Under the pieces are notes generated by a model. It was not told the origin of the DNA and searched no databases. It worked only from the letters and a program-made list of their open reading frames with translations. Made by a program: the position numbers and the translations under genes. DNA of 47,510 bases from Clostridia bacterium (lineage in GTDB: Bacteria > Bacillota > Sulfobacillia > JAJZYS01 > JAJYTV01), in contig DAIBJA010000015.1 of the NCBI GenBank assembly GCA_027420455.1, forward strand, positions 1 through 47,510, given 5' to 3'. Positions within the stretch are counted from its first letter, which is position 1; the number at the start of each line of letters is the position of its first letter. Of this stretch, positions 1-47,510 are shown piece by piece.

Positions 1-1
1 C

Positions 2-310
2 CTGCAACTCCAGGAGTTCTACGAAAACGTGCCCTCCGAGGAAGCGCTCAAGCTCTGGTACTCCCGCGCGATCCGCAGCAAGATCGACCCGATCAAGACC
101 GTTGCCAGGACGATCAAGCGCCACTGGCACGGCGTTCTCCTCGGCGCCACGACACGTGTCACCAACGCCGTCCTCGAGGGCGTTAACAGCGTCGTCCAGG
201 CGGCCAAGAGCCGCGCTCGCGGCTACCGTCGGGTGCAGAACATGATCAATATGATCTTCCTGCTCTTCTACCCGCTTGACAGGCTACTGGCCACTCGTTC
301 CGTCAAATAA
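2..310 (+). mobile_element. ISL3-family transposase, C-terminal part (5' end outside window)
   Basis: The reading frame is open from the first full codon of the window and ends at a TAA. The 102 visible residues match the C-terminal end of ISL3-type (DDE_Tnp_ISL3) transposases: a WYSRAIRSKIDPIKTVARTI segment, the 'VLEGVNSVVQAAK' block that contains the last catalytic Glu of the DDE triad, and RARGYRRVQNMINMI. These enzymes cut and paste the element at its terminal inverted repeats. The catalytic Asp residues lie outside the window, so intactness cannot be judged. The last residues (FLLFYPLDRLLATRSVK) depart from the usual hydrophobic tail. I did not recognise a right-end inverted repeat downstream. 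Confidence 0.85.
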
Positions 311-1029
311 CCGGAACTGTTGCTCAAGTGCCTTTAGGCCGCACATGACGCAAAAGTGCCGGTATTGAAACTCGCAAATGATTCGCGAACTGCGAGCCGT
401 TTCCTGCCAATGCTTACAGGTACACAGTGAATAGATGTACCCTTCGCGTTGTTCGCAGCGGGACGCTCCGGTAGGCCCATTGCGGACATCCGTTCGTTGT
501 ACCTCTTGAGAGGCAATCAGGAGGTCCGATGCTTCGGACACGTGACACCGCGGGGGGCGCTGGTTGGAGCAAAGAGCCCTCGCGGCCGCAATATCGGGGT
601 CTTAGGGAACGCTAGTACTAGTACAGCGGGGTCAACTGCACAAGCGGGAGATGTGGTGGAACACTTACCGAAGCGCGAGCATGTCGACGTTGCCTGGCTC
701 TGGATCTCGTGACAACGGATGTTTCAAGGGTTGCCTGGGGCAGCGTGCGGAGTACGCTGTGGTGACGTGTACGGTCCACGGTACCAGCATCAGCGGTGCC
801 AGCCGGTACTTGTACTTCGACGTGCGGACCGGCCGATCTAGGCGGACCGAAACCGGCAGGCGTGGGCTTGAGTCCCCGAGGAGCTGCCCCCGCATCGGGG
901 CGGCTCCTTTCCTTATGCCCCTCAGGAACCATCGCCGCGTCGCGAGCGCCCCCGACTAGGTACGGGTCCCTTGTTGCAACCAAATGTCGAACGATTGGAA
1001 ATTGCTAAAACAAGGAGTTTTCAGAGGAT
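311..1029. other. Intergenic stretch with no convincing gene
   Basis: Short open frames occur on both strands, but none has a good ribosome binding site together with recognisable or well-composed protein sequence. The stretch contains a strong stem-loop at 879-908 (listed separately) and possible weaker stems around 780-810, where GTACC and GGTAC can pair. The part from about 960 to 1060 is clearly richer in A and T than its surroundings and probably holds the promoter of the genes that follow. Confidence 0.55.
879..908 (+). terminator. Rho-independent terminator with no gene directly upstream
   Basis: The arms AGGAGCTGCCCC and GGGGCGGCTCCT pair over 12 bp (one G-T wobble) around a 6-base loop, and a T-rich tail (TTCCTT) follows on the plus strand. 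The nearest plus-strand gene, the transposase fragment, ends about 570 bases earlier. The hairpin may therefore end an unannotated small RNA or act as an attenuator for the genes starting at 1030-1308. Confidence 0.65.
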
Positions 1030-1086
1030 ATGGGGCAATTTGTGATGTTGGGCAGCCCCAAGGGCCCAATAGATCGGGGAGGATAA
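1030..1086 (+). CDS. Possible 18-residue leader peptide
   Basis: An ATG begins a short frame (MGQFVMLGSPKGPIDRGG) that ends in TAA three bases before the next gene's ATG. Purine-rich sequence (AAGGAG and AGAGG) lies just upstream. The spacing suggests translational coupling to the ribbon-helix-helix gene. Length alone makes chance occurrence possible, and no family is recognisable. Confidence 0.25.
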   Translation: MGQFVMLGSPKGPIDRGG

Positions 1087-1089
1087 ACG

Positions 1090-1296
1090 ATGCCCAGGGA
1101 ATGGCGTCCGGTCGGCATGGTGGCGTTCCAAGTCCGAATTCCGCTGGAGTTGAAGCGGCGGCTGGTGGCCCTTGCCGCCGAGAGCGGGCAATCGCAACAG
1201 GCAATTGTGACAAAGGCGCTGGAGTGCTATTTTCACGACAATGTCCTTGGCGGCACCGGCGATCGGCGTACCGGCCTTGGCGGTCGCAGCCTCTGA
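1090..1296 (+). CDS. Ribbon-helix-helix (CopG/Arc-like) DNA-binding protein
   Basis: This 68-residue protein has the ribbon-helix-helix layout: a short strand (MVAFQVRIP, about residues 10-18), then helix A (LELKRRLVALAAES) and helix B (SQQAIVTKALECYF), ending near residue 50. Such proteins bind DNA as dimers through the paired strands, often as autoregulators or antitoxins. The start is supported by GGGAGGA about 6 bases upstream. The gene stops 9-12 bases before the likely start of the SLH surface protein, so the two are probably cotranscribed and this protein may regulate that operon. No toxin partner is visible. The tail beyond residue 52 is Gly/Arg-rich and not part of the fold. Confidence 0.7.
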   Translation: MPREWRPVGMVAFQVRIPLELKRRLVALAAESGQSQQAIVTKALECYFHDNVLGGTGDRRTGLGGRSL

Positions 1297-1307
1297 GGCC
1301 CGCAGTG

Positions 1308-4100
1308 GTGTTTCGGTGGCTGACAAAGGAGGCTCGAACTGCCGCCCCGCGGCCCAAAGTGCCTCGATGCGGGCGTGCCCTGCTGGTGATCGTATGTGTG
1401 CTCGCAGCCACGAGCGGCCTGACAGCCTCGTCGCGCGTCGCCGCCGCCGTCCCGACGGATGAGTCACGCGAAGCCTTTGTCGCCCAACTGGCGCAGGCGC
1501 TCCATCTGCCCGCCATGCCCGATGCGACACCCGCCTACTCGGATCTGGCCGCAAGCGACCCCGACTACGGTTACGTCATGGCCGCCAGCCAAGCCGGGTG
1601 GGTCTCAGGCTTCCCAGGGAGCCGGTTTGCGCCGACGGCCTCCCTGACACGGGAGCAGGTGGCCAAAATCGAGGTCGCGGCCCTCGGACTACAGGGCCAA
1701 GCCATGAGCCTAATGACGGTGCGGCCAGGATATGACGATGCGGATTGCATCGGCCGGTGGGCGTGGGGATACATCGATGAGGCGACTGATGTCGGCATCT
1801 TGAAGGGCTTACCCGGCAACATGTTCGGCCCGACGCAAGTCCTCACCGTCGGGCAGGCGGCAGATGCCGTGGCCTATTTGCGAGCGTACGCGCGGGGGGC
1901 GAAGCCCGCGGTCAGCGGCATTGCGCCTGCGACCGGCCCTGTCGCCGGTGGCGCATCTGTTGTCATCACGGGAACGGGGCTCACCGCCGTGACGGGTGTG
2001 GAGTTCGGGCCCACGCCTGCGCTCTCGTTCACGGTCCACGGGGACGGTTCGATCGTCGCGGTAGCTCCGCCCGGAACGGGCTCGGTGCCTGTCATCGTCA
2101 CTGCGCCCGGCGGCATGAGCTCCCAGACACCCTCCGACCTCTTCACCTATTCCGAGCCTGCGCCGAAAGCCCGCCGGGTCGCTCGGGTGCCCACGACCAT
2201 TGCTGTATCGCCCAATGCGCCCGATGCCTTGGCGTTCGGCGCGCCCGTCACGGTGACTTGCACCGTGGAGGACCAGTTCGGCGCACCGATATCGGGAGTC
2301 ACGGTGGACCTCGCCGTGGATGGCACGCTCTCCGTCGCCGACCTGAGCGCGGCGACAGTCGTCACCGACCGTAGCGGCACGGCGAGCGTGGAGTACCAAG
2401 GCGGCACCGTCGGACAGAGCGGAAGGATCATCGCCACGGTGGCGGCGGCACCGAACGTCGGGGGAGCGACCGGCCAATTGACGGTCGTCAACACGGGGGT
2501 CCAGATCGTCGGCGAGGACACCCAGGCCACCACAGCGGGCGCGACGGCAGTCACCGCCGGCGGCAGCGGAGGCACGTCCGACACGACGGCCGAGGGCAGC
2601 GGAGGTACGGGCACCGTCACCGTGGAGGACTTTACTCCCGACCCCGGCCCGCCGCCCGCCTTCAGCGCGGTTGCCTACTTCGGCGCGTCACTGTCCCCGG
2701 GAAGCACCTTCACCAGCCTCACCTTGCGGCAGTGCGGCGCAGCGGAACCCGGCCAGCTTTACTGGCTCCAGGACGGGACCTGGACCCCGGTCTCGCCGGC
2801 GGCGACGGTCGACAGTGGCGGCTGCCTGAACTACACCTCGGACCAAAGCACGACGCCGTCGCTCCCGCAGATCACAGGAACGCTGTTCGCGGTCGGCGTC
2901 CTGCCCGAGGTGTCGGCCGTCTTCCCGGTGAACGGGGAAGCGGCCGGCGGCACGTCCGTAACGATCACCGGCTCCGGTTTCACCGGTGCCACCTCCGTGG
3001 ACTTCGGGGGCACCCCAGCCAGCCACTTTACCGATGCTTCGGACACTTCGATCGTCGCCACGGCGCCCGCCGGCACGGCTGGGAGCGTCGACGTGACGGT
3101 CAGGACACCTTGCGGTTCGAGCGCGACGAGTCCGGACGATCGTTTCACCTACGTGCTGCCGGTCGCCGTCACGGGCCTCAGCTTGGACTGGAGTTCTTCC
3201 ATCCCTGCAGGCGTCAGCGTCTCTGAGGGGACGGGCGGCACCTGGACGGTGACCGTGCCGCAGCAGGCGACGGTCAGCGGCGCGACCTACGCCATGACGA
3301 GCGCGACCCTGGACATGACGGGGGCCGACACCGCGCAGAGCTATCCCGTGACCTATGTGAGCGGTCCCGGCGTCGCCGCGGGCGATCCCTACGGCACGCT
3401 GGCCTACTCCGGCGGGGTCTGGAACCTCACTCCCCAGGCGCCCCAAACCTTCGAGACGGCCGGGACGTGGGTGACGCAGGCGGCCGTCGCGGACAACGCC
3501 GGCACCCTTAGCCCCATCAGCGTGGATTGGGTCGTGCCACCGGGACCGAGCGACGTGACCACGATCAGCTCGTCGCTCCCGGGGGCGACGGTCGACAACG
3601 TGGCCGAGATCCTTGCGGTGCCGTACGGCACCACGGCAAATGGGCTGACGGGTTCCCTCGGCGCGACCGACGGCTCGACGCAGGTGTATGCGGTCTACGG
3701 CTCCGACGCCAAGACGCTGGTCACCGGCGCTTTGGCATCGGGAGACCTCCTCAAGGTGACGGCCGCGAACGGCACGTCGCAGGAGACCTACGCCATCACC
3801 GTGGATCTGGCCGCCCCCACCCTCAATCCGCCTGGCGACATCGATCTCGCGAACGAAGGGAGCTATGCGCTCTCCGGTACCGGCATCGCGGGCGACGTGG
3901 TCGATGTCATGCTCGAGGACAGCGCGTCGCCGCTGCCGGACATGCTGAGCGAGCAGACGTTCGTCGCCGCCGATGGCAGCTGGTCGATCACGGTGAACGC
4001 CAGCGGACTGGCCGACGGCTCGATCACCATCGAGGTGATGCAAGCGGACCTGAGTTCCACAAGCTCACCCACGACACTCACCGTCAGTAAGACGACGTGA
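1308..4100 (+). CDS. SLH-domain cell-surface protein with IPT/TIG and Ig-like domains
   Basis: About 930 residues. An N-terminal signal peptide (hydrophobic run ALLVIVCVLAATSGLTA, then AAA) is followed by two SLH motifs near residues 75-128 and 142-190, which anchor proteins to secondary cell-wall polymers. After these come an IPT/TIG domain (about 200-281), an Ig-like Big_1-type domain (290-395), a Gly/Thr-rich linker, an unassigned beta-rich segment (448-535), a second IPT/TIG (535-617), a domain of about 125 residues (618-745) that recurs in the other large SLH protein of this window, and C-terminal beta-sandwich repeats. No enzymatic motif is visible, so a structural or adhesive role is inferred. 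Only two of the usual three SLH motifs are clear. The start is uncertain: GTG at 1305 or 1308 follows a weak GAGG, and the frame stays open far upstream. Confidence 0.8.
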   Translation: MFRWLTKEARTAAPRPKVPRCGRALLVIVCVLAATSGLTASSRVAAAVPTDESREAFVAQLAQALHLPAMPDATPAYSDLAASDPDYGYVMAASQAGWVSGFPGSRFAPTASLTREQVAKIEVAALGLQGQAMSLMTVRPGYDDADCIGRWAWGYIDEATDVGILKGLPGNMFGPTQVLTVGQAADAVAYLRAYARGAKPAVSGIAPATGPVAGGASVVITGTGLTAVTGVEFGPTPALSFTVHGDGSIVAVAPPGTGSVPVIVTAPGGMSSQTPSDLFTYSEPAPKARRVARVPTTIAVSPNAPDALAFGAPVTVTCTVEDQFGAPISGVTVDLAVDGTLSVADLSAATVVTDRSGTASVEYQGGTVGQSGRIIATVAAAPNVGGATGQLTVVNTGVQIVGEDTQATTAGATAVTAGGSGGTSDTTAEGSGGTGTVTVEDFTPDPGPPPAFSAVAYFGASLSPGSTFTSLTLRQCGAAEPGQLYWLQDGTWTPVSPAATVDSGGCLNYTSDQSTTPSLPQITGTLFAVGVLPEVSAVFPVNGEAAGGTSVTITGSGFTGATSVDFGGTPASHFTDASDTSIVATAPAGTAGSVDVTVRTPCGSSATSPDDRFTYVLPVAVTGLSLDWSSSIPAGVSVSEGTGGTWTVTVPQQATVSGATYAMTSATLDMTGADTAQSYPVTYVSGPGVAAGDPYGTLAYSGGVWNLTPQAPQTFETAGTWVTQAAVADNAGTLSPISVDWVVPPGPSDVTTISSSLPGATVDNVAEILAVPYGTTANGLTGSLGATDGSTQVYAVYGSDAKTLVTGALASGDLLKVTAANGTSQETYAITVDLAAPTLNPPGDIDLANEGSYALSGTGIAGDVVDVMLEDSASPLPDMLSEQTFVAADGSWSITVNASGLADGSITIEVMQADLSSTSSPTTLTVSKTT

Positions 4101-4149
4101 TCTCGTCCCGCTTCCGTAAGGCCAAGAGGGTCCACGGGTGCTGGCAGAG

Positions 4150-4198
4150 GGGGCTGTCCCAAAAGGGCAGTTCCCCGCTACCCTTTCGGGACAGCCCC
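4150..4198. repeat. Long inverted repeat between convergent genes
   Basis: Arms of 18 bases (4150-4167, beginning GGGGCTGTCCC; 4181-4198, ending GGGACAGCCCC) pair with a single mismatch around a 13-base loop. It lies between the SLH gene and the convergent regulator gene, so a bidirectional terminator is the simplest reading, although no T-run follows on either strand. The GGGGCTGTCCC ends also resemble termini of some insertion sequences, so a miniature or relic element is possible. Confidence 0.6.
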
Positions 4199-4349
4199 AT
4201 TGCTGCAGCCTGTTTCGGGTTGGCCGGTCTTTGGGGCCACGCGGAGCGGCGAGTGCATCGTGTGCCGGCGTCCCGCGAGTGGGGAGCGCGAAGAGCCGAA
4301 GCGCGCCATGGCTTAAGGGAAACTGGGGAAGGGGCGCCTTGAACGCTAC

Positions 4350-5819
4350 CTATCTTCCCCGATCGTCACCGGCCAGGACCCGGGCCGAGAGTTCCGCTCG
4401 GCCGTGCGTTCCCGTCTTGCGGTAGACGCTCGCGAGGTGTGTCTTTACGGTGTTTTCGCTGACAATCAACTCTTTTGCCATTTCGCCCACCGTCATGCCC
4501 TGGATGACGAGGCGAGCCACCTCCAGCTCGCGCGGACTCAGCGGTGTCGTGGCCATGTCAGCAAGGTCGAGGCCTAGACGGTCTGCGGTCGTGGGTGCGG
4601 GAGACGCCTCGATCGCGTGCGCGTCCAAGGCGTCCAACGGAAGCTCCGCCAGCCTACTGCTGTTCGGCGCGCGCACGAGCAAAGGGGTGTCCCGGAAGAA
4701 GACGATGGCGAGGAGCATCAGGAAGAGCATGCCGCCCGCGAGAGTAGAGTTCGGGAGGCGGGCCAGGGCGGGCACCTGGGCCTGGAGCCCGGCGCCGATC
4801 AGAATGGGCAGCACATTCATGTTGAGCCCGATGCCGAAGACGGTCGCCGTGCCGTAGGAGGGCGCAATCTCAAGCAAAGCTACCCAGGTCAGGAGGTCCA
4901 TCGCCGCGTAGCCCGCACCCATCAGCACCTGAACGAACGCAGCTCCGCCGGCGTTGGGCGAGGCCGCCCACACCAGGAATGCGGCGCCCAGCAGGAGGGG
5001 TCCCGCAAAGGCCACGTTCCTCAGCGTCGTGCGGTCGCCGAAGATGGCCAGTACTGGGATGGACACCACGTAGGCCAGCAGACTCGGATCCACGGACGAG
5101 TGCAATGCCCGCAGAAGACTGGGCGTCACGGCGGCGTACGTCACGCCCGACGCCAGGTATACGACGAAGAGAAAGGGAGCGAGCTGCCAGAGCGGTCGCA
5201 GATCCGGGAAAGGCACCGCGGGTGTGGCCGCGGCCATCATGGGTCCCTCCACGTCCACGCCGCGCAGCCTCGGACCGTATGCCACACTCGCCACCAGCGG
5301 CAGGGTTGCCAGGACGACGAGCCATGCGGGCTGCACGTGGCCGATACCCAGCGACCAGATGTACTTGAAGGCATTGGCGGCGATGGGCACGCCGGCGAAC
5401 GCAATGGCCCGGCGTCTCAGGGGTACGACGGCCTTGAACGCGGGCGCCCAGGCGACGATGCCCCATGCGGCTACAAGCCCCAGTAGCGGGAACGTCACCA
5501 AGGCGACGGCGGGGGCGAAGGCCGTCAGCAGCGTCAGCGCGAGACAGATAGGCGCCGCCCATGCGAGGCCCGCTTTGCGGAACGGGGCCCAGATGTCCGA
5601 GAGCAGGCCCGATCCTGCCAGACCGAGCGCGTGACCGCCTAGAAACAAATAGACGGGTGCGGTCGGATCCAAATGTGCGGCGGCGGCCAGGCCAAGCCAG
5701 GTTGGTCCGAATAGCGGTACAGATAGTAGCCAAGCGAAAATGCCGCCAAGAAATGAGATCGCGGGGACTAGCGTGCGAGGCGCAGCCCTGTCTCCAGCAA
5801 ATGGGACAGCCGCATCCAT
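4350..5819 (-). CDS. MFS-like 12-TM membrane protein fused to a LuxR-type HTH regulator
   Basis: Residues 1 to about 400 of 489 form roughly a dozen hydrophobic segments with an MFS-like layout. The last 70 residues are a LuxR/GerE helix-turn-helix, with the signatures LSPRELEVARLVIQGMTVGE and IVSENTVKTHLASVYRKTG. Membrane-bound regulators of this build are known in several high-GC lineages and are thought to sense a small ligand through the membrane half and bind DNA with the cytoplasmic tail. The linker (about 400-420) is Ala/Pro/Asp-rich. The gene is divergent from the envelope operon starting at 5969, with two palindromes in the shared upstream region, so it probably controls that operon and itself. 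The ligand is unknown. Confidence 0.85.
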   Translation of the reverse strand: MDAAVPFAGDRAAPRTLVPAISFLGGIFAWLLSVPLFGPTWLGLAAAAHLDPTAPVYLFLGGHALGLAGSGLLSDIWAPFRKAGLAWAAPICLALTLLTAFAPAVALVTFPLLGLVAAWGIVAWAPAFKAVVPLRRRAIAFAGVPIAANAFKYIWSLGIGHVQPAWLVVLATLPLVASVAYGPRLRGVDVEGPMMAAATPAVPFPDLRPLWQLAPFLFVVYLASGVTYAAVTPSLLRALHSSVDPSLLAYVVSIPVLAIFGDRTTLRNVAFAGPLLLGAAFLVWAASPNAGGAAFVQVLMGAGYAAMDLLTWVALLEIAPSYGTATVFGIGLNMNVLPILIGAGLQAQVPALARLPNSTLAGGMLFLMLLAIVFFRDTPLLVRAPNSSRLAELPLDALDAHAIEASPAPTTADRLGLDLADMATTPLSPRELEVARLVIQGMTVGEMAKELIVSENTVKTHLASVYRKTGTHGRAELSARVLAGDDRGR

Positions 5820-5846
5820 CCTTTGGACCTCCCGGAACGGTACCGG

Positions 5847-5885
5847 TCACCCCTACGGGTGATGGCCATTCACCGCTACGGGTGA
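5847..5885. promoter_or_regulatory. Paired palindromic operator candidates in a divergent promoter
   Basis: Two 16-base sites, TCACCCCTACGGGTGA (5847-5862) and TCACCGCTACGGGTGA (5870-5885), differ at one position. The first is a perfect 6+4+6 palindrome. Their starts are 23 bases apart, about two helical turns. They sit 28 bases upstream of the LuxR-type regulator's ATG on one side and about 84 bases from the envelope operon on the other. The regulator encoded alongside is the natural candidate ligand for these sites. Confidence 0.7.
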
Positions 5886-5968
5886 TTTTCCTGCGCCAGG
5901 GAAGTGCTTTCAATGAATTACAGTGGAACGATGTCCGGAAACCGTTCCCTTCATCAAGAGGAGAGGGA

Positions 5969-6190
5969 GTGGACACCATCAAGGTACTCAAGTGGGCGGG
6001 TCGCATCCTGGCCATCCTAGCCGTCGTCATGGCGGTCGTGGTCGGGCTCTCGGGCAGCTGGGGCGATGCCATCTACGCCCTGTTTCTCGGAGTGATCATC
6101 TGGTTCTGGACGGACTTCACGGTGGCGAGGATGGCTCGCAACCGCATGGAGCGGGCCGCGAAGCAGTCTTCACAAGGGGAGAGCCACTGA
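5969..6190 (+). CDS. Small two-TM membrane protein
   Basis: This 73-residue protein starts at GTG with AGGAG 6 bases upstream. Two hydrophobic segments (WAGRILAILAVVMAVVVGL and DAIYALFLGVIIWFWTDFTV) are separated by a short SGSWG turn, and the C-terminus is basic (ARMARNRMERAAKQ), which favours a cytoplasmic tail. No family is recognised. It is the first gene of an apparent operon (gaps of 20-55 bases) with a PrsW-like protease, a polytopic membrane protein, a secreted protein and a lipoprotein, so it is probably an envelope component. Confidence 0.7.
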   Translation: MDTIKVLKWAGRILAILAVVMAVVVGLSGSWGDAIYALFLGVIIWFWTDFTVARMARNRMERAAKQSSQGESH

Positions 6191-6221
6191 CCTAGCGCAA
6201 CGCGCACACGGGGGGAGACGC

Positions 6222-7391
6222 GTGTACTGTCCTAGTTGCGGGGCCACGAACGCCGAAGGTGGCCTGCATTGCATCCACTGCGGCCAAGCCCTGACGGCGG
6301 CGCCGACGGAGGCAGCGCAGGGACGGCTGCCGACGGCCCCAAGTCAGCATTGGGCCATTCCGGACCTTGTCTCGACCATGTTGCCGCACGCCGCGCCGCA
6401 CCGCCGGCGGGCATTTTGGCTCGCCATGCTCCTTGGCCTGCTGGTGCTGCTTGCGTGGGGCGCCCTCGCCGTCTGGCTGGACGACCCGGGTGTGACCATC
6501 CGGCTCCTGGTGTTCGGATCGCTCTTCGTGCCCGTCCTCTTCGTCTTCTTCATGGCCAGCGAGGGACTTACCGAAGAGCCCCCGGCGATCGTGCTGGTGG
6601 AGATCTTCGTGGGCGTCGCGCTCCTGGGCAACCTGGTCGCCTTCCTGCTGAACAGCTTCCTCCCGTTCGGTCTGGCGGGCGCCGGACCGGTGGAGGAGAC
6701 GGTTAAGTTCCTCGGCGTCGTTTGGCTCCTTCGGCGGCGCAAGTACGTCTCGATCATGGACGGGATCCTGTTCGGGGCCGCGGCGGGCATGGGCTTTGCC
6801 GCCTCGGAGAACCTGAGCTACTTCTTCTCCACCTACTCGACCTACGGCATCGCGGCCGCGGCAAACGCCCTGCAGGCGGGAGCCATTCACTCCTTCGCCC
6901 AGCTCCAGTACGCATTCAACCACGCAGGCCTCTCCGGTCTCCTCAACGTCTTCTTCCTGCGCTCCTTCCTAGGGCCCTGGATGCATGGCTCCTGGACGGC
7001 GATCATCGCCGGCGTGGCCTGGCGCGAGGCGTCGGGCGGCAAGATCCGCATCGACCTGAAGCTGATCGGCACCGCGCTCCTGGTCATGGCCATGCACTCG
7101 CTGTGGGACCTCTCGACCGGTGTGGTGTCGGATCTGCTGTTCGTCGTCATCCTGATTGTCGACGTCTACTTCCTGCGCGGGCTGATCCTCGCCGCACACC
7201 GGCAGGAGCGAGGCGAGCCGATCCAGGAGGACCGTCCCACAAGGGCACGGCGGCCCAGGTACTGCCCGCACTGCGGCGGGCGCCTCAGCCACGACGCACA
7301 GTTCTGTGGCAAGTGCGGCGGCCTGGTGGACGCCGGGGCGGTCGTCACAGCCGCGCAGGCACCGTCCGAAGCTGTCGTGAGCCCGTCCTGA
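6222..7391 (+). CDS. prsW: PrsW-like intramembrane protease with N- and C-terminal zinc ribbons
   Basis: The 389-residue protein begins with a zinc ribbon (CPSCG...CIHCG, residues 3-21) and ends with another (CPHCG...CGKCG, about residues 347-366). Between them lies a multi-TM core with PrsW/CAAX-like motifs: GPVEETVKFLGVVWLLRRRK with the catalytic-type EE pair, AASENLSYFF, a conserved His in WMHGSWTAIIAGV, and HSLWD near the end of the core. PrsW of Bacillus subtilis cleaves the anti-sigma factor RsiW at the membrane; whether this homologue does so is unknown. The GTG start is set by GGGGGAG 5-6 bases upstream. Terminal zinc ribbons on both ends are an uncommon addition and suggest a cytoplasmic partner or metal-dependent control. 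Confidence 0.85.
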   Translation: MYCPSCGATNAEGGLHCIHCGQALTAAPTEAAQGRLPTAPSQHWAIPDLVSTMLPHAAPHRRRAFWLAMLLGLLVLLAWGALAVWLDDPGVTIRLLVFGSLFVPVLFVFFMASEGLTEEPPAIVLVEIFVGVALLGNLVAFLLNSFLPFGLAGAGPVEETVKFLGVVWLLRRRKYVSIMDGILFGAAAGMGFAASENLSYFFSTYSTYGIAAAANALQAGAIHSFAQLQYAFNHAGLSGLLNVFFLRSFLGPWMHGSWTAIIAGVAWREASGGKIRIDLKLIGTALLVMAMHSLWDLSTGVVSDLLFVVILIVDVYFLRGLILAAHRQERGEPIQEDRPTRARRPRYCPHCGGRLSHDAQFCGKCGGLVDAGAVVTAAQAPSEAVVSPS

Positions 7392-7411
7392 CCTGACGGG
7401 GGGAGATACTT

Positions 7412-8995
7412 GTGGCTGAGATCGGTGTGGGCGCGCCGCGAGAAGCCATGCGCCCGGAGACTCCACCCTACTGGCTACGCTACGCTGGGCACTTCGTGCG
7501 CTTCGGCACCCTCGACCCGCTCATCCGCGGCATGGCCTTCGCCGCCACCGCGGCGGTGGTCCTGGGCCTTCTGGTGCTCACCCTGCCGCTTGAAAGGCTG
7601 GCTGCTGTTCACGCGGCGACAGGGCTCCTGAACATTCGCATGCCTTGGCCGGTTCTGGCCGGAGGAGCCCTGCTCCAGGCGGCTGGCTGGTGGTATCTCC
7701 TGGCGGGCGCGGCGATGGCCGGCGCAGTGATGCGCTGGCCCATCGCCCTTGCCTTTCTCCTGTTTTTCGGACTCGTGGTGCCCGGCGATCTGGCGGTTGC
7801 GCTGCCGGTCCTCCTTACGATCGGCTACCTCATCTACACGGCGTTCCGGCGGCCGACCGACAAGTGGGCTTTGGCCATCACGGGCGGGTTGGTCGTCCTC
7901 ACCTACCTTCTCCTGTTCTTAAGCGACGCCGCCGCGGTGTCCATGACCCTCTTGAACCAGGTCATGGTTTTCTACCTCCTGTTCATTCCGATCATCTTCT
8001 ACTCCGGCTTCGACCTCGGCCAGACGGGCCTCTACCTCACACGATTCGCGCTGACCCATGCCCACCGCCACCTCGGGGCGGAGGTTGTCTGGTGGTTCGC
8101 GCTCGCCATCGTAGGCGTGAAGATCCTGATCCTTGCGCTAACCTGGCAGACGCCGGGACTTGGCGTGATCACGGCCCTCCTGCTGATCGCGGTGGCGGCC
8201 TGGGCGTGCCGCGCCGTATCGCCGAAAGAGGAGGAGCCGCCAGAACTGCTGCCGTTCCTTGCGGCCCTATTGATCATTCTCGTCGTCTTCATGCCTCAGG
8301 GGCTGCATCTTGTCTTCGGCTGGAGCGCCCTGCTCGCGCTGGTTCTGGCCGCGGTGATCCTGCCGATCTCCCGCCGGCGACCCGGCTGGCGCGCGGGGGC
8401 GATATTCCTGCTTCTCTTCGGCCTTTGGAACGTCAGCAATGTGATGGCTCTCGGTCCCGGCCACCCGATCTGGGTCCTTTCGCATAGCTTTCCGGCGATC
8501 GGCGCCCGCGGCATGAACGAGGCCGTGACCCTTTCGGCCCTCGGCTACCTCCTCTGGCTCAGATGGCGTCGTCGCCTGACCGTCGAGCGAGCCCTCTTCG
8601 CCGTATTCTGGCTGCTGGGCCTCACGCTGGCCCTCGACACCTGGAACCTCTTCGACTGGATGCACACCTTGACGCGCGGTCTGCTCTCCGCCGAGGCCCT
8701 GCTGCTGATCGTCGGCATCGGCCACGAGATCCTTGCGAGCGGCGGCATCCTCAACCGCGGCTCGAAGGGACTCCCGCGCAACTCGCGCGTCCTGCTCTAC
8801 CTCGGCTACCTTCTCCTCCTCGTGGGAGCGACCGTCCTCGCGAACGGTACCCAGGGGCCGGGGGCGGACCTCATCAACACCGATGACCTTCAGGCCGGCG
8901 GTCTGATCCTGATCGGCCTGCCACTCTACCTCCAGCAGTTCCTGCACGCCTTCTCGTTCGGCCACCTGCCGCGCCTGGAGGAGGACGAGGCATGA
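7412..8995 (+). CDS. Polytopic membrane protein of unknown function
   Basis: The 527-residue protein has about 14 hydrophobic segments spread along nearly its whole length, short Arg/Lys-containing loops and an acidic C-terminus (RLEEDEA). It starts at GTG after GGGGGAG, 20 bases behind the PrsW-like gene. I see no catalytic, transporter-signature or nucleotide-binding motif. Its position between a regulated protease and two exported proteins suggests a shared envelope task, but that is inference. Confidence 0.75.
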   Translation: MAEIGVGAPREAMRPETPPYWLRYAGHFVRFGTLDPLIRGMAFAATAAVVLGLLVLTLPLERLAAVHAATGLLNIRMPWPVLAGGALLQAAGWWYLLAGAAMAGAVMRWPIALAFLLFFGLVVPGDLAVALPVLLTIGYLIYTAFRRPTDKWALAITGGLVVLTYLLLFLSDAAAVSMTLLNQVMVFYLLFIPIIFYSGFDLGQTGLYLTRFALTHAHRHLGAEVVWWFALAIVGVKILILALTWQTPGLGVITALLLIAVAAWACRAVSPKEEEPPELLPFLAALLIILVVFMPQGLHLVFGWSALLALVLAAVILPISRRRPGWRAGAIFLLLFGLWNVSNVMALGPGHPIWVLSHSFPAIGARGMNEAVTLSALGYLLWLRWRRRLTVERALFAVFWLLGLTLALDTWNLFDWMHTLTRGLLSAEALLLIVGIGHEILASGGILNRGSKGLPRNSRVLLYLGYLLLLVGATVLANGTQGPGADLINTDDLQAGGLILIGLPLYLQQFLHAFSFGHLPRLEEDEA

Positions 8996-9050
8996 TGACG
9001 GGAGCCCCACGCGGCCGGAAACCAGTCGGATGACGGAGGGAGTGTTACAC

Positions 9051-9518
9051 ATGGTCCATAGGCGCCTGGCGGTGCTGACAGCCGCTTGCGCGCTAGCGCT
9101 GCCGCTCTATCCGGTCAGCGCGGCGGCTTCGCCTCAGAAGACACTGCCGATCAAGATCTGCCTGAGTCAGCCGAAGAGCGTGCAGATGGGCGGCCAGGAC
9201 GTCCTGAGCTGTCCGAACCCCGCGACCAACGTGCCGAGGAAGAAGTCCTTCTATCTCCTCATATCCGTAACGGCCCAGCAGGGGTTTCAGACCTATGCCC
9301 TCGACTGGGCGCTGAAGCGCTGGCAGCCGAAGCGCCACCGCTGGGCGACGATGCGCCAGCAAATTGGGACAAAGATCCAGCCCGACTGGCAATACGTGTG
9401 GCTGTCGGAGCAGGGACTCGCTCCTGGCAGCTATAGGGCCTTCGTCTCTTCGGACTTCCTGGCCAAGTATACGAACGCGCCGATGTTCTACTTCGCCACC
9501 TCGTTCAAGGTGCGTTAG
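9051..9518 (+). CDS. Secreted protein of unknown function
   Basis: A 155-residue protein with a clear signal peptide: basic start MVHRRL, hydrophobic run AVLTAACALALPLYPVSA, probable cleavage near AAA-SPQ. The mature part has two cysteines (KICLSQ and VLSCPNP) that could form a disulfide, and many aromatic residues (W, Y, F) typical of a small beta-rich fold. The ATG at 9051 is preferred over an earlier in-frame ATG because GGAGGGAG lies just upstream and the signal peptide then begins properly. It is the fourth gene of the envelope operon. Confidence 0.7.
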   Translation: MVHRRLAVLTAACALALPLYPVSAAASPQKTLPIKICLSQPKSVQMGGQDVLSCPNPATNVPRKKSFYLLISVTAQQGFQTYALDWALKRWQPKRHRWATMRQQIGTKIQPDWQYVWLSEQGLAPGSYRAFVSSDFLAKYTNAPMFYFATSFKVR

Positions 9519-9555
9519 GGAGGCAGCAGGGCATCGGCGCCTGGGGAGGATCTCT

Positions 9556-10101
9556 ATGGTGCCCTTTCGATCGAGGCCGAACATCCGGCGTCTGGCTCTT
9601 GGCCTGGCCGTGGGAGCTGCGCTGCTGGGCGTCGCCGCGTGCTCCGGAAACCAGGGCGGTGGCAACCCGGCGGTGACGTCAGCCGCAAGCGGCGTGTCGT
9701 GCCCTGCGGGACCAACCAGCTCGCCCGGCACGTTGACGGCGTCGGGGCAGCAGTTCAAAGGTGACGGGCTCGACGTGACGGCTGAGGCCAGTCTCGACCC
9801 CAACTACGGCGTGAATGGCACGATCGATGTCAAGGTGACTGTCCTCTGCCCCACCGGCGTGACCGACGTGAGCGTCTTTCAGAGCTACCAGTACTATGGG
9901 TCGACCGTCGGTGCGCATCTTTCGGAACTATCCCATGACGGCAACACCTGGACCTTCGCGCTCTTCGCCGACAACCTGAGCGGCCAGGAGCCATTCCAGG
10001 TGGCTCTGTACCAAGGGGCGCTCTCGGGCAGCGGCAAGCCGGCCCTCGCGACCATCGTCTTCAAGTGGCCGGCAAGTCTAATCAAGGACATGGCGAGCTA
10101 A
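9556..10101 (+). CDS. Putative lipoprotein
   Basis: The 181-residue product starts MVPFRSRPNIRRLALGLAVG and carries a lipobox-like segment LLGVAACSG, so Cys-29 is the probable lipid-modified residue after signal peptidase II cleavage. The mature part is Gly/Ser/Thr-rich, then beta-rich with several aromatic residues (SYQYYGS, DGNTWTFALFADN). GGAGGA lies upstream of the ATG. It is the last gene of the envelope operon. No domain family is recognised. Confidence 0.75.
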   Translation: MVPFRSRPNIRRLALGLAVGAALLGVAACSGNQGGGNPAVTSAASGVSCPAGPTSSPGTLTASGQQFKGDGLDVTAEASLDPNYGVNGTIDVKVTVLCPTGVTDVSVFQSYQYYGSTVGAHLSELSHDGNTWTFALFADNLSGQEPFQVALYQGALSGSGKPALATIVFKWPASLIKDMAS

Positions 10102-10697
10102 GACGCCCCGTCGACCAAGCGCGGGTCCCAAAACTGCCAGGAGAAGTGACGGATCGCTGCGTCGGGGGTGTCCTGCAAACGCAGCAGACTCACGCGACGG
10201 CGAGCGGCAACACGATCGTCGACGCAGTTCGTCATCGTGGAAGGTCTAGTCACCTCCGCCACGTCCGGACAACACTATCTCAGTCGACCTATGACTTCGG
10301 CGGCATCTGGCTAGACTCGCTGGCCCCTGGGGGACCTGCGCCGTGACCTCCGCGAGACTGACTTCTCTTGGACCGAGCGGCATGTTTGAGAGCAAAGGCC
10401 AGCCAGACAACCAGCCCGCCTCGGAGAGGGGCGGGCTGCTTCGCTGCGCGGGGAGTGAGGCAGCCACGAGGCCCCGCTCCTGGTCATGCGGACGGCGATA
10501 TCCGAGCGGGAGGCGTCGAACTGGTCCTGAAGGAGCCGGTGCCGCCCGATGACGCCTCGCGGCGCGGATTCCGGCCGCGATGCAGGAGAGCGACGTGGCC
10601 GCAGGAGAATGGACGATCCCGAGGTGTGCGCCGCAGGGGTCGCCTGGCGCCCGCAGTTGCCCCGAGACCAACGGCGGAAGACGTGGAGGGAGACATC
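10102..10697. other. Intergenic stretch, no convincing gene, one hairpin
   Basis: About 600 bases between the envelope operon and the next gene. Open frames here lack ribosome binding sites and recognisable composition. The frame of the downstream gene stays open upstream of its GTG, but that sequence is Arg/Pro-rich and reads as non-coding. A stem of nine G/C-rich pairs (CAGCCCGCC at 10412-10420 with GGCGGGCTG at 10430-10438) may terminate transcription of the upstream operon. Confidence 0.5.
10412..10438 (+). terminator. Hairpin, possible terminator
   Basis: Nine perfectly complementary base pairs enclose a 9-base loop. The 3' side continues CTTCG rather than a T-run, so efficiency as an intrinsic terminator is uncertain. 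It separates the envelope operon from the accessory block. Confidence 0.4.
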
Positions 10698-12224
10698 GTG
10701 GAGACGCGACCAGCCCAGGAGAACCGCTACGTCGTGCGCCTGGGCTTGGTGGGCCAGGCGAGCGTCGAAGACGCGTACCAGCTGACCGGTGCCAAGATCC
10801 TGCACCTGATGATCGTCGCCATCCTGGAGCAGGGCGGCCCGCTGGATCTTGAGCAGATGGTGGCGCGGCTCGAGCGGGCCGGGGTGCCCTCCCGCGTCGG
10901 GAACCTCGCCGTCTCCGTGCAGAAGGCCTGGGCGGGGCGGCCGCCCATCTACCGCGATACCCACGGCCGCTTTGACCTGGACCTCCAGTACTGGGAGCTT
11001 CCCTGGCTCTTGCGCGGGCTCGGCCTGCTGCCCCCGCCCAAGGGACCTGCGATCGTGCCCGAGCCGTCCCCGCCGCCGCCTTCGCCGGCCCCCTCGGAGC
11101 CGCTCTCCCAAGACGAGGTGACCGCGGCGTTCCGGGATGCGAGCCTCTACGGGTTCGCCGCCTCCCGGCAAGTGGCCGCCGTCCTCGACGGCTATGGCTC
11201 GCCGCTGGCCTTGGAGGCGGTCGAGGAGATTCTCGCGGGATTGACCCGCTGGCGCTTTGCCTTCGACCAGACGCGCGTCCGCTACTGGAAGACGCCGCTC
11301 GTCTCGCTGGGGCCGGAGGGCCTTGCGCACCTGAACCGCGACTGCCCCGAACTCCTCGAGATGCGGGCCATGGTGCGCGAACGCGCACGCCCGCACTACG
11401 AGCGTCTGGCGGCGCAGCAGCGGTCGGAGGACTACGCCAGGGCGGCGCGGGAAAGGGAAAGGCTTGCGCGTGAGGCAGAGACTGCGCAGGAGCGCAATAG
11501 GAGCCACGCCGTGCTGCGCCTTGTCCGACTTCCGGACGGGCGGGCCGGCTGCGCCGCGCTGCTTGATGTCGAGCGGCGGGAGATCAGGACGTTCCTGCCA
11601 AAGGAGATGGCAGACCTGCCACAGGCGCTCGGCCGCCACGACGCCCTAGCAGGGCTTGACGTCCGCGACGCCCTCGAGGTGCTCGGCTTGGCCCCCTACG
11701 ACTGGAAGCTCGAGGAGCTGCGACCGTCCGAGCGGACGGTCAGGCTGAACCGCGCGGGTCGACGCCTCAGGATCACGTTCGAACTCGTGAGCCGCTCCAC
11801 GACCGGCATCCAGCGCCCCCTGGCCGATCCCGAGGTTCTGGCCGGCTACATCGCAAAGGCCACCTGGGGTCGCCTGCGCAGGCGGCTTGAGAGCGATGTC
11901 AAGGCGCTCTACGCCATTCGGCAGTACGCCGCGCTGCACGGCTACGTGCGGCTGCGCTGGGGCTTCATCGACGACGTTCTTTCCCTGGAGTGGACAGCCT
12001 TCAGCGAGGCGACGCTGCTGCCGGCGCTCCACGCCGCGCAGGAGAGCGGCGAGACGATCGCACTCGTGCTCGGCGGGGCGCCAGGCTGGGCCGAGCCCTG
12101 GTCGCGGGTCCGCCGCTGCAGGGTGCTGCGCGTCGAGCGCGGCCGCGCTCAGTTGGCGTTCGAGGGCGAGCAGTTCATCGAGGCGATCCCCCTCGAGGAC
12201 ATCCAGGCCTTGTACCGCTTGTAG
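10698..12224 (+). CDS. Winged-helix protein with a WYL-like C-terminus, unknown function
   Basis: This 508-residue protein starts at a GTG 5-6 bases after GGAGGGAG. The N-terminal 100 residues look like a winged helix (ILHLMIVAILEQGGPLDLEQ, then MVARLERAG). A Pro-rich linker (about 110-130) leads to a second helical segment, then a strongly charged, probably coiled-coil stretch near residues 230-270 (ARAARERERLAREAETAQER). The C-terminal 80 residues (WSRVRRCRVLRVERGRAQL and AIPLEDIQALYRL) resemble the ligand-binding end of WYL proteins, only by general pattern. WYL-type regulators often sit at the head of defence loci. It precedes the helicase and ATPase genes, so a regulatory or sensor role in that block is plausible but not shown. 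Confidence 0.6.
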   Translation: METRPAQENRYVVRLGLVGQASVEDAYQLTGAKILHLMIVAILEQGGPLDLEQMVARLERAGVPSRVGNLAVSVQKAWAGRPPIYRDTHGRFDLDLQYWELPWLLRGLGLLPPPKGPAIVPEPSPPPPSPAPSEPLSQDEVTAAFRDASLYGFAASRQVAAVLDGYGSPLALEAVEEILAGLTRWRFAFDQTRVRYWKTPLVSLGPEGLAHLNRDCPELLEMRAMVRERARPHYERLAAQQRSEDYARAARERERLAREAETAQERNRSHAVLRLVRLPDGRAGCAALLDVERREIRTFLPKEMADLPQALGRHDALAGLDVRDALEVLGLAPYDWKLEELRPSERTVRLNRAGRRLRITFELVSRSTTGIQRPLADPEVLAGYIAKATWGRLRRRLESDVKALYAIRQYAALHGYVRLRWGFIDDVLSLEWTAFSEATLLPALHAAQESGETIALVLGGAPGWAEPWSRVRRCRVLRVERGRAQLAFEGEQFIEAIPLEDIQALYRL

Positions 12225-13479
12225 GCCTACGTATCACCTGCCCTGGGAGGTGCGGCTGCATCGCCCGCGATGCGCTCCGCTCGCGGCCGGCGCCGCAGGG
12301 GCGGGAATGGCTCGACCGATCGGGGCAGTTGCACGGGGCCGCCCAAGGGGCGAAGCCGCGCGGGGTACGTCTTGGCGATGGGAGGCACCCGGGGCAGCGG
12401 GGGATCTGCGGCCAGGCGTCGCGCCCGCAGCAGTGCTTGTACCTGCGGCCGCTGCCGCACGGGCAGGGTTCGTTGCGACCTGGGCCCGGCTCCCGACGCC
12501 ACGGCTCGCGGCCCGACGGGATGAGGTCACCCTTGGGCCCACAGTGGTCGGGCGGCGTGCGATCCGGGCTGAGCAGGAGCGAGGCGAGGGGCAGGTATGC
12601 AGCCGCGTCGTCCCCGCGTGCGCGGATATGGATCGTCGTCTCCTCCATGCGGGTCCATATCGTGTCGCCGGTTTCCTCCTCGGAGGGGAAGAAAGGAATC
12701 TCGTCCCCAGAGTTCCGATGGATACGCATGAGGTCTCTCAGCGCGGCCGCGAGGAGCTTGCGCATTTCCTGAAGCGGCAGGGCACGGTAGCGGCGCGCCA
12801 CGGCGACGGCGTGGCGCAGGTGGCGTGCGGCCTCCGCCGGATCGAGGCGGCGCAGCATGTGGCCGATGAGCAGCAGAAGGGCCTCGAAGTGATCCGGTTC
12901 GAGGTCGAGGGCGCGCTCCGCAGCGGCCATCGCGAGATCTGGCCTGCCGCCCGTCAGGTAGACGTTCGCGAGGCGGACGAAGTGCTGGGCGTTCAGGGGA
13001 TCCGCGAGCAGCAGGTCGAGGAGATGCTCCTCCGCGTCGGCGCTGCTGCGCGGGCGGTGGCCGTCGAAGAGTTCGATCTCGCCCAGCCCCCCTGGCGATT
13101 TGCTGCCGAACGCGCGGCCGAGTACCCCGCCCGCGATGGCACTCAGGGCCAGGTAGTCCAGATCCGGCGAGGTCCAAGGGCCGCCGGCGCCGCAGCTGTG
13201 GCAGCGGAAGTAGCCGACGAAGGTGACCTGCGGCGAGCCGCCACGATCCTGCGACACGAGCACGGGGCCGACGTCGTAGAGGTTCCGTGCGCCGCAGACC
13301 GAGCAGGTGACCTCCTGCGGATTCTCGCGCCAGCCGTCGCGGCAGAGGTCGAGGTGCCCGCTCACCTGTGCGACGAACGGCCCTGGGAGCATGCTCGTCT
13401 CAGGCGCATCCCGTCCGGAGTCGGTTCCGGTCAGAACTCTCAGGAAGGCAGGATGGCAGCGCTCGCTTCCGTGGTCCAT
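12175..13479 (-). CDS. SEC-C motif protein with zinc-ribbon and TPR-like region
   Basis: About 434 residues if started at ATG 13479, which has GAGGTG about 9 bases upstream; a later ATG at 13392 is possible. A four-Cys element (CSVCG ... CHSCG, about residues 59-95) is followed by TPR-like helices (HFVRLANVYLTGGRPDLAMA, AAERALDLEPDHFEA). A SEC-C zinc motif (NEPCPCGSGRRYKHCCG) lies near residues 333-349. SEC-C occurs at the end of SecA and in many accessory proteins. The roughly 80 residues after it are low-complexity, rich in Pro/Arg/Cys, and read poorly. The gene overlaps the convergent neighbour by 50 bases and runs against the block's other genes. Confidence 0.65.
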   Translation of the reverse strand: MDHGSERCHPAFLRVLTGTDSGRDAPETSMLPGPFVAQVSGHLDLCRDGWRENPQEVTCSVCGARNLYDVGPVLVSQDRGGSPQVTFVGYFRCHSCGAGGPWTSPDLDYLALSAIAGGVLGRAFGSKSPGGLGEIELFDGHRPRSSADAEEHLLDLLLADPLNAQHFVRLANVYLTGGRPDLAMAAAERALDLEPDHFEALLLLIGHMLRRLDPAEAARHLRHAVAVARRYRALPLQEMRKLLAAALRDLMRIHRNSGDEIPFFPSEEETGDTIWTRMEETTIHIRARGDDAAAYLPLASLLLSPDRTPPDHCGPKGDLIPSGREPWRREPGPGRNEPCPCGSGRRYKHCCGRDAWPQIPRCPGCLPSPRRTPRGFAPWAAPCNCPDRSSHSRPCGAGRERSASRAMQPHLPGQVIRRPTSGTRPGCPRGGSPR

Positions 13480-13978
13480 GCCCCAATGCACCTCGCGATG
13501 GCTTGACGCGACGATTCGTCCCGGATATCGTGGGCAGGCGAGTCTCGCGAGGCTCCGCAGGGAACGGCCAGACTGAGCGCACAGGAGCTGGCAACGGCTC
13601 CGAAATCGGTCCACCGATGCGACTGCGGCACAAAAAGGCGCCACTCCTGAGGCGGCGGACCGCGCTTGCGCCGATCTGCCGCCAGCGCTCCCTGGAGGCT
13701 GTCGGCCTGCCCTGCCACCCGGTGCAGCGAGCAGCGGGGCTGCGCCGAAGCCATGGCCCTATCCGTCTCAAGTCCGCGAGATCGACCGACTCGAGGCTGT
13801 CGGCCGATCTGCGCGCTGCGCACGGCTGCACGCCCTGTCTGCGTGCGCCCCCCCACGAAGGACTGTCTGCGGTCCGGGGCGAACCTGTCCCCAAAATGTC
13901 CGCGGGAGCTGAGCGCCATTGCAGCCTGCCGTTCGTCCTGCGGGGCGCTCGCCCTTGCCGCGGCTCGCGCTCCTGGAC
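13480..13978. other. Upstream region of the SNF2 helicase gene, no gene seen
   Basis: About 500 bases. The helicase frame can be extended upstream with TTG codons (for example 13919), but I see no ribosome binding site fixing any of them. No strong hairpin or tandem repeat was noticed. It should contain divergent promoters for the SEC-C gene and the helicase gene. Confidence 0.4.
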
Positions 13979-15907
13979 ATGGAAGAAGGGTTCCTCGCCC
14001 CCACCCAGAGCCTCCTCGGCGCGCTGCACGCGTTCGGAGACAGCCTGGGCGGCCCGCCTGCGCTGCGAACGCCCGGTGGACGCACGGTGGAGCCGTCCCT
14101 CCTCGACCTCACGCCGCTCGGCGGGCCGGAGGGGCGGGAGTTCGAACGGCTGGGAGCGTTCGCAAGGGTCACTGCCGGCCCGGCCGGCAGCGTCGACGTC
14201 GCCTCCGCCCTGCCGGCGGCCTTGCCGAAGCACCTGGGTTCGTTCCAGACCCTTACCGACGCCCTGCGGCGTGGCAAGGAGGTCGAGGGCGGTTACGCGG
14301 AGCTCGTCGACCAGGCCCTGCAGGTCTGGGCCAAGCCGGGCTTCGATGTCCTCATCTCGCCGCCGCGCCTCGGCTTCACGCCCTACCAGCACCAGCTGCA
14401 GACGGCGGAAGCGGTCCTGCGCCGGATGCACGGCCGCGGCATACTGGCCGACGAGGTCGGGCTCGGCAAGACGATCGAAGCGGGCATCGTCCTGAGCGAG
14501 CTCTATATGCGTGCCCTCGCGAGGCGCACCCTCGTGCTGCTACCTGCCGGACTGGTCGGCCAGTGGAGCGAGGAGCTGCGCCAGAAGTTCCAACTCCCCT
14601 TCGTCGCCTATGGCACTGCGGCCTGGGAGCGGGAGGGCGACCCTCTCGCGGCGCCGATCGTGCTCGCCTCGATCGCGTCCGCCCGGCGCAGCCCCCTGCG
14701 CGAACGCCTCGCGGAGATCAGCTGGGATCTCGTGGTGGTGGACGAGGCCCATCGGCTCAAGAATCCCCGCTCCGCCTCGGCCTCGCTTGTCAAGGCGCTG
14801 CGTACGCGGTACATGCTCCTGCTCACGGCCACCCCGGTGGAGAACCGGCTGGACGACCTCTACCAGCTCGTCAACCTTGTGCGGCCGGGCCATCTCGGCA
14901 CGCCGGCCACCTTCAAGGCGCGCCACAAGCCCGAGGCGGGCGGCGGTGTCGCGCATCTTTCAAACCTGCAGCGGGCGATGCGCGACGTCATGGTGCGGCA
15001 TCGGCGCAGCGAGGTGGCGCTCATGCTGCCTCGGCGCATCGCCGAAACCCTTCTCGTCGCGCCGAGCGCGGCGGAGGCCGAGCTCTACCGGGCGGTATCC
15101 GATGAGGTGCGCCGCCAGGCCCAGGGGGCTTCCACAGCCGCCATCTTCACGCTGCGCCAGATCCAGCGTCTGGCCGGCTCCAGCCCGCAGGCGCTCGGGG
15201 GCGGACTTGCCCGCATGGGCTGGTCGGGCCTGGCGGAGCAGGCTCGGGCGGTCACGGCGAGCGAGAAGGCCCGGGCGCTCTGGCTGCACCTGCGCCAACG
15301 CCTCTCCGCGGGCGAGAAGGTGGTCGTGTTCACCGCCTTTCGCGACACGCTGGCCTACCTCGCGGCGCAGGCGAAGCGGGAGGGGCTGCTCGCCGCCGTC
15401 TACCACGGCGGTCTCAGCCGTCGCGAGAAGGACCTGGCGATCGCGTCCTTCGAGGGCGACCGTGACCTCCTGCTGACGACCGAAGCGGCAGGCGAGGGCC
15501 GCAACCTGCAGTTCTGCCACGTCATGGTCAACTACGACCTGCCATGGAATCCCATGCAGATCGAGCAGCGCCTGGGGCGAATTCACCGCATCGGACAGAC
15601 CGAGGACGTGCGCCTGACGAACCTCGTTTCCCGCGGCACGCTCGAGGAGCGCATCCTCGGTGTGCTGGAGGCGAAGATCAACCTCTTTGAGCTGGTGGTG
15701 GGCGAGCTCGACATGATCCTTGGCCGGATCGAGGACGATCTGGACCTCGAGTCCATGATCTTCGCCTCCTATCTGGAGAGTCGCAGCGACGACGAGTTCG
15801 CGCGGCGCCTCGAGGAAATCGGCGACGGCTTGGCGGAAGCCAGGCAGGCATACCTCGCGAGCCGCAGCAAGAACGACAGCCTGCTGGGGGAGGTCGACGA
15901 GCCTTGA
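13979..15907 (+). CDS. SNF2-family DEAH helicase/translocase
   Basis: A 642-residue superfamily 2 ATPase of the SNF2 (RapA/HepA-like) group. Motifs are intact: FTPYQHQLQTAE upstream of motif I, GILADEVGLGKTIEAG (Walker A, about residue 160), VVVDEAHRLKN (motif II, 255), LLLTATPVENRLDDLYQLVN (motif III), FTAFRDTLAYL (motif IV), and NYDLPWNPMQIEQRLGRIHRIGQT (motifs V-VI, about 520-540). It should translocate on double-stranded DNA using ATP. The stop overlaps the TTG start of the next gene (TTGA), so the two are translated together and probably form a complex. Similar helicases occur in DISARM (DrmD) and other defence loci. The start is the least certain feature; ATG 13979 gives MEEGFLAPTQ. Confidence 0.85.
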   Translation: MEEGFLAPTQSLLGALHAFGDSLGGPPALRTPGGRTVEPSLLDLTPLGGPEGREFERLGAFARVTAGPAGSVDVASALPAALPKHLGSFQTLTDALRRGKEVEGGYAELVDQALQVWAKPGFDVLISPPRLGFTPYQHQLQTAEAVLRRMHGRGILADEVGLGKTIEAGIVLSELYMRALARRTLVLLPAGLVGQWSEELRQKFQLPFVAYGTAAWEREGDPLAAPIVLASIASARRSPLRERLAEISWDLVVVDEAHRLKNPRSASASLVKALRTRYMLLLTATPVENRLDDLYQLVNLVRPGHLGTPATFKARHKPEAGGGVAHLSNLQRAMRDVMVRHRRSEVALMLPRRIAETLLVAPSAAEAELYRAVSDEVRRQAQGASTAAIFTLRQIQRLAGSSPQALGGGLARMGWSGLAEQARAVTASEKARALWLHLRQRLSAGEKVVVFTAFRDTLAYLAAQAKREGLLAAVYHGGLSRREKDLAIASFEGDRDLLLTTEAAGEGRNLQFCHVMVNYDLPWNPMQIEQRLGRIHRIGQTEDVRLTNLVSRGTLEERILGVLEAKINLFELVVGELDMILGRIEDDLDLESMIFASYLESRSDDEFARRLEEIGDGLAEARQAYLASRSKNDSLLGEVDEP

Positions 15908-17835
15908 GTCTCGAGCCCGCGCTGCGGTTCTTCCTGCGCTATGCCGAGGCCCGGGGCGCGGAGGTGGTCGTGGAGCCCGACCAGGCGCTCGTGCACCTGC
16001 CGACGGACCTCGCCGCCGCTCTCGCCCTGCCGCAGGAGCTTGCCCTGACCTCGGATGCCGAGGTAGCGCAGGAGGGCGGCCAGATGCTGGTGATCGCCGG
16101 CCATCCCGTCCTGGAGGCAGCGGCGGAGCATGTGCTGTACCAGGGCGACGCGGGCTGGCAGGCCTTGTCTGTGCCGGCCAGCGCCTTGCCGGATGCGCAG
16201 GCGCTCCTCGGGCGCCTCAGGGAGTTCTACCCGGTGGAGCACGGCCGCCTGGATCTGCTGGTGCCGCCCGAGCAGGTCTACCTGCCGCTGCTGCGGGTGG
16301 GCGCGCTCATCACGCTGACTGGTGAGGACCGCTTCCTTGAGATTGGCGAATCGCTGCTGGACGCGGTTGCGTGCCTGCCGCTGGCGCCGGAGATCGGGCA
16401 GCGCGTCCTGTCCCTTGGCCCCACGTCGGCCCCGGAGCCGTGGAGCGTCCTGCTGCCGGACGTCGCGGCTGCGCTGGAGGTCGCGCAAGCGGAGATCGAA
16501 CGGCAGGCGGCCAAGCGGGCCGAGGAACTGTCCCGCCAGGCGCTTTCGGACATGAAGGAGGAGCGCGAGCGTGCGCGGGCCTTCTACGCGGCGCAGCTGG
16601 CGCAGATCGCGAAACGGCGCCAGCGTGCGGCAGAGGAGCGCCAGCGTCTCTACGACGAGCAGGCAAAGGTGACGGCGCACGAGGCGGAGCGCCGCCAGGT
16701 CGAGATCGAGCGCAAGTACCGCGTCGAGGCCAGCGTCCAACCCTATCGGCTGCATCTTGTGCTGGCGCCAGCCTTGCACCTTGAGCTCGAGGTGCGGCGC
16801 GGGGATCGGCGCTATCCGCTCGCCTGCAACTTCCTGCTCGGCGCCGGCAGCTTCCTGCCGCTGCGATGCCCGCTCTGCGGCGCTGCGCAGCCCCTAGTCG
16901 CGGGCAGGGAGGCGCTCGGTTGCAGGGCCTGCCAGGAGGGGAGGAGTGGGCAGCCTGCTCCTTCGTCTGCGCTCACGGCGGAGAAGACGGCGCCTGCGCC
17001 CACCGCGGCGCAGGTGATGGCGCAGATCGGGCAACAGCAAACCCAGGCGCGGCCCAGGGCGCCTGCCGCAGGGTCCGGCAGGCGCCCGCAGCGGCGGACC
17101 GATCCGGGCAAGGCGCGGCCGGATCGCCAAAGCGAGCGGTGGCGCGCGTGGCAGCCGCTGCCGCCTCTGGCGGAGGAGTTCTTCCGCTCCGTGCTGGCGG
17201 GCGGCGCGGCCGAGGCTCCCATAGCTAGGCATTCGCCGCTCGACATCGCCCTGCGCTGGTTCGACTGGCGGGGACTGCACGTGCTGCTGGACCTGCCGTA
17301 CCCCGAAGCGCCGGTGACCGGTGCCAGGCTGTCGTCGCTCGCCCTGTTCGAGGGCCATCACCTGTCTGGCCAGGTGCAGGTGGGACGGCACAAACGCGAG
17401 TTCTCTCTGCTGACCGACGGCAAGGCGGAGAAGGCCACGCTCTGGGAGGTCCTGCCCTGCCGGATCGTCCAGGGGGACCGCCTGGCGCCGCTTGTGCACC
17501 TGGGACACCAACTGATCGGCTTGGACGAGATGGGCAACCGGTTCGGCCCGCCGGCCGGGATCGACGAGGTGGAGTGGACCCTGCTGGCCAGGGGCTCCGA
17601 ACGCTGGCAGTTGCCGCTTCTGCTGCGGGCGGTGAGCCTGTGGCGCCGGATCGGTCGCAAGAACCCCGGCGTCTCCCCGCGTGCGACAGCGGGCGCCCTC
17701 CTGCTCCTGGCGACGGGCCAGAGCGGACTGCGCACGGAGGACGGCGCCGTGGCGGCCTCATTCGACGCGGATGCCCTGCGCACGCGTCAGGCGGCGGAAG
17801 GGCTCGCGGGCCGCGTGCCGGCCTTGACGCTGTGA
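15904..17835 (+). CDS. Coiled-coil and zinc-ribbon protein, partner of SNF2 helicase
   Basis: The 643-residue protein starts at a TTG that overlaps the helicase stop codon by four bases, which is direct evidence of coupling. Residues 1-185 are mixed alpha/beta. A long charged coiled coil follows (about 189-275, rich in Glu/Arg/Gln). Next is a globular piece containing a zinc ribbon (CPLCG at about 321, CRAC at about 340), then a Pro/Gln/Arg-rich linker (350-420) and a C-terminal domain (WFDWRGLHVLLDLPYPEAP). No catalytic motif was seen. Coiled-coil plus ribbon proteins next to SNF2 enzymes usually serve as DNA-recognition or scaffold subunits. I do not recognise a named family. Confidence 0.75.
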   Translation: MSLEPALRFFLRYAEARGAEVVVEPDQALVHLPTDLAAALALPQELALTSDAEVAQEGGQMLVIAGHPVLEAAAEHVLYQGDAGWQALSVPASALPDAQALLGRLREFYPVEHGRLDLLVPPEQVYLPLLRVGALITLTGEDRFLEIGESLLDAVACLPLAPEIGQRVLSLGPTSAPEPWSVLLPDVAAALEVAQAEIERQAAKRAEELSRQALSDMKEERERARAFYAAQLAQIAKRRQRAAEERQRLYDEQAKVTAHEAERRQVEIERKYRVEASVQPYRLHLVLAPALHLELEVRRGDRRYPLACNFLLGAGSFLPLRCPLCGAAQPLVAGREALGCRACQEGRSGQPAPSSALTAEKTAPAPTAAQVMAQIGQQQTQARPRAPAAGSGRRPQRRTDPGKARPDRQSERWRAWQPLPPLAEEFFRSVLAGGAAEAPIARHSPLDIALRWFDWRGLHVLLDLPYPEAPVTGARLSSLALFEGHHLSGQVQVGRHKREFSLLTDGKAEKATLWEVLPCRIVQGDRLAPLVHLGHQLIGLDEMGNRFGPPAGIDEVEWTLLARGSERWQLPLLLRAVSLWRRIGRKNPGVSPRATAGALLLLATGQSGLRTEDGAVAASFDADALRTRQAAEGLAGRVPALTL

Positions 17836-18019
17836 GACCTGAGTGAGACCCGCAATCGCCTTCGCGGAGCGGGTGTCGCGCGAACGGCCGCTGTGCCGCG
17901 TTGCGGGGTCGCGTCGTGCGCCAGCCGGCTCCCTGTGTTGGGGCCTGGCGGAGGTGGCACGCGGGTTGCAGCAGTGCCGCTACCGCCCCGGGCAAGCGGA
18001 TCGCGCGATTGGAGCCAGC

Positions 18020-19209
18020 TCAGCCGTACTGGAGCGGCGGCGGCCCCGATGTCGCGAAGCAGAGCGGCGGACCCGCGATCCGCTGCCCCACGGTGCGCTC
18101 TGTCACGGTAAGCTCGAAACGCCATTCGTCGCCGAAGTCAAGAGGTAAAGCAGACGTTGGCCGGGGGCAGGATCGATATGGCCGAGGGTCACCTCATCCG
18201 TGGCCGGCGGGGAGTCGCCGGCCATCGGACAGGCGACCGTCGTCAAGCGGTCGAAGGGGCGGCCGCTCAGATAGAAGGCGTAGAGGTGGGCGTCGTCCCA
18301 GTTGAGGACCCGCTGCAGCAGCAGGTGCAGGTTATCCAGGGAGTGGGCGGCCCCTAGGGCGATCCCCGCCCGCCATCTGCCGCCCGCCAGGCGCACCTGT
18401 AGCCGGTAGGACGTATCCAGGGCGGCGGGCGGCGGCAGCGTGAAAGGCCCTTCCCGCGCGGCGCCGCGATGGCGGAAGAGCCGCCACATCGCGTCCGTGA
18501 GGTCGGGGCGATACGTGATGTCATGGTGCTGATCGAAAGGCGGCACGGCGGTCAGCTCGGACATGGTGGCGCAGGGCGGGTCGTCGCGGCCTACGCCGGC
18601 GCCGAGTAGCTTGCGCGCCAGCAGGCCATGGTCATACGGCTGGAGAGGGCGCATCAGGGACATGGCCAAGGCGCGCCAGCGCTCCTCGCGCAGGGCCTCC
18701 TGCCCGGGATCGGGGGGCGGGCAGGGATCGAGCCTGAAGTTGCGCGTCGGGAAGTCGACGCAGGACAGCCAGTGGCCCTCGCCAGCGGTGTAGGGCGCGG
18801 ACAGGTGGTCGGTGATCCAGACCCGGTCCGGGCGCCACGTCGCCCGGCCTCCTGACGGCAGGCGGACGTGCGCTGCCTGCTGCGCTCTGATCGCGGCGCT
18901 CAGGCCCTCGGGCCAGAGCAGCGCCTGCGCTTCGGGCGGCAGCCGAAGGGCGCGGCCCGAGGCGGAGGGAGGTCCGGGAACATAAACTTTGGACTCTTCG
19001 ATCGCCCGGGGCAGATAGCTATACCGTCCCCTGGCCACGCTGACGCAAAAGGGGTGGGCGCGGAGCGCCGCCCCGAGCAGGTCCGGGCCAGCGTCGCGCA
19101 GGCGGGCCGGGAGAAGCGGGCGGATCTCCTCGACGCCTGCGGGGACGGGCATGGTCGCAAGGGCCAGGGCTGCGGCGGTGGCAAGTTCCCCGCGGTCGGT
19201 TCCGGGCAT
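18020..19209 (-). pseudogene. pRiA4b ORF-3-like gene interrupted by a one-base frameshift
   Basis: The frame starting at ATG 19209 (AAGGGA upstream) reads to a stop at 18103. Its last third is a plasmid pRiA4b ORF-3-like domain (YRLQVRLAGGRWRAGIALG, NWDDAHLYAFYLSGRPFDR). At about 18140 the expected YDFGDDW-type motif is lost: the frame reads YLLTSATNGVSSLP. Adding one base restores YLFDFGDEWRFELTV, and the shifted frame continues 37 residues past that point to a TGA at 18020, ending GPPPLQYG, as the family does. The break is therefore a real one-base deletion or a sequencing error. The N-terminal 270 residues are unassigned. It lies on the opposite strand inside the accessory block. The function of the family is unknown. 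Confidence 0.75.
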
Positions 19210-19341
19210 GTCCTCATTCCCTTCTCGGCAGGCTGCCTGCATGGGGCCGGGCGCTCGCGTGCCCATCCGGCCGAGGGAACCCGGACGGCGGCCCTGCCCC
19301 AGGTCTTGCTGCCGGCGCAGGCGGAGAGCCCGGTGACAGAA

Positions 19342-19358
19342 CATCCCTGCAGGGGATG
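19342..19358. promoter_or_regulatory. Palindrome in divergent intergenic region
   Basis: CATCCC and GGGATG are perfect 6-base arms separated by TGCAG, in the 230-base gap between the divergent pRiA4b-like gene and the five-gene ATPase/helicase set. An operator is possible, though chance palindromes of this size are not rare in GC-rich DNA. Confidence 0.35.
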
Positions 19359-19439
19359 ATGCGGCGATCTGTCGAATAAACGCCCGACACCGTTTCGGCG
19401 CAGGCCACCCTGGACCGGCGCCTTCAGGGAGGTAGACGG

Positions 19440-20234
19440 TTGGACGAGATCCTTCTTGAGGATGAGCTGAAAACCCTGTTGCCTGACGCGATCCAGGAAT
19501 CCTGGCGGGAGTTCGCCGGCCAGGCGGCCAAGCTGCAGCGGCTGAGCCGCCAGATCGCCAAGGCGGCGGAGCGCTGGGATCTGCGCTTTTTGCGTCAGCG
19601 GTTGCCGGAGGCCGCTCAGTTGGCGGGGACCGTGGCCGCCGCGGCCGACAGGGCCGACGCCAGGCTGCGCGATTGGCGGGCCGCGGATTCTGCGGCCGGC
19701 GTACAGGCCTACGCGGAGGCGATCGAGCAGGCTGCCCAGCAGATGCGTCTGCCGCTGCAGGGCAGCTTCCCGGATTACGAGGTGTTTCCCCTCAAGCTCT
19801 CCCTGGACCTTTCTGCCGAGCAGGCGACCGTATCCCGCCGCAGGACGTCGACGCTCGAACCCCGCGCCCTGATGGCGGAGGTGCAGGCGCGACACCAGGC
19901 CCTGCACCGCTCGAGCTTCAACCAGGAACGCTTCATGAAGGCCCTCACGTCCGCCCACGCGCTGCTGCGCGAGGCGGGCCGGGCCAAGAACATGGACGTC
20001 CCGCTGCTCGGCATCTACGGGGTGCTGACCATGCGCAGCGGCACAGCCGACTACACGAAGAGCGAGTTCGCCTTCGACATCTACCGCCTGCGCCGGGAGT
20101 CGAACATGGTCTACGATCACCACCAGTTCAGTTTCTTGAACGCCCGCTCGGGCAATCTGGCCGTGCCGAACGCCAAGGGTGGCACCGACGCCCTCGGCCT
20201 CCTGCGGCTGGTGAAGGTCGAGGACGATGGCTGA
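19440..20234 (+). CDS. 264-residue protein of unknown function, first gene of ATPase set
   Basis: The TTG start is set by GGGAGGT 7 bases upstream. The N-terminal half (residues 20-105) is strongly helical and charged, probably a coiled coil. The C-terminal half is mixed (PDYEVFPLKLSLDLS near 115, then YGVLTMRSGTADYTKSEFAF and NMVYDHHQFSFLNARSG). No P-loop, nuclease or zinc motif is visible. It overlaps the following ATPase gene by eight bases (ATGGCTGA), so they are cotranslated and probably act together. It may play the adaptor part that small helical proteins have in other multi-ATPase defence loci; I do not recognise the family. Confidence 0.75.
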   Translation: MDEILLEDELKTLLPDAIQESWREFAGQAAKLQRLSRQIAKAAERWDLRFLRQRLPEAAQLAGTVAAAADRADARLRDWRAADSAAGVQAYAEAIEQAAQQMRLPLQGSFPDYEVFPLKLSLDLSAEQATVSRRRTSTLEPRALMAEVQARHQALHRSSFNQERFMKALTSAHALLREAGRAKNMDVPLLGIYGVLTMRSGTADYTKSEFAFDIYRLRRESNMVYDHHQFSFLNARSGNLAVPNAKGGTDALGLLRLVKVEDDG

Positions 20235-21345
20235 GCGGGGAGCTTTCGTCGACCCGGATGGCATCGCCGCCTTCTGGCGTGACGAGTACCTGCGCTCGTA
20301 CGTGGCCGAGGGCGGCTCGGCCGTCAAGTGGCTCAGAGGGCGCGAGGGCAGCGGCAAGACCCGCCTGCTGCGGGAGATGCGGCAAGTCGCCGCGGCGGAG
20401 GGCTACCTCACGGCCGACGTCTCGGCGCGGGAGGTGCGGATCGGCCGCTTCGACGAGCTTTACCGCGCCATTCTCGGCGGGATCTCCCTGGACGCGATCG
20501 CGTTGCCGTTTGCGGTCGAGGCCGCCCGCCGCGCCGGGGCGGCCGAGTTCCGGCCGGGCCAGGACGGGGACCTCGAGGCCTACCTCGTGGCCCGCGGACG
20601 CCCTCAGGCCGCGGTCGCGGCCGATCTCGCGGGCGCCCTGGACTTCCTTTATGCCGAGCCGCGCATCTCGCCGCCGGTGGCGACCGCCCTGCGCCATCTG
20701 GCCTACGCCTGGCTGAGGCCGGGGTATGCCCAGGACCTCGGGCATCGCGAGGCGGCCGCCGCCTGGATGTCCGGCGCCAAAGTCTCGGCCACCCTGCGGC
20801 GGCGCTCCGGCATCGGCATGGCTCTCGACCGCTTCGGCGCGCGGGAGATCCTGCGCTCCCTCTTGCACGCGCGGCGCCTCGTCGGCGGCAAGGGACTCGT
20901 GCTGACGATCGACGATATGGACGCCCTCTTGGGCGGCGAGGGACCGGCGCGCTACACGCGGCTGCGCCGTGACGACGCCTTCGAGGCCATCCGGGAGCTG
21001 ATCGACGAGGGGCCGGGGATGCCGGGCCTGTTCGTGCTGTTCGCCGGCCGGCCGGAGGTGTTCGACGACGAGCGGGCGGGCCTCCTGAGCTACGCCGCGC
21101 TCGCCATGCGGATCGAGCCGGAGGTGGAGAGCTCGCGGCCCAACCCCTTCGACGACGTCAAGGATCTGGACGTCGTCTGGCGCCGGAACTGGCCGGCCTG
21201 GCGGGCGGCCCTGGCCGAGGCCTACGGGGCCTCGCCGCAGGCGGTGCTGGAGTCTGGGAGTCTCGTGGCGATGGGACCTATCTCGCCGGTGAAGCTCCTC
21301 GTCGAGGCGATCGCGGGCAGGGAGGCGGACACGGTTGGAGCGTAG
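20227..21345 (+). CDS. P-loop ATPase of the DUF2791/BREX ATP-binding group
   Basis: A 372-residue protein with Walker A GREGSGKTRLL (about residue 38) and Walker B LVLTIDDMDALLGGEG (about 225), followed by a sensor-like strand LFVLFAGRPEVFDD. The spacing and the helical middle match the P-loop ATPases called DUF2791 or BREX system ATP-binding proteins. These are STAND/AAA-like and thought to act as oligomeric switches on DNA. It overlaps the gene before by 8 bases and the next ATPase by 11. The two neighbouring ATPases differ (Walker A GREGSGKT against NYGDGKS), so they are a diverged pair and may form a hetero-oligomer. Confidence 0.8.
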   Translation: MAERGAFVDPDGIAAFWRDEYLRSYVAEGGSAVKWLRGREGSGKTRLLREMRQVAAAEGYLTADVSAREVRIGRFDELYRAILGGISLDAIALPFAVEAARRAGAAEFRPGQDGDLEAYLVARGRPQAAVAADLAGALDFLYAEPRISPPVATALRHLAYAWLRPGYAQDLGHREAAAAWMSGAKVSATLRRRSGIGMALDRFGAREILRSLLHARRLVGGKGLVLTIDDMDALLGGEGPARYTRLRRDDAFEAIRELIDEGPGMPGLFVLFAGRPEVFDDERAGLLSYAALAMRIEPEVESSRPNPFDDVKDLDVVWRRNWPAWRAALAEAYGASPQAVLESGSLVAMGPISPVKLLVEAIAGREADTVGA

Positions 21346-22597
21346 CTTGGCGCGCACCTCGATCGAGCAGTTGCGGGCGGGCGTTCCGTCGCGGATGGCC
21401 GCGGACGTGCTGTCGGCGGGCCGCGGCCGCATCATGGCAGACATTGCGGAGGACCTGCGCTCGGTGCAGGAAGGTCGCGTGCGTCGCAGCATGCGCATCG
21501 TCGCCGCCAACTACGGCGACGGCAAGAGCCACATGCTGCAGGCGGTGCGCAACCTGGCAGAGGGGGAGCGCTTTCTCACCAGTGTGCTGACGGTGAGCCG
21601 CGAGTCGCCCTTGGACCGCGTGGATCGCGTCTACCGCAAACTGGTGACGGGCACGTTCTTTCCGGGCGTCGACCGGCCCGGCCTCGATCCGCTCTGGCAG
21701 GCGATCGAGCGCAGCGGCGAGGCGAGCGAGCGCCTGCTGCGCATTGCGCAGACCCGCCTGCATCCCAAGCTGGCGGCCGTGCTCGAGGCGAGGTTCGACG
21801 GTGCCCGCGGCGACCCGGACCCACTCGACCGCGACCTCGCGGGCTACCTGCTCGCGCTGCCCGACCTGCGCCGTGCCTACCTCGACAACACGGGCCGCAA
21901 GCTCGGCCAGATCGAGCGCTTCAAACTCGACGCGTCCTTCGACTACCTTCGCTTGGTCGCGGAGGCAGCGGCCATTGCCGGTCTCTCCGGCTGGGTCATC
22001 CTGATTGACGAGGCGGAGATGATCGGCAGCGTCGGCCGCCGCGCCCGCGCTCGCTCCTACGATTTCCTCGGGCGCCTGCAGGACGCGAAGGCCTTGCCAC
22101 GCACCTACAGCGTCGTCGCCGTGGCGGCGTCGTTCCAGCAGACCCTCGCGGACCCGCTCCAGGAGACCACCGATCTGCCGCTCTGGCTTGTGGAGCGCGG
22201 TGACGGGGAACTCGCGGGACGCATCGAGGGGCCGATCCGCCAACTGCAGGGGGCGCCCAACCTGCCGCCGCTTACGGAGTCCGACCTGGGGCAGGTCTTC
22301 GACGGCATTGTGCGCCTGCACGCCGAAGCGTTCGGCTGGTCCCCGCCGCTCGACGGCAAGGCGCTGCTGACGCGCATCCGCGTGCCCCTGCGCGAGCGTG
22401 ACATCAAGGTGCGTCAGATGGTGCGCGCAGCGGTGCACTTCCTTGACCTCTACCGTGTGTACGGTGTGGAGCCGGAGCTCAGGGTGCACGGCCTTGCCGA
22501 GCCCGTCATGGTGCCTGAGGCCGAGGCCGTGTCCGAGGCGGCGGCCACCGCCGAGCCGCCTGACGGCGGCCCGGTGCGTCGCGACTGGGACGGCTGA
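21335..22597 (+). CDS. brxD: BrxD-like ATPase (DUF2791)
   Basis: 420 residues. The N-terminus fits the BrxD pattern closely: IEQLRAGVPSRMAADVLSAG, then RSMRIVAANYGDGKSHMLQAV (Walker A at about 59), a VLTVSRESPLDRVDRVYRKL segment, and Walker B GWVILIDEAEMIGSVGRRAR (about 221). BrxD is a predicted ATPase of BREX type 2 loci, where it accompanies a helicase. The TTG start lies inside the end of the previous gene. The C-terminal 30 residues are acidic/Ala-rich and probably disordered. Its stop overlaps the next ATG by one base. The assignment to the DUF2791 family is firm; exact equivalence to BrxD is less so. Confidence 0.8.
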   Translation: MERSLARTSIEQLRAGVPSRMAADVLSAGRGRIMADIAEDLRSVQEGRVRRSMRIVAANYGDGKSHMLQAVRNLAEGERFLTSVLTVSRESPLDRVDRVYRKLVTGTFFPGVDRPGLDPLWQAIERSGEASERLLRIAQTRLHPKLAAVLEARFDGARGDPDPLDRDLAGYLLALPDLRRAYLDNTGRKLGQIERFKLDASFDYLRLVAEAAAIAGLSGWVILIDEAEMIGSVGRRARARSYDFLGRLQDAKALPRTYSVVAVAASFQQTLADPLQETTDLPLWLVERGDGELAGRIEGPIRQLQGAPNLPPLTESDLGQVFDGIVRLHAEAFGWSPPLDGKALLTRIRVPLRERDIKVRQMVRAAVHFLDLYRVYGVEPELRVHGLAEPVMVPEAEAVSEAAATAEPPDGGPVRRDWDG

Positions 22598-24636
22598 TGG
22601 ATCGCCCGTCGCCCCTGGACGAGCGCGTGCTGCAGGTGTTCGGCGCCCTCGGAGAATCGGTGGTGCTGCCGAAGGGAATGGCCTTGCGCCTTGGCGGGCA
22701 AGGGCACGTGCCGCGCTACGTCAGCGAATACCTTCTGGCGCAGCGGCCGCGGGAGACCGCGATCGCAGCCATTGAGGACTACCTGCGCAGCCATCACCCG
22801 TTGCCGCGCGAGCGCAATCTCTGGCGCCACCGGCTGGTGCAGGAGGGCAGCCTGCGCATCGTCGACCGGCTCGAGGTGACCGTCGACGTCGAGGACGGCA
22901 GCTACGTCGGCCGCATCGCGAGCCTGGACCTTAAAGTCCGGCTCGACCCGGCTCTGGCGGAGGATCATGCCGGACTTTTGGCAGGCGGCCTCTGGGGCCG
23001 CATCGACCTTGCATGGCAGCCGGTGGCGGAGGGCGTACCCGCCACCCTGGTGCGGGACTTTCAACCGGTCCAGGCGCATGCGCGCCTCGAACCTTTCCTC
23101 GAGGGCAGGAGCTACTTCTCGGCGGAAGGCTGGATCGACCTGCTTCTGACCTCGGCGGGCTACGACCCCGTGCACCTCGGGCTAGGGCTTGCCGCCGACG
23201 CGGCCCTCAGGCGCAAGCTCCTCCTGCTGATGCGGCTCGCGCCGCTCGCGGAGGGCAGCCTGCACCTGCTCGAGCTCGGCCCCAAGAACACCGGCAAGAC
23301 GTATCTCGCGCGCAATGTGTCGCAGGACGCCTTCGTCATCTCCGGCGGTGCCGTGACGCCCGCGAATCTCTTTGTCCACCTGACGACCGGCCGGCCGGGT
23401 CTCCTGGCGCAGCGGCGCCTGCTGGCCTTCGACGAGATCGCGCGCCTTCATCTTGGCGGCGCCGAGGTGGCGGCGGCGCTCAAGGACTTCCTCGAAAGCG
23501 GCCAGTTCAGCCGGGGCCGCCACGAGTTCAGCTCGGACTGCTCGGTGGTGCTGCTCGGCAACATCGACGTCGAGGGGGACCTGCCGTCGCGGCGCTACCG
23601 CCACCTCTGCGAGCCGCTACCCGAGGAGCTGCGCGACAGCGCCTTTTTGGACCGCCTGCACGCCTTTTTGCCCGGCTGGGAATTGCCCAAGCTCGAGCCC
23701 GCGTCGTTCGCCACCGGCTTCGGCTTCGTCTCGGACTACTTCGGCGAGGTGCTGATCGCCCTGCGAGACCTCCCGTTCGCGGCGGAGATGGACGACCTCC
23801 TGCGCCGCCACCCGCCCGCGCCCGGCATGACGCGCCGCGATGCGGTCGCCGTCACACGCAGCGCCGAGGCCCTCCTGAAGCTCATCTACCCGAACGGCCC
23901 CACGGGCGACCAGGAGGTTCTGCAGGCCATCCTGACGCTGGCGGGGGAACTGCGCCAGCGCATCCACGACCAGCTCTGCCGCATCGCGCCAGGCGAGTTC
24001 CAGCCGCGGCGGGTGGGCTTTCAGGGCGTGCCGCAGACTGCGGCTCGAGATCTCGAGCCGGCCGGACCCGCCCGCGTGCGGACGCTCGCGATGGCTGCCG
24101 GCGAATGCCTCCACCTGGACCGCGACGCCGGCGCCGAGGCGGGTGGGCGCCTGCTGCGCGTCGAGGCATCGCTGCTCGCCACGGGTCGCGGGCTGAGGTC
24201 CGAGGGACGTCTGCCGCCGGTCGCCGCCGAGGCGGAGCGGATCGCCTACAGTTTCCTGCTCGCGAACCAGCGCCTGCTGCGCCTTGGCCAAACTGGCCTC
24301 GAGGGCCGCGCCGTGGCTTTGCAAGTGGCAGGTGGCACCGTGCAGGACGGACCATCTCTGGCCTTGCCGGCGCTCCTCGCGCTCGTTTCCGCTCTGCGGG
24401 GCGAAGCCTACTTGCAGAGCGTGGTCGCGGCAGGGGAGAGCACTCTGCACGGACATCTGGCGACGCCCGCCGACATCCTTGGCCGCGTCGGCGCCCTGCG
24501 CGACACGGCTCCGGGCGTCCTGGTGCTGGGCCCGCTGGCGGAGAACGCCCTGCAGGAGGTCGAACATCTGCTCCGCTCCTGGCGGATTGTCGCGGCGCCG
24601 ACGCTTGCCGAGGCGATCCTGGCGCTGCGGGCCTAG
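22597..24636 (+). CDS. brxL: BrxL-like AAA ATPase with Lon-protease-like C-terminus
   Basis: A 679-residue protein with the BrxL layout. The N-terminal domain contains PRYVSEYLLAQ and then LVQEGSLRIVDRLEVTVD. The AAA core has Walker A LGPKNTGKTYLARNVS (about 229), Walker B RRLLAFDEIARLH (about 277) and LLGNIDVEG. The C-terminal domain resembles the Lon proteolytic fold (VQDGPSLALPALLALVSAL near 584, GESTLHGHL near 613). The Ser of DGPS is kept, but the Lys of the usual Lon dyad is not evident in ADILGRVGALRD, so proteolysis is doubtful. In BREX, BrxL is needed for phage exclusion and forms rings on DNA. Here it stands without PglZ or PglX. Confidence 0.8.
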   Translation: MDRPSPLDERVLQVFGALGESVVLPKGMALRLGGQGHVPRYVSEYLLAQRPRETAIAAIEDYLRSHHPLPRERNLWRHRLVQEGSLRIVDRLEVTVDVEDGSYVGRIASLDLKVRLDPALAEDHAGLLAGGLWGRIDLAWQPVAEGVPATLVRDFQPVQAHARLEPFLEGRSYFSAEGWIDLLLTSAGYDPVHLGLGLAADAALRRKLLLLMRLAPLAEGSLHLLELGPKNTGKTYLARNVSQDAFVISGGAVTPANLFVHLTTGRPGLLAQRRLLAFDEIARLHLGGAEVAAALKDFLESGQFSRGRHEFSSDCSVVLLGNIDVEGDLPSRRYRHLCEPLPEELRDSAFLDRLHAFLPGWELPKLEPASFATGFGFVSDYFGEVLIALRDLPFAAEMDDLLRRHPPAPGMTRRDAVAVTRSAEALLKLIYPNGPTGDQEVLQAILTLAGELRQRIHDQLCRIAPGEFQPRRVGFQGVPQTAARDLEPAGPARVRTLAMAAGECLHLDRDAGAEAGGRLLRVEASLLATGRGLRSEGRLPPVAAEAERIAYSFLLANQRLLRLGQTGLEGRAVALQVAGGTVQDGPSLALPALLALVSALRGEAYLQSVVAAGESTLHGHLATPADILGRVGALRDTAPGVLVLGPLAENALQEVEHLLRSWRIVAAPTLAEAILALRA

Positions 24637-24651
24637 GCCCCGCCCGCCTGC

Positions 24652-24673
24652 CCGGGCTGCAGCTGCAGCCCGG
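24652..24673. promoter_or_regulatory. Perfect 22-base palindrome before the RecQ-like gene
   Basis: The half site CCGGGCTGCAG is followed directly by its exact complement CTGCAGCCCGG. It lies in the 102-base gap between the brxL-like and recQ-like genes, the only sizeable gap in this gene set. It could be an operator controlling the helicase, a transcript hairpin (no T-run), or a DNA site recognised by the system itself. Confidence 0.5.
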
Positions 24674-24738
24674 CGGCTGGACGATGCCCAAAGGTTCAGC
24701 GATGCGGTCTCAACAACCTCTGCGCGGGAGGTGCCAAG

Positions 24739-26694
24739 GTGAGTCTCAAGGTCGGGCAGGACGGGTCGCTCAGGCTGCCGGCGCGGGTACTCGAAGCGGT
24801 TGGGCTTCGTCCGGGGGACGAGGTGGAATGGAAGCTCAGGGACGGACGGCTCAGCCTGGGCCGCTCGCAGACTGCGCCTCCGGATCTTTCGGCCCTGCTG
24901 CGGGAGCGCTTCGGCTTCGCCGCCTTCCGCCCCATGCAGCGGCAGGTGATCGAGGCGGTCCTGAGCGGGCAAGACACCCTCGCGGTGATGCCGACCTCCG
25001 CCGGCAAGTCGCTCTGCTACCAGTTGCCGGCTCTCCTGCTGGACGGGCTGACGCTCGTCGTCTCGCCGCTCATCGCCCTGATGCAGGACCAGGTGCGCTC
25101 GCTCGCCGAGAAGGGCATCCGGGCCATCGCGATCACCAGCGCGCTGTCCGAGCAGGAGCTGGCCCGGGCATACCGGCTGCTCGCCCAGGGCAGGGTCAAG
25201 ATCGCCTTCGTGGCGCCCGAGCGCCTGCGCAGCCCCGAATTCCAGCGGGCCACGGCCGGCGTCCGGGTCGCCCTGTTGGCGGTGGACGAGGCGCATTGCA
25301 TCTCGCAATGGGGCCATGACTTCCGCCCGGACTACCGTCTGATCGGCGAGGTCCACGAACGCCTCGGTTCGCCCAGGCTGCTCGCCCTCACCGCCACCGC
25401 GCCCCCCAGGGTGCGCGAGGAGATCGTCGGCACCTTCGGCATCGCCCATGTGCTCGTGGCGCCATGGGACAGGCCGAACCTGCGCTACGGCGTTCTGAAG
25501 GCGGCGGACGACGGCGAGCGGCGCCTCACTGCCGCGCGCTGGCTGAGGCGCCTCGGCACAGGCCCCGCCATCGTCTATACGACGACGCGCGCCCAGGCCG
25601 AGGGCTGGGCCGAGTGGCTCTCGCACGCCCTGCGTGAGGAGGTGGCGGCGTACCACGCCGGCCTTGCGCCGGATCAGCGCGAGGCGGTGCTGCGGCGGTT
25701 CCTCGCCGGGGAGGTGCGTGTCATCGCCGCCACCACCGCCTTCGGCATGGGCGTGGACAAGCCGGACATCCGCATGGTCCTGCACGTCACGGTGCCGGAG
25801 TCGGTCGAGGCGTACGCCCAGGAGAGCGGCCGCGCCGGGCGCGACGGCCGGCCCGCCTGGGCGATGCTCCTGACGGTGCTGGAGGATGATCTCGATCTCC
25901 GTCTCTTTCTGCTCGAGCGCGAGCAGCCGGACGAAGGCTGGTTGCGGCGTCGGCTCGAGGAGCTGCGGGCGACGCCGGTCGGCACGCCGCACCGCTTCGC
26001 GATCAGCGAGGGGGAGCGGGCCCAGGCCACGCTGCTCGTCTCCCAGCTGGTGGAGCGCGGCCTCGCCGCCACGGGACCCCGCGAGCGCCGGCTCGAGGCG
26101 ATCACGCTGAAGAGTCCTTTGAGTCAAGGGGACGCGGACGACATCCTGCAGGACATCGACCGCCGCAGGCAGGCGAAGTTCGACCGCTTCGCCGCGATGC
26201 GCCGCTACCTCGATCTCACGGGCTGTCGCCGCGCCTTCCTGCTCCACTACTTCGGCGCGCCGCCCGCCCGGGCGAAGGCGGACGCGTGCTGCGACCGCTG
26301 CCATCCTGCGGCGTTCGGCGGCCGCCCGGCGACGGCGGTGCTCAAGACACGGCCGGTCGCGAGGACGCCAGGCAGGCCGGCGCCGGCGGCGCATGAAGCC
26401 ATTGGGCATGCCCCTCCACAGGATCGCGCGGGGGATTCCGTTCTCGAGAGCCTGCTCGCCTGGCGTGGCGAGCGGGCCCGAAGTAGCGGCGTCGCGGACG
26501 AGGAGATCCTGACCCGCCGGCATCTTGAGGCCATTGCCGAGGCGCTGCCGACCGACCTTGGGGAGCTGAGGCGCATGAAGGTCATGGGCGAGCCGCGCCT
26601 CGCGGTGTTCGGCAAGGAGATCCTTGCCGTGGTGCGGCGAGAGCAACCCCGGCCAGCCGATGCCCGCCCAGGGCGGAGGCATGGGCCCACGTGA
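24739..26694 (+). CDS. recQ: RecQ-family helicase with AbrB-like N-terminal domain and HRDC
   Basis: A 651-residue superfamily 2 helicase with full RecQ motifs: FGFAAFRPMQRQVIEAVL (motif 0), MPTSAGKSLCYQLPAL (I, about 86), LLAVDEAHCISQWGHDFRPD (II, about 182), LALTATAPP (III), TAFGMGVDKPDIRMVLH (V) and QESGRAGRDG (VI, about 360). A zinc-binding region (CRRAFLLHYFG ... CCDRCHP) and a C-terminal HRDC-like domain (about 567-634) complete it. Unusually, residues 1-44 (GSLRLPARVLEAVGLRPGDE, then VEWKLRDGRLSL) read as an AbrB/SpoVT swapped-hairpin DNA-binding domain. It should unwind DNA 3' to 5'. GTG start with GGGAGGTG upstream. It is the last gene of the set. Confidence 0.88.
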   Translation: MSLKVGQDGSLRLPARVLEAVGLRPGDEVEWKLRDGRLSLGRSQTAPPDLSALLRERFGFAAFRPMQRQVIEAVLSGQDTLAVMPTSAGKSLCYQLPALLLDGLTLVVSPLIALMQDQVRSLAEKGIRAIAITSALSEQELARAYRLLAQGRVKIAFVAPERLRSPEFQRATAGVRVALLAVDEAHCISQWGHDFRPDYRLIGEVHERLGSPRLLALTATAPPRVREEIVGTFGIAHVLVAPWDRPNLRYGVLKAADDGERRLTAARWLRRLGTGPAIVYTTTRAQAEGWAEWLSHALREEVAAYHAGLAPDQREAVLRRFLAGEVRVIAATTAFGMGVDKPDIRMVLHVTVPESVEAYAQESGRAGRDGRPAWAMLLTVLEDDLDLRLFLLEREQPDEGWLRRRLEELRATPVGTPHRFAISEGERAQATLLVSQLVERGLAATGPRERRLEAITLKSPLSQGDADDILQDIDRRRQAKFDRFAAMRRYLDLTGCRRAFLLHYFGAPPARAKADACCDRCHPAAFGGRPATAVLKTRPVARTPGRPAPAAHEAIGHAPPQDRAGDSVLESLLAWRGERARSSGVADEEILTRRHLEAIAEALPTDLGELRRMKVMGEPRLAVFGKEILAVVRREQPRPADARPGRRHGPT

Positions 26695-26821
26695 CGTGGA
26701 GCGTCCCCGTGTGGCGGGGCGGGCGAGCCCGCGGCTGCCCGGAGGCGCGCCGGATACCATTCGGCAGGCGTGGGGCGGGTCCATTCGACAAGGTCCGGAC
26801 AGAGTTGTGGAGGTTTACCGA

Positions 26822-26923
26822 ATGAGTCTTAATCCTAGCGATGTGGAGAGACTGGCCGGACATCTAAGGCTTCGGGTGCAGCCATCACGACGCTCAGGCG
26901 GTAGGAAACGGAGAGCAGGCTAG
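26822..26923 (+). CDS. Small basic protein, 33 residues
   Basis: The ATG follows GGAGG at 9 bases. The product has an acidic/helical first half (SLNPSDVERLAGHLRLRV) and a very basic tail (SRRSGGRKRRAG). No family is recognised. The good ribosome binding site and the separation of helical and basic halves argue for a real gene; the short length argues caution. It lies 127 bases after the RecQ-like gene. Confidence 0.35.
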   Translation: MSLNPSDVERLAGHLRLRVQPSRRSGGRKRRAG

Positions 26924-27459
26924 GTCCTGAGCATACGCCGGGAAGCATCGTCGCTATGATCTGGCCAATCTGCATCCGAACTGTACCGCAGCACATCCGA
27001 TGAGCGCCGCACGGTCGCCTGCGCCCGCGTGTCCAGCCACGACCAGAACGACGATGTGCAGCACGCTTATGGGCCCGCCGATCGCGCCATCGGGCTCGTT
27101 CTGGCCGTCTGACCAGACCATGCTCGAGATCAGCGAGGCTTCGCCTCTGTTCGACCGCCGGGCACGCCGGCCATCTTGAGCGGGTGCAGTTCCCGGCCAT
27201 ACGTGCCAGTCGTGCATCAGGTCGCAATCACCGAGGCAGAGCAGACACCCGCCTATCGTGGCAGGCTGACGGACTGCGATCACGATGTCGGCGCTGCTGT
27301 CCGTACCCGTCCCCGCCTTGCCGTCCTCTGGGCGTGCATGTGTTGGCTGCACACTGGCCTCGGGAGGCAAATCGGAGCGCCTAGCGAAATGACGGAACCG
27401 ACGAGACCTGCAAAGATATGCCGGCCCCGCAGCAGGCGTTCAACCAATGGAGGTCCTCC
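26924..27459. other. Degraded intergenic region
   Basis: More than 500 bases with no intact gene. It contains the EAL-gene remnant described separately. Short open frames on both strands look like chance. The composition is less biased towards GC at third positions than true genes nearby, as expected for decayed sequence. Confidence 0.5.
27065..27180 (+). pseudogene. Remnant of an EAL-domain gene
   Basis: In one plus-strand frame this stretch reads GPPIAPSGSFWPSDQTMLEI followed by SEASPLFD. The intact cyclic-di-GMP gene downstream has GLPIAPAKSPWPARHSVIEI followed by TEASPLFD at the matching place (27730-27810), and about two thirds of the positions agree. This block contains the ExTE metal-binding segment of EAL domains. 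Similarity stops at LFD, and a TGA follows nine codons later. Upstream similarity fades within about 40 bases. It is therefore a fragment left by duplication or partial deletion of a paralogue in the same orientation. Confidence 0.7.
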
Positions 27460-30117
27460 GTGCTCGAAGAACTCATTCCAGAGCTTTGGATCGCATGGCA
27501 GCCGATCTACAATCTGCGCTCCGGCACCATTTGGGGACATGAGGCCCTGATACGGGGACCTGAGCAATCTTTCTTCGCGACCCCGGCGGAGCTCTTTGAG
27601 CTCGCTCGCAACGAGCGCGTTGAGGAGTCGTTCGAAGAAACGTGCCGCCGCATGGCCTTCGTGGCGGCGGGAAACGTCCTCACGCCTCCTGGCATGCTGT
27701 TCGTCAACGCAAACCCGCGCTTTGTCGGCCTGCCGATCGCTCCTGCCAAGTCTCCTTGGCCGGCACGCCACTCCGTCATCGAGATCACGGAGGCGTCGCC
27801 GCTCTTCGACGATCCAGAGGCTTTGCAGACGCAGGTGGCAGCCTGGCGCGCGGAGGGGTATCGCATAGCCTTGGACGACTTCGGTTCCGGCTTTGCCGGC
27901 CAGGCGGCCGTACTCGCGCTCAAGCCCGATGTCGTCAAGGTGGACCAGCGTCTCGTGCACGGCATCGACCATGACCGCTGGCGCCAGACCATCGTCGCGG
28001 CGATGCTGCACATGTGCTCGGACCTTGGCATCGCCACGATCGCCGAAGGCATCGAGGCCGAAGCAGAGCTCGAGGAACTGGTGCGGCTCGGCGTGGTGAT
28101 GGGCCAGGGATTCCTGCTGGGGCGCCCGGAGCCGGAGCCCACGCAGCGGACGCTCTCCTTCGCCAACCTGCCTGCAGTGACAGATGCTCTTTCCGCTGCG
28201 GTGCGGCAGATCGCGGCCTCGGGTACAGGCGAGGGCGTCGCCCACTACTCCGCGGACCGGGGCAGGCGTATCGTGGCCTGGGACGAGGCTGCGGAGGCGA
28301 TCACAGGCCGCAAGGCTGCCGAGGTGATCGGCCTGCCGTGCTGGCTGAGCGGTATGGACCACCGGGACCTCGCCGGCAACAGGCTCTGTTTCGAGGCGTG
28401 CCCACTCGTGCGCTCGATCCAGCAGAACACGCCGCAGGACAACCTCCTGTCGCTCCGGGACGCGGACGGCGAGCGGCGATGGGTCACCATGCACACCGAG
28501 CCGGTGCTGTCCCCCGAGGGCAAGGTGATCGGTGCCGTGGAGAGTTTTAGCCTTGCCCAGCGCCCGGAAGCGCTCGGTCCGCACGAGACCGGTCACGGCA
28601 CGCGACGGGACGCGAGCCACCACCTCTTCTGGCGCAAGGAGGTCGCGCGCTGGCTCGCCACCTGGCAAGGGGACGAGGACTTCGCCCACATGGCGGAGCG
28701 TTTCGTCCACGCCTTGCCGTTCCGGTCTGCCGCTGTCTGGCAGCCGCGCGCGGAAGGCAGCCGCTGCGTCGCCATCGCGGCCAAGGGTCCCGGGGCCTCA
28801 GGCCAGGGCCAGACCGAGGTCTCGCTCCGGCGCGAGGACGGTATCGTGCAAAGGGCCTACCACGAGCGCAGGATCGTCTATCTGCCGGGGAGCCAAGGCG
28901 AGGGGGCGACCGGGCACGGCGTCCGGCTGGCGGCCGCCATCCCCTTGATGCACAAGGGCGTCGTCCAGGGGGTCCTGAGCCTTGGCGACAGCCGTGGCGA
29001 CCGCCTGCCCGTGCCCGCGATCGAGGCGATCGAGGAGATTGCGCCACTCCTCGGTGCCCTGATGGCGAACCAGGATCTTCTCGCCTCGCTGCAGCAGAGC
29101 AGGCAGGTCTTCTCGTGGATGCTGGAGACCGCTCCCATCGCCCTCGACTACCAGCCTTTTTTGGGCAGCGCCGACCCGCAGGCGCCGTCGGTGGCGGCAT
29201 TCCGCGCCTTCCGCCGGCGCTGGCCGGAGATCACGGGCGTTTGCGGCGGCATCCTGGTGATGCGCAGCGAGACGGGCGCTAGCGACTGGACGCTGCACGA
29301 CGTCTGGGGCACCTGTGACGCACGCGAGATTGGCCTGCGCGAGCGCTGGTGGCCCGGAGCCCGCGCGTTCCTCGGGGACATCAGCGTGGAACTCCCACCC
29401 GAAGGACCGCTGCCGCAGGACCATCCCCTGGCCGTTCCAGGGCGCAGCCTTTACCACTTCGGTATTCGCGACGGCCGTACCCCGATCGCTTCGTTGCTGG
29501 TCGACATTGCGCAGGAGGAGTCCGGCAAGGCCGAAACGTTGCCTGCGGTGCTCGAGTTTCTCGGCCTCGCCACCGTGAACCGCTGGCGTCAGCGCCAGCT
29601 CCTGCTCCTCGCCCGCCACGACCCGCTGACGGGAGCGCTGAACCGTCGCGCTCTGGAGGAGCGCCTCGAGGCGCATTTCAGGGCCGGAGGATCAAGTCCG
29701 GCACTCTTCGTGCTCCTCGACCTCGACAACCTGAAGCAGGTGAACGACCGCTTTGGCCATCAGGCGGCTGACGGTCTCCTCAAGAACTTCACGGCCTACG
29801 TGCAGACAGCGCTTCGCCCGACGGACGATGTGGCCCGCATCGGCGGAGACGAATTCGTCTGGCTGATGTACGACGCCGGGCTGGGCGAAGACACGCGCCA
29901 GCGCCTGCAGCAGATCATCGAGCGCAGTCCGCTTGGAGAGTTCGGCAGCGGGGCTACCCTGGGAGTGGTCGAACTGCCGCGCGAGGCGGGGACTTACGCG
30001 GATGCCTACCGCCTGGCGGACAGGCGTCTCTACCAGGGCAAGCACCATGGCAAGGGAGTCATCGTGGACACCGACGCGGGGCAGGACCGGCGCGCGGGCC
30101 CGCGAAACCGTGGCTAG
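27460..30117 (+). CDS. EAL-PAS-GAF-GGDEF cyclic-di-GMP signalling protein
   Basis: 885 residues with both c-di-GMP enzyme domains, in the unusual order EAL first. The EAL domain (about 1-245) keeps the phosphodiesterase residues: HEALIRGP, NANPRF, EITEASP, ALDDFGSGFAG, KVDQ, EGIE and GQGFLLGRP. A PAS-like domain (247-367) contains ITGRKAAEVIGLPCW. A GAF-like region lies at about 397-547. The GGDEF domain (713-877) has DLDNLKQVNDRFGH, RIGGDEFVWL and an inhibitory I-site RPTD five residues before GGDEF. Both activities are therefore possible, with sensor domains choosing the direction. The GTG at 27460 is preferred because GGAGG lies 6 bases upstream. No cognate effector is seen nearby. Confidence 0.9.
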   Translation: MLEELIPELWIAWQPIYNLRSGTIWGHEALIRGPEQSFFATPAELFELARNERVEESFEETCRRMAFVAAGNVLTPPGMLFVNANPRFVGLPIAPAKSPWPARHSVIEITEASPLFDDPEALQTQVAAWRAEGYRIALDDFGSGFAGQAAVLALKPDVVKVDQRLVHGIDHDRWRQTIVAAMLHMCSDLGIATIAEGIEAEAELEELVRLGVVMGQGFLLGRPEPEPTQRTLSFANLPAVTDALSAAVRQIAASGTGEGVAHYSADRGRRIVAWDEAAEAITGRKAAEVIGLPCWLSGMDHRDLAGNRLCFEACPLVRSIQQNTPQDNLLSLRDADGERRWVTMHTEPVLSPEGKVIGAVESFSLAQRPEALGPHETGHGTRRDASHHLFWRKEVARWLATWQGDEDFAHMAERFVHALPFRSAAVWQPRAEGSRCVAIAAKGPGASGQGQTEVSLRREDGIVQRAYHERRIVYLPGSQGEGATGHGVRLAAAIPLMHKGVVQGVLSLGDSRGDRLPVPAIEAIEEIAPLLGALMANQDLLASLQQSRQVFSWMLETAPIALDYQPFLGSADPQAPSVAAFRAFRRRWPEITGVCGGILVMRSETGASDWTLHDVWGTCDAREIGLRERWWPGARAFLGDISVELPPEGPLPQDHPLAVPGRSLYHFGIRDGRTPIASLLVDIAQEESGKAETLPAVLEFLGLATVNRWRQRQLLLLARHDPLTGALNRRALEERLEAHFRAGGSSPALFVLLDLDNLKQVNDRFGHQAADGLLKNFTAYVQTALRPTDDVARIGGDEFVWLMYDAGLGEDTRQRLQQIIERSPLGEFGSGATLGVVELPREAGTYADAYRLADRRLYQGKHHGKGVIVDTDAGQDRRAGPRNRG

Positions 30118-30165
30118 GGCCGGCCGGGTGGTTCCCGACCGTCGGCCAGCGAGGAGTGGTGGAAG

Positions 30166-30429
30166 ATGGATAAGGCGAGCGGGTTCCCATCGTTCCCAAG
30201 AGATCTGTTCCTTGCCCTCAAGGCGGCGGGTCCGCAGGGAGCGAAGCTGCGCTTCGCCCTCTTGGACGGCGGTGTCGTCACCGCCGTGTCCGTCGCTAAG
30301 GAGATGGAGGAGGGCCTCCTGATCGAGACGGACGCGGGCACCACGACCGCCGTGCCGTGGCACGCGATCGTGCGGGTCGAAGTGGAGCGCCCAGGCGCGG
30401 GCAAGTCGGTGGGGTTTCTGAGGGGTTGA
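30166..30429 (+). CDS. Small protein, possible Sm/Hfq-like fold
   Basis: An 87-residue protein starting at ATG after GAGGAG. A short N-terminal helix (PRDLFLALKAAGPQGA) is followed by strands KLRFALLDGGVVTAVSVAKE, GLLIETDAGTTTAV and PWHAIVRVEVERPG. The order helix, five short strands, and the last block (LLIETD..., HAIV) recall Hfq (VLLESD..., HAIS). This is pattern similarity only; the canonical Hfq YKHA residues are PWHA here. It sits 48 bases after the c-di-GMP gene and is probably cotranscribed. An RNA- or ligand-binding Sm-like protein is the best guess. Confidence 0.6.
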   Translation: MDKASGFPSFPRDLFLALKAAGPQGAKLRFALLDGGVVTAVSVAKEMEEGLLIETDAGTTTAVPWHAIVRVEVERPGAGKSVGFLRG

Positions 30430-30456
30430 CCAAAGCTTAGAATTCCATCCGTAAAC

Positions 30457-30495
30457 GACGCATCGGGCGGCGCACTTGGCGCCGCCCGATGCGTC
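30457..30495. terminator. Bidirectional hairpin terminator
   Basis: Seventeen perfectly complementary bases on each side (30457-30473, beginning GACGCATCGGG, and 30479-30495) enclose a 5-base loop. It lies between the convergent small-protein and methyltransferase genes, 28 bases after the first and 12 after the second. No long T-run follows. Confidence 0.75.
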
Positions 30496-30506
30496 TGCAT
30501 GGCGTG

Positions 30507-31373
30507 TCAGTTCTCGCTGCTGCGGTCGCCTTCTGGCGTCCAGCCCACCCAGCGGACGTCCGGCGCGTCCTTGAACCGCACCGCCATCACGTCCATGGCG
30601 GCGGGATTGTTGTCGACGAGCAGGAAGTGACGGCCGAGCTTGAGGCATGCGGCTCCCGTCGTGCCGCTGCCGGCGAAGAAGTCCAGGACCAGGTCGCCGG
30701 GATTCGATGAGGCCAGAACGATGCGCTCAAGGATGGCCAGCGGCTTCTGCGTCGGGTAGCCTGTGCGTTCTTTGCCTCTCGTCGGCACGATCGTGTGCCA
30801 CCAGGTGTCGGTCGGGAGCTTGCCGCGCTTCGCCTTCTCCTCCCCGACCAGCCCCGGGGCCATGTAGGGGATGCGGTCGATCGCGTCGACGTTGAAGACG
30901 TAGTTCGCGGGATCCTTGACGTAGAGCAGGATGTTGTCGTGCTTCGCCGGCCACTTGCGGCGCGTTCTGGCGCCGTAGTCGTAGGCCCAGATGATCTCGT
31001 TGAGGAAGGCGTCACGGCCGAAGATGCCGTCCAGCAGCAGCTTGCAGTAGTGCACTTCGCGGTAGTCGATGTGGAAGTAGAGTGAGCCGTGCGGGGCCAG
31101 CACCCTGTGGGCCTCGCGCAGGCGCGGCTCGAGAAAGCTGAGGTAGTCGTCGAAGACGTCGAGGTAGGCCTGTGAACCGAGCTTCTCCGTGGCGTAACGC
31201 CGGCCTGCAAAGCCGGTGCGGTCGCCCTCATCGGAGCGCACGGTGCGGATCCGGTCGAGGGACTGGAGCCTGCCCGTGTTGAAAGGCGGGTCGATGTAGA
31301 TGAGGTCGACGCTGCCCGAGGGCAGGCCCCTAAGCACTGTCAGGTTGTCCGAAAATCGGATCTCGCCGGGCAT
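30507..31373 (-). CDS. Beta-class DNA methyltransferase (N6-adenine or N4-cytosine)
   Basis: A 288-residue S-adenosylmethionine-dependent enzyme. The catalytic motif IV DLIYIDPPFNTG comes first (residues 23-34), and the AdoMet-binding motif I DLVLDFFAGSGTTGAACL comes near the C-terminus. That order defines the beta class. GYPTQKPLAILERIV precedes motif I as expected. The middle part (about 90-190) would be the target-recognition region. ATG 31373 has GGAGG 6 bases upstream. No restriction endonuclease gene is adjacent, so it looks solitary; it could methylate host DNA for regulation, or serve as the self-marking enzyme for the accessory block 4 kb away. DPPF and the general build favour adenine as target, but the recognition sequence cannot be read from sequence. 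Confidence 0.9.
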   Translation of the reverse strand: MPGEIRFSDNLTVLRGLPSGSVDLIYIDPPFNTGRLQSLDRIRTVRSDEGDRTGFAGRRYATEKLGSQAYLDVFDDYLSFLEPRLREAHRVLAPHGSLYFHIDYREVHYCKLLLDGIFGRDAFLNEIIWAYDYGARTRRKWPAKHDNILLYVKDPANYVFNVDAIDRIPYMAPGLVGEEKAKRGKLPTDTWWHTIVPTRGKERTGYPTQKPLAILERIVLASSNPGDLVLDFFAGSGTTGAACLKLGRHFLLVDNNPAAMDVMAVRFKDAPDVRWVGWTPEGDRSSEN

Positions 31374-31492
31374 GCTTCGCCTCCTGCGGCCGGATGGGGC
31401 ACCTTTCAGTATGCAGGAAGCCACATGGCCGGGGAAGCGGCCGGTGGCGTGAGGGGTTCTTCCCGCGGCCGCTGGCGCTCGGCCACAAGGAA

Positions 31493-31526
31493 GGGGAGGG
31501 AGGCACGCAGTGGTGCCTCCCTCCCC
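31493..31526 (-). terminator. Rho-independent terminator of the SLH/beta-helix gene
   Basis: GGGGAGGGAGGCAC (31493-31506) and GTGCCTCCCTCCCC (31513-31526) form a 14-bp perfect stem with a 6-base loop. Reading the minus strand, it is followed by TTCCTTGT. It lies 24 bases after the stop of the large surface-protein gene. Confidence 0.8.
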
Positions 31527-31549
31527 CCGTTCGCCGACAGCGCGTGCGT

Positions 31550-34500
31550 TTAGGGAGCGATGTCGGCGCTCGTGATCGTGAGCTCTGTGAACGCCACGAT
31601 CCTGCCGCCGTTCACCTCGTAGATGTCCACAAGGTCGTTCACCGCGACGGCGAGGTTGCTGCCTGAGGTGTACGCTGTCGCGCCGCCTGGCGGGGTTGCG
31701 CCCAGGAGCGGCGCTACTGTCGGGGCTGCGCCTACGTCTTGCACGAGGAACGTGTCGCCCGCCGTGTTCGGCGTCACGTCGATCGCCGTCGTCCCGGAGG
31801 CGCTGCCGTAGGCTGCCGCGACGGTCGTGATCGCGGGAGCCGTCTGGCCGAGATCGCCGGTGGTGAGCGGACCGACGAGGCTGAACGCCACTACGTTACC
31901 GCCAGCGTTGACCTCGTACACGCCGATGTAGTCGCCTGCGGCGGCCGCGAGGTCTGTTCCGGAGGTGTAGTTCGTGGTCACGCCGCTGCCGGTAGTCGGA
32001 GCCGCGCTCCCAACCGCCGGGGTCGGGATGCTGCTTCCGGATACCTGCACGGTCAGCGTGTCGCCACTCGCCGCAGACGCCGTGATCGTCGTGTCGCCCA
32101 AGACATCTGTGCTCGCCGCTGCCGTCGGCGCCGGACTCAGCTCCGGTGTCCACATGGCGTAGAGCGTGGTGTCGCTCGCGATCGGGAACTGACTTCCGGC
32201 CGCGTATGTCGTACCGCTGCCATCAGCTGCCGTATTCCAGCCGCTGAGGGAATCGCCGGTGCGGACCAGGCCGCCCGTATTGCCGAGTACGGTCACCGTG
32301 GAGCTCGGTGTGTAGGAGTACCCGTCCTGCGGCACCGTGCCAGAGGTGGCGCCGTTGGGGTCGTAGTGCACGGCGTAGACCGGACCCTCCTGGCCGTCCG
32401 ACCAGTTGCTGTCGATCGTGTTGTCGCCGAGGCCCGCCACGCTGACGCTGCCGGCGGGGCTGTTGGCCGCGACGTCCCCGATGTGGACCGCCGTGGAGGG
32501 ATACGACCCCGCCACGCCGTTCGGGCCCTTCAACGTGTTGCCCTCGACGGTCGCCGACACGGGTGCCGTGAGACCGGGGCTGGCGTAGGCGGCGATGCCG
32601 ATGCCCAAGGTGCCGTAGGTCTCTTGGCTCAGGAGGAAGGGGGCGCGGTACGCGGGATCGTAGGTGATGGTGTTGTTCTCTACGACATCGCCTTGTGACG
32701 CGTCATCGGACGGGTTCCAGGCGGTGTCGTCGCTGTAAACCGTAATCCCTGTTTGGCTGTCGGTGATGGTGTTGCCGACGACCTGCAGATCGCTGTTGTC
32801 CCAGAGCATGATCGCGGTGTCCGTCGCCCCGACCTGGCCCGGATTGTCGTACGCAGTGAAGACGAACCCTGTCAGGTGGTTGTCCGTGATGCTGCCGGTG
32901 GCGCCGTTGCCTGTCTCGATGCCGTTTTGGGCCCAGACGTCGTCATTGCTGGGGCCGGCGCCGAGACCCGATACGGTATTGTCCGCGATGTTGGCGTCGA
33001 TGCCGTGGCCTCCGAGGTACCAGGCGCCAACGGTGATGCCGTTGCGCTGAAAGCCCTGCACGGTGTTGCCCGTGACCGTCACGGTGTTGCCGCCCGTGTT
33101 GGGTCCGAGCATGATGCCCATGTTGCCGCCGTCCATCTGGTTGTTCACGATGGTAGCGGTCATGGTGCCGTAGCTAGCCGCGGTATCGGCGTTCCCGACC
33201 CAGATGTCGGTCCCGTATACGCCGGGGTCGGAATAGTTCCAGCCGGCCCACGGGATGCCGGTGATCGTGTTGTCGCTCACGGTGACGGTGTACGTGCCGT
33301 CGGGGGGCAGGTCATATCCGCCGGACCAGACGTCGTTCGGAACGGCGTAGATGCCGATGCTGTCCGGTATCCCCTCGCCGGTCTCGCTGATCTGGTTGCC
33401 CTGGATGTTCGCGCTGCCCGCGACGAGCTCGACGCCGGTCTGGTTGTTCGTGAGCAGGTTGTCGTCGACCAGGGTGGGCGCCGACGTCGTGTCGCCATAA
33501 AGCAGCACGCCAGCAGCGTAGTTCGCCTGGGGATCGTACTGGGCATCCGCGGCGGCTGAGTTCCCCAGGTAGTCGTTTCCGGTCACCGTGTTGCCCGTGA
33601 CGGTGCCCGTGGCGCCCCAGTCCACCTCGATGCCATTGGTGGCCAACTGAGCGGTCGGTGTGCCGGTGATCGTGTTGCCGGTGGCCGTCAAGGTGGTGCC
33701 GCTGCCGTCGCCGTAGATGCCCGTCTTGCCGTAGCCGCTGATCGATGAGGCCTGAACCGTGAGGGTGGCCCCATCCATGGCGAGGACGCCGAGACCGCTG
33801 CCGCAGCCGATGCCGCTCTGCGGCGCCCAGTTGGTCAGCGTGACATGCTGCACGGTGCCGGAGCCGCCGATGAACGCAATGCCGGCCACCTGGTTGTTCG
33901 TACCCGCACAGCCGTTGACTCCGTTGCCACTCGCGTTGCCGTCGAGCGACAGGTTCGAGATCGTCAGGGGAACGTCTGTGCCGGTCACGCCAAGTCCGGC
34001 GATCAGGGTCGAGGAGCCCGGAATGGCCACCGGACTCGCAGGCAGGGTGATGCTTGTGGGGCTGCTCGGATCGGTGCTGCCTTGGAGGGTGATGCCGGTC
34101 AACGGGTTGCCCAGCGTGGTCGCCGGCCGCTCCGAACCCGTGCCGGGGTCGATCAGGATCTGCTGGGTGTAGTCGCCGCCCGCCATGTCGATCGTGACGT
34201 CACCGCCGAAGTAGTCGGCGGCCAAGACCGCCTGATTGACCGTGGCGCAAGGCGCGCCGGGGTCGGTGCACATGTTTGTGCCGCCGAGGTCGTTGCCGGT
34301 GGTGGATACGTAGAGGGTCGCCGACACCGTGAGGGTCAGGTCGACGTTCGTGACCTGGCCTGCGCCATCTTGCACCGGAGCCGTAAGCACCCAGGTCCCG
34401 GGCGTTTCGAACGTCTGCTCGCCTGCGGGCGTCAGGGTCCAGCCGGCGGGATCGGCGTAGCTCAAAGACCCGTAAGACTGACCGTCGCTCACGCCAGGTC

Positions 34501-35830
34501 CGCTGACGAAGGTCACCTCGAAGGTCTTCGTCGTGTCGGCGCCGGTCATGCTCATGCTTGCCGAGGTCATCTGGTAGTCGGAGGTGCCGATGGTCGACGC
34601 GGGATCCATCGGAACGGTCACGCTCCAGCTGGTGCCGCTGCCTGTTGCGGCGTAGCTGCTCGGGCCGTTGCCCGACATGTTCAGGGTGATGCCCTGGACC
34701 GACACCGGCTCTGCCACGGTGGCCGTGGCGGGGGCGCTCACCGACTCGCCGCTCGCCTGCGCGGTCACGGTGATCGCGTCGTTGCCGGCGAGCGTCAGTC
34801 CACGGACAGTCCAGTCCCCGCTTCCGTCCGCGGTGACGGAGGGCTGGGCCGTGCCGTTGACGCTCAGGACGACCGTCGCGCCCGGAACGGCCGTACCACT
34901 GATGCTGGTATCGACCGCATCGATCGGGCCGTTGATGGTTGGCGTTGCCGTCTGCACCGCGGGCGGGGACCCGCCGCCTCCGGCTGCTCCGCCACCGGAC
35001 ACCGCGTAGGCGAACTGGTCGGCGGCGCCCGTCGCGCTCGTGCCCTCGGGCGTTGTCACCGTCACGTCGACCGTGCCGCTGCCGGCCGGCGCGATCGCCG
35101 TGATGGAGTTCAGGGAGTTGACGGTGAACGAGGTCGCGGCCTGCGTGCCGAAGGACACCGCGGTAGCGCCGCAGAGGCCCGCGCCGCTGATGGTGACCGA
35201 AGTTCCGCCGGCGCCGGTCGACGGCGCCACAGCGGTGACCGTCGGCTGCGTGTGCGCCGCAAGATAGGACGTCAGTTCCTTGAGCGCGTCCGACGCCTGG
35301 TCTGTCGTGAACGTCTGCGTCGGTCCGAACGAGCCGTCCGCGAAGCCCTGCAGGATGCCGATGTTCGTGGCCTCATTGACGTAGCCCCAGGCCCACTTGC
35401 CGATCGACCCCGCATCGGCATAGTTGGGCTGCTGATCGTTCAGTGCCTGGGCCTCGGTCTGCAGCCCCAGAGCCACGATCTCTACCTTGGCCATCTGCTC
35501 GCGGGTCAGGCTCCCCTGCGGTTGGAATGTGCCGTCCGGGAAGCCCGATATCCAGCCCTGCGCGCTCGCGGCCATGATATAGCCGAAGTCAGGGTCGCTC
35601 GTGGACACGTCCGAGAAGGTCTGGGGCGCATCGTTTGTGGGCTCCAGGCATAGTGCTTGTCCGAGTTGCTCGACAAACTGCGCCCGCGTTTCCTGGCTGG
35701 CGGCGGCGGCCGCCGCTTCAGGTGTGGCAGCCGCGAAGTTGAAGGCACTTGCAAAGCTCGCACTTGCCAGGACGGCGCCCATGACGGCGCCGAGCACCTT
35801 GCGCAATCCGGCTCTTGTTCCTTTAGACAC
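31550..35830 (-). CDS. Large SLH-domain surface protein with right-handed beta-helix
   Basis: About 1,426 residues. A signal peptide (KVLGAVMGAVLASASFASAF) leads to two SLH motifs (about 70-122 and 135-185), an IPT/TIG domain (195-285), an Ig-like domain (290-370), and a domain of about 125 residues (372-500) shared with the SLH protein near the window start. A long right-handed parallel beta-helix (503-1183) has many NxIxGNT-type turns such as GNTITGTPTAQLATNGIEVD. An InlB-type repeat (about 1180-1228, GWNTAADGSGTTYAAG) and two C-terminal repeats of about 95 residues follow, each with DxxxVYEVN or DLVDIYEVN. Beta-helices often bind or cut polysaccharides, but no catalytic residues are identifiable. 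GTG 35830 is chosen because GGGGAGG precedes it, though 12 bases away; an earlier ATG lacks a binding site. Confidence 0.85.
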   Translation of the reverse strand: MSKGTRAGLRKVLGAVMGAVLASASFASAFNFAAATPEAAAAAASQETRAQFVEQLGQALCLEPTNDAPQTFSDVSTSDPDFGYIMAASAQGWISGFPDGTFQPQGSLTREQMAKVEIVALGLQTEAQALNDQQPNYADAGSIGKWAWGYVNEATNIGILQGFADGSFGPTQTFTTDQASDALKELTSYLAAHTQPTVTAVAPSTGAGGTSVTISGAGLCGATAVSFGTQAATSFTVNSLNSITAIAPAGSGTVDVTVTTPEGTSATGAADQFAYAVSGGGAAGGGGSPPAVQTATPTINGPIDAVDTSISGTAVPGATVVLSVNGTAQPSVTADGSGDWTVRGLTLAGNDAITVTAQASGESVSAPATATVAEPVSVQGITLNMSGNGPSSYAATGSGTSWSVTVPMDPASTIGTSDYQMTSASMSMTGADTTKTFEVTFVSGPGVSDGQSYGSLSYADPAGWTLTPAGEQTFETPGTWVLTAPVQDGAGQVTNVDLTLTVSATLYVSTTGNDLGGTNMCTDPGAPCATVNQAVLAADYFGGDVTIDMAGGDYTQQILIDPGTGSERPATTLGNPLTGITLQGSTDPSSPTSITLPASPVAIPGSSTLIAGLGVTGTDVPLTISNLSLDGNASGNGVNGCAGTNNQVAGIAFIGGSGTVQHVTLTNWAPQSGIGCGSGLGVLAMDGATLTVQASSISGYGKTGIYGDGSGTTLTATGNTITGTPTAQLATNGIEVDWGATGTVTGNTVTGNDYLGNSAAADAQYDPQANYAAGVLLYGDTTSAPTLVDDNLLTNNQTGVELVAGSANIQGNQISETGEGIPDSIGIYAVPNDVWSGGYDLPPDGTYTVTVSDNTITGIPWAGWNYSDPGVYGTDIWVGNADTAASYGTMTATIVNNQMDGGNMGIMLGPNTGGNTVTVTGNTVQGFQRNGITVGAWYLGGHGIDANIADNTVSGLGAGPSNDDVWAQNGIETGNGATGSITDNHLTGFVFTAYDNPGQVGATDTAIMLWDNSDLQVVGNTITDSQTGITVYSDDTAWNPSDDASQGDVVENNTITYDPAYRAPFLLSQETYGTLGIGIAAYASPGLTAPVSATVEGNTLKGPNGVAGSYPSTAVHIGDVAANSPAGSVSVAGLGDNTIDSNWSDGQEGPVYAVHYDPNGATSGTVPQDGYSYTPSSTVTVLGNTGGLVRTGDSLSGWNTAADGSGTTYAAGSQFPIASDTTLYAMWTPELSPAPTAAASTDVLGDTTITASAASGDTLTVQVSGSSIPTPAVGSAAPTTGSGVTTNYTSGTDLAAAAGDYIGVYEVNAGGNVVAFSLVGPLTTGDLGQTAPAITTVAAAYGSASGTTAIDVTPNTAGDTFLVQDVGAAPTVAPLLGATPPGGATAYTSGSNLAVAVNDLVDIYEVNGGRIVAFTELTITSADIAP

Positions 35831-36464
35831 TGGCCGCGTGGACCTCCCCTCAACTTTGGACATGGGAGGCGTGCGCCGAGAGGGCAGTCGGCGATGACCA
35901 CCCGAGCCGCCGCTGACGAGCCACGCACTTCCCAAACGCCGAAGACAAAATGAACCGGCCGCCAACCGGCCGGTTACGCCTTTGCTCCTCTCCGCCATGA
36001 GGCGTCCAGTGCTGTGCGGGGAGTCATCGCTTCCGTTGGATTGTATTGCTCATCGCAGGAAACACCTTGCCTGGGCAGTGGACCTCCTTTCGGCTCACGA
36101 CGCCGTCAGGCAACTGCTTCCCTTGCGAATTTCCTGATCCTTCCTCGAAACATAGGATATGTATGACCAGGATCGACTCTTCCAGCCACGTTCCCCCTGC
36201 ATGGGCCAGCACTCGCCCTCGCATCCTCGCGGCGGTCTTCTCCGCGCGTCTCTTGGCAGGATCGCCGCGGCTAGTCTTGCGCTGCTTCGACCAACCCTCG
36301 AAGCCTGTCGCCAACTTGTGGCCGCGTCCCGGCCGAGTCGCGCGCAGGTGACAAAGATCCACAAAAAGGCGCAGAACGAGCCCGGCGTCGGGCAGATCCA
36401 TGGGATCCGCGGCGCCGGGCCTTGGGTCAGAAGGCTGGGGATTTTCAGGGGTGGATCAGCTGGC
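35831..36464. other. Intergenic region upstream of the large surface-protein gene
   Basis: Over 600 bases between the deacetylase stop and the surface-protein start, both on the minus strand. Open frames on both strands look like chance. A hairpin lies at 35953-35975. The part between about 36040 and 36170 is less GC-rich and contains AAGGAGGT on the minus strand without a convincing gene behind it. A long structured leader for the surface protein is possible; I could not match a known riboswitch. Confidence 0.45.
35953..35975 (-). terminator. Hairpin upstream of surface-protein gene
   Basis: AACCGGCC (35953-35960) and GGCCGGTT (35968-35975) pair around 7 bases, and on the minus strand CATTTTGTC follows. 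The inner 12 bases AACCGGCCGGTT are also palindromic. It may stop read-through from the deacetylase gene or act as an attenuator in the leader of the surface-protein gene. Confidence 0.5.
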
Positions 36465-37334
36465 CTAGCGCCCCGACGGTTTCCGGCCCGTGGACCTGAG
36501 CCGATCGAGGAAGCTCTTCGGGCGTTCCTTCTTGGGCTGGCTCTTGACCTTCTTGGCCCCGCAGGGCTTTTGCGGCGGAAGCTTGCGCAGAGCCTGGTAG
36601 CTGCTCTTTTGCAGAAGCTCGCCGATGCTGACGATCTTGTAGCCCTGGCCCTCGAGTGCCGGCAGGACGTGCGAGAGGGCCTGGATGGTTCCCTCGCGAT
36701 GGACGGAGCCATCGTGCATGATCACGATCCGCCCCGGTGCCGCGTCGCGCATGACGATCCGCTCGATGCCTTCGGCCGTCGCGCTCATGCGCCAGTCGCG
36801 GGTGTCGACGCTCCAGCCGATCACGGTGTAGCCGAGGCTGCCGAGGAGCTTCGAGGCGTCGTCGCTCGCGAAGCCGCCGGGCAGGCGATAGAGGTAGGGC
36901 TTCTTGCCGCCGGCCGAGGTGATGGCGTCGGAGCCGCCGGTGATCTCCTTCTGGATCTCGTCCGCCGTGATCTTGTGCAGCCACTTGTGGTTCATGCCGT
37001 GGTTGCCGATCTCCATGCCGGCCGCCTCGATCTTCTTGACCATCTCCGGGAACCGCACGACCTCCTGGCCGATCAGGAAGAAGGTGGCGTGCGCGTGGTA
37101 CTTCTGCAGGAGCTCGAGCACCTGCGGCGTGTAGCGGCGGTTCGGGCCGTCGTCGAAGGTGAAGGCGATCAGCTTCTCCTGCGTCGGCACCTCCTTCAGG
37201 AGCATCGCCTGGCGCTGCACGGCGGGAGCGGGAGCCGGGGCCGGAACGGGAGTCTTCACGGGCGCCGCGAGGGATGGAGTCGCGAAGAGGACGGACGTCA
37301 GGACGGCGAGTGCCGCCCCGCGCAGATCTGGCAT
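36465..37334 (-). CDS. Secreted polysaccharide deacetylase (NodB domain)
   Basis: 289 residues with a signal peptide (LRGAALAVLTSVLFATPSLAA) and a Pro/Ala linker. The NodB carbohydrate esterase 4 domain has all main motifs: motif 1 FTFDDGPNRR (catalytic base and metal Asp), motif 2 NHGMNHKWLH (metal-binding His), motif 3 YRLPGGFA, motif 4 VDTRDWRM, and motif 5 IVIMHDGS. Such enzymes remove N-acetyl groups from peptidoglycan or chitin-like glycans outside the cell. The C-terminal 40 residues are Lys/Arg/Pro-rich and may bind the anionic wall. AAGGAG lies 7 bases before the ATG. It may remodel the wall to which the SLH proteins attach. Confidence 0.9.
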   Translation of the reverse strand: MPDLRGAALAVLTSVLFATPSLAAPVKTPVPAPAPAPAVQRQAMLLKEVPTQEKLIAFTFDDGPNRRYTPQVLELLQKYHAHATFFLIGQEVVRFPEMVKKIEAAGMEIGNHGMNHKWLHKITADEIQKEITGGSDAITSAGGKKPYLYRLPGGFASDDASKLLGSLGYTVIGWSVDTRDWRMSATAEGIERIVMRDAAPGRIVIMHDGSVHREGTIQALSHVLPALEGQGYKIVSIGELLQKSSYQALRKLPPQKPCGAKKVKSQPKKERPKSFLDRLRSTGRKPSGR

Positions 37335-37394
37335 CGGAACACTCCTTTCAGGAGGAGCGTTCCTCAGAGCGAAGGAGGTATGCGGCCCAAGGCT

Positions 37395-38972
37395 TCAGAG
37401 TCCCGGGCCCTCGGCCGCGGAGCCTCTCGCCATCTCGCGCAGGAGGAATTTCTGGATCTTGCCGCTCGCCGTGCGCGGCAGCTCGTCGACAAAGATGATG
37501 CGCGACGGCACCTTGTAGTGGCTGAGAAGGTTTCTGCAGTGCGTGATGAGTTCCGCCTCGGTGGAGGTCTCTCCGGCCCGCAGCGCGACGAACGCGACCG
37601 GCGTCTCGCCCCAATGCGGATGCGGCGCCGCGACGACGGCCGCCTGCGCGACGGCCGGGTGACGGTAAAGCGCCCCTTCCACCTCGAGCGAAGGGATGTT
37701 CTCGCCGCCCGAGATGATCATGTCCTTCTGGCGGTCCCGGATTTCGATGTAGCCGTCGGGATGGCGCACGGCGAGATCGCCCGTGTGGAACCAGCCGCCC
37801 TGCATGGCGTGCCGCGTGGCTTCCTCGTCGCGGTAGTAGCCCGCCATGATCACGTTGCCGCGCGCCACCACCTCGCCCATCTCCTGGCCATCCGGCGCGA
37901 CGTCGGTCATGTCCTCGCGCACCACCCGCACCTGGCCCGAGAGCGGCAGCTCGACGCCCTGCCGGGCCTTGAAGCCGGCGCGCGCCAGAAGCGGCCACTC
38001 CTCGATGCCCTTCGGCGGCTCGTTGTAGGTGAGGAAGGCCGTCGTCTCCGTGAGGCCGTAGAAGTGCTGCACCGTCCAGCCGAGTTCCTCCTCGACGCGA
38101 CGGATCACGGCCGCCGGCGGCGCCGCGCCCGCCACCGCCACGTGGACGCCGGGCGGCGCCGGGTCGTCGTCGGCTGCGCCGAGCAGCATGGTGAGGACCG
38201 TGGGGGCGGCGCATAGGCTGGTGACGCCGTAGTCGCGGATGCGGCGCAGGGTGTCGTGCGGCTCGACGGTCGGCAGCGGCACATTCGCCGCGCCGACGGC
38301 GAGACTCGCCCAGACGTAGCCCCAGCCGTTCGCGTGGAACATCGGCGCGACATGGAGGTGCACGTCGTCCGCCGTGGTGCGCATCGCGAGCAGCATGTTC
38401 ACCGTGTTGATGTAGGCGTTGCGGTGCGTCAGCCGGACGCCCTTCGGGCGCGCCGTCGTGCCGCTCGTGTAGTTGAGCGAGAGCACCTGGTCCTCGCGGA
38501 CCGCCTCGGGGTCGAAGGGCAGGCCGGGGCTTCGCTGCAAGAGCTCGTCGTAGCAGAGATAGCCCGGGATCTCGCCGCGCTGCACGATCACCTCGAGGTC
38601 CGGGAATTCCGGCAGGACCTCCGCGATGCGTGCGTAGAGCGAGGCGTCGAGCAGCAGAAGCCGACTGCCGGAGTGTCCCAGGATGTAGCGATACTCGGCC
38701 GGGCCGAGACGGGTGTTGAGCGGAACGAGGATCGCCCCGACGCCTGGCACGCCGCTGTAGCATTCGAGGGCCTCGAGGGTATTTGGCGCGAGCAGGGCCA
38801 CCCGGTCGCCCTGAAGCACGCCCCGCCGCAGCAGAGCCCCCGCGAGGAGCTCGAGGCGGCGTCCGAAATCGCGATAGCTCAGCTCAAGACCGTCGTCGAC
38901 CACGGCGAGGCGCTCCGGGTAGAGGCGCAACCCGCGCGCGACGAGCGCCAGAGGCGAGAGAGGCACCTCCAT
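37395..38972 (-). CDS. Acyl-CoA synthetase (AMP-forming, fatty-acid type)
   Basis: 525 residues, usual length for the ANL adenylate-forming family. The phosphate loop LNYTSGTTARPKGVRLTHRN (about 170), YGLTETTAFLTYN, GWFHTGDLAVRHPDGYIEIRDR, ISGGENIPSLEVE and the C-terminal catalytic Lys in TASGKIQKFLLRE are all present. It should activate a carboxylic acid, probably a medium- or long-chain fatty acid, to its CoA thioester through an acyl-AMP. Closest by pattern are the medium-chain ligases (FadK/AlkK-like), but the substrate cannot be set. GGAAGGTGA precedes the ATG. A 12-base palindrome lies 18 bases upstream of the start. Confidence 0.9.
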   Translation of the reverse strand: MEVPLSPLALVARGLRLYPERLAVVDDGLELSYRDFGRRLELLAGALLRRGVLQGDRVALLAPNTLEALECYSGVPGVGAILVPLNTRLGPAEYRYILGHSGSRLLLLDASLYARIAEVLPEFPDLEVIVQRGEIPGYLCYDELLQRSPGLPFDPEAVREDQVLSLNYTSGTTARPKGVRLTHRNAYINTVNMLLAMRTTADDVHLHVAPMFHANGWGYVWASLAVGAANVPLPTVEPHDTLRRIRDYGVTSLCAAPTVLTMLLGAADDDPAPPGVHVAVAGAAPPAAVIRRVEEELGWTVQHFYGLTETTAFLTYNEPPKGIEEWPLLARAGFKARQGVELPLSGQVRVVREDMTDVAPDGQEMGEVVARGNVIMAGYYRDEEATRHAMQGGWFHTGDLAVRHPDGYIEIRDRQKDMIISGGENIPSLEVEGALYRHPAVAQAAVVAAPHPHWGETPVAFVALRAGETSTEAELITHCRNLLSHYKVPSRIIFVDELPRTASGKIQKFLLREMARGSAAEGPGL

Positions 38973-38990
38973 GCCGTCACCTTCCCAGCG

Positions 38991-39002
38991 TTACATATGT
39001 AA
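38991..39002. promoter_or_regulatory. Palindromic operator candidate, TTACATATGTAA
   Basis: A perfect 12-base AT-rich palindrome in a GC-rich setting, in the 124-base gap between the divergent acyl-CoA synthetase and acetyltransferase genes. It overlaps a plausible minus-strand -10 region (TACATA). A TetR- or FadR-like fatty-acid regulator is a natural candidate, but none is encoded in the window. Confidence 0.5.
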
Positions 39003-39096
39003 GGCTTATGTGGCGCTCGCAGCAGCGGTGCATTTCCCGGTCGAAGGCGTGCGCATTCGCTTTTGCGACATAAGGTAGGGGGAAGGAGGGACGCCC

Positions 39097-39561
39097 ATGC
39101 CGGACGAGCGCCGCCTCGTGGAGGATCTCAGGTTCGAGGAACTCGGGCGCGTCGCCGAGATCGAGGCGACCGTCTTCCCAGAGCCTCTGGACCTTGCATC
39201 GCTCGAGCGCCTCTATCGCGATCCTTCCGTCCGCTACCTCGCGATCCGCGAGGAGGGACGCCTCGCCGCCTACTTCGGCTTTCAGGTCTCGGGACCCACA
39301 GCGCTCGTCATCAGCAACGCCACCGATCCCGCCTACCGCCGGCGCGGCTATGGCGGGCGCATCCTGCAGGAGGCCGAGGCCATCGCCGAGGCCATGGGCG
39401 CCCGCTGGTTCCTCGGCGAGGTGCGCGTCTCGAACGAGCCGCAGCGCCAGGTGCTCCGCCGCATCGGCTGGCGCGAGATCGGCAGGTGCCAAAGCTTTTT
39501 CGGCAACGGCGAGGACGCCTACATCGTGTTCCGCTGCTTCAGGGAGGGGACCTGGCCGTGA
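39097..39561 (+). CDS. GNAT-family N-acetyltransferase (RimI-like)
   Basis: 154 residues with GNAT layout: VAEIEATVFPEPLDLASLER at the N-terminus, central strands YFGFQVSGPTALVISN, acetyl-CoA loop RRRGYGGRILQEAEAIAEAM, and motif B (EVRVSNEPQRQVLRRIGWRE, FRCF). The SNEPQ pattern with the following Gly-Trp is typical of RimI-type protein N-alpha-acetyltransferases, though the Tyr of RimI (Y) motif is not clearly in place. It overlaps the Mur ligase gene by four bases (GTGA), so the two are translationally coupled. This suggests the acetyltransferase may act on a cell-wall or peptide-like substrate related to that ligase rather than on ribosomal protein S18. Confidence 0.8.
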   Translation: MPDERRLVEDLRFEELGRVAEIEATVFPEPLDLASLERLYRDPSVRYLAIREEGRLAAYFGFQVSGPTALVISNATDPAYRRRGYGGRILQEAEAIAEAMGARWFLGEVRVSNEPQRQVLRRIGWREIGRCQSFFGNGEDAYIVFRCFREGTWP

Positions 39562-41105
39562 TCAGAATGCGCGAGGCCAAGCTCGGGGACCTCTTCCCGA
39601 GCGGTGAGGGCATGGCGTTCGGCCGCTGGCAGGACGTCACGATCCGTGGATTCAGCATCGACTCCCGCCGCACGCATCCCGGCGACCTCTTCGTCGGACT
39701 GCCGGGCAGCCTGACCCACGGCGGGCTCTACGCGGCCGAGGCCCTCAGGCGCGGCGCGGCCGCGCTGCTTCTTCCTTCCGGCACCGACGCGCCCGAAGGG
39801 GCGGCGGGCCTCTGGCACGACAGTCCGTTCGCGGCCCTCGCGGACGCGGCGCGGCGCTTCTACGGCGACCCCGCCGAGCGCATGACGCTCGTGGGCGTCA
39901 CCGGCACGAACGGAAAGACGACCACCGCCCTGCTCGTCGCGCACCTCCTCAGGGCGGCGGGCAGGAAGTGCGCCTACTGGACCACCACCCTCGTCGACCT
40001 CCCCGACGTCGCCTTCCGGCCGCAGTGGACGACGCCGCCGGCCCATGAGCTCCAGCGCTTCCTGCGGGCGGCGCTCGATCGCGGCCATGACCACGCCGTG
40101 CTCGAGGTGTCGTCGCACTCGGTGCGGCAGGAGCGGATCCGCGGCGCCCGGTTCGCGGCGGGCATCGCGACGAACTTCTCGCCGGACCACCTCGACTTCC
40201 ACGAGAGCGTCGAAGACTACTACGACGCGAAGCGCGCATTCATCCGGGGACTGCCGGCAGGCGCGGCGGCCGTGCTGTCGGCCGACGATCCGCGCGTCCT
40301 CGCGATGGGCGACGGCATCCAGGCGGACGTCGTGAGCTTCGGCCAGGACGCGCGCGCCGACGTCCACCTCCTGGACCTGCAGCAGCGGCAGGGCGGGATC
40401 GAGGGGCGCCTCAGGGTGAAAGCCGGCAGGCTGGGCCCCGAGGGCGACTACGCCTTCCAGATGCCGATGCCCGGCCGGCACAACGGCCTCAACGCGGCCG
40501 CCGCCTTCGCCGCGGCGCTCAGTCTCGGCGTGCCGGGAGACCTCGGGGCGAATGCCCTCGGCTCCTTCAAGGCGCCGCCGCGGCGACTCGAGTGCCAGGC
40601 GGTGGGTCCCTACCGCATCTACAACGACGTGGCCATGAACGAGGCGAGCTACCACGCGGTGCTCCGCACCGTGCGAGACCTCCGTCCCGAGCAGGTGGTG
40701 GTCGTCTGCGCCCTCAGGGGCAACCGGGGACCGCAGGTGAACGCCCGCATCGCGCGCATCCTGGCCCACTGGCAGCAGGAACTGCGCTACGCGCCGCTGA
40801 TCGTCAGCGAGAGCCGCAGCGACCTTCGCGAGTACGCGGTGGACTACGAGGTGCGGTCCGAGGAGATCGCCGCGTTCAGCGAGGCGGCCAACATGGGCGG
40901 CCTGAGGCTCTCGCGCCACGAGGAGCTGCCGTCCGCCATCGAGGAGGCGGTGGGAAGGCTGAGGCCCGGCGGCGTCCTCCTGCTCCTCGGCACGTTCGGC
41001 ATGGACCGCGGCCCCGCGATCGCGCGTCAGCTCCTGCGCCAGAAGCTCGGCCTGCCGGAGGAGGCGAACGAGAGCTACCTCGAGCCGCACGAGGCGGACT
41101 ACTGA
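39558..41105 (+). CDS. Mur ligase family protein (MurE-like, atypical acceptor site)
   Basis: 515 residues, MurE-like length. The central ATPase domain has VTGTNGKTTTALLVAHLLRA (residue 113 on), TTPPAHELQRFLRAA, EVSSHSVRQERI and TNFSPDHLDFHESVEDYYDAK. The N-terminal domain has FSIDSRRTHPGDLFVGLPG. In the C-terminal domain the usual DYAHTP block is replaced by YNDVAMNEASYHAVL, and the DNPR motif for diaminopimelate is absent; SESRSDLREYAVD stands at that place. It should form an amide bond between a carboxylate and an amine with ATP, but on a substrate other than the normal MurE pair. GTG start is set by GGAGGGG 8 bases upstream. Confidence 0.8.
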   Translation: MIRMREAKLGDLFPSGEGMAFGRWQDVTIRGFSIDSRRTHPGDLFVGLPGSLTHGGLYAAEALRRGAAALLLPSGTDAPEGAAGLWHDSPFAALADAARRFYGDPAERMTLVGVTGTNGKTTTALLVAHLLRAAGRKCAYWTTTLVDLPDVAFRPQWTTPPAHELQRFLRAALDRGHDHAVLEVSSHSVRQERIRGARFAAGIATNFSPDHLDFHESVEDYYDAKRAFIRGLPAGAAAVLSADDPRVLAMGDGIQADVVSFGQDARADVHLLDLQQRQGGIEGRLRVKAGRLGPEGDYAFQMPMPGRHNGLNAAAAFAAALSLGVPGDLGANALGSFKAPPRRLECQAVGPYRIYNDVAMNEASYHAVLRTVRDLRPEQVVVVCALRGNRGPQVNARIARILAHWQQELRYAPLIVSESRSDLREYAVDYEVRSEEIAAFSEAANMGGLRLSRHEELPSAIEEAVGRLRPGGVLLLLGTFGMDRGPAIARQLLRQKLGLPEEANESYLEPHEADY

Positions 41106-41211
41106 CAGGGTCCCGCGGCAGGTGGCCGCGGGAAGGGAGGTGAAGGATTCCAGCCGGGCGGGCGGGCGGCGCCGACCGCCGACGCGGCGGCCGGAAGGAG
41201 CAGTGGCGGGC

Positions 41212-42111
41212 GTGCTCGAGATCCTTGGCCTCGAGAAGCGCTTTGGCGACACCTGGGCTCTCAGGGACCTGAGCTTCGAGGTGCGGGAAGGCGAGGTCTT
41301 CGGCTTCGTCGGCAGCAATGGCGCCGGCAAGACGACGACAATGCGGATCGCGATGGGGGTGCTCGCCCCGGACCGGGGCGAAGTGCGCTGGGCGGGAGCT
41401 CCCCTTGGCTTTGCGGCGCGACAGCGCTTCGGTTACATGCCGGAGGAGCGTGGCCTCTATCCCACCATGCGGCTCGGGGAGCAGCTCCAGTACCTTGCCC
41501 GGCTGCACGGGCTAAGGCAGGAGGACGCCAGGCGGAGCGCGGAGCTCTGGCTCGAGCGGCTCGGCCTCTTAGAGCGCGCCGGCGACGAGGTGCAGGTCTT
41601 GAGCCATGGCAACCAGCAGCGCGCCCAACTGGCGGCGGCCCTCGTCTTCAGCCCGGCCGCCCTGATCTTGGACGAGCCGTTCGCCGGCCTCGACCCGGTG
41701 GCGGTGGACGTGATGAGCGGCGTCCTGCGCGAGCAGGCCCAACAAGGCGTCCCCGTCCTGTTCTCGAGCCACCAGCTCGAGCTCGTCGAGCGCCTCTGCG
41801 ACAGGGTCGGCATCATCCGCGGCGGGCAGATGGTGGCCGTGGGCACGGTGGCGGAGCTTGCCAAAGACGGGGGCGAGCGACTTTGGGTGGATGTCGGCAG
41901 CGACGAAAGCGCCTGGGCCTTCGGCATTCCCGGCGTCAGCGTGCTGCGGCAGGAAGGCACGCGCACCCTGCTCGCCCTCGATGGCGGCAGCGATGACCAG
42001 GCGGTGTTGCGGGCGGCGATCCGTCAGGGTCCCGTGCGGGAGTTCCGCCGCGACGTGCCGCCCCTCAGCGAGCTATTCCGCAACGCCGTGAGCGAGGAGG
42101 TGGCGCGGTGA
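41212..42111 (+). CDS. ABC transporter ATPase (NatA-type)
   Basis: 299 residues with Walker A GFVGSNGAGKTTTMRIAMG (about 34), Q-loop region FGYMPEERGLYPTMRLGEQL, signature LSHGNQQRAQLAAALVF (slightly altered: LSHGNQQ rather than LSGGQ), Walker B ALILDEPFAGLDPVAVDV and switch His in SSHQLELVERL. EERGLYP marks the NatA group of export ATPases that pair with NatB-like permeases. The C-terminal 75 residues form the accessory domain common in the group. GTG 41212 lies 11 bases after AAGGAG; GTG 41203 is the alternative. It overlaps the permease gene by four bases (GTGA). Confidence 0.88.
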   Translation: MLEILGLEKRFGDTWALRDLSFEVREGEVFGFVGSNGAGKTTTMRIAMGVLAPDRGEVRWAGAPLGFAARQRFGYMPEERGLYPTMRLGEQLQYLARLHGLRQEDARRSAELWLERLGLLERAGDEVQVLSHGNQQRAQLAAALVFSPAALILDEPFAGLDPVAVDVMSGVLREQAQQGVPVLFSSHQLELVERLCDRVGIIRGGQMVAVGTVAELAKDGGERLWVDVGSDESAWAFGIPGVSVLRQEGTRTLLALDGGSDDQAVLRAAIRQGPVREFRRDVPPLSELFRNAVSEEVAR

Positions 42112-43322
42112 GCCGCCTGGGCACCATCTGGCTCGTCGCGGGTCGCGAGCTCAAAGAGCGCATGCGGAGCCGCGCGACCCGCGTCGTCACGCTCCTGATG
42201 CCGGTCCTCGTCTTCCTGCTGATCGCGATCCCGGCCCTCGTCCACGCGCCGGCGAGCGCGACGACGCTCGGCCTCGTGGGCAGACCCGCGCAGGCGCTGA
42301 GAGCCGACATCCAGGCGGCCGCGAAGGCGACCGGGGTCGAGATGCGGCTGCGGAACGTCGCGTCGACGTCGTCGGCCAAAAGGCAGCTCGGCCAGGGACG
42401 CATCGACGTCGCCCTCGCCCTGCGCGGCAGCTCCGCCGTCGTGACGGTGCCGGGTTCTGTGGGCTACTTCGAGACCCAGACGCTGGCGCCGAGGATCCAG
42501 GCAATCCTGCAGGCGACTGTAAACGTCTGGCACGAGCAGCGGGTGCTGCTCGGGGCAGGGGTACCCATACCGGTCTTGCGCTCGGCCTTGACGCCCGTGC
42601 CGCTCAGTGTGAAGACCTTGAAGCCCCCGCCCAAGGACATGGTGGCGCGGGACGTCGCGGCTCTCGCGGCCGCCTTCCTCCTCTACATGACGCTCGCGCT
42701 TTACGGCAACGCGGTGGTGGCAGGCGTCGCGCAGGAGAAGACCTCGCGCATGGCCGAGGTGCTGGTCGCCGCCGTCCGCGCCACCGATCTCCTGATCGGC
42801 AAGGTGCTCGGCATCGGCCTCTTCGCGTTTGGCCAGATGCTGCTCACGGTGGCGGCGGCGTTCGTCGCGAACGCCGTCTTCCAGAACACGGCCATCCCCG
42901 GTACCGTCTGGACGCTGCTGCCGAGCATCCTGCTCTGGTTCCTGCTCGGCTACGTGCTCTACGCCTTCGCGTACGCCGTCGGGGGAGCCCTCGTGGGACG
43001 TCAGGAGGACGTGCAGACCATCGCGGCGCCGTTCATGGTGCCCCTGATCGCGGGCTTCATGCTGACGTACCTCGCGATCGCCGAGCCGACCAACGCCGCC
43101 GTCCGCATCCTCTCGTTCCTGCCGCCGCTCGCGCCGATCCTGATGCCGGCGCGCTTGGCGCTGGGCCCCGTGGCGCCGTGGCAGGTGGCCCTGGCGGTCC
43201 TGCTGACCCTCCTGGCCATCTGGGGCGAGGTGCGGCTCGCGGCGCGCGTCTACGCCCTGGCGCTCGTGCACAGCGGGCCCCGTCTCACCTGGCGAGCGGC
43301 CTTGAGGCTCCATAGAGGCTGA
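42108..43322 (+). CDS. ABC transporter permease (NatB-type)
   Basis: 404 residues. One N-terminal TM (VVTLLMPVLVFLLIAIPALV) is followed by an extracytoplasmic domain of about 190 residues and then five TMs clustered in the C-terminal half (AALAAAFLLYMTLALYG, LFAFGQMLLTVAAAFVANAV, ILLWFLLGYVLYAFAYAVGG, FMVPLIAGFMLTYLAIAE, WQVALAVLLTLLAIWGEV). This is the ABC-2/NatB pattern; QEKTSRMAEVLVAAVRATD is the conserved cytoplasmic loop that contacts the ATPase. Export of sodium, drugs or peptides is typical of the family; the substrate here is unknown. Confidence 0.88.
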   Translation: MSRLGTIWLVAGRELKERMRSRATRVVTLLMPVLVFLLIAIPALVHAPASATTLGLVGRPAQALRADIQAAAKATGVEMRLRNVASTSSAKRQLGQGRIDVALALRGSSAVVTVPGSVGYFETQTLAPRIQAILQATVNVWHEQRVLLGAGVPIPVLRSALTPVPLSVKTLKPPPKDMVARDVAALAAAFLLYMTLALYGNAVVAGVAQEKTSRMAEVLVAAVRATDLLIGKVLGIGLFAFGQMLLTVAAAFVANAVFQNTAIPGTVWTLLPSILLWFLLGYVLYAFAYAVGGALVGRQEDVQTIAAPFMVPLIAGFMLTYLAIAEPTNAAVRILSFLPPLAPILMPARLALGPVAPWQVALAVLLTLLAIWGEVRLAARVYALALVHSGPRLTWRAALRLHRG

Positions 43323-43514
43323 CCGGCGGGCGACAGCATGGGTGGGAGTCGGGTTTCGGCTCCCGCCGCCCCGGGTGAGGTGCGCCTTCCACGGCAAGGG
43401 ACGGGACGCTTCCCGTCATCCGCATCCGCGGCAGAAGCTGCGGCGGCTGAAAGGTGCGGCCTGTCTCCCATCGCCGTCCGGAGCGCATCCTGTCTACCGC
43501 CGTGCAACTCCCTG

Positions 43515-43543
43515 TTGACATCGCCCCCTCTGAGCCCCATGTT
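43515..43543 (+). promoter_or_regulatory. Possible sigma-70-type promoter
   Basis: A consensus -35 TTGACA (43515-43520) is followed after 17 bases by CATGTT as a weak -10. It lies 32 bases upstream of the lipoprotein ATG. The -35 is convincing, the -10 is not. Confidence 0.4.
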
Positions 43544-43574
43544 GTCGGTAAGATTTGCCTTGGGGGGGCACATC

Positions 43575-44558
43575 ATGATGGATGCCGCATCGACATGGCG
43601 CAGGGCCGCTCTGGTCCTCGTCGCGATCGCCGGGCTCGTCGCCGCAGGCTGCGGGTCCGGCTCCCACGCCGCGGCGGCCAAGAAACCCGCCCAGCCGACG
43701 CCGAGCGGGCTCACGATCGCGCACGCGAAGGAGATCGTGCGCAGCTACATGACGCAGGAGTTCAAGGCCAACCTGACGTGGGACGTCAGTGTCCAGCAGA
43801 AGCTGGAGGCGCCCCCGCAGGTCTACATCGACGACGAGAACTGGCTCCTCAACAAGGCCGCTGGCAAGACGGCCCCGCCGGCGCCGAAGAACCTCGCGTC
43901 GGCGCCTCTCGAAATCTTTCTCCCCAGGGGCGGCAACTTCTTCGCCGCCTTCATCGACAACGCCTACATGATCTTCCAGCAGGAAGGCAAGGCCTACGTG
44001 CAGACCTACTCGCCCCTGACCTACCGGGGAGCGCCGGTTCCGGACGTGGCGCTCGACAAGCAGGGCTACGCCACCTTCATCCTCCCGTCCAACTACGGCA
44101 AGCTGAAGCTTACGCCGACGCAGCTCGCCCAGCGGTATGCCGCGGATCTTGAGACCGGCTCGCAGGGCAAGACCGTCGCCGACCAGACCTTCGCCCCCGC
44201 GCCCACGACGACGCAGACCTTCTCCGGCCTCCTCTACCGCCGCCCGGGCGAAACGGCCAGCCTCACCGCCAAGCCCCTCGGGGACACTCCCTACGCCTTC
44301 GCGCTCAAGGGAGGGGGCGCTCTCGTCTTCTGCTGCGTGGAGGCGGACGAGACCCACATCGCCGCGCCGGGAACCCACTACGTGGTCCAGAAGGGCGCCA
44401 GCGACGGGCTCGCCGGCGTGATGCCGGTGGGCAACTACTCAAAGATCGAGTCGCAGGGGGAGATCACCCTGGCGGCGATCGTCCCGCCGGCCGGTAGCCA
44501 GGCCAAAGTGCAGGTCATTGCCGCGGACTACGGCCCGATCAACATCACGGGCCAGTAG
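43575..44558 (+). CDS. Putative lipoprotein of unknown function
   Basis: 327 residues starting MMDAASTWRRAALVLVAIAG, with the lipobox LVAAGC giving a lipidated Cys at residue 26. A short Ala/Lys/Pro linker follows. The mature part is a single mixed fold with many Tyr/Phe and a CC pair (ALVFCCVEADETH). The first M or the second (43578) could be the start; both follow a G-run. No recognised domain. The upstream spacing and possible promoter suggest a single-gene unit ended by the hairpin at 44651-44679. Confidence 0.7.
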   Translation: MMDAASTWRRAALVLVAIAGLVAAGCGSGSHAAAAKKPAQPTPSGLTIAHAKEIVRSYMTQEFKANLTWDVSVQQKLEAPPQVYIDDENWLLNKAAGKTAPPAPKNLASAPLEIFLPRGGNFFAAFIDNAYMIFQQEGKAYVQTYSPLTYRGAPVPDVALDKQGYATFILPSNYGKLKLTPTQLAQRYAADLETGSQGKTVADQTFAPAPTTTQTFSGLLYRRPGETASLTAKPLGDTPYAFALKGGGALVFCCVEADETHIAAPGTHYVVQKGASDGLAGVMPVGNYSKIESQGEITLAAIVPPAGSQAKVQVIAADYGPINITGQ

Positions 44559-44650
44559 CCGGACGCCGATGGCGCGCTGGGGCTAGGCGACGGTGGGAAG
44601 CGGGGCACCCGGGTGCGACGGGACCCGCCACACCTCTCGAAATGCAGGAA

Positions 44651-44679
44651 GAGCCGGCATGCGCCATGCGTGCCGGCTC
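44651..44679. terminator. Hairpin terminator between convergent genes
   Basis: GAGCCGGCATGC (44651-44662) pairs with GCGTGCCGGCTC (44668-44679) over 12 positions with one G-T wobble and a 5-base loop. GCAGG and CCTGC flank it and can extend the stem past a small internal bulge. It lies between the lipoprotein and the molybdenum hydroxylase gene. Confidence 0.7.
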
Positions 44680-44697
44680 CCTGCGTCCCATCGGGCG

Positions 44698-46710
44698 CTA
44701 GCGCGTCGCCTTCTGGATGCGGGCTGGCCTCAGCGGTAGCTCCCGTACCCTGGCACCCGTCGCGGCGCAGACGGCGTTCGCGATCGCCGCCGCGATCGGC
44801 ACGGACCCCGGCTCGCCGATGCCCGTCGACGGGGTCTCCATGTCGTAGACGAACCGCACCTCGATCTTTTCCGGCGCGTCGCGGAAGGTGGCGATGGGGT
44901 AGTCTCGCCAGCCGCGCGTGGTGATGCGACCGTCCGAGACCTTCGTCTCCTCGAAAAGCGTCCAGCTCATCGCCTGGACGATGCCGCCCTCGATCTGGCT
45001 CCTGGCGCCGTCCGGATGCACGAGGCGCCCGGGGTCCACGGCGGCGAAGACCCTGCCGAGCCGCACCTTGCCGCTCTGGGAGACGTAGACCTCCGCCACC
45101 TCGGCGCAGTAGGTGCCATGGTAGATCGTGGCCGCGAGCCCGAAGCCGTGGCCGTCGCCCCGTGGGCGCTCCGGCCAGTTCGACATCGCGCCGACGGTCT
45201 CGAGCACTCGGCGCAGGCGCGGGTCCGTGGCGTGGCGCAGACGCAGCTCGAGGGGATCGACGCCCGCCAGGCTTGCGAGCTCGTCGATAAAGGACTCGCT
45301 CGCGAAGACGTTCGGCGCCGCCGCCAGGGAGCGGAAGGCCGACGTCTGGATCTGGGCGCGCTCCACCGTGAGGGAGACATCCATCTGGCCGAGATCGTAG
45401 GGGGGCACCGCGTTGCGGCCGGAGGTCATGCCGGCCACCTCGGGCGGCACGCGGCCGCTCGCGTAGATGTGCGGGTTCGTGCGCACGTGGGATCTGTAGC
45501 CGACGATGCGGCCGTCCGGGCCCACGGCCCCTTCGATCTTCGCGTCGAGCCAGGGGCGCTGGGCCGAGCGCTGGAACTCCTCGGCCCTCGTCCACTCCAC
45601 CAGCACCGGCCGCGCGGCCGCCTGCGAGAGGCGGATGGCGTCGAGCGCCGCGACGCCCCAGCCGCCGCCGCCGTACATGCCGCTCATCTGCTGCGGGTGG
45701 ACGTGGACGTCCTTGGGGTCGAGGGATAGGATCGCGGCCGCCTCGTCGCGCAGGCCGAAGGGCCGCTGGGTCGCGACGTAGAGGTCCGCCCCGTCCTTGC
45801 GCACGTCCGCCGCGGCGGCGCTTGGCAGGATCGAGGCGTGGGCGATGTGCGGCGTATGGTAGGTGGCCTCGTGGCGGACCTTGGCGGAGGCGAGCGCCGC
45901 CTCGACATCCTTGTCCTGGCGGAGCTGCGCCTCGAGCGGGGGTTCCGCGTCGCCCTCGGGATCGCTCCAGGTCGCCTCGAGGGACTGGATAGCCTGCAGG
46001 GCCTGCTCGCGGCGCTCCGCGAGGACGCCGACGAAGTCTCCTTCGTGCACCACCGCCACGACGCCAGGCAGCGCCTTGGCCGCCGTGTCGTCGAGCGAGA
46101 CGAGGTGCGCGCCGGGCCTCGGCGGCGGCAGCACGTGGCCGCGCAGCATGCCGGGTAGGCGGACATCGTGGGGATAGCGCACCTGGCCAAGCACGAGAGC
46201 GCGCGCTTCGACGCGGTCCGGCTCGGGCTCGAAGTCCGGGCCAGGGGCGAAGGCGACGTCCGCGGCCGCCGGCAGCGGCCCCGCGAGCGGGGCCTGCGCG
46301 GCCAGTTCCGCGTAGGAGGCTTCTCGGCCATCCGTCGCGTGGAAGGCGCCATCGCGAGCGACCAGATTGGCGGGGGCGACGCCCAGGCGCGCGGCGGCGC
46401 GTTCAAGCAGGAGCTGGTAGGCGTAGGCGGCCGCGAGGCGCAGGGCCTGGCCGTCGGTCTGGGTGGACATGCTGCCGAAGGTGCCGCCGTCCCAAGGCAC
46501 GACGTCGGTCTCGCCGAGCTCGACCCGCACCGCCTCCTCGGGCAGGCGCAGTTCGTGCGCGACGATCCGCCTGAAGCCCGTGCGGATACCCTGGCCATAC
46601 TCCACCTTGCCCGAGCGCGCGATGACCTCGCCCTCGGGGCCGATCACGATCCGTTTCTCGAGCTGCTCCGGCGGGCGCTCGCCCCAGCGCCGCGGTGCCT
46701 CGCGGCTCAT
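44698..46710 (-). CDS. Molybdenum hydroxylase large subunit (isoquinoline 1-oxidoreductase/aldehyde oxidase type)
   Basis: 670 residues of the xanthine dehydrogenase family, ordered as in IorB-type enzymes: part of the molybdopterin domain first (SGKVEYGQGIRTGFRRIVAH, GTFGSMSTQTDGQALR), then the a/b hammerhead (VLGQVRYPHDVRLPGMLRGH), then the rest (GMYGGGGWGVAALDAIRLSQ). The C-terminal TGIGEPGSVPIAAAIANAV contains the catalytic Glu. It should hydroxylate an aromatic N-heterocycle or aldehyde using water, with a molybdenum cofactor. The ATG overlaps the stop of the iron-sulphur subunit (ATGA), and GGAGG precedes it. No FAD subunit or cofactor-insertion chaperone is visible here, consistent with two-subunit enzymes that use a cytochrome acceptor. 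Confidence 0.88.
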   Translation of the reverse strand: MSREAPRRWGERPPEQLEKRIVIGPEGEVIARSGKVEYGQGIRTGFRRIVAHELRLPEEAVRVELGETDVVPWDGGTFGSMSTQTDGQALRLAAAYAYQLLLERAAARLGVAPANLVARDGAFHATDGREASYAELAAQAPLAGPLPAAADVAFAPGPDFEPEPDRVEARALVLGQVRYPHDVRLPGMLRGHVLPPPRPGAHLVSLDDTAAKALPGVVAVVHEGDFVGVLAERREQALQAIQSLEATWSDPEGDAEPPLEAQLRQDKDVEAALASAKVRHEATYHTPHIAHASILPSAAAADVRKDGADLYVATQRPFGLRDEAAAILSLDPKDVHVHPQQMSGMYGGGGWGVAALDAIRLSQAAARPVLVEWTRAEEFQRSAQRPWLDAKIEGAVGPDGRIVGYRSHVRTNPHIYASGRVPPEVAGMTSGRNAVPPYDLGQMDVSLTVERAQIQTSAFRSLAAAPNVFASESFIDELASLAGVDPLELRLRHATDPRLRRVLETVGAMSNWPERPRGDGHGFGLAATIYHGTYCAEVAEVYVSQSGKVRLGRVFAAVDPGRLVHPDGARSQIEGGIVQAMSWTLFEETKVSDGRITTRGWRDYPIATFRDAPEKIEVRFVYDMETPSTGIGEPGSVPIAAAIANAVCAATGARVRELPLRPARIQKATR

Positions 46711-47159
46711 CTCGACGCCTCCTTGACCGCCATGACGATGCGGCCGTAGACGCCGCAGCGGCAGAGGTGACCGGAGAGGGCCTCCCGGATCTCCTCCTCC
46801 TGCGGGTGCGGGTTCTCCTCGAGAAGCGCCACCGCGGAGATCAGCATGCCGCTCGTGCAGGCGCCGCATTGCATGGCGTCCTCCTTGAGGAACGCCTCCT
46901 GCAGCGGATGGAGGTGGCCGTCCTGGCTGAGGCCCTCGACGGTGACGATCTCGTGTCCGACCGCCTCGTCGACCGGCATCGTGCAGGACGCGACGGCCGA
47001 GCCGTCGAGCAGCACGTAGCAGGCGCCGCAGCTGCCATGGCCGCAGCCGAGGCGCGTCGCGGTGAGGCCCAGGTCGTCGCGCAGGACCGACGTGAGGCTG
47101 GTGCCGGCCGGCACGTCCACGACGTGCGGCTGGCCGTTAACCGAAAGCTCGTAGCGCAC
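46707..47159 (-). CDS. Molybdenum hydroxylase 2Fe-2S subunit
   Basis: 150 residues, normal for the small subunit. The N-terminal plant-ferredoxin-like cluster has GCGHGSCGACYVLLDG and then ASC; the C-terminal four-helix domain has MQCGACTSGMLISAV and GHLCRCGVYGRI. All eight cluster cysteines are present. It passes electrons from the molybdenum centre of the large subunit encoded just downstream. The two genes overlap by four bases, so subunits are made in equal amount. Confidence 0.92.
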   Translation of the reverse strand: MRYELSVNGQPHVVDVPAGTSLTSVLRDDLGLTATRLGCGHGSCGACYVLLDGSAVASCTMPVDEAVGHEIVTVEGLSQDGHLHPLQEAFLKEDAMQCGACTSGMLISAVALLEENPHPQEEEIREALSGHLCRCGVYGRIVMAVKEASR

Positions 47160-47197
47160 ACCCTTCCCTCCCTCATCTCGTGCAAGAGCTCCAGGAC

Positions 47198-47510
47198 CTA
47201 GCCGCCCTGCCGCGCCTCGGCGGGCCGTATCGGGCCGCGCAGGCCCGATAGGAGTGCAGCCACGGCGAGGGCCGCCACCGAGGCGAACAGGGAAGCGTGG
47301 ATGCCGCGCAGGAAGGCGGCGCCGTCGGGGCCGGAGACCACTGCGTTGCCGACGAAGATGGCGAACGCCAGCCCGCGCGAGAGGGCGTGCGCCGCCACCA
47401 GCAGGGCCGTGGAGAACGAGAAGACCATGCCGACGTTCTGGAATGTGCGCAGCATGCCGGAGGCGACGCCGAACACCTTCTGCGGCGCGGCCTTCATGAC
47501 GGCCGCGTTG
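47198..47510 (-). CDS. MFS transporter, C-terminal part (5' end outside window)
   Basis: The frame is open to the right edge of the window, so the start lies beyond it. The 103 visible residues contain two last TM segments (MVFSFSTALLVAAHALSRGL and ASLFASVAALAVAALLSGL) and, before them, the loop APQKVFGVASGMLRTFQNVG. This loop has the pattern seen in the DHA2 drug-efflux branch of the major facilitator family. The C-terminal tail GPIRPAEARQGG is short and charged. The substrate cannot be inferred from this end. Confidence 0.75.
   Translation of the reverse strand, partial: NAAVMKAAPQKVFGVASGMLRTFQNVGMVFSFSTALLVAAHALSRGLAFAIFVGNAVVSGPDGAAFLRGIHASLFASVAALAVAALLSGLRGPIRPAEARQGG

Follow-up and report, generated by a model that had tools for sequence, protein, structure and literature searches.

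In the window, the whole stretch of 47,510 nucleotides analyzed here, two nearly identical palindromes lie between the gene for a membrane-bound LuxR-type regulator and a divergent operon encoding envelope proteins, and the question that the locus raises is what binds them and with what consequence for the genes on either side. Sequence comparison suggests that the twin sites serve a membrane-embedded LuxR protein as its cognate operators, from which it would activate surface and envelope genes, a reading to which we assign a probability of about three in four.

Twin Palindromes and the Flanking Genes

The two 16-base palindromes reported in an earlier, sequence-only reading of this DNA are present at 5847..5862 (candidate operator site 1, TCACCCCTACGGGTGA) and 5870..5885 (candidate operator site 2, TCACCGCTACGGGTGA) and agree at 15 of 16 bases, the sole difference being at position 6. 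Site 1 has perfect 6-bp arms, TCACCC-N4-GGGTGA, and site 2 has 5-bp arms, its sixth position being a G/G mismatch in all orthologs as well; the arms of the sites read TCACCCC and CGGGTGA. The consensus of the pair is TCACC-N6-GGTGA, which replaces the TCACCN4-5GGTGA given previously. The centers of the sites are separated by 23 bp, or 2.19 turns of 10.5 bp, which puts them about 69 degrees out of phase, so that the spacing is not helically phased as had been proposed, yet it is invariant in five distinct loci. A common helical-phasing rule was also rejected, the center spacings in different loci being 23, 21, 34, 45, and 47 bp.

The position of these operator-like sites between a regulator gene and a divergent five-gene envelope operon is as originally described. 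On the left, luxR (4350..5819, minus strand) begins with an ATG at 5819 and encodes a regulator of 489 residues whose C terminus is a LuxR/GerE helix-turn-helix (HTH) domain (residues 426-477; PF00196, E = 2.3e-14, 53.2 bits against a cut-off of 23.5). Its N-terminal part shows 12 hydropathy peaks on the family average, within the range of 10-12 transmembrane (TM) segments sought, and a profile of the protein searched against known structures gave a weak match (E = 3e-4) to the sugar transporter STP10 of the MFS type. The hydropathy peaks and the GerE domain (E = 2e-14) uphold the description of the regulator as a 12-TM/LuxR fusion; an AlphaFold model of the regulator with four orthologs was too poor to use (pLDDT 40, pTM 0.35). 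Beyond luxR, on the side away from the sites, a domain search identified a gene for an S-layer/TIG protein.

On the right, the first gene of the operon encodes a small membrane protein of 73 residues (5969..6190, plus strand), in an open frame with a GTG start and a ribosome-binding site, and is found at every orthologous locus, including the shortened one in genome G052. It is followed, on the same strand, by genes for a PrsW-family intramembrane protease with zinc ribbons (6222..7391; PF13367, E = 4.4e-23; Zn_ribbon_3, E = 4e-8), a 527-residue polytopic membrane protein (7412..8995) that is conserved in five orthologous loci and has no family match in Pfam or NCBIfam, a 162-residue exported protein of no known family with a signal-peptide-like N terminus (9030..9518), and a 181-residue predicted lipoprotein with a lipobox-like LLGVAAC in its translation (9556..10101), the last two having relatives in G052. 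The translation of the PrsW-family gene contains EETVK, FAASEN, HGSW, and MHSLWD, which we take to fit the EExxK, FAxxEN, and His motifs of the PrsW site-1 protease; its score against the PrsW equivalog NF033739 is 23.9 bits, below the cut-off of 225.

Conservation among Orthologous Loci

Five distinct versions of the locus were compared, namely those of the window (identical to G051), G050, G048 (identical to contig C21 of the genome bin), G047, and G052. It should be noted that the genome bin is a chimera of two species of one genus: in DNA comparisons, the window contig (G000:C77) is 100% identical to G051 and 83% identical to G048, and bin contig C52 matches G048 at 100% and G051 at about 78% identity. 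On these identities the C21 copy was rejected as a paralog; because the bin mixes two species, it is most simply the sister-species ortholog, with one locus per species.

The pair of sites and the 23-bp spacing of their centers are kept in all five loci. Site 1 is TCAYCCYTWYGGGTGA in the four aligned orthologs and TCACCTGTTTGGGTGA in G052, and site 2 is conserved as TCACCGCTWYGGGTGA; G052 retains both sites, with changes, at the same 23-bp spacing. In four distinct orthologous intergenic regions, the twin-site block is invariant at 31 of its 39 columns versus 35 of 110 elsewhere (Fisher p = 2e-7), and the block is the best-conserved noncoding one between luxR and the divergent operon. Because orthologs are few and the intergenic regions short, a chance pair of palindromes that owes its conservation to close kinship only might be considered, but the significance of the block conservation, together with the recurrence of the palindrome in distant families and in held-out loci described below, makes this explanation negligible.

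Within the family of the window, the regulator, the 527-residue protein gene, and the twin sites co-occur or are lacking together, all three being absent from G044, G045, G046, and G049. The PrsW-family protein, which the sequence-only reading had made part of an envelope-sensing circuit, is indeed encoded in the operon as a PF13367 protein but does not belong to its conserved core. The G052 operon consists of the small open reading frame, the exported protein, and the lipoprotein, without the PrsW and 527-residue proteins between them, and the PrsW relatives of G052 are encoded elsewhere, where no matching site was found; PrsW is therefore an optional part of the system.

In the bin (1.98 Mb), TCACC-N6-GGTGA occurs at six places, of which three belong to the window locus or to the sister-species copy on C21 and three (on C52, C61, and C82) lie inside long reading frames, and the scan detected no further intergenic copy beyond the two species' loci. 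A search of this kind had been set beforehand, with many unrelated copies in the genome as the outcome that would count against the sites; such copies did not turn up in the bin, and within the window's own group only this one locus has the twin sites.

The Palindrome across the Phylum

Homologs of the regulator, identified with a profile restricted to the TM domain, are found throughout the class and phylum at about 30% identity or less to the window's protein, and nearly all of the homolog loci taken further encode a LuxR HTH at the C terminus. In an unbiased enumeration of spaced 5-mer palindromes upstream of 41 membrane LuxR genes, TCACC-N6-GGTGA ranks first, being present at six loci, four of which belong to the window's family, against at most three loci for any word in 60 shuffles. 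The flanks (300 bp on both sides, with obvious terminators excluded) were then scanned for TCAYCC-N4/5-GGRTGA. When the window's family is set aside, 12 of 37 membrane LuxR loci have perfect matches (shuffle mean 0.01), a count that includes one match (L090) that is probably a terminator that passed the filter and three loci (L082, L086, and L087) from one genus, so that about nine independent discovery lineages remain. A further 4 of 16 held-out loci have a perfect site (shuffle mean 0.00, maximum 0); the shuffle controls for both sets do not model kinship. The flanks contain 17 perfect matches in 32 kb, and the coding sequence of the regulators has none in 72 kb. Of the 53 loci outside the family, 37 show no perfect site in the 300-bp flanks; some of these have imperfect or divergent sites and some none. 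Downstream matches could not all be treated as operators, as several are terminators, and these were set apart. In G027 both arms are altered together to give TCATCC...GGATGA, a paired change that is expected of a dimer site.

The sites might instead be bound by a different protein, such as a response regulator of the cytosolic LuxR/NarL type, with luxR merely one of its targets. The HTH family is large, and a similar palindrome is present beside a few genes for cytosolic LuxR proteins (L019, L023, and L146), the ordinary cytosolic LuxR loci L019 and L023 carrying a perfect site. However, in the window's group the sites and the membrane LuxR co-occur or are lacking together at a single locus, and phylum-wide the perfect sites are concentrated in the sequence flanking membrane LuxR genes, which leaves binding by a different protein improbable in comparison with binding by the membrane LuxR itself. 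The control set of "ordinary LuxR" genes was found to include membrane LuxRs (L025/L065 and L032), and the counts obtained with it therefore overstate the background. The TCAYCC code may nevertheless be shared with other LuxR subfamilies. As a separate observation, in the cytosolic LuxR-type genes L146 (G026:C11:12419) and L023, a TCAYCC-N4-GGGTGA palindrome is situated just past the 3' end.

Distance to the Promoter

At several loci the order of elements is luxR, terminator, palindrome, and next gene. A -10-like hexamer (TATAGT, TATGAT, TAAAAT, TACTAT, TATGCT, and others) is located 30-32 bp from the center of the palindrome (0 of 5000 shuffles). This distance was first noticed by eye and then tested on sites that had not been used before: it holds at ten further loci with upstream sites (0 of 3000 shuffles), where the best hexamers, up to TATAAT, are mostly oriented away from luxR, and at 20 held-out sites, which comprise most of those ten loci together with unlinked sites, 31 and 32 bp are the top two of 42 distances (z = 3.8 at 31 bp). 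When the rule from these other loci is applied to the window, TTCAAT at 5909..5914 on the plus strand, 31-32 bp from the center of site 2, is the predicted -10 hexamer of the rightward operon, and it is invariant in four orthologs. Site 2 is thereby predicted to be centered at about -43 from the start of the operon, the position of a class II activator of the LuxR type.

A consensus scan also predicts a promoter for luxR, TTGAAA-N17-GAAAAT (5885..5913, minus strand; 9 of 12 positions), which overlaps site 2 on the opposite strand. This overlap, through which a bound protein could block transcription, and the twin arrangement of the sites would both suit a membrane LuxR that represses the two divergent promoters and is released by a signal. 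A fixed distance of 31-32 bp to the -10 hexamer of the neighboring gene is, on the other hand, the geometry of an activator, and the proteins with this architecture that have been characterized are activators (PMC9734109); repression is accordingly considered unlikely, although it is the most credible of the alternatives.

The promoter geometry also bears on whether the leader RNA of luxR folds at the palindromes into hairpins that serve as an attenuator, a protein-binding site, or a weak terminator. Both precede the luxR start codon and may belong to a 5' leader, and site 2 with its T-rich tail was flagged as terminator-like, but the flag counts for little (one such element found where 0.4 are expected), the stems are only 5-6 bp, a search of Rfam gave no match, and at other loci real terminators stand separately beside the palindrome. 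Moreover, the -10-like hexamer of the facing gene is downstream of the palindrome in relatives, so that the palindrome would be outside that gene's transcript, which points to a DNA operator rather than an RNA element of that transcript. A role as an RNA hairpin is for these reasons very improbable.

Proposed Mechanism and Relation to Known Systems

In the mechanism that we favor, activation by the membrane LuxR, the 12-TM protein would stay embedded in the membrane, where its MFS-like domain may perceive a signal, and its C-terminal HTH domains would bind TCACCC-N4-GGGTGA as dimers. On site 2, at about -43, the regulator would act as a class II activator, in contact with RNA polymerase, and so turn on the envelope genes, with support from a putative second dimer on site 1, 23 bp farther from the operon. 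The bound protein would also lie over the predicted start of luxR and so limit synthesis of the regulator; this negative autoregulation, predicted from the overlap of site 2 with the luxR promoter, is the least certain step. In relatives across the phylum, the same operator and geometry would activate neighboring or unlinked surface-protein genes, and the recurrent palindrome is probably the DNA switch by which membrane-anchored regulators turn on such genes.

In class II activation by LuxR, the lux box is an inverted repeat centered at -42.5. The sites described here resemble it as an inverted-repeat dimer site that is predicted to overlap the -35 region, with the -10 hexamer about 31 bp downstream, but they differ in sequence and length (16-17 bp versus 20 bp), and the regulator is membrane-embedded whereas that of the lux system is a soluble acyl-homoserine-lactone receptor. 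The 7-2-7 site of NarL, TACYYMT-NN-AKRRGTA, is likewise an inverted repeat of 16 bp, has ACCC at the core of both arms, and is read by the same HTH family; however, the TCACCC arms do not conform to TACYYMT heptamers spaced by 2 bp, and the window's regulator has no receiver domain. PrsW and RsiW form a proteolytic system for envelope stress, with which the locus shares a gene for a PF13367 protein in the operon, but the score of that protein is below the equivalog threshold, no anti-sigma partner is found among the operon genes, and PrsW is missing from the G052 operon.

The closest characterized proteins in architecture, an N-terminal 12-TM domain and a C-terminal LuxR HTH, are DadR, CadR, and HcdR of Eggerthella lenta, 10-12-TM LuxR proteins of the Coriobacteriia that are substrate-responsive activators of adjacent metabolic genes (Dong et al. 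2022, PMC9734109). The likeness is one of architecture and of gene order, since in both cases the regulator gene adjoins the genes thought to be controlled, here a divergent operon with shared candidate operators in 5 of 5 loci. The window's regulator differs in belonging to Bacillota and to a single-copy locus, and its neighbors encode envelope and surface proteins, whereas those of the E. lenta regulators encode catechol-metabolizing enzymes. The operator and promoter geometry are a further difference, being deduced here; no palindrome or inverted repeat is given in the text of PMC9734109 or in two more recent papers that refer to DadR, CadR, or HcdR, and a literature search for the motif or for operators of membrane LuxRs yielded nothing relevant and no published operator.

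Membrane-embedded LuxRs, in which an HTH domain fixed to 12 TM segments has to engage a promoter, are a recent and poorly understood family. The present comparison adds a proposed operator and promoter geometry that recur across the phylum. A conserved operator at a fixed distance from the promoter provides a sequence handle for finding their regulons and links one branch of the family, in Bacillota, with control of surface and S-layer genes; if the Coriobacteriia regulators use the same code, their regulons would also be readable from sequence. A broader proposal, which is tentative and which we regard as less likely than not, is that a family of membrane-embedded LuxR activators spanning the phylum has TCAYCC-N4/5-GGRTGA as its ancestral operator, binds it from the membrane at about -43, and controls surface layers and surface proteins, the drug- and polyphenol-responsive regulators of the Coriobacteriia being a metabolic offshoot with the same code.

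Genes Facing the Sites

The link to envelope and surface genes that had been proposed for the window is strengthened by the genes that face the sites in relatives across the phylum, many of which encode exported or surface proteins. These include an S-layer protein (L060), Big_5 (L110), beta-helix (L100), and ChiW-Ig (L059) proteins, a transglutaminase-like exported protein (L124), lipoproteins (L089 and L114), and a recurrent two-TM protein of 170-180 residues (L088, L092, L093, L095, and L103); some neighbors, such as that at L056, are not obviously exported. Zinc-ribbon membrane proteins are encoded beside membrane LuxR operators at L093 (3577-4074), L095 (3683-4054), and L135 (2408-3016), as in the window (6222-7391). 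Perfect sites that are unlinked, with no membrane LuxR nearby and one elsewhere in the genome, face genes for SLH (L130) and TIG (L140) proteins and, at L135, for zinc-ribbon or DUF7489-like membrane proteins. The targets at L130, L135, and L140 are likely to be further members of the regulon.

Several minor observations may be added. The unlinked palindromes of L130, L135, and L140, at position 1501, are accompanied by a -10-like hexamer near the predicted distance, and DUF7489-like domains are present in L135 and L129. In several families the gene that immediately follows the operator encodes the 170-180-residue two-TM protein, and most copies contain a FVSCFGILLDSKIIKFN-like motif; the L093 copy, which was the one searched, has no Pfam match. 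Elsewhere in the window, a fragment of an ISL3-type transposase gene is located at the contig end (29-310), and a cluster at 10698-17835 encodes a 508-residue protein, an SNF2-type helicase whose best PADLOC matches are BrxH, DrmD, and HmaA, and a 643-residue protein. This cluster is possibly a defense or DNA-repair module, and related DNA is present in relatives at 74-97% identity.
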